Below, in pieces: positions 1 to 37,185 of a DNA stretch of 37,185 nt. Made by a program: the position numbers and the translations under genes. This DNA comes from Treponema sp. (GTDB taxonomy: Bacteria > Spirochaetota > Spirochaetia > Treponematales > Breznakiellaceae). The notes under the pieces are model-generated. The model saw nothing but the letters and a program-made list of their open reading frames with translations, was not told the origin of the DNA and ran no database searches. Numbering within the stretch: position 1 is the first letter of the stretch; the number at the start of each line of letters is the position of its first letter. The stretch spans positions 1 to 37,185 of the forward strand of contig JAITCL010000103.1 in NCBI GenBank assembly GCA_031283105.1, in the 5' to 3' direction.

Positions 1-546
1 CTTGTGGACGATCATGATATAGACTTTACTCAGGAGATGCTGGTATCGCCCGTTTTCCGTTATTCGCTCATCATGGGGAAAATACTCGGCTCCGGCTTTG
101 CGGCAATATTCAGCATGGCGGGAACTTTGATTGTCGGATTGGTTATGGGCATAACACTGCCGTTAGACAAATTACTTTTGATTCTCGCTTTATCGCCGCT
201 AATGTGTTTATCCGGCGGAGCGCTTGCGATGATAATCATCGGGCTTATAAAAAACAAAAAAGCCGCAAACCTCGCCGTGATGCTCATCATCATGCCGCAA
301 ATGTTTCTTTCGGGCGCGATTATTCCCATTAATAATTCATCGGGAGCCCTCTTTGTTTTTAGCCGCATACTGCCGATGACCTATTGTCTTGATTTGATGC
401 GGTCGGTGGTTTATGCAGGGACGCCGGAATATGACAGCGTAGTAATGTTTAATCCTTTTATCAACTGCGCCGTTATTGTTACGTTGACGATACTATGCCT
501 TATCATTGGGACTTTCTTCTTTGCGCAATCGGAGAAAAACAGGTAG
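1..546 (+). CDS. ABC-2 type transporter permease, 5'-truncated
   Basis: The reading frame is open from the first base of the window, so the true start lies upstream; the GTG at 4 is only the first possible start inside the window. The visible 180 residues have the layout of the C-terminal half of ABC-2 permeases: a cytoplasmic segment with LVSPVFR and GKILG, then about five hydrophobic helices, a short loop with SGAIIPI, and a last helix before a charged tail (QSEKNR). Such subunits pair with an ATPase, which should be encoded upstream, and export drugs, lipids or glycans. The stop is 12 nt before the ECF sigma factor start, so the two are probably cotranscribed. The substrate cannot be read from the sequence. 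Confidence 0.85.
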   Translation, partial: LVDDHDIDFTQEMLVSPVFRYSLIMGKILGSGFAAIFSMAGTLIVGLVMGITLPLDKLLLILALSPLMCLSGGALAMIIIGLIKNKKAANLAVMLIIMPQMFLSGAIIPINNSSGALFVFSRILPMTYCLDLMRSVVYAGTPEYDSVVMFNPFINCAVIVTLTILCLIIGTFFFAQSEKNR

Positions 547-558
547 AATTGGAAATGT

Positions 559-1113
559 ATGGCGGATAAAGCGACAGAAATATATATAAGTTTAAAACAG
601 CGGCTGTTAAATTTTATCCGTTCACGGGTCAGCCGCATTGAAGACGCGGAGGATATTTTACAGGATGTGTTTTATCAATTCAGCCGCGTGGATAATATCA
701 TTAATCCGATAGAAAATATTTCAGCATGGCTCTACCGCGCCGCCCGCAACAGAATAATTGACCATCATAAAAAGAAAAAAGATGAACCGTTACCCGCGTT
801 ATACGATGAAGATACCGATGAGTACATTTTTGACGAGATAGCGGACATTATTTACGGCAAAGAGGCAACGCCGGAAACAGAAATGCTGCGCTCATTGGTT
901 TTTGAGGAAATACAAACAGCCCTTGCCGATTTGCCCAAAGAACAGCGTGAAGTTTTTGAGATGACCGAGTTGCTGGATTTTTCGGTAAAAGAAACTGCGG
1001 AAAAAACCCATACGCCGGTTAATACCGTTCTTTCACGCAAACATTACGCGGTAAAGTTTTTGCGGAAAAGACTGGAAGAATTGTATGCCGATGTTATGGA
1101 GAAGTACAAATAA
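559..1113 (+). CDS. ECF-type RNA polymerase sigma-70 factor
   Basis: A 184-residue protein with the two domains of extracytoplasmic-function sigma factors. Region 2 is at about residues 10-75, with DAEDILQDVF and then SAWLYRAARNRIIDHHKKK (core binding and -10 recognition). Region 4 is at about residues 118-175, with LPKEQREVFEM and a helix-turn-helix ending in VLSRKHYAVKFLRKRL (-35 recognition). The acidic 30-residue linker is normal. The ATG at 559 follows GGAAA at a short distance. No anti-sigma gene is visible: the stop overlaps an ATG (TAATG) that opens a frame of only seven codons (MWAILLV) before tenA. The gene probably forms an operon with the upstream ABC permease, which may be its target or its signal source. 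Confidence 0.92.
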   Translation: MADKATEIYISLKQRLLNFIRSRVSRIEDAEDILQDVFYQFSRVDNIINPIENISAWLYRAARNRIIDHHKKKKDEPLPALYDEDTDEYIFDEIADIIYGKEATPETEMLRSLVFEEIQTALADLPKEQREVFEMTELLDFSVKETAEKTHTPVNTVLSRKHYAVKFLRKRLEELYADVMEKYK

Positions 1114-1127
1114 TGTGGGCAATATTG

Positions 1128-1796
1128 TTAGTATGACATTTGCCGCTTATACGCCATATCCCAAAACAGGTATTCAAATTCAACGCTGGAGATAAAAATT
1201 TCCGCTATTTTTTCACGCTGTTTGTCTGTCATGTTTGAAACGAGATTATCAAGCGCGTCGTAGAACCATTCAAAAGAATCCGAAAATTCATCGCTGGCGT
1301 AATTCTCGATCCATGTTTTATAGAAGTTGCCGTCCAGACCATCGGCGTACTGCTCTTTCAGGCGTTTGGCGTAATCGGCGTATGTCCACGCGCAGGGAAA
1401 GACAGCGGCAAGAATTTCCGCCAAACCGCCTGTTTGACCGAACGCGAGCATATTGGCGGTGTACGCATTGTTATACAGCGAAGGCTTAACGGAAAGCATT
1501 TCTTCCCGCGTTACGCCAAAGCCTGCCATATACTCGCGGTGTAAATTCATTTCATTTGCGAGGATAGCATGCTGTATTGTGGAAAAGCGCGTCATCAATT
1601 CTTCCGTATCGGATTTTACAGCGGCTATGGCAAAAACTTTTGCGTACTGCAGCAGGTATTGGTAGTCCTGCAGCAAATAAAATTTAAATTTTTCCCTGTC
1701 CAGCGTACCTTTTCCGAGTTCCTGCACAAATGGGTGATGGTAACCTTCTTCCCAAACCTTTGCCGCTTTTGCTTTCAAACCTCTTGAAAATGACAT
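1128..1796 (-). CDS. tenA: TenA, aminopyrimidine aminohydrolase / thiaminase II
   Basis: This 222-residue all-helical protein matches TenA in length and in its active-site residues: D44 and Y47 (QDYQY), Y112, the catalytic C135 in FPCAWTYADY with Y139, and E206 in SSVEFEYLFWDMA. TenA hydrolyses aminomethyl-pyrimidine, a thiamine breakdown product, to HMP; some members also cleave thiamine. The ATG follows a strong GAGGAGGAG ribosome-binding site. It is the last gene of the riboswitch-controlled thi operon, 35 nt after the HAD gene. A small stem-loop sits at the end of that HAD gene. No ThiC or ThiG is encoded here, so the operon is built for salvage and TenA would feed HMP to ThiD. Confidence 0.95.
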   Translation of the reverse strand: MSFSRGLKAKAAKVWEEGYHHPFVQELGKGTLDREKFKFYLLQDYQYLLQYAKVFAIAAVKSDTEELMTRFSTIQHAILANEMNLHREYMAGFGVTREEMLSVKPSLYNNAYTANMLAFGQTGGLAEILAAVFPCAWTYADYAKRLKEQYADGLDGNFYKTWIENYASDEFSDSFEWFYDALDNLVSNMTDKQREKIAEIFISSVEFEYLFWDMAYKRQMSY

Positions 1797-1824
1797 AATT
1801 ACTCCTCCTCATTATATTAGTCCA

Positions 1825-1839
1825 CGGGCTTTCAGCCCG
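1825..1839 (-). other. Small stem-loop at the HAD/tenA junction
   Basis: Perfect 6-bp arms (CGGGCT / AGCCCG) around a 3-nt loop span the stop codon of the HAD gene. There is no U-tract after it on the minus strand, so it is unlikely to terminate transcription. It could stabilise an upstream mRNA end or tune translation of tenA, whose ribosome-binding site follows about 20 nt later. Confidence 0.4.
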
Positions 1840-2485
1840 GGGGCAGCGGCGCACTGCGAAAATCATCAATCGCGTAATCCGCTGTCTTTTTTATTTCTTC
1901 CCAATCGTTTGCCGATGTCTTGTCATACACGGCGCAGACGCTCATGCCGGCGCTTTTGGCGCTTTTTACCGCCGCGAGTATGTCCTCAAAAACCAGGCAG
2001 CCGCCGACTGGTACGCCGGTTCTTTGCGCGGCAAGCAGAAAAACATCGGGGCGTGATTTTCCATGCCCCGCTTCGTCCGTGTTACAAATAACGTCAAACA
2101 TAGTATCAATACCGTTGTTACGCAGTACGGGATCACAGAGTTCAGCGGACAGGGAAGTTGCGACCGCCAATTTTAGCCCGCGCTCCTTCAGCGTCATAAG
2201 GTACTCTTTGGCATAGGGCTTCATTTGCACTGTGTGGCTGTAGGCGTATGCCGCCATGTCGTTCCATTCGCGCATAAGGCCGTCAATGCTGTCCGATAAA
2301 GCAAAACGCTTAATCGTATAGGCGGCGGTTTCATGAAAGGTCATTGACGAAATAGCGTTCATGTAATCGGGCGGAACGGCGATTCCCCGCTTTCCCAGAA
2401 AATCAACATCAATTTGATTCCACACGCCCATTGAATCAAGCAGGGTGCCGTCAAGATCAAAAATATACGCCTTATATGCCTTCAT
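1832..2485 (-). CDS. HAD-superfamily phosphatase in the thiamine operon
   Basis: A 217-residue HAD hydrolase of the beta-phosphoglucomutase-like subfamily (helical cap after motif I). Motif I is FDLDGT with nucleophile D10 and D12; motif II is the VATS segment; motif III is the lysine of GKSRPD; motif IV is FEDI. Its start overlaps the thiE stop by 4 nt (ATGA), so it is translationally coupled. Its position between thiE and tenA suggests a phosphatase acting on thiamine monophosphate or on an HMP/thiazole phosphate. In plants, the TMP phosphatase TH2 is a TenA-HAD fusion, which supports the first option; that is inference, as HAD sequences do not reveal substrate. A general sugar-phosphate phosphatase remains possible. 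Confidence 0.85.
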   Translation of the reverse strand: MKAYKAYIFDLDGTLLDSMGVWNQIDVDFLGKRGIAVPPDYMNAISSMTFHETAAYTIKRFALSDSIDGLMREWNDMAAYAYSHTVQMKPYAKEYLMTLKERGLKLAVATSLSAELCDPVLRNNGIDTMFDVICNTDEAGHGKSRPDVFLLAAQRTGVPVGGCLVFEDILAAVKSAKSAGMSVCAVYDKTSANDWEEIKKTADYAIDDFRSAPLPPG

Positions 2486-3123
2486 TGTACGCCCATTGTG
2501 TTTTTGAACAGCGTTTTCAATTCACGCGCCGCGCCGCAGGGGTCTTTTTGGGAAACAACAGCGGAAACAACGGCTATTCCGTCAATTCCTGTTCCCGCAA
2601 AAAGCGGCACGGTGTCTTTGTTAATGCCGCCAATCACCACAATAGGGATTTTGATTTCCGCGCGTATCCGGCGCAGTTCATCCATACCGGTAAGGTTTGC
2701 GTCTGTTTTAGTACCGGTTGCGAACATCGCGCCCACGCCCAGATAATCAGCGCCCATAGCGGCGGCGGCAGCGGCTTCGGCCACATTGCCTACCGAAACG
2801 CCGATAATGGCGTCTTTTCCCATTATACGGCGCACCATTTCAAGAGGCAAATCCTCCTGCCCGATATGTACGCCATCCGCGTTTACCGCTAACGCAATAT
2901 CGGCGCGGTCATTGATAATCAGCGGTACGCCGCGATCCGCCGTAATCTTGCGCACCCGTACGGCGGTTTCATAAAATTCGCGCGAGGAAGCGGTTTTTTC
3001 CCGGAGTTGTACCACCGTACAACCGCCGGAAACCGCCTGCTCCACACATTCTTCAATACTGTTAGCCGCCATAAGTTTCCGGTCTGTCACCAGATACAGG
3101 CTGTAATCTATGTTACTCTTCAT
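2482..3123 (-). CDS. thiE: ThiE, thiamine-phosphate synthase
   Basis: ThiE joins HMP pyrophosphate and hydroxyethylthiazole phosphate to form thiamine monophosphate. The 213-residue TIM barrel shows the family motifs in order: YLVTDR near the N-terminus, VVQLREK (pyrophosphate side), INDRADIALAVNADGVHIGQ, the GVSVGNVAEA segment, LGVGAMFATGTK and the phosphate-binding IGGINKDTV. I place the start at the ATG at 3123, because the longer frame to 3156 adds residues that resemble no ThiE and overlaps thiM more deeply. It overlaps the thiM end by 11 nt and its stop overlaps the HAD start, so expression is tightly coupled. Confidence 0.96.
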   Translation of the reverse strand: MKSNIDYSLYLVTDRKLMAANSIEECVEQAVSGGCTVVQLREKTASSREFYETAVRVRKITADRGVPLIINDRADIALAVNADGVHIGQEDLPLEMVRRIMGKDAIIGVSVGNVAEAAAAAAMGADYLGVGAMFATGTKTDANLTGMDELRRIRAEIKIPIVVIGGINKDTVPLFAGTGIDGIAVVSAVVSQKDPCGAARELKTLFKNTMGVQ

Positions 3124-3931
3124 GGTATCTCGCCATTTTTTCAAGGGTCGCGGCATCCATGCGGCTTATCGCGTCATGGAGCGCGATGCGGAAACTGCCG
3201 TTCCCGCGCTGCCCTGAGTTTTCGTAAGCCAATTCACCCGCGATGCCCATACACAGCATGGCGGCAATCGCTGCCGCAAAAGGTTCATCCGGCGCGGCGG
3301 CGCAAAAAGAGCCGATAAGCGATGAACACATACAGCCTGTGCCGGTCAAGTTACCCAGCATGGGATGCCCGTTTTCCACATAGACAATTTTTGCGCCGTC
3401 TGAAATGGTATCAACAGCGCCGCTTATCACCACCACACAGCCCAATTTCCGCGCCAGCGCCTGCGCGGTAAGACCTGCGCTGCCCGCTCCGGCGATGTCG
3501 CTGTCCGAAGCGTCTACTCCCTTTGTCTGCGAACTTAAACCCGCGACAAATTTAATTTCAGAGATATTTCCGCGGATTACGCTTAACTTTACCGCGCTTA
3601 TTATAGACGCGGCGGTATCGTTGCGTAAATTTGAAGCGCCCGCACCTACCGGGTCAAACACAACGGGAATTCCTTTTGCGTTAGCCGCTTTTCCGGCGGC
3701 AATCATTGACGGAATGGTACGCTCATTGAGCGTCCCCATGTTCAAAACCACCGCTCCCGCGATTGCTGCAATATCAGCCGCTTCGCCGATAGCTTCCGCC
3801 ATTACAGGCGACGCTCCGATAGCAAGAGTGATGTTGGCGCAGTCATTCACCGTTACATAGTTGGTAATGTGATGCACCAGCGGTTTGTTTTCCCGCACCT
3901 TGTTCAACAGGACGGCATAGGGATTAGACAT
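3113..3931 (-). CDS. thiM: ThiM, hydroxyethylthiazole kinase
   Basis: ThiM phosphorylates the thiazole alcohol salvaged from thiamine. The 272-residue ribokinase-like protein shows HHITNYVTVNDCAN near the N-terminus, the DPVGAGAS segment, and the anion-hole/catalytic GTGCMCSS segment. The start at 3931 (ATG after AGAGAGAAAG) is preferred over an upstream ATG at 4012, which would lie deep inside thiD. The gene overlaps thiD by 8 nt and thiE by 11 nt. Together with ThiD and TenA it marks a salvage route rather than de novo synthesis. Confidence 0.96.
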   Translation of the reverse strand: MSNPYAVLLNKVRENKPLVHHITNYVTVNDCANITLAIGASPVMAEAIGEAADIAAIAGAVVLNMGTLNERTIPSMIAAGKAANAKGIPVVFDPVGAGASNLRNDTAASIISAVKLSVIRGNISEIKFVAGLSSQTKGVDASDSDIAGAGSAGLTAQALARKLGCVVVISGAVDTISDGAKIVYVENGHPMLGNLTGTGCMCSSLIGSFCAAAPDEPFAAAIAAMLCMGIAGELAYENSGQRGNGSFRIALHDAISRMDAATLEKMARYHEE

Positions 3932-4745
3932 TTTCTTTCTCTCTGAAATAAGTTTCGTATAACGCATAAAAATGATGCGTCGGCCCATTGCCCTTTCCCA
4001 GTCCGGGCGCATGGATAATTGCCGTATTTATGTACGCTTTTGCGCTTTCAACCGCTTTCTGAACCGTAAATCCCAGCGCAAGATTTGCAGCAATCGCCGA
4101 AGAAAACGTACAGCCGGTTCCGTGGGTGTGTTTGGTATCTATCCGCGGCGACGGGTATTCATAAAATTTTTCCCCGTCAAATAAAATATCGGTCGCGTCT
4201 CCCGCGTTACTGTCGAAGTGTCCGCCTTTAACGACAACCGCGCGGCAGCCCATCGCGAAAATACACCGCGCCGCTTCCCGCATATCGTCATGCGTTTTAA
4301 TGGTCATGCCCGACATTTTTTCGGCTTCGGGAATATTCGGCGTTATCAAATCGCCTAACGGTACAACTTCTTTAATCAGCGTACTGATAGCGTCCATCTC
4401 CATCAGAGGAGCGCCGTTTTTCGCGTACATAACCGGGTCAATAACCACATTGCGCGGCTTCCATTCCCGCAGTTTTCCCGCGACAGCCAGCATGGTTGGG
4501 CGGCATGAAAGCATTCCAACTTTTACCGCGTCGGGCGGAATGTCTTCAAACACTGCGTCAATCTGCTTTCCGATAATGTCAGGGCGAATATCCTGATACT
4601 CAATTACACGGAATGTGTTTTCCGCGACAACCGAAGTAACCGCCGTCATGCCGAAAACGCCGTGCGCCGAAAATGTTTTCAAATCAGCCTGTATGCCCGC
4701 GCCGCCGCTGCAATCAGACCCCGCGATACTGAGCGCTGTTTTCAT
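3924..4745 (-). CDS. thiD: ThiD, HMP/HMP-phosphate kinase
   Basis: ThiD phosphorylates HMP twice to HMP pyrophosphate, the ThiE substrate. The 273-residue ribokinase-fold protein begins with ALSIAGSDCSGGAGIQADLK and carries the DPVMYAKNG segment and the C-terminal catalytic GTGCTFSSAIAA segment. It is the first gene of the operon, and its AGGAGG ribosome-binding site at 4754-4759 lies just downstream of the riboswitch terminator. Expression should therefore depend on antitermination when TPP is low. Confidence 0.96.
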   Translation of the reverse strand: MKTALSIAGSDCSGGAGIQADLKTFSAHGVFGMTAVTSVVAENTFRVIEYQDIRPDIIGKQIDAVFEDIPPDAVKVGMLSCRPTMLAVAGKLREWKPRNVVIDPVMYAKNGAPLMEMDAISTLIKEVVPLGDLITPNIPEAEKMSGMTIKTHDDMREAARCIFAMGCRAVVVKGGHFDSNAGDATDILFDGEKFYEYPSPRIDTKHTHGTGCTFSSAIAANLALGFTVQKAVESAKAYINTAIIHAPGLGKGNGPTHHFYALYETYFREKENV

Positions 4746-4766
4746 TCTAATTTCCTCCTAATGCCT

Positions 4767-4801
4767 AAAAAAAGGCGCTTCCCCATACCAAGGAAAGCGC
4801 C
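4767..4801 (-). terminator. Riboswitch-controlled intrinsic terminator
   Basis: On the minus strand, a GC-rich stem (GGCGCTTTCC pairing with GGAAGCGCC, one bulged base, about 9-nt loop; 4774-4801) is followed directly by seven U residues (4767-4773). It lies between the TPP aptamer and the thiD ribosome-binding site. This is the usual place for the expression platform of a transcription-attenuating riboswitch. Confidence 0.9.
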
Positions 4802-4823
4802 TGACAATCTTGCGATACCATCA

Positions 4824-4922
4824 TTTGCTTCCTACGCTGGTATTAACCAACAGGTTCAAAGGGTCAGGTTTTACCTTCTCAACTCATCGGCGTTCTACAG
4901 AACGCCAGAGTTCCCCTGCAAA
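4824..4922 (-). promoter_or_regulatory. TPP riboswitch (THI element)
   Basis: The minus strand shows the conserved TPP aptamer core: a GUUGAGA element, then ACCCUUUGAACCUG, then UUAAUACCAGCGUAGGAA. Helix P1 closes between UUUGC (4918-4922 region) and GCAAA (4824-4828). An optional extra hairpin (GGCGUUCU / AGAACGCC) sits in the P3 arm. With TPP bound, the downstream terminator is expected to form and shut off thiD-thiM-thiE-HAD-tenA. The aptamer begins only 8 nt after the stop of the upstream lipoprotein gene. Confidence 0.95.
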
Positions 4923-4930
4923 CATTCAAC

Positions 4931-5656
4931 TTACTTCCACATTACATCATAAATCAACGGCTTTTCAAGTACTAAAAGGTCCAGCAGGGGAATTGCAAAT
5001 TCCGCCCTCCTGCCGGAAAAAGTCCCGCCCCTGACGCTTTGTACCGTACCGGGGAAATCAATAAAAGTGCGGATAGATGCCTGCGCAATTTCATCGGCTA
5101 TGCCTTTTCCGTAAACGGAACCGACCAGCATCAAATACTCCGCTTTGGTCAATGCTTCGCCGGTTGCCAGCGGGGCCATGAGAGCGGCGAGATAATTGCC
5201 CACTTCGGGGGAAAGGAGGCTAAGTATCTCCGGCCCCGAATTACGGTTAACATTAACGACACACCGGCCTCCAGCGGAACCCTGTTGAAAAACAATAAAG
5301 TTGGGAGTTTTCGAAGCCTGCGTTCTATTGCCGGTTTTACCTCTGGCAAGAAAATCACTAACCCGCGAAATCTGTACCGGGCCCTGAATGGCAGCCGGCG
5401 CAATGTTTTTCAATGAAACCGAAGCAACGCCCGGCGCCGATGACATGGAGGCGGCTATGGCAGGGCCGTCCAGAATCAGCGCGTCCGGTTGCGCTGTGCC
5501 GGAGAGCCTCATAATGAGTCCCGTCATGGTTGGTTCAAGAGCGGCGTAAATCTGTAAATCCGCCTGCCCGTCCCCTTTCAGGGAACCGCTAATCTGTGCG
5601 GTACAGGAGACAAAAAACAGCGCAAGAAACGCCATTACGGCGGATATTCTATTCAT
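4931..5656 (-). CDS. Putative lipoprotein of unknown function
   Basis: A 241-residue protein with a short N-region, a hydrophobic stretch and a spirochaete-type lipobox ending FFVSC at residue 18, so it is probably a lipid-anchored envelope protein. The rest is rich in alanine and small residues, with no motif I can name; there may be a helical segment around the KAEYLMLVGSVYG region. It is followed at once by the TPP riboswitch of the thi operon but has no visible thiamine link. Its own predicted promoter places transcription initiation at or next to its ATG, and there is no ribosome-binding site, so it may be translated from a leaderless mRNA. I do not recognise a function. Confidence 0.75.
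   Translation of the reverse strand: MNRISAVMAFLALFFVSCTAQISGSLKGDGQADLQIYAALEPTMTGLIMRLSGTAQPDALILDGPAIAASMSSAPGVASVSLKNIAPAAIQGPVQISRVSDFLARGKTGNRTQASKTPNFIVFQQGSAGGRCVVNVNRNSGPEILSLLSPEVGNYLAALMAPLATGEALTKAEYLMLVGSVYGKGIADEIAQASIRTFIDFPGTVQSVRGGTFSGRRAEFAIPLLDLLVLEKPLIYDVMWK
4941..4968 (-). promoter_or_regulatory. Predicted sigma-70 promoter of the thi operon
   Basis: On the minus strand, TTGAAA (4963-4968) and TGTAAT (4941-4946) are separated by 16 nt, each matching the consensus at five of six bases. The start of transcription would fall near 4934, a dozen bases before riboswitch helix P1. The promoter lies entirely within the last codons of the lipoprotein gene. It is a sequence match only. 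Confidence 0.55.
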
Positions 5657-5662
5657 AGAACC

Positions 5663-5691
5663 ATTATAACAGTTCTGGACATAAACGGCAA
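5663..5691 (-). promoter_or_regulatory. Predicted sigma-70 promoter of the lipoprotein gene
   Basis: On the minus strand, TTGCCG (5686-5691), a 17-nt spacer and a perfect TATAAT (5663-5668). The expected transcription start is 6-7 nt downstream, which coincides with the A of the lipoprotein ATG at 5656. Confidence 0.6.
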
Positions 5692-5719
5692 TGAGTGGTA
5701 GATTTCCTCAGGGGGCTGT

Positions 5720-7429
5720 ATGAGTGTTCCGTATACTGAAAAACCCTGGGCCTTTTTGAATGATTACCGGGGAAAGGCATTTTCAGGCGAATGGCCGGCG
5801 CTGCCGGAAATGTTTAAAATTACCGTTTCCCGCTATCCTCAGCGGTCATGCTTTACCGTTTACGAGCCTGACCGGGTCAGCCTGAACTACACCGAAGCCC
5901 TGCAGCGCGTTGAGTCGCTTGCCCGCTGGCTGCACAGCAAGGGCATACGCAAAGGCGACTGCCTTGCGGTAACGGGTAAAAACAGTCCTGAATGGGCTGT
6001 AGCCTACCTCGGAATTCTTTTTGCGGGGGCTATTGTTGTCCCCATTGATTACCAGCTTAAAACAGATGAAATTGATCTCTTGATAAAAACCGCCGGGGTA
6101 AAAATACTTTTTGTTGATGAAGAAAAACACGATCGTTACGCGCAATCACCCGGCGAACTGGCCGAAGTGATTTCCCTTAAAAAAGGTATTGGAACGTATA
6201 TCTATAATTTAGACGGGCCGGAAGCAGATATTGAGCAAGCCGCTGAAACAGACATTGCGGCAATTTTGTTTACATCGGGAACCATGGGGAATCCCAAGGG
6301 GGTTACGCTGACCCACCGGAATATCGTCTCTGACTGTTATCTCGCCCAGGGGACTCCCCTCCTTATTTATCATACCGACGTGTTTTATGCGATACTTCCC
6401 CTCCACCATTCCTACACCATGCTGGCGGTTTTTATTGAGACTATTGCAGTCGGGGCAGAGCTGGTTTTTGGCAAACGTATGGTAACCAGTCAAATGCTCA
6501 AGGAATTGAAAGAAGGAAAAATCACCATGCTGCTGGGCGTGCCCATGCTGTTCAACAAAGTTTTGACCGGAGTCCTTCGGGGGATAAAAGGGAAAGGCCC
6601 CATTGTCTACGGGTTGATTTCTTTTTTGATGGGCATTTCAGGGCTTATCAAAAAAGTGTTTAAGGTAAATCCCGGCAAAAAAATGTTTGGGTTTATTTTG
6701 GAAAAGGCCAGCCTTACTTCGATAAGAATCTGCATCTGCGGCGGCGGCCCCCTTGCCCCCAGCGTGTTCAAAAAGTATAACCAGCTTGGCATCGATTTTG
6801 TGCAGGGCTACGGCCTCACTGAAACTTCACCCATCATTACGATTAACCCCGTTGAGCATTACAAAGAAACCAGCGTCGGCAGGCCCTGCTCCCGCGTTGA
6901 CATGAAGATACTGAACCCCGATGAACGGGGCGTAGGCGAAGTGACTGTTAATGGCCCCATGGTAATGAAGGGTTACTTTAACATGCCGGCGGAAACCGCC
7001 GCAGCTTTTACCGCTGACGGCTATCTTAAAACCGGCGACCTGGGTTACATGGACAGTGAAAATTACCTGTACCTCACCGGCAGGGCGAAAAACATGATCG
7101 TTACCGAGGGGGGCAAAAATGTTTACCCCGAAGAAATTGAAAACGAGTTCCAGCTTTTTGAAGAAATCGAACAGATTTTGGTACGGGCCTTTGTACTCGA
7201 AAAAAAATCAAAGAATGAAATTATAGAGGCGCTTGTTTTCCCCAACCCGGAATTCAAAGATCAAAACGGAGATACCCCTTCCAAAGAGCAGATGAAGGAT
7301 CGCATCGACAAGATTATTCTTGAAGTAAATCAGCGGCTTCTCCCCTATCAACGGATTGAGCGGACAACCGTTTTGGACAAACCAATGGAGATGACCACTA
7401 CCAAAAAAATAAAACGCAGCCAACTGTAG
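5720..7429 (+). CDS. Long-chain acyl-CoA synthetase (AMP-forming)
   Basis: A 569-residue member of the adenylate-forming superfamily; it activates a fatty acid to acyl-AMP and then acyl-CoA. Motifs in order: P-loop-like LFTSGTMGNPKGV (about residue 195), LPLHHSY, GGGPLAPSVF, GYGLTET (A5), LKTGDLGY (A7), TGRAKNMIVTEGGKNVYPEEIE (A8) and the catalytic lysine region TTTKKIKR at the C-terminus. All catalytic motifs are present, so it is probably active. A GGGGG run 5-10 nt before the ATG is the likely ribosome-binding site. A hydrophobic stretch near YGLISFLMGISGLIKK suggests membrane association, usual for FadD-type enzymes. Whether the product feeds phospholipid synthesis or lipoprotein acylation cannot be told. 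Confidence 0.9.
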   Translation: MSVPYTEKPWAFLNDYRGKAFSGEWPALPEMFKITVSRYPQRSCFTVYEPDRVSLNYTEALQRVESLARWLHSKGIRKGDCLAVTGKNSPEWAVAYLGILFAGAIVVPIDYQLKTDEIDLLIKTAGVKILFVDEEKHDRYAQSPGELAEVISLKKGIGTYIYNLDGPEADIEQAAETDIAAILFTSGTMGNPKGVTLTHRNIVSDCYLAQGTPLLIYHTDVFYAILPLHHSYTMLAVFIETIAVGAELVFGKRMVTSQMLKELKEGKITMLLGVPMLFNKVLTGVLRGIKGKGPIVYGLISFLMGISGLIKKVFKVNPGKKMFGFILEKASLTSIRICICGGGPLAPSVFKKYNQLGIDFVQGYGLTETSPIITINPVEHYKETSVGRPCSRVDMKILNPDERGVGEVTVNGPMVMKGYFNMPAETAAAFTADGYLKTGDLGYMDSENYLYLTGRAKNMIVTEGGKNVYPEEIENEFQLFEEIEQILVRAFVLEKKSKNEIIEALVFPNPEFKDQNGDTPSKEQMKDRIDKIILEVNQRLLPYQRIERTTVLDKPMEMTTTKKIKRSQL

Positions 7430-7453
7430 TTGGATAACTGTAGTCAACCAATT

Positions 7454-8287
7454 TCAGGGATACACTTCCACCGGAATATTTGCCGCCACAAGCGCCTGGC
7501 GCAGGGATTCGGCCCGCTTTTCAAGATATTCAATGGGCAGCGCTGTTGTTTTTGGGTCTTCCGGCGCAGGCCGGGCCTTGCCGTACATTTGTACTTTGCG
7601 AATATTGCCGGCTGCCGCCAATTCAAGCATTAAAGTTTCCCATGCCTGAGCTTCCTCATCAGTCGGGCCTTTGCTGTCCACGGTGCAGAGCATGGTCTGA
7701 ATCGTCACCGGAGCAGATTCGGCAAATTCTTTAATTGCTGCAATAAGTTTTTCAAAGGGAATTGCCGTGCGATTGATCTTTTCGTACCACTGGGGAGTTG
7801 CCGCATCCAGTTTGAGCCAGATATTTAATGCAAAAGAACCGGCGGCATCTCGTAACAGGGAAAAAATCCCCGGCTGCAAAAGCCCCGCGCCATTGGTTAT
7901 AAGCACCAGTTCAGCGGCAGGAACCATTTCGCGGCGGATACGATCCGCCAGTTTCAGCGCCGCGGAAAAATCAGGGGACAGCGACGGCTCTCCGTTGCCG
8001 GAAAAGCAAATATCCTTAACCGGCACATTTTGTTCCCGTGCGGCGGCAACGGCGGCGCGCAAGTCTTCCTCCATTTGTTTGCAGGAAAACACCACGTCAG
8101 CCGCAAAAGGAAACACTTCGCAGTAAGGGCATTCAAAGGGACAGCATTTTTGACCGGGAAAAAGGTTAATCCCCACCGAAAGACCGCCGGAACGCCGCGA
8201 ATACACGGGGTACACCAGAACGCCCTTTTCACGCCGGCGGTGGTTTTCTATGGGGGAGATGGGGTAAGGATCATTTCTTATAAACAT
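7454..8287 (-). CDS. Radical SAM protein
   Basis: A 277-residue protein with the radical SAM cluster motif C49-x3-C53-x2-C56 (CPFECPYC), followed by the GNGEP segment (about residue 97) that binds SAM in this superfamily and by the ITNGAGLL strand. It resembles the COG0731-type Fe-S oxidoreductases, which include wybutosine-type tRNA-modifying enzymes, but lacks features that would settle the substrate. It is convergent with the acyl-CoA synthetase (25 nt between stops) and is not obviously in an operon. The start is the ATG at 8287; an additional conserved N-terminal segment (YPVYSRRSGGLSVGINLFPG) supports it. Confidence 0.85.
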   Translation of the reverse strand: MFIRNDPYPISPIENHRRREKGVLVYPVYSRRSGGLSVGINLFPGQKCCPFECPYCEVFPFAADVVFSCKQMEEDLRAAVAAAREQNVPVKDICFSGNGEPSLSPDFSAALKLADRIRREMVPAAELVLITNGAGLLQPGIFSLLRDAAGSFALNIWLKLDAATPQWYEKINRTAIPFEKLIAAIKEFAESAPVTIQTMLCTVDSKGPTDEEAQAWETLMLELAAAGNIRKVQMYGKARPAPEDPKTTALPIEYLEKRAESLRQALVAANIPVEVYP

Positions 8288-8344
8288 AGTGCATAATTTT
8301 ATATGCTAAAATATATAAATTGCAATAGTTGCGGTAAAATATCC

Positions 8345-8476
8345 TCACCTTGTGGCTTCGTTCAGAATACTGGGGTTATTGATAGCGTATTTCAGGACAT
8401 CGACCATAATGCCAGTACAACCATCGCCTATTACTTTGTAGCTTCCCAAAGTGTCAGGGGCGATGTGGATCGTTAT
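8345..8476 (-). pseudogene. Possible C-terminal remnant of a lost gene
   Basis: A 43-codon open stretch on the minus strand, in a frame different from the upstream membrane protein, reads like the end of a protein (...APDTLGSYKVIGDG..., ...VDVLKYAINNPSILNE...) and ends in TGA at 8345. It has no start and its base composition is closer to the genome average than that of the AT-rich gene before it. I could not identify the family. It may mark the edge where the AT-rich cluster was inserted. Chance cannot be excluded. Confidence 0.3.
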
Positions 8477-10158
8477 CTAGTAACAGGGTAATACATTATA
8501 CCAAACCTTATAATGTCATATATTGCAGGTATATTGACACAGACAAGAAAAAGGACAAAACAAACGTATATAAAATATTTTATTATCGGTAATCTGTTCA
8601 TTATTCTTTCAATCCCCATAAATATAAGGCATACAAATGCCCACCCAAAATAAAGAGTATAGAGTATAAGACCGTTTTCCATTGTTCCCCAGCCTATTAT
8701 GCAAAGGATTATAAATGAATAAGCTATCCAAAAAATACAAACTCGTGCAAATTTGTTATTACGGTTCAGAATAAAACTTACCATTACAAACACAAGCAAG
8801 ACCAGTCCTAAACTATTTAATGCTGTAATCGGCGCAAGTTGGTATGTTACATAACCATTTGTATTATCAAAATAAACAGGAGATTTCACAAAACACAACG
8901 AAACAAAATTACAATATTGCAGAAGCCTATTGCCAAAACTGATTGCCCCCCCCGCAAAACGCATCAAATTCTTAATAGATGAAATACTATGCCATAAAAC
9001 ATCAGTTTGCCCAAAAATAACAAGTGTGAATATAAATATAATTCCTGTAATTCCTATTACTTTTATTAACTCCCAACCTTTACGGTTAGATATATAAGGG
9101 AATAAAATACCTGTTGTTAGTAATGAACCTGTTGCCGCTATATACAATATAGTATACCCGCTTTCGATATTATCATAGAATTTTATATGATATAAATAAA
9201 GCAGTAGAATCAGCCACAAAATAGAAAAAATATATTGTTCAGGTGCAAGCGAAAAAAGCAGACAAGGATAAGAAAACATCATCAGCAAATAAAAAGCTAT
9301 GCTTTTTATGCCCCGTAATCCAATTATTCTTCCAAGCAGGATTATGCAAATTTGTAGTAATATGGATTGTACTATAGTTATAATCATTGCATAACTGTCT
9401 GGTAAAAAAAATAGTAGTTTTGAAAAAATCAAGGATGTAATTCCAAACGGTAATGCAAAAACCCCAAATAGGGGTTGTCGTATATCATTCTCAGGAGCCG
9501 CAATATTTGCATATACATTCGTATCAATTAGTGCTGGAGAATCAAGAGTGTAAACCACATCGTTTGATATTTTATTACCGTTTATTGTTGGTCCATAAAA
9601 AATAGTTGAGATACTAAATATCACAACTATTAAAATAGCTATAATTGTACTAGTAATTACAATATATCTTTTTTCTATTTTTTCGAGTGTTGTAACAAGA
9701 TGATATCCAAGCTTGTAAAGAAAACCAAGAAAAAAATAATAAAAAAGACAAACAACAAAAAAAGCCATAGGAACAAATGCAATCACACCTATTTTGATAA
9801 GAATAGAGAGAATTTTCCCAAAAAGTAACGGAATTTCAATGTAATATCTTGCCTTTTCCATTATAAAATTATCTAAATCATTAAAATGCCTATAATATCG
9901 ACTACTAAACCACCAATAGCATACTGATACAATAGAAAAAACTATTGATGCTATAATCAGCTTTTTACTGATTTTATCAAGAATTTTTTCAAGTATCTTA
10001 TATCTGAATAATAAAAAACACCATATTAAAAAAGAAAATAAAACGCCAGCGATTAAACTTTTTATCCCTCCGGTATGTAGTAATATTGTCATTACGATAC
10101 CAGAAAATAAAAATATTATTTTAGTATGCAATGATTTTATGTTCAGTAATTCTTTCAT
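8473..10158 (-). CDS. Large multi-TM protein, candidate GT-C glycosyltransferase
   Basis: A 561-residue, very hydrophobic protein with about 12-13 predicted membrane helices. A first hydrophilic segment after helix 3 (SRYYRHFNDLDNFIMEKARYY) and a longer external loop at about residues 195-235 (with DSPALIDTNVYAN and ENDIRQPLFG) recall the acidic catalytic loops of polyprenyl-phosphate-dependent GT-C enzymes, but I recognise no specific family. Its ATG lies 3 nt after the stop of the SMR-like gene with an AAGGAG ribosome-binding site, so it belongs to the UbiA/HAD/SMR operon; context suggests it transfers the lipid-linked sugar made by those genes. The gene is AT-rich compared with its surroundings. 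It holds a run of eight G (8946-8953 on the other strand as C), a possible slippage site. Confidence 0.7.
   Translation of the reverse strand: MKELLNIKSLHTKIIFLFSGIVMTILLHTGGIKSLIAGVLFSFLIWCFLLFRYKILEKILDKISKKLIIASIVFSIVSVCYWWFSSRYYRHFNDLDNFIMEKARYYIEIPLLFGKILSILIKIGVIAFVPMAFFVVCLFYYFFLGFLYKLGYHLVTTLEKIEKRYIVITSTIIAILIVVIFSISTIFYGPTINGNKISNDVVYTLDSPALIDTNVYANIAAPENDIRQPLFGVFALPFGITSLIFSKLLFFLPDSYAMIITIVQSILLQICIILLGRIIGLRGIKSIAFYLLMMFSYPCLLFSLAPEQYIFSILWLILLLYLYHIKFYDNIESGYTILYIAATGSLLTTGILFPYISNRKGWELIKVIGITGIIFIFTLVIFGQTDVLWHSISSIKNLMRFAGGAISFGNRLLQYCNFVSLCFVKSPVYFDNTNGYVTYQLAPITALNSLGLVLLVFVMVSFILNRNNKFARVCIFWIAYSFIILCIIGWGTMENGLILYTLYFGWAFVCLIFMGIERIMNRLPIIKYFIYVCFVLFLVCVNIPAIYDIIRFGIMYYPVTR
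8946..8953 (-). repeat. G8 homopolymer inside the membrane protein gene
   Basis: Eight consecutive G on the coding strand lie within the FAGGAIS segment of the large membrane protein. The frame is intact at this length. A one-base slip would truncate the protein, so this is a possible but unproven phase-variation tract. Confidence 0.6.
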
Positions 10159-10161
10159 GTT

Positions 10162-10524
10162 TTAACTCCTTGAAACCAGAATAACTCCTATACATATAAT
10201 GATAATGCCTATTATCCTCAATGTTGAAATCTGTTCTTTCAGGAAAATAGCCCCCATAATTGTTACAAGAATGAATCCAAAACTTGAAAAAGCATAGGCA
10301 AAACTGACCTCTACTTTGGAAAGAACTATCATCCATGTAACAATGCTTATTCCATAACAACATAGCGATAGCCATAGAAAAACATTAGCTAGCATATTTG
10401 GCAGTATTTTTAATAGAGATGAGAAAAAATTAATTTTCCCAATATTAAGCATTCCTGTACGCATTAACAACTGCGCACTGGCATTCAATGAGACGCTGGC
10501 CATGATCAATAAAATGGTTTTCAT
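10162..10524 (-). CDS. Small 4-TM SMR/EamA-type protein (ArnE/ArnF-like)
   Basis: A 120-residue protein with four hydrophobic helices and the layout of the small multidrug resistance / EamA half-transporters: an N-terminal SLNASAQLLMRTG segment and a C-terminal half with FAYAFSSFGFILVTIMGAIFLKEQIS. ArnE and ArnF of this fold flip undecaprenyl-phosphate-aminoarabinose across the inner membrane. The start is the ATG at 10524, which overlaps the HAD stop by 4 nt (ATGA); an upstream GTG at 10536 is less likely. In this operon the best guess is flipping of the polyprenyl-phosphate sugar made by the UbiA and HAD enzymes. A drug or metabolite exporter remains possible. Confidence 0.75.
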   Translation of the reverse strand: MKTILLIMASVSLNASAQLLMRTGMLNIGKINFFSSLLKILPNMLANVFLWLSLCCYGISIVTWMIVLSKVEVSFAYAFSSFGFILVTIMGAIFLKEQISTLRIIGIIIICIGVILVSRS

Positions 10525-11081
10525 GTTTTTCCCCACTTTGTGATGGTATTTTTTTGTACCAAAAACGCCTGCTCTGCCATGTCTGCCAAAGGCGCATCTG
10601 TATAACTATCGCTGTAGAATTTTGTAACAACGGCAGTTGGATACATGGCGCGGAACCGCGCAGCTTTTTCTTCGCAATGACAATTTTTTCCTGTAAATTT
10701 ATATGTGTAGGGGTCTATCTTTGAAGCAATCAAAGAAACGCCCAAATAACCACATACCAGCGGCTCAAGCAGGAATTCAGGTGATGCCGAAACAATTACA
10801 TCGGCATCCTGCTTTTGCCGTATATACCATGATTTTATTTTCTTGCGGTTTTTATCCCAAAAGCATAAAACCGTTTTTTCCACCGGGATAAAACGCATGA
10901 AAACAAAAAACTTTTCTTTCATAAGCTCTTTAGAAAAAATGCCAAAAATATACAGAGCCATCCCCCAGACCTGGAGCGGCAGCAAAACAATGAGATACGG
11001 TTTCTGGCATAAAACAAATAAATAAAAATCAACGGAACTATCCCCATTATAAATGGTGCGGTCAAAATCATATACGTTCAT
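10521..11081 (-). CDS. HAD-IB family phosphatase
   Basis: A 186-residue HAD phosphatase with motif I YDFDRT (nucleophile D5, D7), motif II VSASPEFL, and motif IV YSDSYTDAPL. The start at 11081 overlaps the UbiA stop by 4 nt (ATGA); the longer frame to 11138 lies within the UbiA gene and adds nothing recognisable. Members of this subfamily occur next to decaprenyl-phosphate phosphoribosyltransferases, where a phosphatase is needed to remove the 5-phosphate from polyprenyl-phosphoryl-phosphoribose. I infer that role here from the coupling to UbiA. A hydrophobic segment (LIVLLPLQVWGMALYIFG) suggests membrane association, fitting a lipid-linked substrate. Confidence 0.8.
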   Translation of the reverse strand: MNVYDFDRTIYNGDSSVDFYLFVLCQKPYLIVLLPLQVWGMALYIFGIFSKELMKEKFFVFMRFIPVEKTVLCFWDKNRKKIKSWYIRQKQDADVIVSASPEFLLEPLVCGYLGVSLIASKIDPYTYKFTGKNCHCEEKAARFRAMYPTAVVTKFYSDSYTDAPLADMAEQAFLVQKNTITKWGKT

Positions 11082-11980
11082 GGGGCAGCCCTGTTTAAGT
11101 AGATAATGCAGAAGGCGCATATAATATATGTCACGCATAACAGCAATAAAACTTTATCGCTTAATAAAACCGAAGTAGGGTCCCCATCGGTATCTGTTTC
11201 TATATTCAGGCTGTATTTCAGAAGTATAATGAATACCACAGGTATAGTATAAACAAACGCGGAAGTATGGAATCTTTCTATAGTCACGGAATCAATGCTC
11301 CACAGGGCATAGAAGACCACGCAAAGCGTCTGGCACACGTACATATTCTTATCAAAAAAATTATGGGAATAGAATTTCATAACCGCCCTGGTTCCCTTTT
11401 CATTGCCAATTATCTCATTTCTGCGTTTCCCCAGCCCCAGATAAAAAGCGCCAAACGTAATCACCAAATACAGCCATATAGAAATATCGACCCCAATAAT
11501 CAACGCCCCGAAAAGAACCCGGATTACGTATCCTGACGCAAGTATGGTGACGTCAACAATCGGTATGTTTTTTAGCCCCCAGCTATAAGCGATATTTATC
11601 AGCATATACAGCAGCAGCAATCCAATGGACTTGAGGTTGTACAGATAGCTCCCTATGACCCGCGACATAACCAGCAGAGCAATTAATGCCGCAAATAAAA
11701 CAGCCATAACGATAACCGCATGGGGCACAGGTATTTCCCCGGATGCCAGTGGCCGGCGGCATTTGGCGCTGTGCAGACGGTCTTTTTCCATATCCCGAAT
11801 GTCATTAAGAATATAAACGATTGAAGACAATAAAGAAAAACAAATAAAACCTAAAACCACGTTGATAACAAGCGGGCCGTTAAAGAGGCCGACAGCAAAG
11901 AAGAAAGGAATAAAGACAAGGACGTTTTTTATCCAGTGGCTAACCCTGAGCAATTGCAAATAATTCCGTATCTTAATCAT
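11078..11980 (-). CDS. UbiA prenyltransferase, polyprenyl-phosphate phosphoribosyltransferase type
   Basis: A 300-residue integral membrane protein with about nine helices. The first aspartate motif is N59-D60-x2-D63-x3-D67-R-x-H70 followed by RRPLASGEI. A second conserved loop reads YLGLGKRRNEI. Both are hallmarks of the decaprenyl-phosphate phosphoribosyltransferase branch of UbiA (Rv3806c type), rather than the ubiquinone or menaquinone branches. The known reaction moves phosphoribose from PRPP to polyprenyl phosphate. It is the first intact gene of the operon UbiA-HAD-SMR-membrane protein, each overlapping or within 3 nt of the next. No DprE1/DprE2 epimerase genes are present here, so the lipid-linked sugar would stay ribose unless those enzymes are encoded elsewhere. 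Its start also overlaps the stop of a gene remnant. Confidence 0.85.
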   Translation of the reverse strand: MIKIRNYLQLLRVSHWIKNVLVFIPFFFAVGLFNGPLVINVVLGFICFSLLSSIVYILNDIRDMEKDRLHSAKCRRPLASGEIPVPHAVIVMAVLFAALIALLVMSRVIGSYLYNLKSIGLLLLYMLINIAYSWGLKNIPIVDVTILASGYVIRVLFGALIIGVDISIWLYLVITFGAFYLGLGKRRNEIIGNEKGTRAVMKFYSHNFFDKNMYVCQTLCVVFYALWSIDSVTIERFHTSAFVYTIPVVFIILLKYSLNIETDTDGDPTSVLLSDKVLLLLCVTYIICAFCIIYLNRAAP

Positions 11981-12126
11981 AAAAATTGCCTGGCAATATG
12001 CGGGACATACTCGCTGACATATTCAAAATCGAAATTTTTATTCTGCTTATGCCGTCTGAAACCAAAGCCGTTCTCTCCCTTAACCCTACCGATGCTTTGC
12101 GGAGTCAAACTCCATGTGTTCGGGTT
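11977..12126 (-). pseudogene. Gene remnant coupled to the UbiA start
   Basis: A 49-codon open stretch without a good start. It ends in TGA overlapping the UbiA ATG by 4 nt, the same coupling used by the next genes in the operon. The C-terminal segment (HKQNKNFDFEYVSEYVPHIA) looks like genuine protein. It is preceded by a stop at 12127-12129 and overlaps, in another frame, the small ORF at 12105-12284. A single frameshift would fuse the two into about 100 residues. Either this is a frameshifted small gene or the tail of a deleted first operon gene. I do not recognise the family. Confidence 0.4.
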
Positions 12127-12284
12127 TTATCCGAAAGCATCATCTTGTATGCCCTTTGTATTCTTAAAAGCCCTCGCGCCGTTTTCAGCACCCCTTTTTG
12201 GTAATCAATGGTCAATGCCTTAAAACCTTTACTTAAACGAAAAAGTTCCACATTGATCTGTTCTTTTGTTTCCTCGTTTTTCAT
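12105..12284 (-). CDS. Small hypothetical ORF (59 aa) facing the XRE regulator
   Basis: Starts at the ATG at 12284 and encodes a charged, probably helical peptide beginning MKNEETKEQINVELFRLSKG. No clear ribosome-binding site. It is divergent from the XRE regulator, with a 14-bp dyad between them. It may be the N-terminal half of a frameshifted gene continuing in the remnant at 11977-12126. Function unknown. The rest of 11981-12401 shows no further gene. Confidence 0.35.
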   Translation of the reverse strand: MKNEETKEQINVELFRLSKGFKALTIDYQKGVLKTARGLLRIQRAYKMMLSDKTRTHGV

Positions 12285-12291
12285 AAGATAT

Positions 12292-12305
12292 CTATGAAAT
12301 CATAG
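12292..12305. promoter_or_regulatory. 14-bp dyad, candidate XRE operator
   Basis: A perfect inverted repeat, CTATGA-AA-TCATAG, lies 8 nt upstream of the 59-aa ORF start and about 97 nt upstream of the divergent XRE gene. Its length and symmetry suit an HTH dimer. That the XRE protein binds it is inference. Confidence 0.4.
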
Positions 12306-12401
12306 TATTGATTTATTAGGAAACAGTCAAGGTTTTTACGAATAGATGATTAAAATATTGTTAGAGGGGGTTTTTTATGGTATTTTGGAGACAGGGAATA
12401 G

Positions 12402-12764
12402 ATGCAAGTTTCCATAAACGCCCGCATAAAGGCCACCAGAAAAGCATTGGGGCTGTCACAACGGGCTTTTTGCCGGGGTATTTTTCTTTCTCAAGGTTTC
12501 TACGCCCAAATAGAAAGTGGACTCAAAAAAGCCAACGAGCGCATCTACGAACTAATTGCAACAAAATATAATGTCAATAAAGATTGGCTATTGACCGGAA
12601 AAGGAGAAATGTTTTCCGGCCCAACTCCCGATGTTGAACTGGAACAACTGATTGAGATTTACAAGGAGCTTGACCCCCTGTTCAGGGAATATATCATGCT
12701 CCAGATAAAACAACTTCTCAATGTTCAAAAGCGCGGCAAAAAAACGGAAAGTAAAGAGGCATAA
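12402..12764 (+). CDS. XRE-family helix-turn-helix regulator
   Basis: A 120-residue protein with an N-terminal HTH_XRE domain (residues 5-65): ARIKATRKALGLSQRAFCRGIFLSQGF gives helices 1-3, followed by the typical INxDWLLTGKGEMF-like segment (VNKDWLLTGKGEMF), common in phage-type CI/Cro regulators. The C-terminal 55 residues form a helix likely used for dimerisation, ending in a basic tail. The ATG at 12402 has AGGGAA 5-10 nt upstream; a longer out-of-frame ORF starting at 12377 is not real. It ends 1 nt before the hisD stop on the other strand. Its likely targets are itself and the divergent small ORF, via the dyad at 12292. Confidence 0.88.
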   Translation: MQVSINARIKATRKALGLSQRAFCRGIFLSQGFYAQIESGLKKANERIYELIATKYNVNKDWLLTGKGEMFSGPTPDVELEQLIEIYKELDPLFREYIMLQIKQLLNVQKRGKKTESKEA

Positions 12765-12765
12765 C

Positions 12766-14097
12766 CTATTCCTTTTTCCTTACCGCCGCGCTCTGCGCGT
12801 GACCTTCCAGCCCTTCGGCGCGGGCAAGTATTTCCGCCGCGTTACGCGCTTTTTCAAAACCTTCGCCCGAGGCGCAGCGCAGGGTGGTAACTGTTTTAAG
12901 AAAATGGCGGACAGACAGGCCGCCGGTAAAACGGGCGCTGGTTGACGTGGGCAGGGTGTGGTTTATCCCCGCCGAATAATCGCCAAGGACTTCGGCGGAA
13001 AGACTGCCGATAAACAGCGAACCGTAATTTTTGAGCCGGGGAATCCAATTGTCCGCATCGGCGATTTGAAGCTCAAGATGTTCCGGCGCGATGACGTTGG
13101 CGATACGGATCGCCTCTTCCGGTGTTTTATAAACGATGATAAGGCCGCCCGCTTCCAAAGAAGCACGGGCGGTTTTTTCCGTTGACAGCGTTTTAATTCT
13201 TCGTTCAATAGCTACAGCAATTTTTTCGGCAAGTTCTTTATTTGGAACCAGCGCCCGCGCGCGGGCATCGGGGTCATGTTCCGCCTGACCGAGCATGTCC
13301 GCCGCGGCAAGATCAGCGGCTTTTTCAATACCGCCGCCAGCGGTTTGCCCGTCGGCAATGATCAGCACATCGGTGGGGCCGGCGATAAAATCAATCCCTA
13401 CTTCGCCAAACAGGAGCCGCTTGGCAGCGGCGACAAATTTGTTGCCGGGCCCCGCGATAACGTCAACGCGGGGGACAGATTCCGTGCCCAGCGCAAGAGC
13501 GGCGATTGCCTGTGCGCCGCCCATAGCGAAGATGCGAACATTGTTGTTATGCGTAACTTTGTAGGCTATAGCCGTAGCGGCAAGTATTTTTTTATCGGGT
13601 AACCCGTCCTGCGTTGGCGGAGATGAAAGTATCACTTCTTCCACACCGGCGCACAAAGCGGGAATCATGCACATAAGGACTGATGAAAACAGGGGGAAAC
13701 GTCCGCCGGGAATGTAAATTGCCGCACGTTCAACCGGAATTACCCGCTGGCCGGTAACCAGACCCGGTTCCATTTCAAATTCAAAATGGGCAAATTGTTC
13801 CCTCTGTTTTTCCGCAAAGCGTTGTATGTGCTGTGCCGCAAGCTCAAGCGCTTCTGTCAGAGACGGCTCATTTGCGCGTAACTGTTCAAGGGCGCGTTGC
13901 GCTTCGGAAAAGGGAACTTCAAGCTGATGAGGAGAAGATTTATCGAATTGAGACGCGAATTTTCTGACAGCCGCGTCCCCTTCAGTCCGCACAGCGGCAA
14001 TAATTTCTTTTACCGCAGTTTCAACCGCATCATCATCTTTATGCGCCGCACAGCTTTTCCAATACGAATCAAATTCTCCGCTTTGAACAATCCTCAT
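12766..14097 (-). CDS. hisD: HisD, histidinol dehydrogenase
   Basis: HisD oxidises histidinol to histidine with two NAD+. The 443-residue protein has the family segments AGPGNKFVAAAKR and GIDFIAGPTDVL, the zinc/active-site ADMLGQAEHDPDA, an ENxxPEHLEL-like region (ANVIAPEHLEL) and HTLPTSTSARFTGGLSV near the end. Length is normal. It is the last gene of the histidine operon, 37 nt after hisC, and convergent with the XRE gene (stops 1 nt apart), so no terminator separates them in the intergenic space. The last step of the pathway being encoded at the operon end fits the order of the other genes. Confidence 0.97.
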   Translation of the reverse strand: MRIVQSGEFDSYWKSCAAHKDDDAVETAVKEIIAAVRTEGDAAVRKFASQFDKSSPHQLEVPFSEAQRALEQLRANEPSLTEALELAAQHIQRFAEKQREQFAHFEFEMEPGLVTGQRVIPVERAAIYIPGGRFPLFSSVLMCMIPALCAGVEEVILSSPPTQDGLPDKKILAATAIAYKVTHNNNVRIFAMGGAQAIAALALGTESVPRVDVIAGPGNKFVAAAKRLLFGEVGIDFIAGPTDVLIIADGQTAGGGIEKAADLAAADMLGQAEHDPDARARALVPNKELAEKIAVAIERRIKTLSTEKTARASLEAGGLIIVYKTPEEAIRIANVIAPEHLELQIADADNWIPRLKNYGSLFIGSLSAEVLGDYSAGINHTLPTSTSARFTGGLSVRHFLKTVTTLRCASGEGFEKARNAAEILARAEGLEGHAQSAAVRKKE

Positions 14098-14134
14098 ATC
14101 TTTTCCCTCATTTCTCTTTTTTCATTGCTCATTG

Positions 14135-15241
14135 TTAATTGCTCATTATTTCTCTACACGCCTCAAGAACTTTATCCATGTGCTCGTCCGTTCCGATACT
14201 GACCCGCAGATAATCGGCAATTCTGTCTTTGTTGAAATGCCGTACCAAAATACCCCGCCGGCGTAATGCGGCAAACAATTCCGCGCCGCTGATACGGGGA
14301 GGTTTTACAAAAAGGAAATTAGCCGATGATGGCAGCACAGTGAAGCCAAGATTGCGCAAAGCCCCCGCTGTCCTATCCCGTGTGGCAATCACGCGATTGG
14401 TGATTTCATCGTAATAGGCCGTGTCGGAAACCGCAGCCGCAGCTCCGGTAAGGGCAAGAAAATCAAGGGTGTAGGAATTAAACGAGTCGCGCACACGGCA
14501 CAGACCTTCAATCAGTTTTTCATTACCGATGGCGAAACCAAAGCGCAAACCGGCAAGAGATGCGGATTTTGAAAGCGTATGCACAGTAAGCAGATTGGGA
14601 TGGTTGTTAATAGAACGAACCGCCGATTTTGCGTTAGGTGCGCCGGAAAATGCGATATAGGCTTCATCAACAATAAGGACTTTTTCCTGTTTTTCAAGAA
14701 ATTCCGCAAGAGACAAAATATCGTCTAACGTGACTGCCACCCCGGTTGGGGCATTGGGATTGGGAAATATTACACCACCACAGGTGCCGCCGCCGCCTAA
14801 AGGGATTTTATAATCGGCTATATTTATTGAAAAATCTTCGGCAAGCGCGATGGTACGATAGGGAATATCCCACAGATTGGCGTAAACAGGATAAAAACTG
14901 TAGGTGATGTCGGGAAAAAGTATTTGAGCGGCTTTTTCGCCGCTTTCAAAAAAAGCCCCGAAAGCGAATGCCAGAATTTCGTCAGAACCGTTGCCCGCGA
15001 AAACCTGTTGCGGCTTTACGCCATAACGGGCGGCGGCGGCTTCTCGGAATGTGGCACATTCAGGATCGGGATACAGTCGAAGACGCTCCCCTGCGGCATT
15101 TTTGATTGCCTCTATAACCTTCGGAGAAGGCGGATAAGGGTTTTCGTTGGTGTTAAGTTTAATTATTTGCCGGTCTTTCGGCTGTTCGCCGGGTACATAC
15201 GGAGAAAGTTTTTTGATGCGGCTGTTCCAAAATTCACTCAT
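14135..15241 (-). CDS. hisC: HisC, histidinol-phosphate aminotransferase
   Basis: A 368-residue fold-type I PLP aminotransferase that converts imidazole-acetol phosphate to histidinol phosphate. Family motifs: LNTNENPYPPSP near the N-terminus, AGNGSDEI, NPNAPTG, the D/Y pair in VDEAYIAF, the Schiff-base lysine in HTLSKSASLAGLRFGF and the C-terminal LRVSIGT. Its ATG overlaps the stop of the HisA-HisI-HisE gene by one base (TAATG), so translation is coupled. Nothing suggests a different substrate, and the operon context supports histidine. Confidence 0.96.
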   Translation of the reverse strand: MSEFWNSRIKKLSPYVPGEQPKDRQIIKLNTNENPYPPSPKVIEAIKNAAGERLRLYPDPECATFREAAAARYGVKPQQVFAGNGSDEILAFAFGAFFESGEKAAQILFPDITYSFYPVYANLWDIPYRTIALAEDFSINIADYKIPLGGGGTCGGVIFPNPNAPTGVAVTLDDILSLAEFLEKQEKVLIVDEAYIAFSGAPNAKSAVRSINNHPNLLTVHTLSKSASLAGLRFGFAIGNEKLIEGLCRVRDSFNSYTLDFLALTGAAAAVSDTAYYDEITNRVIATRDRTAGALRNLGFTVLPSSANFLFVKPPRISGAELFAALRRRGILVRHFNKDRIADYLRVSIGTDEHMDKVLEACREIMSN

Positions 15242-16566
15242 TATTTTTTGTGCCTCCGGTCAAGTTCGTCAAGAATTTCCTGAACAGTGACTCCCGCCCT
15301 TGTCATCAGCACGGTTGAAAAATAGAGAAGGTCAGCCGCTTCCCATATAATTTCATCTTTGTTTTTCGCCTCGCAAAGCTCCTTCGCCTCTTCCATAACT
15401 TTTTCACGGACAAGATTATCGTCAAGGGTGGCGGTATACGAACCCGGCGCGGGATTGCGAAAACGCTCCTGTATTATGTTCTGCAAAAATGGCAATGTAT
15501 ACCACCGGTTAGTTGCAAAACATGACCACGCGCCGGTGTGGCAGACAGGGCCTGCGGGCTCTGCTGTCGCAAGAAGCGCGTCACGGTCGCAGTCTGCCCG
15601 CAACCGAACAAGTTTTAACACATTGCCGGAATTTTCCCCTTTCATCCAGAGTTTGTTCCGGGTGCGGCTGTGAAAGCATACATTACCGCGCTTAAAAGTT
15701 TCGGCTAACGCTTCTTTGTCGGTAAAACCGGTCATCATTATCTGGCCGTCGGTGGATTGAACTATTATGGGGAGTAGGGAGTGGGGGGACGGCATTGCCG
15801 CCCTAGGGAGTTGTATTTCTCCTTTTTTCCAGTTGAGAGATTGAACAAAAGCGTCCGCTAGATTTATTTTTCCAGTGTATAAAGCCATGCCTAATTGCAC
15901 ATCACAGCCAAGGGCGGCGATTTCTTCGATTTCAGCTAACGTTGAAACGCCGCCGGCAACGGTAATTTGGCAGGAGACAGTTTCGCGCAGTTTGCGCACG
16001 GGGGCAAGGTCGATGCCCGTCATGGTGCCTTCACGCTCAACGCAGGTAAACAGCAGCTCGCCCGCAAAAGGTTCGACTGCTTTTGCCGCTTCCACCAGAT
16101 TAAGCCCGGTGGGGGTTTTCCAGCCGTCCACGACAATTTCCCCGGCGCGGGCATCAACGGCGACAATCAGCCGCTCCCGCCCGATTTTCTGCGACATAGC
16201 TTCAAGAAAGGGAATATTTACCGCAAACTCCCCGCCGGCAATTCCCGCCCCTTTTCTTGCAGAATCGCGGAAAGCGCCGGAACCGACGATTATTTTTCGC
16301 GCCCCCAGACTGACCAATTCTTGCGCCTGCTGGGGCGTTCTGATGCCGCCGCCTAGTCTGCACTCGGCTTTTCGCAAAAGCGGCTTTATCATTTCAAGGT
16401 TGCTTCCCTTCCCCATCGCGGCGTCAAGGTCTATGACCGCAATTTCGCCGTAACGGTCGAATTCCGCCGCCAGCTCCGGCGCGTTATCCCGTTGTAGTAC
16501 CAGTTCTTCGCCCTGCTTGAGTTGGACAACTTTGCCGTTTTGTATGTCGATTGATGAAATGACCAT
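15241..16566 (-). CDS. hisA-hisIE: Trifunctional HisA-HisI-HisE fusion protein
   Basis: A 441-residue polypeptide joins three consecutive-pathway enzymes. Residues 1-240 are HisA (ProFAR isomerase TIM barrel): SSIDIQNGKVVQL with the first catalytic Asp, GGGIRTPQQA, VAVDARAGEIVVDGW with the second Asp, and VAGGVS. A proline-rich linker (PRAAMPSPHSLLP) follows. Residues 255-345 are HisI (PRA-CH): TGFTDKEAL, CFHSRTRNKLWMKGE, metal-binding DCDRD and CHTGAWSCF. The rest is HisE (PRA-PH): VREKVMEEAKELCEA and EAADLLYFSTVL. All key residues are present. The start at 16566 is 7 nt after hisF; a longer frame to 16743 lies within hisF. HisI-HisE fusions are common; a further N-terminal HisA is unusual. 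Confidence 0.93.
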   Translation of the reverse strand: MVISSIDIQNGKVVQLKQGEELVLQRDNAPELAAEFDRYGEIAVIDLDAAMGKGSNLEMIKPLLRKAECRLGGGIRTPQQAQELVSLGARKIIVGSGAFRDSARKGAGIAGGEFAVNIPFLEAMSQKIGRERLIVAVDARAGEIVVDGWKTPTGLNLVEAAKAVEPFAGELLFTCVEREGTMTGIDLAPVRKLRETVSCQITVAGGVSTLAEIEEIAALGCDVQLGMALYTGKINLADAFVQSLNWKKGEIQLPRAAMPSPHSLLPIIVQSTDGQIMMTGFTDKEALAETFKRGNVCFHSRTRNKLWMKGENSGNVLKLVRLRADCDRDALLATAEPAGPVCHTGAWSCFATNRWYTLPFLQNIIQERFRNPAPGSYTATLDDNLVREKVMEEAKELCEAKNKDEIIWEAADLLYFSTVLMTRAGVTVQEILDELDRRHKK

Positions 16567-16573
16567 TTTTCCC

Positions 16574-17383
16574 TTACCACCTAACGCACACGCCTTTTGC
16601 TTCCGCGTGTTTTTTAATCTCTTGAATACTCGTTTTCCCAAAGTGCAAAAGCGACGCCACCAGCGCCGCATCCGCTCCCGGCGCTTCGTTAGGCGCAACT
16701 GCTCCCATTTCCGAAGAAGCGGTACTGAGCAAAACTTCGGCAATTTGATCCAAATTCCCCGCGCCGCCTGAGGCGATTACCGGAACCGGTACCGCGTTGA
16801 GAATGCGGCGGGTCAGTTCCAAATCGTAGCCGCCGCCGGTGCCGTCCGCGTCAATTGAATTGAGCAGGATTTCGCCCGCGCCCAGTTTTACCGCGCGAAC
16901 CGCCCATTCAATAGCGTCAATGCCGGTGTCGGTTCTGCCGCCGTGGGAAAAGGCGTGCCAGCAAAGGCCGCTTGCGTTTTCAACGCGCTTTGCATCTATC
17001 GAAAGCACGACACACTGGCTGCCGTAGGCGTTTGCCATTTCGCGCAATAATTCGGGGCGGCTCAGAGCCGAAGTGCAGACCGAAACCTTATCCGCCCCCG
17101 CGTTCATCGCGTCCCGCATGTCGTCAATTACACGGATGCCGCCGCCGACACACAGGGGGATAAAAACTTCGGCGGCTACTTTACGCACCACATCCAGCAA
17201 TGTAGCGCGGCTTTTGTAGGAAGCGCCAATATCAAGAAAAGTAAGCTCGTCCGCGCCGTCTTCGTTGTAACGGCGCGCCAGTTCCGCCGGGTCTCCGGCA
17301 TCCTGAATCCCCTTGAATTTAACGCCCTTCACAACCCTGCCGTCGTCAACATCAAGACAGGGAATTATCCGCTTTGCCTGCAT
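16574..17383 (-). CDS. hisF: HisF, imidazole glycerol phosphate synthase cyclase subunit
   Basis: HisF uses ammonia from HisH to turn PRFAR into IGP and AICAR. The 269-residue barrel starts [19 protein letters not shown] (catalytic Asp11) and has [22 protein letters not shown], the second catalytic Asp in [18 protein letters not shown] and VIASGGAG. Near the C-terminus an insertion of about 15 residues ([16 protein letters not shown]) precedes the conserved [15 protein letters not shown]. It starts 3 nt after the hisH stop, as expected for a complex made in equal amounts. Confidence 0.97.
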
Positions 17384-17386
17384 TTT

Positions 17387-18118
17387 CTATTCCTCCGTCC
17401 AGTTTCGTAAAAGGACAAGCCCCGCCGCGCCGGATTTTTCAGGGTGAAACTGCACTGCCGCCAGCGCGCCGCGTTCCACAGCGCAGCAGTAGCGGACATA
17501 ATACTCGGTCTGCGCGGCGCGCACCGAATCGTCCGAGGGGTCGGCGTAGTATGAATGTATATAATAAAAAAAACTGTTATCGCTTAAGCCCCGGAAGATT
17601 TTTGACCCGGACCGCGCGGTAGTCTGATTCCAGCCAATCTGCGGAACTTTGCGCCCCGGAAAACGCCTCACGGTTCCAGGTATCACCGAAAGTCCGCGTA
17701 CTTCACTACAGTAAACAGACGGAGAGCCTGCCGGGTCTGCTAAAAAAAAACCGCTATCTTCATCAATACATTCACCGGAATCTGGCCGTGCCGCATTATC
17801 CGGTAACACGGCTTCGCCGTGCCGGTTTCGGGCTTCATCGGAAGTTTCAAACAACAACTGTAAGCCGATACAGATTCCCAAAAAGGGCTTGTCCGCCTGT
17901 ATCCATTCCTTTATCGCCTGTGAATAACCAGACCGGGTTATTGATGCCATCGCGGTCGCGAAATGTCCGTCCCCCGGGAAAATTATTTTTTCAAACGGCG
18001 AGGACGCTATTAAAAGTTCTTCCGGCCCGGCGGCAAAACGCGCCGGAACAGAAAGCCGCTTGAGCGCGTTCATGACAGAGCCGAGGTTTCCCGCGCCGTA
18101 ATCAATTACACCAATCAT
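17387..18118 (-). CDS. hisH: HisH, imidazole glycerol phosphate synthase glutaminase subunit
   Basis: A class I glutamine amidotransferase of 243 residues that delivers ammonia to HisF. The nucleophile C83 is in GICIGLQLLF, and H225 and E227 in QFHPEKSG complete the triad. The usual PGVGAF oxyanion-strand segment reads PGDGHF here. The protein is about 40 residues longer than typical HisH because of an insertion after the nucleophile helix (about residues 97-140, rich in D, G, E and P). A GGGAAG ribosome-binding site precedes the ATG. The gene lies between hisB (53-nt gap) and hisF (3-nt gap). Confidence 0.95.
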   Translation of the reverse strand: MIGVIDYGAGNLGSVMNALKRLSVPARFAAGPEELLIASSPFEKIIFPGDGHFATAMASITRSGYSQAIKEWIQADKPFLGICIGLQLLFETSDEARNRHGEAVLPDNAARPDSGECIDEDSGFFLADPAGSPSVYCSEVRGLSVIPGTVRRFPGRKVPQIGWNQTTARSGSKIFRGLSDNSFFYYIHSYYADPSDDSVRAAQTEYYVRYCCAVERGALAAVQFHPEKSGAAGLVLLRNWTEE

Positions 18119-18171
18119 ATATTACTTCCCATTATTCCGGAATTCATCCCGCAAAGGCTTATGGTAATAAT

Positions 18172-18834
18172 TCATACTAGCACTCCCGGCGAATCAAAGC
18201 CGGGAAGCAAACCTTTAGTCGAGGGAATTGAATTTTTTACGCGCTCGTCAATCTCGCAGGCGGCGCGAAGGGCGCGGGCGGCAGCCTTAAAAAGCGCTTC
18301 TATCTTGTGGTGATCGCTTCGCCCCCGGATGATTTCCAGGTGCAGATTGCATCCGGCGGCATTCGTAAAGGCCAGCCAGAAATCTTCAACCACATCCTTT
18401 TGAAATTCATAATTAGCCGGGTTTGATACATTAAGGCCCTGCGATGATGAAAGTAAAGGCGCTCCCGATAACTGCCCGTCAAAAAATAAAAACGGCCTCC
18501 CCGAAATATCAACAGCGGCTCTCGCGAGGCACTCGTCCATCGGGAACAGGCAGCTTCCGCCGCGCCTGATACCGCGCTTTTCGCCAAGCGCTTTCGCGAA
18601 ACACTGCCCGAGAACTATACCGGTATCCTCAACAAGATGATGCTGGTCAACTTCCAGATCGCCTTTCGCGCTTATATCAATATCAAACAAACCGTGGCGC
18701 GCGAACGTGTTCAGCATATGGGACATAAACCCGACAGGGTAATCAAGTTTCGCGATACCGGTTCCGTCAACATTCAGTTTGACAGTAATATCGGTTTCGC
18801 GGGTCTTTCTGGAAATTTCGGCAAATCTTTTCAT
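18172..18834 (-). CDS. hisB: HisB, imidazoleglycerol-phosphate dehydratase
   Basis: HisB dehydrates IGP to imidazole-acetol phosphate. This is the monofunctional form of 220 residues, with no N-terminal histidinol phosphatase domain. Manganese-binding segments are visible: MLNTFARHGLFD, DQHHLVEDTGI, MDECLARAAVDISGRP and the C-terminal SDHHKIEALFKAAARAL. I choose the ATG at 18834 (MKRFAEISR...), 16 nt after hisG; the longer frame to 18885 would overlap hisG. Because the phosphatase domain is absent, histidinol phosphate must be dephosphorylated by an enzyme encoded elsewhere. Confidence 0.96.
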   Translation of the reverse strand: MKRFAEISRKTRETDITVKLNVDGTGIAKLDYPVGFMSHMLNTFARHGLFDIDISAKGDLEVDQHHLVEDTGIVLGQCFAKALGEKRGIRRGGSCLFPMDECLARAAVDISGRPFLFFDGQLSGAPLLSSSQGLNVSNPANYEFQKDVVEDFWLAFTNAAGCNLHLEIIRGRSDHHKIEALFKAAARALRAACEIDERVKNSIPSTKGLLPGFDSPGVLV

Positions 18835-18850
18835 TTTAATTTTTCCTTTT

Positions 18851-19705
18851 TTACGGCACCACTTTTCGCAAATCGTACTCGACAATATCGAGCGCGCCGA
18901 GTTCTTTAAGGCGCGGGATAATATCGGGCACTTCGTGTTTTTTTATCGCTATTTTTACGGCAAAGCCGCTTTCGCCGTAAAGCGGCGAAATTGTCGGGCT
19001 GCGCATGGAGGGCAGGCCGTTAATGATTTCCTCGAAACGGTCTTCGGGGACGTTCATTTCAAGCATTACGCGGTCGCGGCCGTCAAGAACAGCGCGGAAA
19101 AGCATGGCAAGTTCCTCTATGCGGCGGCGTTTCCCGGTATCGGCCAGGGCGGCGCGGGATGCGACAAAACGCGTTGACGATTCAAGAATCACGCCGGTGA
19201 CGCGAAGGCCGTTATCCTTCAAGGTTTGCCCGGACGAGGTATTGTCGATTATCATATCCGCGTCATCCGGCGGGAAGACTTCTGTCGCGCCGTAAGTACG
19301 CAGTATCCGGTAATTAAAACCTGATTTTTCAAGCCATACTTTCGCCAGATTAACATATTCGGTGGCGACAACCAGTTTTTTCGAACGGAGCTTCGCGTCA
19401 TCGTAATCGTTTGGAACGGCGGCAACTATGCGGACCTTATCAAAACCAAGATCCATTATCTCGTCAATATCCGCCCCGCTTTCCTTTATCCAGTCGATAC
19501 CTGTAAAGCCAGCGTCATGGCTGCCAAGTTCCAGCAGTTCGCCCACGTTTTGCGGCTTCATAATTTTCGCGTCCAGCCATGACACGCCCAGCGCCGGCCT
19601 GTAGGTTCGATCCGCCAGAGCGAGGGGAAACCCCGCTTCGGCGAAAAGAGCCGCCACATTATCAAAAATTCTTCCCTTCGGAATAAGTATCCGCAGTTTA
19701 TCCAT
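18851..19705 (-). CDS. hisG: HisG, ATP phosphoribosyltransferase (long form)
   Basis: The first and committed step of histidine synthesis, joining ATP and PRPP. The 284-residue protein has the catalytic barrels (LRILIPKGRIFDNV, GFTGIDWIKE, ATEYVNLAK) and the PRPP-binding DMIIDNTSSGQTLKDNGL. It also has the C-terminal ACT-like domain (from about residue 210, ending EYDLRKVVP) that binds histidine for feedback inhibition, so it needs no HisZ. The ATG at 19705 has AAGGACGG 5 nt upstream and is preferred over the in-frame ATG at 19726. It leads the operon hisG-B-H-F-AIE-C-D. I saw no attenuator-like leader peptide or T-box. Confidence 0.96.
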   Translation of the reverse strand: MDKLRILIPKGRIFDNVAALFAEAGFPLALADRTYRPALGVSWLDAKIMKPQNVGELLELGSHDAGFTGIDWIKESGADIDEIMDLGFDKVRIVAAVPNDYDDAKLRSKKLVVATEYVNLAKVWLEKSGFNYRILRTYGATEVFPPDDADMIIDNTSSGQTLKDNGLRVTGVILESSTRFVASRAALADTGKRRRIEELAMLFRAVLDGRDRVMLEMNVPEDRFEEIINGLPSMRSPTISPLYGESGFAVKIAIKKHEVPDIIPRLKELGALDIVEYDLRKVVP

Positions 19706-19818
19706 TATCCGTCCTTGTAAATTCAATACTAATATTAAAGAATTTACCGGCTTATGTATACTTATAATTGATGAAACGGCGCGGCGGCAAATGCCTGTTA
19801 TGGCACAGGAAAGCTGTT

Positions 19819-19965
19819 CCCCTTACACGCGTATCAAAGCAGCCGGCCCGCACTAAAACTGTCAGTACGTGTTCTGGGGCCGTAAATACCCGCACTATAA
19901 CCGTAAGTACGTGTACTGAAGCCGCCAGGACACATTCCAGAGCCGCCAATAGACAAAAAATTCAT
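19819..19965. repeat. Degenerate 21-bp tandem repeat, hisG upstream region
   Basis: Between hisG and the secreted repeat protein gene (a gap of about 350 bp without a convincing gene) lie about six to seven imperfect 21-bp units in fixed register. Units starting at 19861 and 19903 (both with AGTACGTGT) match each other, and those at 19840 and 19882 (both with CCCGCACTA) match each other, giving a 42-bp higher-order period. The GTACG core recurs in the larger array at 24532-24972. Short frames on both strands (19752-19949 minus, 19768-19974 plus) simply follow the 7-codon periodicity, and I do not call them genes. Confidence 0.65.
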
Positions 19966-20054
19966 CGCAAATAGCATATGAATTCTGATTCTCCTTTATC
20001 CGGGTAAAAAATTTATGATTATATTCAAAAAGAAATATTACAAAGTACGGCGCG

Positions 20055-21275
20055 TTAATCTGTTACCGCAATACCGTAAACAAAGGACTCCGAGGCTCCG
20101 GCGGGAACCGGAAGGTCTGTTTTTACCGTGCTTTTCCAGTAACAGGCTTTGCTGACACCGCCGTCTTCATAATATCCCGCCGTGTAAATGTCCGCTCCGG
20201 CGGCTGTTATCGCGTAGGCTTTGGATACCGAAGCGGCGTGAAGGTCCGTCCTTACCCTGCCCTTCCAGTAACAGGCTTTGATAACGCCGCTGTCCGTATA
20301 ATACCCCGCCGTATAAACGTCCGCTCCGGCGGTTGTAATGGAAGCGGCATCCGCGTTCGAAGCGGTGTGAAGGTCCGTTCTTACCGTACCTTTCCAGTAG
20401 CAGGCTTTGCTGTTGCCGCTGTATGAATACGATCCAGCCGTGTAAACGACCCCCGCCGCGACCGTTATCGCGCTGATATTGGTAGATAAATTGAAATTAA
20501 GGTTTGTACTTGTATCATTAGTCCGGGAATAGGCCCCGCCTGCGCCGCCGCCCAAAGAATCCCCCGCGTCTGTCACGGTTTCGGTATTGGAATACGAATT
20601 CATGTCCGTCCTTATATCGTTTATCCAGTAACAGGCTTTTAAAACCCCGCCGCCCGTATACCAGCCCGCCGTGTAAACATCCGTTCCCGCGACCGCTACC
20701 GCGGCGGCTAGTGAAGCGTCCGAAGCTTCAGCGGGATGTATGTCCGTTATTGCCGTGCCCTTCCAGTAACAGGCTTTGCGGACACCGCCGTCATAATACC
20801 ACCCCGCCGTGTACACAAGCCCTCCCGCGACTGTTACCGCGTAGGCGATGGAAGACGATTCGCCTGCGGGAAGGTTTATTCTTGTACCGTTTTTCCAGTA
20901 ACAGGCTTTGGAAACACCGTCTACATAACCACCCGCCATATAAACGTCAGTTCCCTCTACCGCTATGGCATAAGCGTAAGAATCCGAAACAGACTGCGTG
21001 TCAGTTCTTGTACCGTTCTTCCAGTAACAGGCTGTGCGGACGCCGCCGTCTTTATAAGTCCCCGCCGCGTATACGTCCGCGCCCGAAACGGAATAGGAAG
21101 TAAACGTGAAAATAACCAGGAGGGCAAGTTGTAAGAAAAAGGGCTTAACTGGTTTTACCGGGAACCAGCCGTTCGGAGTGTAAGCCCGGACAAGACCCCT
21201 CGCACATCCCGCATTGGGTAATGATTGTTTTTTGAAGAAAGAACGCATCGCATCAGCGCCATAAAAGACCGTCAT
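20055..21275 (-). CDS. Secreted seven-repeat protein (HAF-like, possible beta-propeller)
   Basis: A 406-residue protein. After a long basic N-region comes a hydrophobic signal segment (FFLQLALLVIFTFTSYSVSGA, cut by about residue 66). The rest consists of seven repeats of about 48 residues, each with a DVYTAGxY...GVxKACYWKxxxRTDL core. The repeat recalls HAF-type extracellular repeats, and seven copies suggest a seven-bladed propeller, though this is inference. Between repeats 4 and 5 there is a low-complexity insert rich in T, N, S and G. The ATG overlaps the gpmI stop by 4 nt (ATGA), so it is translationally coupled; an internal ATG at 21248 is an alternative start. Function unknown; likely surface or periplasmic binding. 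Confidence 0.8.
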   Translation of the reverse strand: MTVFYGADAMRSFFKKQSLPNAGCARGLVRAYTPNGWFPVKPVKPFFLQLALLVIFTFTSYSVSGADVYAAGTYKDGGVRTACYWKNGTRTDTQSVSDSYAYAIAVEGTDVYMAGGYVDGVSKACYWKNGTRINLPAGESSSIAYAVTVAGGLVYTAGWYYDGGVRKACYWKGTAITDIHPAEASDASLAAAVAVAGTDVYTAGWYTGGGVLKACYWINDIRTDMNSYSNTETVTDAGDSLGGGAGGAYSRTNDTSTNLNFNLSTNISAITVAAGVVYTAGSYSYSGNSKACYWKGTVRTDLHTASNADAASITTAGADVYTAGYYTDSGVIKACYWKGRVRTDLHAASVSKAYAITAAGADIYTAGYYEDGGVSKACYWKSTVKTDLPVPAGASESFVYGIAVTD

Positions 21276-22936
21276 TTAAGCTTCAGTATCGATTTATCAT
21301 AATCATCTGGGGGAAGCAGCCCCAGTAAATGTATACACGCCGCCGCTACCGAGCTGATACCCAGCCCCTCGTTCAGCGAGCCTTCGGCATCATTTTCATA
21401 CTCGCCCGCGTACCGCGGATCGTAAATGATACAGGGAACCGGATTCAGGCTGTGGCTTGTCTTGGCCTTCGGGGTACCGTCCGCTTTTAATGATACCGCG
21501 CCCGTTTTCTTGTCGTGCTCGAACATATCGTCGCTGTTGCCGTGATCCGCCGTAACCAGCATTACCGCTCCGGCTTCTTCCACAGCTTTAACAAGCCTGC
21601 CAAGCTGTATATCCATCGCTTCCATCGAACATATCACCGCCTGGTATATTCCGGTATGACCGACCATATCGCCGTTCGGATAATTCAGCCTGATAAAATC
21701 GTACCTGCCCGAGCCAATCGCGGCGATTACCTGATCCGTGATTTCCGCGCACTTCATCCAGGGACGCTGCTCAAAGGGAATAACGTCGCTTTTTATCTCA
21801 ACATAATCCTCAAGTTTTTCGTCAAACTTGCCAGTGCGGTTTCCGTTGAAGAAATAAGTAACGTGCCCGTACTTCTGCGTCTCGGAAATAGCCAGCGTCC
21901 GTATACCGGAAGCGGCAAGGTACTCGCCCATAGTGCGGTCTATTGAAGGCGGGCTTACAAGGTAGCGGACGGGGACGTGCAGATCACCGTCATATTCCAT
22001 CATGCCCGAATAGCAAACCTTCGGGCGGCGCTTGCGGTCAAACTTGTCAAAATTGTCCGCCTCAAAAGCCGCCGTGATTTCAAGGGCGCGATCCCCGCGG
22101 AAGTTAAAGTATATTACGCTGTCCCCGTCCTCGATAGTGCCGACCGGCCTGCCGCCTTCCGCAATAACAAATTCCTTTAAGTCCTGATCAATCACGCCCG
22201 GATATTCCCTGCGGTATGTTTCGACAGCCTCCCTCGCGCAGGCGAACTGGCGTGAAGCCCCCAGAACGTGGCAGTTCCAGCCGCGCTCCACCATTGACCA
22301 GTCCGCGCCGTAACGATCCATCGTAATCCACATCCTCCCGCCGCCGGAGGCAATCCTCGCGTCAAAACCGTCCGTATTTAAACCTTTCAGGAAATCCTCA
22401 AAAGGATCGACATACTCAAGGGCGCTTGTTTCCCCCACGTCCCGCCCGTCAAAAAGAACGTGGACACGCACCCGCTTCACACCCTCTTTTTTGGAATGTT
22501 CAATCATCGCCTTCAGGTGATCCATGTGGCTGTGGACATTCCCGTCAGAGAAAAGTCCCAGAAAGTGCAAAGCCCCGCCCGAGCCAGAAACATTGGAAAT
22601 AACCTCCTTCCATGCCTCCCCTTCAAACATCGCCCCGGTTTCAATCGACCTTGAAACAAGAGCCGCCCCCTGGCTGAACACCCGCCCGCAGCCCATCGCG
22701 TTATGGCCCACTTCGCTGTTCCCCATATCGTCGTCGGAAGGCAGCCCCACCGCCGTACCGTGCGCCTTTAACCTGGTATGGGGGCACTTCGCCGTCAGCG
22801 CGTCAAGAGCGTTCATCTTGGAATTGACGACCGCGTCGCCTTCCCTGTATTTCCCGTAACCCACGCCGTCCATAATGACAAGCACCACCGGTCCACCGCG
22901 ACCCTTCCACGAAGGATTCTTTTTCAAAGCTTCCAT
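21272..22936 (-). CDS. gpmI: 2,3-bisphosphoglycerate-independent phosphoglycerate mutase
   Basis: Interconverts 3- and 2-phosphoglycerate in glycolysis using two metal ions. The 554-residue protein has VVLVIMDGVGYG (metal ligand Asp), the phosphoserine S74 in DDMGNSEVGHNAMGCGR, LFDGRDV, NYPNGDMVGHTG and TADHGNSDDM, all in the order of the family. It is some 40 residues longer than typical bacterial GpmI. An AGAGG ribosome-binding site precedes the ATG, with a predicted -10 box about 20 nt upstream. It is the only recognisable housekeeping gene in its operon, followed by an overlapping gene for a secreted repeat protein, an odd pairing. Confidence 0.96.
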   Translation of the reverse strand: MEALKKNPSWKGRGGPVVLVIMDGVGYGKYREGDAVVNSKMNALDALTAKCPHTRLKAHGTAVGLPSDDDMGNSEVGHNAMGCGRVFSQGAALVSRSIETGAMFEGEAWKEVISNVSGSGGALHFLGLFSDGNVHSHMDHLKAMIEHSKKEGVKRVRVHVLFDGRDVGETSALEYVDPFEDFLKGLNTDGFDARIASGGGRMWITMDRYGADWSMVERGWNCHVLGASRQFACAREAVETYRREYPGVIDQDLKEFVIAEGGRPVGTIEDGDSVIYFNFRGDRALEITAAFEADNFDKFDRKRRPKVCYSGMMEYDGDLHVPVRYLVSPPSIDRTMGEYLAASGIRTLAISETQKYGHVTYFFNGNRTGKFDEKLEDYVEIKSDVIPFEQRPWMKCAEITDQVIAAIGSGRYDFIRLNYPNGDMVGHTGIYQAVICSMEAMDIQLGRLVKAVEEAGAVMLVTADHGNSDDMFEHDKKTGAVSLKADGTPKAKTSHSLNPVPCIIYDPRYAGEYENDAEGSLNEGLGISSVAAACIHLLGLLPPDDYDKSILKLK

Positions 22937-22954
22937 AATTACCTCTGTTATTTT

Positions 22955-22960
22955 ATTATA
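22955..22960 (-). promoter_or_regulatory. Predicted -10 box of gpmI
   Basis: A perfect TATAAT on the minus strand, 19 nt upstream of the gpmI ATG, with an AT-rich surround. No good -35 hexamer is visible at 16-18 nt, so this is a weak prediction. Confidence 0.35.
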
Positions 22961-23105
22961 ACCAACATAAGAATTCTGTTATAGTAGCAGGCGTATTATC
23001 CCCCGAAAATTTCCCGCAAGACCCCTTGCAATAAAATACCAAAAATGCCATAATATCCCCCATAACCCGTACGGGCGAAAAATCTTGTTTTATAAGGAAA
23101 AAGAC

Positions 23106-24337
23106 ATGAAAAACAGTAAATTTGTAATTAACCCCCCCCCCCGTTACTTTCGCTAATTAAAATCATTTTCACAGTTACACTCGTCCTCTTTATAGCGTTA
23201 GCCTCCTGCGATAACGGCACGACATCAGGCTCGGCGCCGCCGCCGGCGGGCGAGAAAATTATTTTTAAAGGCGGCGGTTATGAACTAAGCATAATTAAAA
23301 ACACAGGCAGGGCCGCGTATATTCCGGCAAGCGGCGACAAGTACGAGATAAGGGATAGTAGCGGGAGAGTTATAAGCAAGGGAAGTATTACGAATATCGC
23401 CGCTGACGGAACGTATACTTTTAAACCGGACTCGGGAAAGGATACCTTTACCGGCGCCATATCGAACGATAAAGCCGCTTTTCAGATAACGAGTACTATT
23501 ACACTGGATGACGGTACGCAGTTACCAGGCCTGTCACTGTCAAATAATGATGACAGTGTTAACAAACCCGCGGTATACACGTCATATAAGGAAGCCGCGG
23601 ACGCGGGTTTTCTGTACCATAACGGTAATATTGATAAAAATTTAGGTACAAGGGAACGTATGGACGCTGTAGACGCGCTTATGAAAACATTGGATTATAC
23701 GCTGATAAAAATAGATTCGGATTTGCCAGTTAGTTCATCATTCCGGTTTGACTTTGATGTTATCAGGAGCAATCTTAATTTGCAGGACAATGACTATTAT
23801 AAATGGGATATTGAGTATAATGACCACCGTGTCCTTGTACGCTATTACTATCATGGTTCTGGTTACTTATATGGCTATAACCTGGTTAATGAAGTATTGC
23901 ATCTTCCCGATATAAAGGGAGAAGACTATTCGACAGGAAAAATTAAACACGTTGATTATGTATATGGTGTGTCGGATCCCAGTGTTAGAAATAACGCCCT
24001 TAATACAGATTCCATCTATGATGAATTTACCGTAGCCGGAAATGCCCCGGTTGACAATTTAGGGTTACTGCAGACGCTGAGAATTGTTAATGCGGTAACA
24101 ACAACAAGAAATCATACTTTAAAAGCCGGAGATTATATTATATGGACAGTAACTTACAGCGATTCTATATGGAACCTTAGATGCTTTATTGAAATTATTA
24201 ATCTGGATGGGTCCGTGAATATGTGGTGGGGAGGCGTGAATAAAATTGGAAACGACACCGGCGGCTTATCAGGTTCCGTGCGCTTTGATACAAGGTTAAA
24301 TTATTCCGGCATGGAAGTAACAGGATTTATTAAATAG
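23106..24337 (+). CDS. Lipoprotein gene, frameshifted at a C11 tract (phase-variable?)
   Basis: From the ATG at 23106 (AAGGAAAAA ribosome-binding site) the frame runs eight codons into eleven C residues and stops at 23154. With one C more (or two fewer) the frame continues as a classic lipoprotein signal, LLSLIKIIFTVTLVLFIALASC, then about 375 residues open to TAA at 24335-24337; the full product would be about 410 residues. No start codon lies between the tract and the lipobox, so as sequenced the export-competent protein is off. An internal ATG at 23660 gives only a 225-residue fragment without a signal. The mature part (for example EIRDSSGRVISKG, and many Tyr/Asp/Asn residues) resembles treponemal surface lipoproteins of unknown function. 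Confidence 0.75.
23132..23142 (+). repeat. C11 homopolymeric tract
   Basis: Eleven consecutive C lie just before the hydrophobic core of a lipoprotein signal peptide. The length leaves the downstream coding frame off by one base. Such tracts change length by slipped-strand mispairing and switch surface proteins on and off in many bacteria. A sequencing length error is the alternative. Confidence 0.8.
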
Positions 24338-24339
24338 TT

Positions 24340-24376
24340 GACTTGTAAGGCAACTCGGTTAGTTGTCTTACAAGTC
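24340..24376 (+). terminator. Stem-loop after the lipoprotein gene, likely terminator
   Basis: Sixteen-base arms (24340-24355 and 24361-24376) differ at one position and enclose a 5-nt loop. They begin 2 nt after the lipoprotein stop. A run of six T (24381-24386) follows after four bases. This is the first of four consecutive inverted repeats. Confidence 0.6.
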
Positions 24377-24378
24377 CT

Positions 24379-24421
24379 GCATTTTTTCGGGTTTAAGCGG
24401 GCTTAAACCCTGCAAAAATGC
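24379..24421. repeat. Inverted repeat 2
   Basis: An inner perfect 10-bp stem (GGGTTTAAGC / GCTTAAACCC, 2-nt loop) is extended by an outer GCATTTTT / AAAAATGC stem with small bulges. It is a different sequence from its neighbours, so this is not a simple duplication. Confidence 0.6.
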
Positions 24422-24434
24422 TTTTTTATAAGGA

Positions 24435-24466
24435 AGTTGTTCGGAAACTGAAGTTTCCGAACAACT
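24435..24466. repeat. Inverted repeat 3
   Basis: Perfect 15-bp arms (AGTTGTTCGGAAACT and its complement) are separated by 2 nt. It could form a cruciform in DNA or a very stable RNA hairpin. Confidence 0.7.
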
Positions 24467-24497
24467 CTAGTGAAAACCAGAAGAAAACCGGCAAATA

Positions 24498-24535
24498 ACA
24501 AAGAACAGGTAACAAAAACACCGCCTGTTCTTTGT
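24498..24535. repeat. Inverted repeat 4
   Basis: Perfect 12-bp arms (ACAAAGAACAGG at 24498-24509 and CCTGTTCTTTGT at 24524-24535) enclose a 14-nt loop. The right arm runs into the first, partial unit of the 21-bp array, which itself opens with a 7-bp palindrome (24539-24553). Confidence 0.7.
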
Positions 24536-24972
24536 AAAGCGCGAGCCTCGCGCCCGGGTACGCGAGTTCCGCACCCGGGTACGCGAGTCTCGTTCCCGGG
24601 TACGCGAGTCCCGCACCCGGGTACGCGAGCCCTGTTCCCGGGTACGCGAGCCCCGCACCCGGGTACGCGAGCCCCGCACCCGGGTACGCGTGACTAAGAC
24701 CCGGGTCTGAGTGCTTAAGACCCGGGTCTGCGCCATTTTCACTTAGGCGGGAGCCTTTCATTCCTAGTCGGGAAACTATTTCGCTTAAGTACGAGCCTTC
24801 GGGGCTTAAGTACGGGAGCCTTGCGCTTAAGTACGGGCCTTCGGGGCTTAAGTACGGAAGCCTTGCGCTTAAGTACGGGCCTTCGGGGCTTAAGTACGGG
24901 CCTCTGGGGCTTAAGTACGGAAGTTTTGCGCTTAAGTACAAACCCCTGGAGCGAAATACAGAACACGGTTAT
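24532..24972. repeat. 21-bp tandem array with palindromic hexamer cores
   Basis: About 20 units keep an exact 21-bp register with no insertion or deletion. Counting from the core, nine units carry CCCGGG (24553, 24574, 24595, 24616, 24637, 24658, 24679, 24700, 24721), two are degenerate (CTTAGG at 24742, CCTAGT at 24763), eight carry CTTAAG (24784 to 24931), and a last one at 24952 is worn. In both families the core usually runs into GTACG. Unit tails alternate (GCA/GTT in the first block, TTCGGGG/CTTGCG in the second), giving a 42-bp super-period. Because 21 is a multiple of 3, long frames exist on both strands (for example 24426-24941 minus, heptads such as YLSPEGP and AYPGAGL). I see no ribosome-binding site for them and do not call a gene. 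The region 24338-25028 holds no other gene. Confidence 0.9.
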
Positions 24973-25028
24973 TCCGTAAACTTTCAATAATTTCAAAATA
25001 CCTAATAATATAGTATATTTAGAGCAGG

Positions 25029-25321
25029 ATGTTTGTCTTTGAATGGTATTCCGAAAAGGAACGGCTCAATGTTGAAAAGCACGGAATTGATTTGGAAACG
25101 GTCAAAAAAGTATTTGACGATCCTTTTAGAATAGAGCAATATGATGAAGCCCACAGTGGAACAGAAGACAGATGGCAAACCCTTGGTATGGCCGGAGAGG
25201 TTTTACTGATGTTTATACTGAAAGGGCTGAAAAAATCCGTATAATAACGGCCAGGGAAGCGACTCCCGAAGAAAAGGAAATTTATTATGGCGCAAGTAAA
25301 GGGTACTGGTTTATCCCCTGA
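25029..25321 (+). pseudogene. brnT: BrnT-family toxin, frameshifted
   Basis: The frame from the ATG at 25029 starts like BrnT/DUF497 toxins (FEWYSEKERLNVEKHGIDLETVKKVFDDP), then runs off at GEVLLM to a stop at 25242. The remaining family sequence (VYTERAEKIRIITAREATPEEKEIYYG) continues in another frame from about 25211 to TGA at 25319-25321. One base is missing near 25210; restored, the product is 97 residues, normal for BrnT. BrnT is an RNase-like toxin held by a DNA-binding antitoxin. As sequenced the toxin lacks its C-terminal catalytic part and should be inactive. The partner downstream is also broken. Confidence 0.85.
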
Positions 25322-25499
25322 ACGGGTAAAAGAAGCGTAAAAAAAACATTCAGCTGTTGCCGGGTTGTTTAACCTGTCACCGTAGGAAATTACCAACTGG
25401 CATCCTGTTGGCGGTATCTCATGGGAGGAGCGCGCGCGGCGTATGAAGGCGGCAGGCGTATCAGCACGGGAAAAAGCCCGGAATTACAGGCATCTCTGA
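25287..25499 (+). pseudogene. Putative antitoxin partner with two nonsense codons
   Basis: Starting at the ATG at 25287, inside the end of brnT, a 70-codon frame runs to TGA at 25497, interrupted only by TAA (25338) and TAG (25383). Both could come from single changes of CAA/GAA and CAG/GAG codons. Read through, it gives MAQVKGTGLSPERVKEA, then KKHSAVAGLFNLSP, then EITNWHPVGGISWEERARRMKAAG and a basic C-terminus. The overlap with brnT and the size fit an antitoxin, but it does not look like canonical BrnA, and I do not recognise the family. Confidence 0.6.
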
Positions 25500-25584
25500 A
25501 ATAATGTCAAAGGCCGGCAAATAAAGAAAGAAAAACAATTGGCGGAAATAATATCTTAAGAATTCCGGTGAGCCAATACCGCCT

Positions 25585-26325
25585 TCACCACTCCCAGCTT
25601 GCGAGTTTTTTTCCGAGTGCGGCGTTCAGTAAGGCGCAGACTAGGGATTTCGCCTCGTGCCGGGATTTGCCGTCCATTGTGTAGCGGTAAAGCCGCGCCG
25701 GTTCAAGGCGGCCTGCCGTGTCTAACCAGCGGCGGCTGCCCGGGCCTATCCGCAGTAATACTGATGGTTCCTTCGGGGCGCAGTTGGCGCATAATGCGTC
25801 CCCTTCGCGGATGTCCAGCCAAAGGGGGGAATCTGCGGCGGCTTTTCCGCAGGCGGCGCAGGTTTCAAGGCGGGGCTGCAGGCCGGACAGGGACAGCCAT
25901 TGCCATAAAAAATGAATAAGCAGGCGGGGGCATAATTCCTCGTTAGCGTTTTCAAGCGCGTCAAGGGACGATGCTGTAAGGTTTAGGGCTGTGTCCCAGG
26001 AGCCGCCGCTGCCGCGGGTGGCGAGTACTGTGTCCGTTATCGCGGCGGCCGTCATGGAGCGGTCGTAGAGTTCGCGCAGTCCGGGGCGCCAGCAGCGGAT
26101 GTCAAAATCGGTGATTTTAACGCTGTCTTTCACCGGGTTGCGGTAGACCCATACCTTCCCCGAATTAAAGGGTGACGCGTGGGCGCGTAGTTTGCTTTTC
26201 GGGCCGCCGAAAACTGTCGCTTTTATTATTCCTTCTTCCCCGGTGAGTAAATATACTTCGCGGTTGCTTTCACCGGCGGGGCGGCTGTGCAGAACAAGGG
26301 CTGAATAGGCTGCGGTTCTTTGCAT
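25585..26325 (-). CDS. recO: RecO, DNA repair / recombination mediator
   Basis: A 246-residue RecO: N-terminal OB-fold (SALVLHSRPAGESNREVYLLTGEEG, then KATVFGGPKSK), a helical middle, and a zinc-finger pair CAACGK...CANC at about residues 160-182. RecO works with RecF/RecR to load RecA on SSB-coated DNA. Its ATG overlaps the argA stop by one base (TAATG), so it is the second gene of an argA-recO unit. The C-terminus (LNAALGKKLASWEW) is normal. The decayed toxin-antitoxin module is convergent with it. Confidence 0.92.
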   Translation of the reverse strand: MQRTAAYSALVLHSRPAGESNREVYLLTGEEGIIKATVFGGPKSKLRAHASPFNSGKVWVYRNPVKDSVKITDFDIRCWRPGLRELYDRSMTAAAITDTVLATRGSGGSWDTALNLTASSLDALENANEELCPRLLIHFLWQWLSLSGLQPRLETCAACGKAAADSPLWLDIREGDALCANCAPKEPSVLLRIGPGSRRWLDTAGRLEPARLYRYTMDGKSRHEAKSLVCALLNAALGKKLASWEW

Positions 26326-27683
26326 TACAGCTTAAGCGCGAAAACTTTGCTGTTTCGCGCGCGGTCGTAAACTTTTCGTTTTTGTTCGGGCAGCGTCTCT
26401 ACGCCCGCTTCCTTAAAGCCCAGGCTCTCGAACCAGTCCTGTGTCTGGGTGGTTAGAACAAAAACGCGCTCCAGCCCCTTTTTCCGGGCTTTTTCAATCA
26501 GGAAGCCGACAATGCGCCTGCCCAGCCCCATGTCGCTGAACCGGGGGTCTGTCGCGATGGCGGCGATTTCAGCCTGCGATTCACCACGGTCATGCAGGGC
26601 GCCGCAGGCGTGGATAGTGCCGTCTATCTCGAAAACTACATAATCATCCTTCTTCTCCTGAATCTGTTCCGCGCTGCGGCGTATCAAAATGCCGTCTTGC
26701 ATCAGCGGTTCCATCAGCCTTAATATATCGGGAAGATCGTTTGTGTGAAGGCTGCGGATAGAATCGTATTCGTCGGCGTAAATCATTGTCCCTACCCCGA
26801 GATTGGAGAATAGTTCCTTAAGAACGGAGCCTTCTTCCCTGCCGTCAACGATATGTACGCGGTGAACCCCTGAACGGCTGGCGCGCCGCGCGAGTTTTAG
26901 CTCCCGCAGATAATGCTGCCAGGACGCGGTTTCATTCTCGTTTCGCCCGCTTAAATTACCGTTAGCGGCGATTAATGTCTCGATTTCCTGCGTTGTAAGC
27001 CTGTCAAGCCTGCCGTCCGGCCTTGTTTTTGGCTTTTCAGGCAAATTATAGAAATCCGCCCTTAATTCATCATGAATTGATATAATGAATAATTTCTCGG
27101 CTTTTAGGGCTGATGAAACCGCCAGGGCGATTTCATCGCTTTGCACGTTGTAGGGTTTTCCCGAGGGGCTCCAGCCAATGCAGGGCAGAATGGGAACCAT
27201 CCCAAGGTTGAGAACCCTTTCAAGCGAATCGGCGTATATTTTATCAACTATGCCCGTGTGTTCCGTATCTACGCCGTCTTTTACGCCCAGCCCCCGCGCT
27301 CTTACAAAATTCCCGATAAGCGCTTCCGCGCGGCTGCCGGACAGTAAAGTCATAAAACGGCCTGCTACATCATAGGCTGCCATCTCGACAAATGGTATCG
27401 CCTGTGAAGTTGTTACGCGTACCGGAAAATCCGTATTTGCCGTGCAGGATGTGTGAATGTCATGCCGCTTTAAAACAGCGTCGATATTTTGTTTTGCTCC
27501 GGGAACAATGACCACCTTAAACCCGGTTTTCGCGAGTAGGGCGAGATCTTTTACAAGACCGGGAAAATTCGGATCTTCGGTGACGGGACAGTCAATTTTA
27601 AAAACCATTGTAGAACCTTCAAATTTACTCTGATAATGAAAAACTTCGCGTATCAGTTCTACCTGTGAATAAGGAGTGTCCAT
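26325..27683 (-). CDS. argA: ArgA, N-acetylglutamate synthase
   Basis: A 452-residue two-domain protein that acetylates glutamate at the start of arginine synthesis. Residues 1-285 are an amino-acid-kinase-like domain (VIVPGAKQNID, a GIVDKIYADSLERVLNLGMVPILPCIGWS stretch, NVQSDEIALAVS), which binds arginine in this family. Residues 300-452 are a GNAT acetyltransferase domain (ACGALHDRGESQAEIAAIATDP, acetyl-CoA-binding GLGRRIVGFL, ending VFALKL). No other arginine genes are nearby. Only an AT-rich box (TATAAA) and no clear ribosome-binding site precede the ATG at 27683, so the exact start is less certain than the function. Confidence 0.92.
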   Translation of the reverse strand: MDTPYSQVELIREVFHYQSKFEGSTMVFKIDCPVTEDPNFPGLVKDLALLAKTGFKVVIVPGAKQNIDAVLKRHDIHTSCTANTDFPVRVTTSQAIPFVEMAAYDVAGRFMTLLSGSRAEALIGNFVRARGLGVKDGVDTEHTGIVDKIYADSLERVLNLGMVPILPCIGWSPSGKPYNVQSDEIALAVSSALKAEKLFIISIHDELRADFYNLPEKPKTRPDGRLDRLTTQEIETLIAANGNLSGRNENETASWQHYLRELKLARRASRSGVHRVHIVDGREEGSVLKELFSNLGVGTMIYADEYDSIRSLHTNDLPDILRLMEPLMQDGILIRRSAEQIQEKKDDYVVFEIDGTIHACGALHDRGESQAEIAAIATDPRFSDMGLGRRIVGFLIEKARKKGLERVFVLTTQTQDWFESLGFKEAGVETLPEQKRKVYDRARNSKVFALKL

Positions 27684-27886
27684 ATTTTATATTCTATATT
27701 GAAAAACCGGAAAATGGTAGAAGGCGTTATGTAAGTATTATTGATGGTAAAAATACTCATTGCGGATATTACTTTTCCGCTAAAGCTAATTTTTCATATT
27801 CCGATATTTATATTGAAGTAGGAAAATTTTACGGAGTTTCTCCGAAGAATTGTTCCTTGCCGGAAGTAGCCGTATCCGTCGGATAA
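27665..27886 (+). CDS. Hypothetical small ORF upstream of flaB
   Basis: A 73-codon frame from a GTG, overlapping the argA start by 19 nt on the opposite strand. The sequence (YIEKPENGRRRYVSIIDGKN, CGYYFSAKANFSYSDIYIEVGKFYG) looks protein-like but matches nothing I know, and there is no ribosome-binding site. It may be a gene fragment left between argA and the flaB leader. The overlap with the argA start region argues against independent expression. Confidence 0.25.
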   Translation: MNKECPYFIFYIEKPENGRRRYVSIIDGKNTHCGYYFSAKANFSYSDIYIEVGKFYGVSPKNCSLPEVAVSVG

Positions 27887-27895
27887 TCAGGCGTA

Positions 27896-28097
27896 TTCCC
27901 GGACATCCTCACCCTTCCGGGAACGGTGGGTCGAGGGTTCTGTTTCCCTTTGGGAAATAGTGGCACATGGATATTTTAAAAATATCCGCAAAAAAATTTA
28001 AACCGGAGTTTTTTCAAAGAGAAAACTCCAGGATAAAAAGCTGTGAAACAGTTTTTTATCAGGCATGGAAGCCGCGGCGCGAACCCGTCGATGACGG
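27896..28097 (+). promoter_or_regulatory. flaB leader with six consecutive stem-loops
   Basis: Six inverted repeats of unrelated sequence follow one another upstream of flaB: 27896-27923 (TTCCCGG / CCGGGAA), 27943-27957 (TTTCCC / GGGAAA), 27969-27987 (9-bp arms, 1-nt loop), 28005-28029 (GGAGTTTT / AAAACTCC), 28032-28060 (12-bp stem with one G-U pair) and 28085-28097 (CCGTC / GACGG). The flaB ribosome-binding site (AAAGGAG) starts about 20 nt later. No clear sigma-28 promoter was found by eye. The spacing suggests a structured 5' untranslated RNA, or a processed small RNA, controlling flagellin. Confidence 0.65.
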
Positions 28098-28127
28098 CGG
28101 CGCCGGAAAAGCCAAAGGAGTGAATAT

Positions 28128-28988
28128 ATGATAATTAATCACAACTTAAGTGCAATGTTTGCCGACAGGTCCCTCAAGGTTACCCAGACTTTCCTGGATA
28201 AAAATATGGAGAAACTGTCGAGCGGACTGCGCATCAACCGCGCCGGTGATGATGCTTCGGGACTCGCAGTTTCTGAAAAATTGCGCGCGCAGATTCGTGG
28301 TTTGAACCAGGCGTCTACAAACGCCCAGAATGGCATCTCATTCATTCAGACTACTGAAGGTTATCTGCAGGAATCTGAAGATATTGTCCAGCGTCTCCGT
28401 GAATTGGCGGTACAGTCGGCTAACGGTATTTATACCGAAGAAGACCGCATGTACATCCAGATTGAAGTTTCAGCATTGGTTGACGAAATCGACAGAATAG
28501 CGTCTCACGCGCAATTCAACGGGATGAATCTTTTAACTGGCCGCTTCGGCAGGCCCATCGGCGAAAACGTGGTTACAGCGTCCATGTGGCTCCATATCGG
28601 CGCTAACATGGATCAGAGAGAACAGGTGTTTATCGGCACTATGACAGCGAAGGGTATTGGTATCCGCAATGTCGGTGACGAAACTTTTATTTCATTGTCC
28701 GCATCGGACGATGCCAACCGTGCCATTGGAACCCTTGACAGAGCGTTGAAGATCATCAATAAGCAAAGAGCTGATCTTGGCGCCTATCAGAACCGCCTTG
28801 AGCATGCAGTACGCGGCCTTGATGTTGGCGCTGAAAACATGCAAGCTTCTGAATCCCGCATACGTGATACTCACATGGCGAACGAGACGGTAAACTACAC
28901 CAAGAACATGATCCTTACACAATCAGGTACAGCTATGCTGGCGCAGGCCAATCAAAGAGGTCAGGCAGTTCTACAGCTCTTACAATAA
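28128..28988 (+). CDS. flaB: FlaB, class B core flagellin of periplasmic flagella
   Basis: A 286-residue flagellin of spirochaete type, building the core of the periplasmic flagellar filament. The N-terminus ([20 protein letters not shown], then [33 protein letters not shown]) and the C-terminus ([25 protein letters not shown], ending QAVLQLLQ) are the conserved D0/D1 coiled-coil regions. The variable middle (about residues 130-190, [26 protein letters not shown]) is short, as in treponemal FlaB. No signal peptide, as expected for type III export. Strong AAAGGAG ribosome-binding site, a highly structured leader and a strong terminator after the gene, so it is probably monocistronic and abundant. 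It is the best taxonomic marker in the window. Confidence 0.98.
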
Positions 28989-29016
28989 ATAAATAAGAGA
29001 CGTCTCTCGGAAAGGC

Positions 29017-29070
29017 GCCTGACCACTGCCCGGAGTATCCGGGTTAGAATGTGGTCAGGCTTCTTTTTTT
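29017..29070 (+). terminator. Rho-independent terminator of flaB
   Basis: A perfect 10-bp stem, GCCTGACCAC (29017-29026) with GTGGTCAGGC (29051-29060), encloses a second small hairpin (CCCGG / CCGGG) and is followed by TTCTTTTTTT. It sits 28 nt after the flaB stop. Confidence 0.92.
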
Positions 29071-29181
29071 ATGTTAAAAATCAACCTAATTATTCATAAA
29101 AAAAAATTCTACATTTAAGTATTCAGGCATATATAGCCATATTAAGACATTCAAGGTATAGTTTATTCACAGGGGATTATT

Positions 29182-29718
29182 ATGAAACGTTTTATAATGT
29201 TTTTTTCACTTTTTATACTGGTATTAACGGGCGCCGCGGCGCAAGCGGCGGAATTAACATTTACTTTTACACGTCAGAGCGGTTCAGCCAGTAACCAGTA
29301 CGCGGTCTGGATCGAAGACGCGCTGGGCAATTATATAAAGACGCTTTCCGCCACGCGTTATACTGCTAACGGCGGATATAAAGTAAGGCCGTCATCGGTT
29401 CCGCAATGGGTTAAGAAATCCGGCCTTTCCGGTTTTTCAAAATCCCAGGTCGACGCGGTAACATCCGCGACTCCGAGAAACGGAAATGTCATCTGCCGGT
29501 GGGACGGCACGGACAGTAAGGGCGCGGCGGTTCCTGCGGGAGCGTATGTTTTAATACTGGAAGGAACTCTCCGTAACGATAACCAGGTTTATTACCGCGC
29601 GCCGTTCAGAGCAGGGCAGGGCGCGGCAGCCGCCCCGGTTAGCGTTGAGTATACCGGCCCCGGCGCGGAAAAAGAAAAATCCATGATTAGCGATGTGAAG
29701 GTCAGGGTTCTCCGGTAG
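29182..29718 (+). CDS. DUF2271-like secreted protein
   Basis: A 178-residue protein with a clear Sec signal peptide (MKRFIMFFSLFILVLTGAAAQAAE, no lipobox) and a single beta-rich domain: QYAVWIEDALGNYIKTL, then VPQWVKKSG, VDAVTSATPRNG, WDGTDSKGAAVPAGAYVLILEG. This pattern matches DUF2271 periplasmic proteins, often encoded near flavin-transfer (ApbE) and FMN-binding redox proteins. No such neighbours are seen here. The DAVTSAT segment resembles the threonine-flavinylation motif of FMN-binding domains, but the fold context differs and I would not infer flavinylation. Ribosome-binding site AGGGGA. It is convergent with rmuC (7 nt between stops). Confidence 0.75.
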   Translation: MKRFIMFFSLFILVLTGAAAQAAELTFTFTRQSGSASNQYAVWIEDALGNYIKTLSATRYTANGGYKVRPSSVPQWVKKSGLSGFSKSQVDAVTSATPRNGNVICRWDGTDSKGAAVPAGAYVLILEGTLRNDNQVYYRAPFRAGQGAAAAPVSVEYTGPGAEKEKSMISDVKVRVLR

Positions 29719-29725
29719 TCAGGCG

Positions 29726-31129
29726 TTAATTAGTATCGTCAAATTCAAAGGCGGCGTCCGTTATTAGTTTTTGACCGGACGAGTCGTCCGGTACGGACTC
29801 GACTTTATTCAGGGCCTTGTTGATGGCTCTGGTTCGCACCCCTACGTCTTTGGCAAGCGTATTGCTTGCGGTATCAATTTGATCCTTTACTTTTACCAGT
29901 ACTTTTTCGAAGTTGCCAAATTCCTTTTTAATGCCGCTTAACAGTTCACGGATAAGGCCTGTGTTTTTATCGACAGCGATACTGTTAAAGCCCACGCGCA
30001 GGGCGTTTAGCAAAGCGGCAAGCGTTGAAGGCCCGGTTACTATTATTTTATATTCCCTGCGGATACCTTCAAGCAGTCCGGGATTGCGTACCACTTCGGC
30101 GTATTCGCCTTCAAAGGGCAGGAACATAATCGCGAAGTCGGTTGTACCTGGCGGGTCGATATATTTTTCGTAGATATCTTTGGCAAAATTTCTAACGGTG
30201 CGCGCGAAAACCTTCAACGCGTCTTCAACCGCTTTTTTATCGGCGTCATTATACGCGTCAGCAAGCGTTTCATAGGCGTTGGCCGGTAGCTTTGAATCGA
30301 TTGGCAGCCATATCGTTTTATCAGGATTTTCCCTGCCGGGGATTTTCACCGCGAATTCAACAATGTCGTTACTGCCGGTTTTTGTTTTAACGTTTTTATC
30401 GTATTGATTGGGATGCAGTATTTCCTCAAGTATAGCGCCAAGCTGGTATTCGCCAAGAACGCCCTTAGTCTTGACGTTAGTCATGACTTTTTTCAGGTCG
30501 CCGACATCAGAAGCGAGGTTTTGCATTTCACCGACGCTTTTATTCACAAGCTCCAGCTGCTGCGATACCTGTTTGAACGAAGCTCCAAGACGCGCCTCGA
30601 GTGTTTTCTGCAGTTTTTCATCAACAGTTTCCCGCATCTTTTCAAGTTTCCTCTCGTTCCCTTCCTGAATCTCGGTTAATTTTTTTTCCACTGCGCCGCG
30701 GTTCTTTTCAAGCCCTTCCCTTGTTTCTCTGGTCAGAGCATCGACTTTTAATGATGATTTTTCCTCGAACATCCGCAGTGAAGAGGCAAGCTCGTCCCGG
30801 TTAATTTTTGACGATGCGGCGATAGATTCCTGGATAGACTGAATTTTCGTATCAACTACTCTTATAAATTGCGTAATTGTGGACGACAGATTTTCAGAAA
30901 CCTTCATAAGCGAACTGGTTAATTCACCGCGGTTTTGCCCGAATTTTACTTCCAGGTCATTGCGAATACCCGCTTCGTTTTTATCGAGCCTGTTATCGTA
31001 TTCAAGGAGTTTATGAAGAATCTGCTCCTGCGGGTTCTGTTTGTTTTTATTTAGCAGTAAAATTATAAAGATAAACTGGATTAAAACAAGAACAAGGATG
31101 ATGAATTGGATAATAAAGCTTATATTCAT
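29726..31129 (-). CDS. rmuC: RmuC-family DNA recombination protein
   Basis: A 467-residue RmuC: an N-terminal membrane anchor (IIQFIILVLVLIQFIFIILLL), a long coiled coil (about residues 35-215, rich in E, K, L and Q), then the conserved nuclease-like core (GVLGEYQLGAILEEIL, IWLPIDSKLPANAYETL, DFAIMFLPFEGEYAEVVRNPGL, ATLAALLNALRVG). RmuC limits inverted-repeat rearrangements in E. coli, noteworthy next to such palindrome-rich DNA. The start is the ATG at 31129; the longer frame to 31228 runs into the divergent promoter region. Divergent from the DHH gene with a 114-nt shared intergenic region. Confidence 0.93.
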   Translation of the reverse strand: MNISFIIQFIILVLVLIQFIFIILLLNKNKQNPQEQILHKLLEYDNRLDKNEAGIRNDLEVKFGQNRGELTSSLMKVSENLSSTITQFIRVVDTKIQSIQESIAASSKINRDELASSLRMFEEKSSLKVDALTRETREGLEKNRGAVEKKLTEIQEGNERKLEKMRETVDEKLQKTLEARLGASFKQVSQQLELVNKSVGEMQNLASDVGDLKKVMTNVKTKGVLGEYQLGAILEEILHPNQYDKNVKTKTGSNDIVEFAVKIPGRENPDKTIWLPIDSKLPANAYETLADAYNDADKKAVEDALKVFARTVRNFAKDIYEKYIDPPGTTDFAIMFLPFEGEYAEVVRNPGLLEGIRREYKIIVTGPSTLAALLNALRVGFNSIAVDKNTGLIRELLSGIKKEFGNFEKVLVKVKDQIDTASNTLAKDVGVRTRAINKALNKVESVPDDSSGQKLITDAAFEFDDTN

Positions 31130-31192
31130 ATTGCAATTATGCCTGTTTGGAAGGCGGCGGTCTATATACCGGATTACAAATAGTAAAATTTG

Positions 31193-31222
31193 TAGACATT
31201 TTTTCCAATTTTGTATTATAAT
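31193..31222 (+). promoter_or_regulatory. Predicted sigma-70 promoter of the DHH-HD operon
   Basis: TAGACA (31193-31198), an 18-nt spacer and a perfect TATAAT (31217-31222), followed by an AAGGAA ribosome-binding site and the ATG at 31244. A dyad ACAAAT-N6-ATTTGT (31176-31193) abuts the -35 box and could be an operator. Confidence 0.6.
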
Positions 31223-31243
31223 ATACATATAAGGAATGATAAA

Positions 31244-32149
31244 ATGAGATTATTAACCAGATCTGATTTTGACGGTCTTGCCTGCGGAGCCCTTTTGGTA
31301 TATTTGGGCTTAATTGACGATTGGAAATTCGTGCATCCAAAAGATATTCAGGATGGACTTATTGATGTATCCGATAATGATATTTTGGCAAATGTTCCAT
31401 ATATGAAGGGCTGTAAACTCTGGTTTGATCATCATTCAAGCGAAAGCGAGCGTCTGGGCGGGGGAGCTTATTTTGAGGGTGTTTCCAAATCCGCTCCCAG
31501 CTGCGCCCGTGTGGTGTATGAATATTACGGCGGTGACGCTAAATTCGGGTGTTTTGCTGAAATGATACATTATGTCGATAAAGTCGATTCCGGCAACCTT
31601 ACCTCGGGCGAAATACTTGATCCCAGGGGCTGGATTCTTCTTGGTTTTATCATGGATCCGCGCACCGGTCTCGGACGTTTCCGTAATTTCACAATCAGCA
31701 ATTACGAGTTAATGAAAATTCTGGCTAAAGCCTGCGCCGAAAAAACAATAGACGAAATTCTCCTGATGCCTGATATCAAGGAACGTCTGGATCTTTATTA
31801 CGAGCAAACAGATCTTTTTAAGGATATGATAAAGAAGTACGCCAGAACAGACGGTAAAACCATCGTCGTCGATCTTCGTAATGTTGATACGATTTATGCC
31901 GGTAACCGTTTCCTGCTCTATACCTTATTCCCCGAGCAGAATATTTCAATCTGGATTGTGGACGGAAAAAATAAAAGCAATGTGGCAATTACAATAGGTT
32001 ACAGCATTATTAACAGAGGCGCTGTTATTGATGTCGGCTCGATGCTGCTTCATTACGGCGGCGGCGGTCATCGCCAGGTTGGCACCTGTCAGGTATCCCG
32101 CGAAGACGCTGATAAAGTCATAACGGAAATAATGGACAAGATCAGGTAA
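31244..32149 (+). CDS. DHH-family phosphoesterase
   Basis: A 301-residue protein with the two-domain DHH/DHHA1 layout. N-terminal metal site: LLTRSDFDGLACGALL (the family DxDA is DFDG here), then WFDHHSSE (the DHH signature). C-terminal substrate domain: GGGGHRQVGTCQVS. These enzymes cleave short phosphodiester substrates such as pApA, pGpG or nanoRNA, or polyphosphate. The ATG at 31244 has AAGGAATG upstream; an in-frame start at 31211 lies inside the predicted promoter. The HD-domain gene follows after 5 nt, so the pair is surely cotranscribed. A role in degrading linear dinucleotides released by its partner is inferred. Confidence 0.88.
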   Translation: MRLLTRSDFDGLACGALLVYLGLIDDWKFVHPKDIQDGLIDVSDNDILANVPYMKGCKLWFDHHSSESERLGGGAYFEGVSKSAPSCARVVYEYYGGDAKFGCFAEMIHYVDKVDSGNLTSGEILDPRGWILLGFIMDPRTGLGRFRNFTISNYELMKILAKACAEKTIDEILLMPDIKERLDLYYEQTDLFKDMIKKYARTDGKTIVVDLRNVDTIYAGNRFLLYTLFPEQNISIWIVDGKNKSNVAITIGYSIINRGAVIDVGSMLLHYGGGGHRQVGTCQVSREDADKVITEIMDKIR

Positions 32150-32154
32150 ATATT

Positions 32155-33573
32155 TTGTCAGGCAAAGAGACATATATACCGCTAAAAGAAATATTATCAC
32201 AGGGGGATAATGCCGGGTTAAGCAGGGAATATGTTGATATCATGCTGCAGGATGATATTCCCGTAGTTTGTGTTAATCAGGATACATCGAAAAGCCGCAA
32301 AATGCCGTTTAAAGTTATGTATAATAACAAAACCGCGTTCTGGCAGCAGGGAGGCGGTTGGACATATTCCATTTCCAGTATAGATCTGGATAAAGTTAAG
32401 GAAAAACTGGTTGCCAGACCCGGCAACTGGGAAAAAGAACAGCCTAAAAAATCAAAACCGGAAATTACAAAACAGACGGTTAAAGATCAGGGTTTTGGCA
32501 AAAAATATGACGATATCGCCTCAATGTCAACCGAACAAAAAATTAGCCATCTTAATCTGCAAAAAACAAAGTTAAACGATTTATTCGTGAAAAAAGCGAG
32601 AGACAGGGAAATAATCGCCGAAGCCCTTGTTGAATCCACGAGCGATGCCGCGATTATTAACCATATCGCGCTGGAAGAAGCGATGCGTTTGGGTGATGAT
32701 GAGGCAAAAAAACAAACCCAGGAACTGGTGGATTCAACGCATGAAATGGTAAAATCATCGACATATCTTTTTTCCGAGGATGTATTCAGCGACGAGCTGG
32801 TGAACGAACTGGTGGAAAAATCAAACGGTACAATTGTACAGCATATGACCAGGGTGTTCCTGAACGGGATTGCTTTTCTTTCATATTACAATAAACTTGT
32901 CTCATCATCAAGCGCCATAAATAAAATACGGATTTCTTTCGCGGCGAAGTACCGTGAATATTATCAAAGCCTGCTTCCCCACATTCCCCCGGGGAATTTT
33001 ACCCTTGAGCGTGTTTTCTACAAGGGCATGGCGGCGATACCGCCTGATCTTTTTCATAAATGGAGCGTCGGGTTTTTAATTCATGATATAGGAAAAGCCA
33101 CCGCGGTGGAGTATCACGAGGGCGAATCGGAATATAACCGTGACGTTGTAATCGAGCATGTAAAAATCGGTTATAAATCAGTCATGAACAAAACAAATTA
33201 CCCTGTTGAAGCCAGCCTTATTACGGGATTTCATCATGAATACTACGGTGACGTTTCAGGTTACGGATATTTCCGCGCTTATCTTGAACAGTATAAAAAA
33301 GAGTATCCCGATGTTAAACAGGAGTATTGCATTACGTACGAACTTGAGCCTATTTTGGGATACCGGGCGCTTGCCTATTTTCCCGCCAAGGTTCTGGAAA
33401 TTGTCGACGTGTACGACAGTATAACTGATCCCAACCGGGCTTACCGCGAGCCGGTGAATCAGACGGAAGCGCTTGCTTTGATGCGCTCGGAATTCATCGA
33501 GAAAAGACACAAGATAGATCCTGTAATTTTCGATATTTACGAAGCGTTTATTATGGATAAAATTCATCTATAA
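32155..33573 (+). CDS. HD-GYP-like phosphodiesterase domain protein
   Basis: A 472-residue soluble protein. The N-terminal 90 residues are of unknown fold (beta-rich, with KMPFKVMYNNKTAFWQQGGGW); a charged linker and helical region follow (about 95-250). The C-terminal HD domain shows H310-D311 in FLIHDIGKA, H335 (IEHVKIGYK), H360-H361 in TGFHHEYYGDVSGYGYF, and VDVYDSITDPNRAYREP. That is close to HD-GYP c-di-GMP phosphodiesterases, but the GYP segment reads GYG, so substrate and activity are uncertain. It starts at a TTG (32155) 5 nt after the DHH gene; the next in-frame ATG (codon 30) is too far inside. Pairing with DHH suggests cyclic-dinucleotide turnover. Confidence 0.85.
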   Translation: MSGKETYIPLKEILSQGDNAGLSREYVDIMLQDDIPVVCVNQDTSKSRKMPFKVMYNNKTAFWQQGGGWTYSISSIDLDKVKEKLVARPGNWEKEQPKKSKPEITKQTVKDQGFGKKYDDIASMSTEQKISHLNLQKTKLNDLFVKKARDREIIAEALVESTSDAAIINHIALEEAMRLGDDEAKKQTQELVDSTHEMVKSSTYLFSEDVFSDELVNELVEKSNGTIVQHMTRVFLNGIAFLSYYNKLVSSSSAINKIRISFAAKYREYYQSLLPHIPPGNFTLERVFYKGMAAIPPDLFHKWSVGFLIHDIGKATAVEYHEGESEYNRDVVIEHVKIGYKSVMNKTNYPVEASLITGFHHEYYGDVSGYGYFRAYLEQYKKEYPDVKQEYCITYELEPILGYRALAYFPAKVLEIVDVYDSITDPNRAYREPVNQTEALALMRSEFIEKRHKIDPVIFDIYEAFIMDKIHL

Positions 33574-33664
33574 ATTTTCACACGAAGACACAAAGAGTGA
33601 TATGATCAATAAGAGATAAGAAGCAAAAATAACCGTCTTATACTCTATATTTCCATAAGCTGAA

Positions 33665-33800
33665 AAGGCTTACCGGAGTACCCTCTGGAGCCTTATTAGA
33701 GAGCGCACCAGCCGCTTACCGGAGGGTGCGCTATTCGCTTTTTGGTGAAATGCCGACGGAGCAAAAAAAGTGGTGACACCATCGCGTGGTTTGCTTTTTT
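33665..33800 (+). terminator. Structured intergenic region with two tandem terminator-like hairpins
   Basis: The 362-bp gap between the HD gene and the LuxR gene (33574-33935) has no gene. It contains a hairpin at 33665-33694 (AAGGCT / AGCCTT with an inner CCGGAG / CTCTGG stem), an 8-bp stem at 33702-33732 (AGCGCACC / GGTGCGCT) followed by TTTTT, and a third at 33760-33795 (AGCAAA / TTTGCT with an inner TGGTG / CACCA stem) followed by TTTTT. The 11-mer GCTTACCGGAG occurs twice (33668 and 33714 regions). The last two are plausible terminators for the DHH-HD operon; the whole could be a small RNA. Confidence 0.55.
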
Positions 33801-33935
33801 ATCATAGGCGTTCATAAGCGCGGACGCGGGCGGTTAACTAAGCGGGAGAGGCGAAAAAACTGCCATTTCAGGTATTCGGTGAAATTGGAAGTTATTTAAG
33901 TATCCACACTTTTTTTCTTTTCTTCTTATTCCTTT

Positions 33936-35435
33936 TTATTCCCTGTTCACAAACACCGCCATAAACTCGCCGCGTTTTTTCACCTCGAATTTCCGGTAAA
34001 TGCTGGCAATATGGCTCTTGGCGGTAGCTGTGGAAATACAAAGGCGTGTTCCAATTTCTTCGGCTCCCAACCCTTCGTTCACCAGTAAATCGGCGACATC
34101 TCGTTCACGTTTGGAAAGTCCATGCTCCAGGAAAATATTTTCAAGATTAACCGGAATAGCCGTTTTTTGAACCGGCTCCGTTATTGCAGACAGAGGAATT
34201 TGCGGCGGCGTTTTCGGAAATAACACCCTAAAAGATAAAAGTGTAAAAACGGCAGCTGTTACCAGTATAAACAAAACCGTGTATTCCCTGCCGTTAGGTA
34301 AAAATTGGCCGGTTAATATTGAGCCGGCGATAGAAGAAACGTTGGTAAACAAAATCACCGCCGCCGCGCCGTAAAACCAAAATCTTCCGGCGTAATGTTC
34401 CATTACCGCGGCAGTAAAAACAACCCATATTGAAAAATGAACAATAGACGCAAGAGTGCCTATCAACATATTGAAGCGGGACTCATCAAACAACGGCAGA
34501 CAGGCAAGAAGAATAAACGCGGCAACTACCGCGGGAAGATACCAGCGGAAAAAACGGCGCATAGACCGCCCCGACAGTAAAGCGCATAACAGTACCGCAA
34601 TTACCACCGCCGGAATAAACGGCCGGAAAGCTTGCGGATTAAGGTTTACCACAGGCTGTAGCCGCGATTCCAGCCCCGCGTTAAGAAAATGAAAAATAGC
34701 CGAAAGACTGACCAGCCGTATAATCACCTTCCAGTCAGTTACAGGAAGTGATTGGAGGGAAGTGGAATGATTTACTGATATAGTATCCTTTGTCAAAAAG
34801 ATAATGCACATAACAGCGCTTATCCCCGCTCCCGCAAAACACCACTTAACAATGTTGAACACAATGGCAACAGTCGTGTACGGATCGGCAGTTTTCAACA
34901 GCGTCATTAAATAATTACGCGCTATAACAGCGCCCATGAGGGCAATGGTAAAAAATAGCGGGCAAAACTTGTTCGTCCGGTTTTCGCCGCCGCAAACTTG
35001 TTTTGTGATGTTTCCCTCATCAGTCCAGGTAAGAAAAAACAGCCCGGCAGCCATTGGATACATCATACCCGCAGTAATCGCCATACCAAAAAGAATCAAG
35101 CCGGAAGAGCCAAGTCATGCGTCCACGCCCATTGACCGGATACCAAAATGGGTAAGAATTACCGCTAGAATAAACCCAATCGGGCGTATATACCTGTTTT
35201 TCATGCTTTCCGCTGGTTTTTTATTGCTTGTAGTTTTTGGCAACGGTAAAAAAAGGGGGCAGAGAACCGCGCTTAAAACAATCCCCGCAAAATTCAACAG
35301 ATATACCCACAGCATCCTTCCTCTGGGAGCCGAAGGCAAAAAGTCGGTCAATGCGTAAGCTAACTGCATACCCGTAAAAATACATACCAAAGACAAAAAT
35401 GACGTAATCCTGGGCAATGGCAGGGACATTTTCAT
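33936..35435 (-). pseudogene. Membrane LuxR-type regulator interrupted by an in-frame TGA
   Basis: A 499-codon frame is open from the ATG at 35435 to the stop at 33936 except for one TGA at 35115-35117, after GIRSMGVDA. The N-terminal 370 residues have about 12 membrane helices (MFS-like), and the last 65 are a LuxR HTH: LSKRERDVADLLVNEGLGAEEIGTRLCISTATAKSHIASIYRKF. Membrane-sensor LuxR proteins of this layout and about 500 residues are a known family. A TGG-to-TGA change would explain the stop. The part after the TGA could still be made from a TTG at 35099, giving a 387-residue protein with the HTH intact. It is divergent from the GLUG lipoprotein gene, a likely target. Confidence 0.8.
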
Positions 35436-35498
35436 TTCGCTTTATAGTATAATATTTTAATAAAAAATACACCTTTAATATGATTTTCTCCTATAGTA

Positions 35499-35553
35499 TT
35501 TATAAAAATCATCCTTTCGTATGATGTTTTTCCCATTTTTTTATAAAAATCAT
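35499..35553. promoter_or_regulatory. Duplicated 14-mer, candidate operator between divergent genes
   Basis: TTTATAAAAATCAT occurs at 35499-35512 and again at 35540-35553, 41 bp apart (about four helical turns). A small dyad (ATCAT / ATGAT) is formed with the bases after the first copy. The AT-rich region lies between the start of the LuxR-type gene (35435) and the lipoprotein gene (35627). Binding by the LuxR protein is inference. Confidence 0.4.
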
Positions 35554-35626
35554 ACTTTAGTTGAATATACAAATGAATTTTCCTTATCCAAAATAAAATT
35601 ACTGATTGAAGGAGGTCAGTAAGATT

Positions 35627-36847
35627 ATGAAGAAAAGACAGTTTATAGCTTTTATTTTGGCAGTTTTCACCGTAACCATTACTTTGGTTTTTGGCGGCTG
35701 CGACACCGGAACCAATACATCAGGCGGTGGAGGCAGTACCTCAACCGGCGGCACCAATGGCAGGGATACCAATACCCCAGGTGGCGGCAGCCAACCAGCC
35801 GGCGGCGGAACTGCCGCCAACCCTTACCGCATTTCCAGTAAGGCGGACTTTATGGCGATAAGCGGAGGAGTAGGCACGAACGGAAAGTATTACCGGCTTG
35901 AAGCCGATCTTGTTGGAACGGAAAGCATCAGTGAACCTCTTGGAAACGCTTCCAATAAACGCTTTATCGGGCACTTTGACGGCAACGGTCATACCGTGAA
36001 CCTGAACATTACCGGAAACCATCAAAGTGCAGGACTCTTCGCCGCTATAGGCGGCGGGATAGGGACTATTCCGGCAGGCGCCGGATGGTTTAATAATGCC
36101 GGGACGGTAAAAAACCTCATCCTTACCGGCACAGTGAATGTAAGCGGGAGTAACGTAGAATATGCCGGCGCTGTGGCGGGTGATATTGCCGATATCGGAT
36201 CATCCATCAGGGGAATAGCAAGCTCCGTAATAATAACTGTCAGCGGGCCTTCCGCCGCTAGCGCCGGAGGTATAGCCGGCGCTGCCGGCAGCGGACAGGA
36301 CGTATCTGTAGAGATTGAGAATTGTTACTCCACCGGAAACGTTAGTATCACAAACACCTCGGGCGGATCGGTTAACGCGGGAGGAATTACCGGATACTGC
36401 GCCGCGGCAACAATACGGTACTGCCGGGCATCGGGCGTTATAACGGCAAGCGCCTCCTCCGGCGGTATCCCCGGTTATTCAGGCAGTATATTCGGTTCCA
36501 GCAGTCTCAAGACCACGGGCAGCTATTGCGTTGCTCTCTCTCCGTCCGTTTCAGGCGACAACCCTGTGAATCTTAGCGGGGTGATGATGGGCGGTACTTT
36601 CCGCGTAGGCTCTTCGTTCGGAACGCTTGACAACAACTACGCCAACAGTGCGATGACGGTTAATGGCTCCGCGAGCAGCGACAATGTCCTTTCAGGCGGG
36701 AACGGCGGCGCGGCAACGCTGGCTGCCGCCGAAGCGGCTGACTGGTGGCGGAACACTGCCGGGTGGTCAGGCAAGTTCGGAACAAGCGAGGCCGCACCCT
36801 GGAAGTGGGACAGTAACAGCAAGCGGCCTGTATTATGGTTTGAATAA
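35627..36847 (+). CDS. GLUG-type repeat surface lipoprotein
   Basis: A 406-residue lipoprotein: basic N-terminus (MKKRQF), hydrophobic core and lipobox LVFGGC at about residue 25, then a 45-residue G/S/T/N-rich linker. The mature region starts NPYRISSKADFMAISGG, the usual lead-in of GLUG-motif proteins, followed by repeats such as HFDGNGHTVNLNITGN, GLFAAIGGG, NLILTGTVNVSG, AGAVAGDI, CYSTGNVSI and GGITGYC; these should form a beta-helix. The C-terminus (WDSNSKRPVLWFE) is also typical. The ATG at 35627 follows AAGGAGGTC; the longer frame from a TTG at 35606 includes that ribosome-binding site and is rejected. Probably a surface adhesin or binding protein. Confidence 0.88.
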   Translation: MKKRQFIAFILAVFTVTITLVFGGCDTGTNTSGGGGSTSTGGTNGRDTNTPGGGSQPAGGGTAANPYRISSKADFMAISGGVGTNGKYYRLEADLVGTESISEPLGNASNKRFIGHFDGNGHTVNLNITGNHQSAGLFAAIGGGIGTIPAGAGWFNNAGTVKNLILTGTVNVSGSNVEYAGAVAGDIADIGSSIRGIASSVIITVSGPSAASAGGIAGAAGSGQDVSVEIENCYSTGNVSITNTSGGSVNAGGITGYCAAATIRYCRASGVITASASSGGIPGYSGSIFGSSSLKTTGSYCVALSPSVSGDNPVNLSGVMMGGTFRVGSSFGTLDNNYANSAMTVNGSASSDNVLSGGNGGAATLAAAEAADWWRNTAGWSGKFGTSEAAPWKWDSNSKRPVLWFE

Positions 36848-36880
36848 ACACATATTGAAAAAAATACAAACTAAAATAAT

Positions 36881-37185
36881 ATGGGGGAAACAATAAAACA
36901 TGGCAGGAAAAACATTATTCCAATCCTGTTTATCATATCCTTTATCATTGTTTTGCTTGTATCTTTTTATGCCAATTCGCTTATCTCTTTTTCCATGCGT
37001 ACTATGGAATACAATATTAAACAACGTTTGATTGCCGAGAGTAGAAGACTGGCTAATTTGATCAGCCCTGAAGAATTGGATAAATACCGCAATGTGGAAG
37101 ATATGGAACTGCCTGAATATCATGCTTTACGTCAACGACTGCTTGATTTTTCCCATGAAGCCGATGTTCTGTATGCTTATTATTT
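36881..37185 (+). CDS. Membrane sensor protein, 3'-truncated by the window
   Basis: Open from the ATG at 36881 to the window end (101 codons). After a basic start (IKHGRKN) there is one strong membrane helix (IIPILFIISFIIVLLVSFYA), then an extracytoplasmic helical region (LIAESRRLANLISPEELDKY, then MELPEYHALRQRLLDFSHEADVLYAYY). This is the usual N-terminus of sensor histidine kinases or diguanylate cyclases with a periplasmic sensor; the output domain is outside the window. The ribosome-binding site is poor. It is 34 nt after the GLUG lipoprotein stop and may be cotranscribed with it. Confidence 0.7.
   Translation, partial: MGETIKHGRKNIIPILFIISFIIVLLVSFYANSLISFSMRTMEYNIKQRLIAESRRLANLISPEELDKYRNVEDMELPEYHALRQRLLDFSHEADVLYAYY

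Follow-up and report, generated by a model that had tools for sequence, protein, structure and literature searches.

A minisatellite-like array with palindromic cores and an exact 21-bp step in a treponeme genome, and related arrays within its family

Few components of bacterial genomes are explained as poorly as their dispersed palindromic repeats. Plasmid iterons and partition centromeres, which occupy one locus per replicon beside genes for replication or partition, are familiar cases of direct repeats spaced by about 20-22 bp that lie on the same face of the helix. Rickettsia palindromic elements can sit in frame inside genes, their units being much longer and not arranged as tandem 21-bp arrays, and the STRR sequences of cyanobacteria are grouped with the heptanucleotide direct repeats. 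In enterobacteria and Pseudomonas, the REP, BIME and REPIN sequences are palindromic, mostly extragenic, dispersed and clustered, and tandem arrays of them are possible (PMC3116915, PMC2884548). The REP unit measures about 20-60 bp, has one conserved sequence per genome and occurs as singlets or inverted pairs at longer spacing (PMC3116915, PMC2884548). The TAACTGA heptanucleotide repeats of Beggiatoaceae and cyanobacteria have a fixed 7-bp unit and stand mostly upstream of start codons (PMC4679880). Searches of the available literature found no account of 21-bp palindromic arrays in treponemes, though one may still exist.

The array described here lies in a window of 37,185 nucleotides, the whole stretch of Treponema DNA that was analysed. 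From 24553 to 24951, 19 cored units succeed one another at an exact 21-bp step, the cores standing at 24553+21n with zero exceptions. They are preceded by a degenerate leading unit (24532-24552), which fits the 21-bp register, is devoid of a palindromic core and holds most of the hairpin GCGCGAGCCTCGCGC (24539-24553). Sub-array 1 (24553-24741) comprises nine 21-bp CCCGGG units, with cores at 24553, 24574, 24595, 24616, 24637, 24658, 24679, 24700 and 24721 and the consensus CCCGGGTACGCGAGTCCCGCA, the final two units carrying CCCGGGTCTG. Two transition units (24742-24783), with CTTAGG at 24742 and CCTAGT at 24763, keep the register and lead into sub-array 2 (24784-24951), where eight 21-bp CTTAAG units (cores at 24784, 24805, 24826, 24847, 24868, 24889, 24910 and 24931) alternate between two types, GGGCCTTCGGGG and GGAAGCCTTGCG. 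None of these features is assigned a strand. One additional CTTAAG, at 24714, is out of register.

The first-pass annotation of this DNA had claimed an array at exact 21-bp spacing with nine CCCGGG, eight CTTAAG and two intermediate cores, and the core positions and lag identities establish that it is real. No unit, it had added, has gained or lost a base, which agrees with the zero indels found among the units, and most cores were said to precede GTACG, which is the case for 14 of the 17 perfect cores (its G being shared with the core). Its count of 20 units over 24532-24972 is correct as 19 cored units plus the degenerate leading one, but the repeat stops at 24951 and the final 21 bp of that range (24952-24972) are non-repeat. 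Over 420 bp, identity amounts to 0.687 at lag 21 and 0.72 at lag 42; the former compares with a top identity of 0.355 in 300 dinucleotide shuffles, all lags between 5 and 63 considered, and lag-21 identity in the rest of the window peaks at 0.404. The 42-bp super-period, also announced for the whole array, is clear in the CTTAAG half (17.8 of 21 positions identical between units two apart, 14.3 between adjacent ones) but weak in the CCCGGG half (18.2 against 17.7). Read directly in the same register, a unit of one half (CCCGGGTACGCGAGCCCCGCA) and a unit of the other (CTTAAGTACGGGAGCCTTGCG) share 13 of 21 positions; hence the two blocks look like diverged parts of one array and not like unrelated ones. 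The core change from CCCGGG to CTTAAG replaces CC..GG by TT..AA on both sides, so that the palindrome is preserved.

Set beside the described systems, this head-to-tail tandem array of imperfect copies, with a unit within roughly 10-100 bp, has the make-up of a minisatellite. It is intergenic with palindromic cores, as extragenic palindromes of the REP/BIME kind are, and the likeness to REP, BIME and REPIN sequences extends to their being short and to a lineage-specific copy number (PMC3116915, PMC2884548); the present unit departs from REP in measuring 21 bp, in being strictly head-to-tail and in its core sequence, which varies both from one array to another and inside a single array. By similarity the window array is single-copy in its own genome, and so differs from the many copies of REP/BIME, which do have a counterpart in the arrays of the related genome G186 (see below). 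With the TAACTGA repeats (PMC4679880) it shares an intergenic tandem arrangement and a patchy distribution among relatives and phyla, but it contains no 7-bp sub-period, identity at lag 7 and lag 14 being 0.29 in both cases. A repeat of another phylum with a unit of ~20 bp, as far as its citation in PMC2884548 describes it, is likewise tandem, dispersed and suspected of mobility, and its sequence differs. Unlike iterons and partition centromeres, the array has no initiator or ParA/ParB-type genes adjoining it, and the arrays of relatives are dispersed on the chromosome.

The array occupies a 1.2-kb gap between the gene of a 225-aa protein (+ strand, no family match) and recO (- strand), a broken brnT and argA being its other neighbours. 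To its left, three hairpins and an inverted repeat, none assigned a strand, follow each other. Hairpin A (24340-24376, GACTTGTAAG...CTTACAAGTC) has a 16-bp stem, is terminator-like, stands at the 3' end of the + strand gene and is part of a dispersed repeat, to which hairpin B (24379-24421, GCATTTTTTCGGGTTTAAG...CTTAAACCCTGCAAAAATGC) belongs as well; the two recur jointly at two further places of the same genome, C119 and C159. Hairpin C (24434-24467, AAGTTGTTCGGAAACTGAAGTTTCCGAACAACTC) is a dispersed palindrome present at well over ten other places of the genome, and most of the 38 matches returned by a query with the stretch 24340-24467 are to it. The inverted repeat ACAAAGAACAGG ... CCTGTTCTTTGT (24498-24535) adjoins the left edge of the array. 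In the right flank, a brnT-like toxin gene (25029-25290, + strand) is frameshifted: its first 71 codons match PF04365 (E 3.7e-13) and the remainder of the protein continues in another frame. Among same-genus relatives recO is often still beside argA and its other side differs; at the recO loci examined there, recO had neither the 225-aa gene nor pgm as its neighbour, 21-bp arrays were not detected, and an empty-site comparison yielded no homologue of the array's left side beside recO. Judging from the dispersed hairpins, the broken brnT and this non-conserved recO neighbourhood, the array sits in variable, debris-rich DNA. Elsewhere in the window, a TPP riboswitch (4812-4927, - strand) lies upstream of thiamine genes, and a 129-bp tandem repeat (20111-20448) lies inside a 406-aa gene (20055-21275).

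A second array in the same genome, which the first pass had proposed to look for as a check, was not found by BLAST, by a triple-GTACG pattern, at relaxed E-values or with the sequence model R1, the genome being a MAG that is 94.6% complete and in which repeats assemble poorly. A scan of genome contigs with an exact CTTAAG motif gave no match. An unbiased sample of ~0.3 Mb (about 11% of this genome) held the window array plus one weak short array only. Neither flank of the array qualifies as the end of a repeated element, and plasmid and phage collections contained no match to it.

The search among related treponemes, also proposed in the first pass, did recover arrays of period 21 with palindromic cores. 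BLAST of the window array against 200 genomes of the family revealed 21-bp arrays in four of them (G064, G120, G166 and G186), and a degenerate 21-bp-spaced pattern derived from these four matched 17 of the 200 genomes and 14 of 57 genera, with >100 matches that lie mostly within longer lag-21 arrays. As controls, the reversed pattern matched 6 genomes and the motif at 24-bp spacing likewise 6, the latter with one evident array. When a sequence model was run on an order-wide sample, all 14 matching genomes fell within the family, several with more than one array. The same unit layout is found in the arrays of G059, G064, G079, G104, G120, G123, G127, G133, G159, G166, G168, G180 and G186, and some 15 further genomes of the family carry the class, frequently with several arrays each; several of these relatives would come from termite guts, to judge by the isolate names of the matching contigs. 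Matches to a TACG pattern in G001 and G010 proved to be coding repeats (EAERRRK, and RNDTSIV in an AlbA-like protein) and are unrelated to the array.

When the arrays are aligned in one register, their units have the form GTNC-NNNN-GNAC and then nine bases resembling GAGANTCTC, and the cores of the class include CCCGGG, CTTAAG, CCTAGG, CCGCGG, CTGCAG, TCTAGA, CCATGG and CTCGAG. Covariation was assessed over 21 arrays in a fixed register, positions 3, 5, 6, 7 and 10 being free in the search pattern. Core pair 6-7 is complementary in 13 of the 21 arrays against 5.2 expected by permutation (p 0.0002), with all four pair types represented; pair 5-8 is complementary in 15 against 8.5 (p 0.0002), one letter of this pair being fixed in the search pattern; for pair 3-10 the figures are 13 and 8.7 (p 0.03). 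Because complementary covariation between arrays is seen at core bases left open by the search pattern, the palindromic core is a genuine property common to the class. A shuffle test of the best dyad per array with the centre left free, which is a weak test next to the more telling fixed-register covariation, placed 4 of 25 arrays at p<0.05. Within arrays, variable core positions are compensated at 0.55 inside a unit and at 0.52 between neighbouring units, which is no clear signal; this suggests that palindromy was fixed at the founding of each array more than policed later. The core also switches at unchanged register in the arrays of G133 and G168, as it does in the window, and core switching is therefore a habit of the class. 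Where the first pass had thought of repeat conversion or of two paralogous binders, an expanding, dispersed and lineage-specific repeat fits the evidence better than the latter.

How far such arrays can spread is seen in G186 (L312-L331; e.g. L321:2739-2928 and L328:11660-11843), where period-21 arrays number about 60 per Mb and belong to several dispersed families. In a 400-kb sample of this genome, 24 of the 30 tandem arrays of period at least 10 have period 21 and two have period 20; the arrays are typically 150-240 bp long, and 17 of the 24 are indel-free. By contrast with this abundance, 400 kb of G183, of the same genus as G186, held zero such arrays; an unbiased sample of G007, of the genus to which the window belongs, likewise held zero. 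One G186 family occupies about 20 places of the genome and is almost absent from five sister genomes, and a (CTTGTAGGGCATGCCCGTCAA)n body is bounded by constant family ends, CGGACCTTTGACGGACCCCC on the left and TGCAACGGAGATCCCCCCGG on the right. With regard to the orientation of the flanking genes, the G186 arrays divide into ++ 8, -- 3, +- 4 and -+ 3, and two stand inside genes. Such a distribution bears the mark of an element that is dispersed, lineage-specific and mobile-like, and it argues against terminators or a centromere.

Arrays of the class can also enter genes, since that of G123 (L129:4875-5105) lies in frame inside a 1553-aa gene, where it forms a linker of VSGNGxG/VPGNEVP repeats, about 11 heptapeptides long; by eye, the gene resembles BcrAD/BadFG-type activases. 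In-frame insertion in genes is a trait shared with the Rickettsia palindromic elements. As a separate observation, all three arrays found in G064 (L079 C35, L082 C4 and L125 C27) are just upstream of gene starts or overlap them, and the adjoining genes seem to be members of a single family (MANIPKSYP.../MSDYMPRSD...), which suggests that array and gene may move as a pair there.

The reading I favour, with confidence somewhat above even, is that the array is a non-coding minisatellite with palindromic cores, of a class spread by slippage and by copying in the manner of mobile elements. The start would be a short palindrome, roughly two helical turns long, seeded at the site by itself or within an element of REP or MITE type; slippage during replication, together with unequal recombination, would then gain or lose whole 21-bp units with the help of hairpins between neighbouring self-complementary cores; local homogenisation would spread new unit variants, so that blocks of CCCGGG and CTTAAG units come to stand in one array, separated by mixed units; and in some genomes the array, ends included, would be copied to new sites. 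On this slippage account selection is not required to maintain the register, because additions are whole units, and the two-turn period may reflect the helical geometry of slippage or that of a bound protein. Slippage and conversion would presumably be the dynamics at work in the window array, which probably spread in the way of its class and would have no selected cellular function. Counter to this, the window array is single-copy by similarity and neither flank is a repeated element end, so that its own mobility is at most conceivable. For pure drift, 19 diverged units without an indel are a little orderly, although the same holds for 17 of 24 arrays in G186, and the paired core changes that turn CCCGGG into CTTAAG with the palindrome kept would also be predicted by selection for the dyad.

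Phased DNA sites were one of the two options of the first pass; in that case a dimeric, perhaps polymerising, protein would sit on the cores along one helical face, with a centromere-like, silencing or nucleoid-organising role. The exact two-turn register over about 400 bp speaks for such sites, and so does a dyad that reaches the centre, the two central bases, unable to pair in a hairpin, being those complementary in 13 of 21 arrays; the two period-20 arrays of G186, moreover, favour helical phasing over a codon frame. Dyad symmetry of the core is accordingly backed by the related arrays, but evidence for a bound protein or for a centromere-like or silencing role was not found, and the arrays have no link to any candidate for such a protein. 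Against this proposal, the core varies between arrays and even within that of the window, more than any one sequence-specific protein would accept; congeners carry from none to very many copies; core changes within arrays are not clearly compensated; and one copy (G123) is in frame inside a gene. Operator-like sites of this kind are, on balance, an unlikely explanation. A broader conjecture, for treponemes and perhaps other bacteria, would let the core drift freely while dyad and two-turn register are kept, the arrays being helically phased platforms with a real chromosomal function, for instance for a protein that reads shape or symmetry; I regard it as rather improbable. A functional register, if such it proved, would be a pointer to a new chromosomal protein that reads symmetry.

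Little probability attaches, likewise, to a structured RNA or a bidirectional terminator or attenuator, in which neighbouring cores would pair in the transcript as a string of hairpins between convergent genes. The array does stand between convergent genes, beside a terminator-like hairpin; its folding is more stable than that of shuffles (z -4.3 as single-stranded DNA and -5.2 as minus-strand RNA), and the transition core CTTAGG keeps a G-U-type pairing. Any tandem palindrome folds well, however, so the z-scores are weak evidence. Arrays in G186 occur in all gene orientations, two of them inside genes, and therefore display no preference for 3' ends, no T-run follows the window array, and Rfam, searched over the window, matched only the TPP riboswitch and nothing at the array.

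A gene of heptapeptide repeats, the other option of the first pass, was rejected for the window locus and is a very improbable reading. Twenty-one bp equal seven codons and, by construction, any frame of a 21-bp repeat is a heptapeptide repeat. On the - strand, a 171-aa frame (24426-24941, motif PYLSPEG / AYPGAGL) is open through the whole array, and the related array of G123 is clearly in frame within its gene. The 171-aa frame, however, extends through the dispersed hairpins and has its TTG start at the array edge; the + strand frames are broken by stops in the transition zone; and none of the array frames matches a protein family. The comparison of synonymous and non-synonymous change among units, another check that had been proposed, gave best p values of 0.035 and 0.042, on opposite strands and uncorrected over 12 tests, thus no convincing codon selection in any frame. 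Related arrays, furthermore, include indels, and these cases together with those of period 20 argue against a reading frame as the cause of the figure 21. That the array is an artefact of assembly or collapse is scarcely credible: the genome is, admittedly, a MAG, and contig ends hold several of the related arrays, but individual units differ, the flanking DNA is unique and continuous, and arrays of the same kind appear in independent assemblies.

A class that pairs a fixed two-turn period with a freely changing palindromic core, that has constant ends in one genome and whose copy number is explosive in one species and zero in its sister is a compact subject in which to ask whether the geometry of DNA can, by itself, drive the birth and spread of repeats.

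Beyond the family, a cross-phylum scan returned 85 stretches, nearly all 21-periodic, the search pattern being itself 21-periodic; they are possible coincidences of motif among common 21-bp arrays, and homology is not claimed. MAGs of Planctomycetaceae (L139, L161, L177, L205 and L214) contain 21-bp arrays of a similar kind, CTCGAG palindromes forming the cores of some, and have isolate names that resemble those of the matching treponeme MAGs; the likeness of the arrays may be due to horizontal spread or to chance. In Amycolatopsis thailandensis (L165:3225-3434, L186:2661-2849 and L202:2999-3229), a forward 21-bp block, GGAACTCGCGTGCTTGAG..., is followed by a reverse-complement block, ACGCGAGTTCCG..., and the two together form large inverted repeats.
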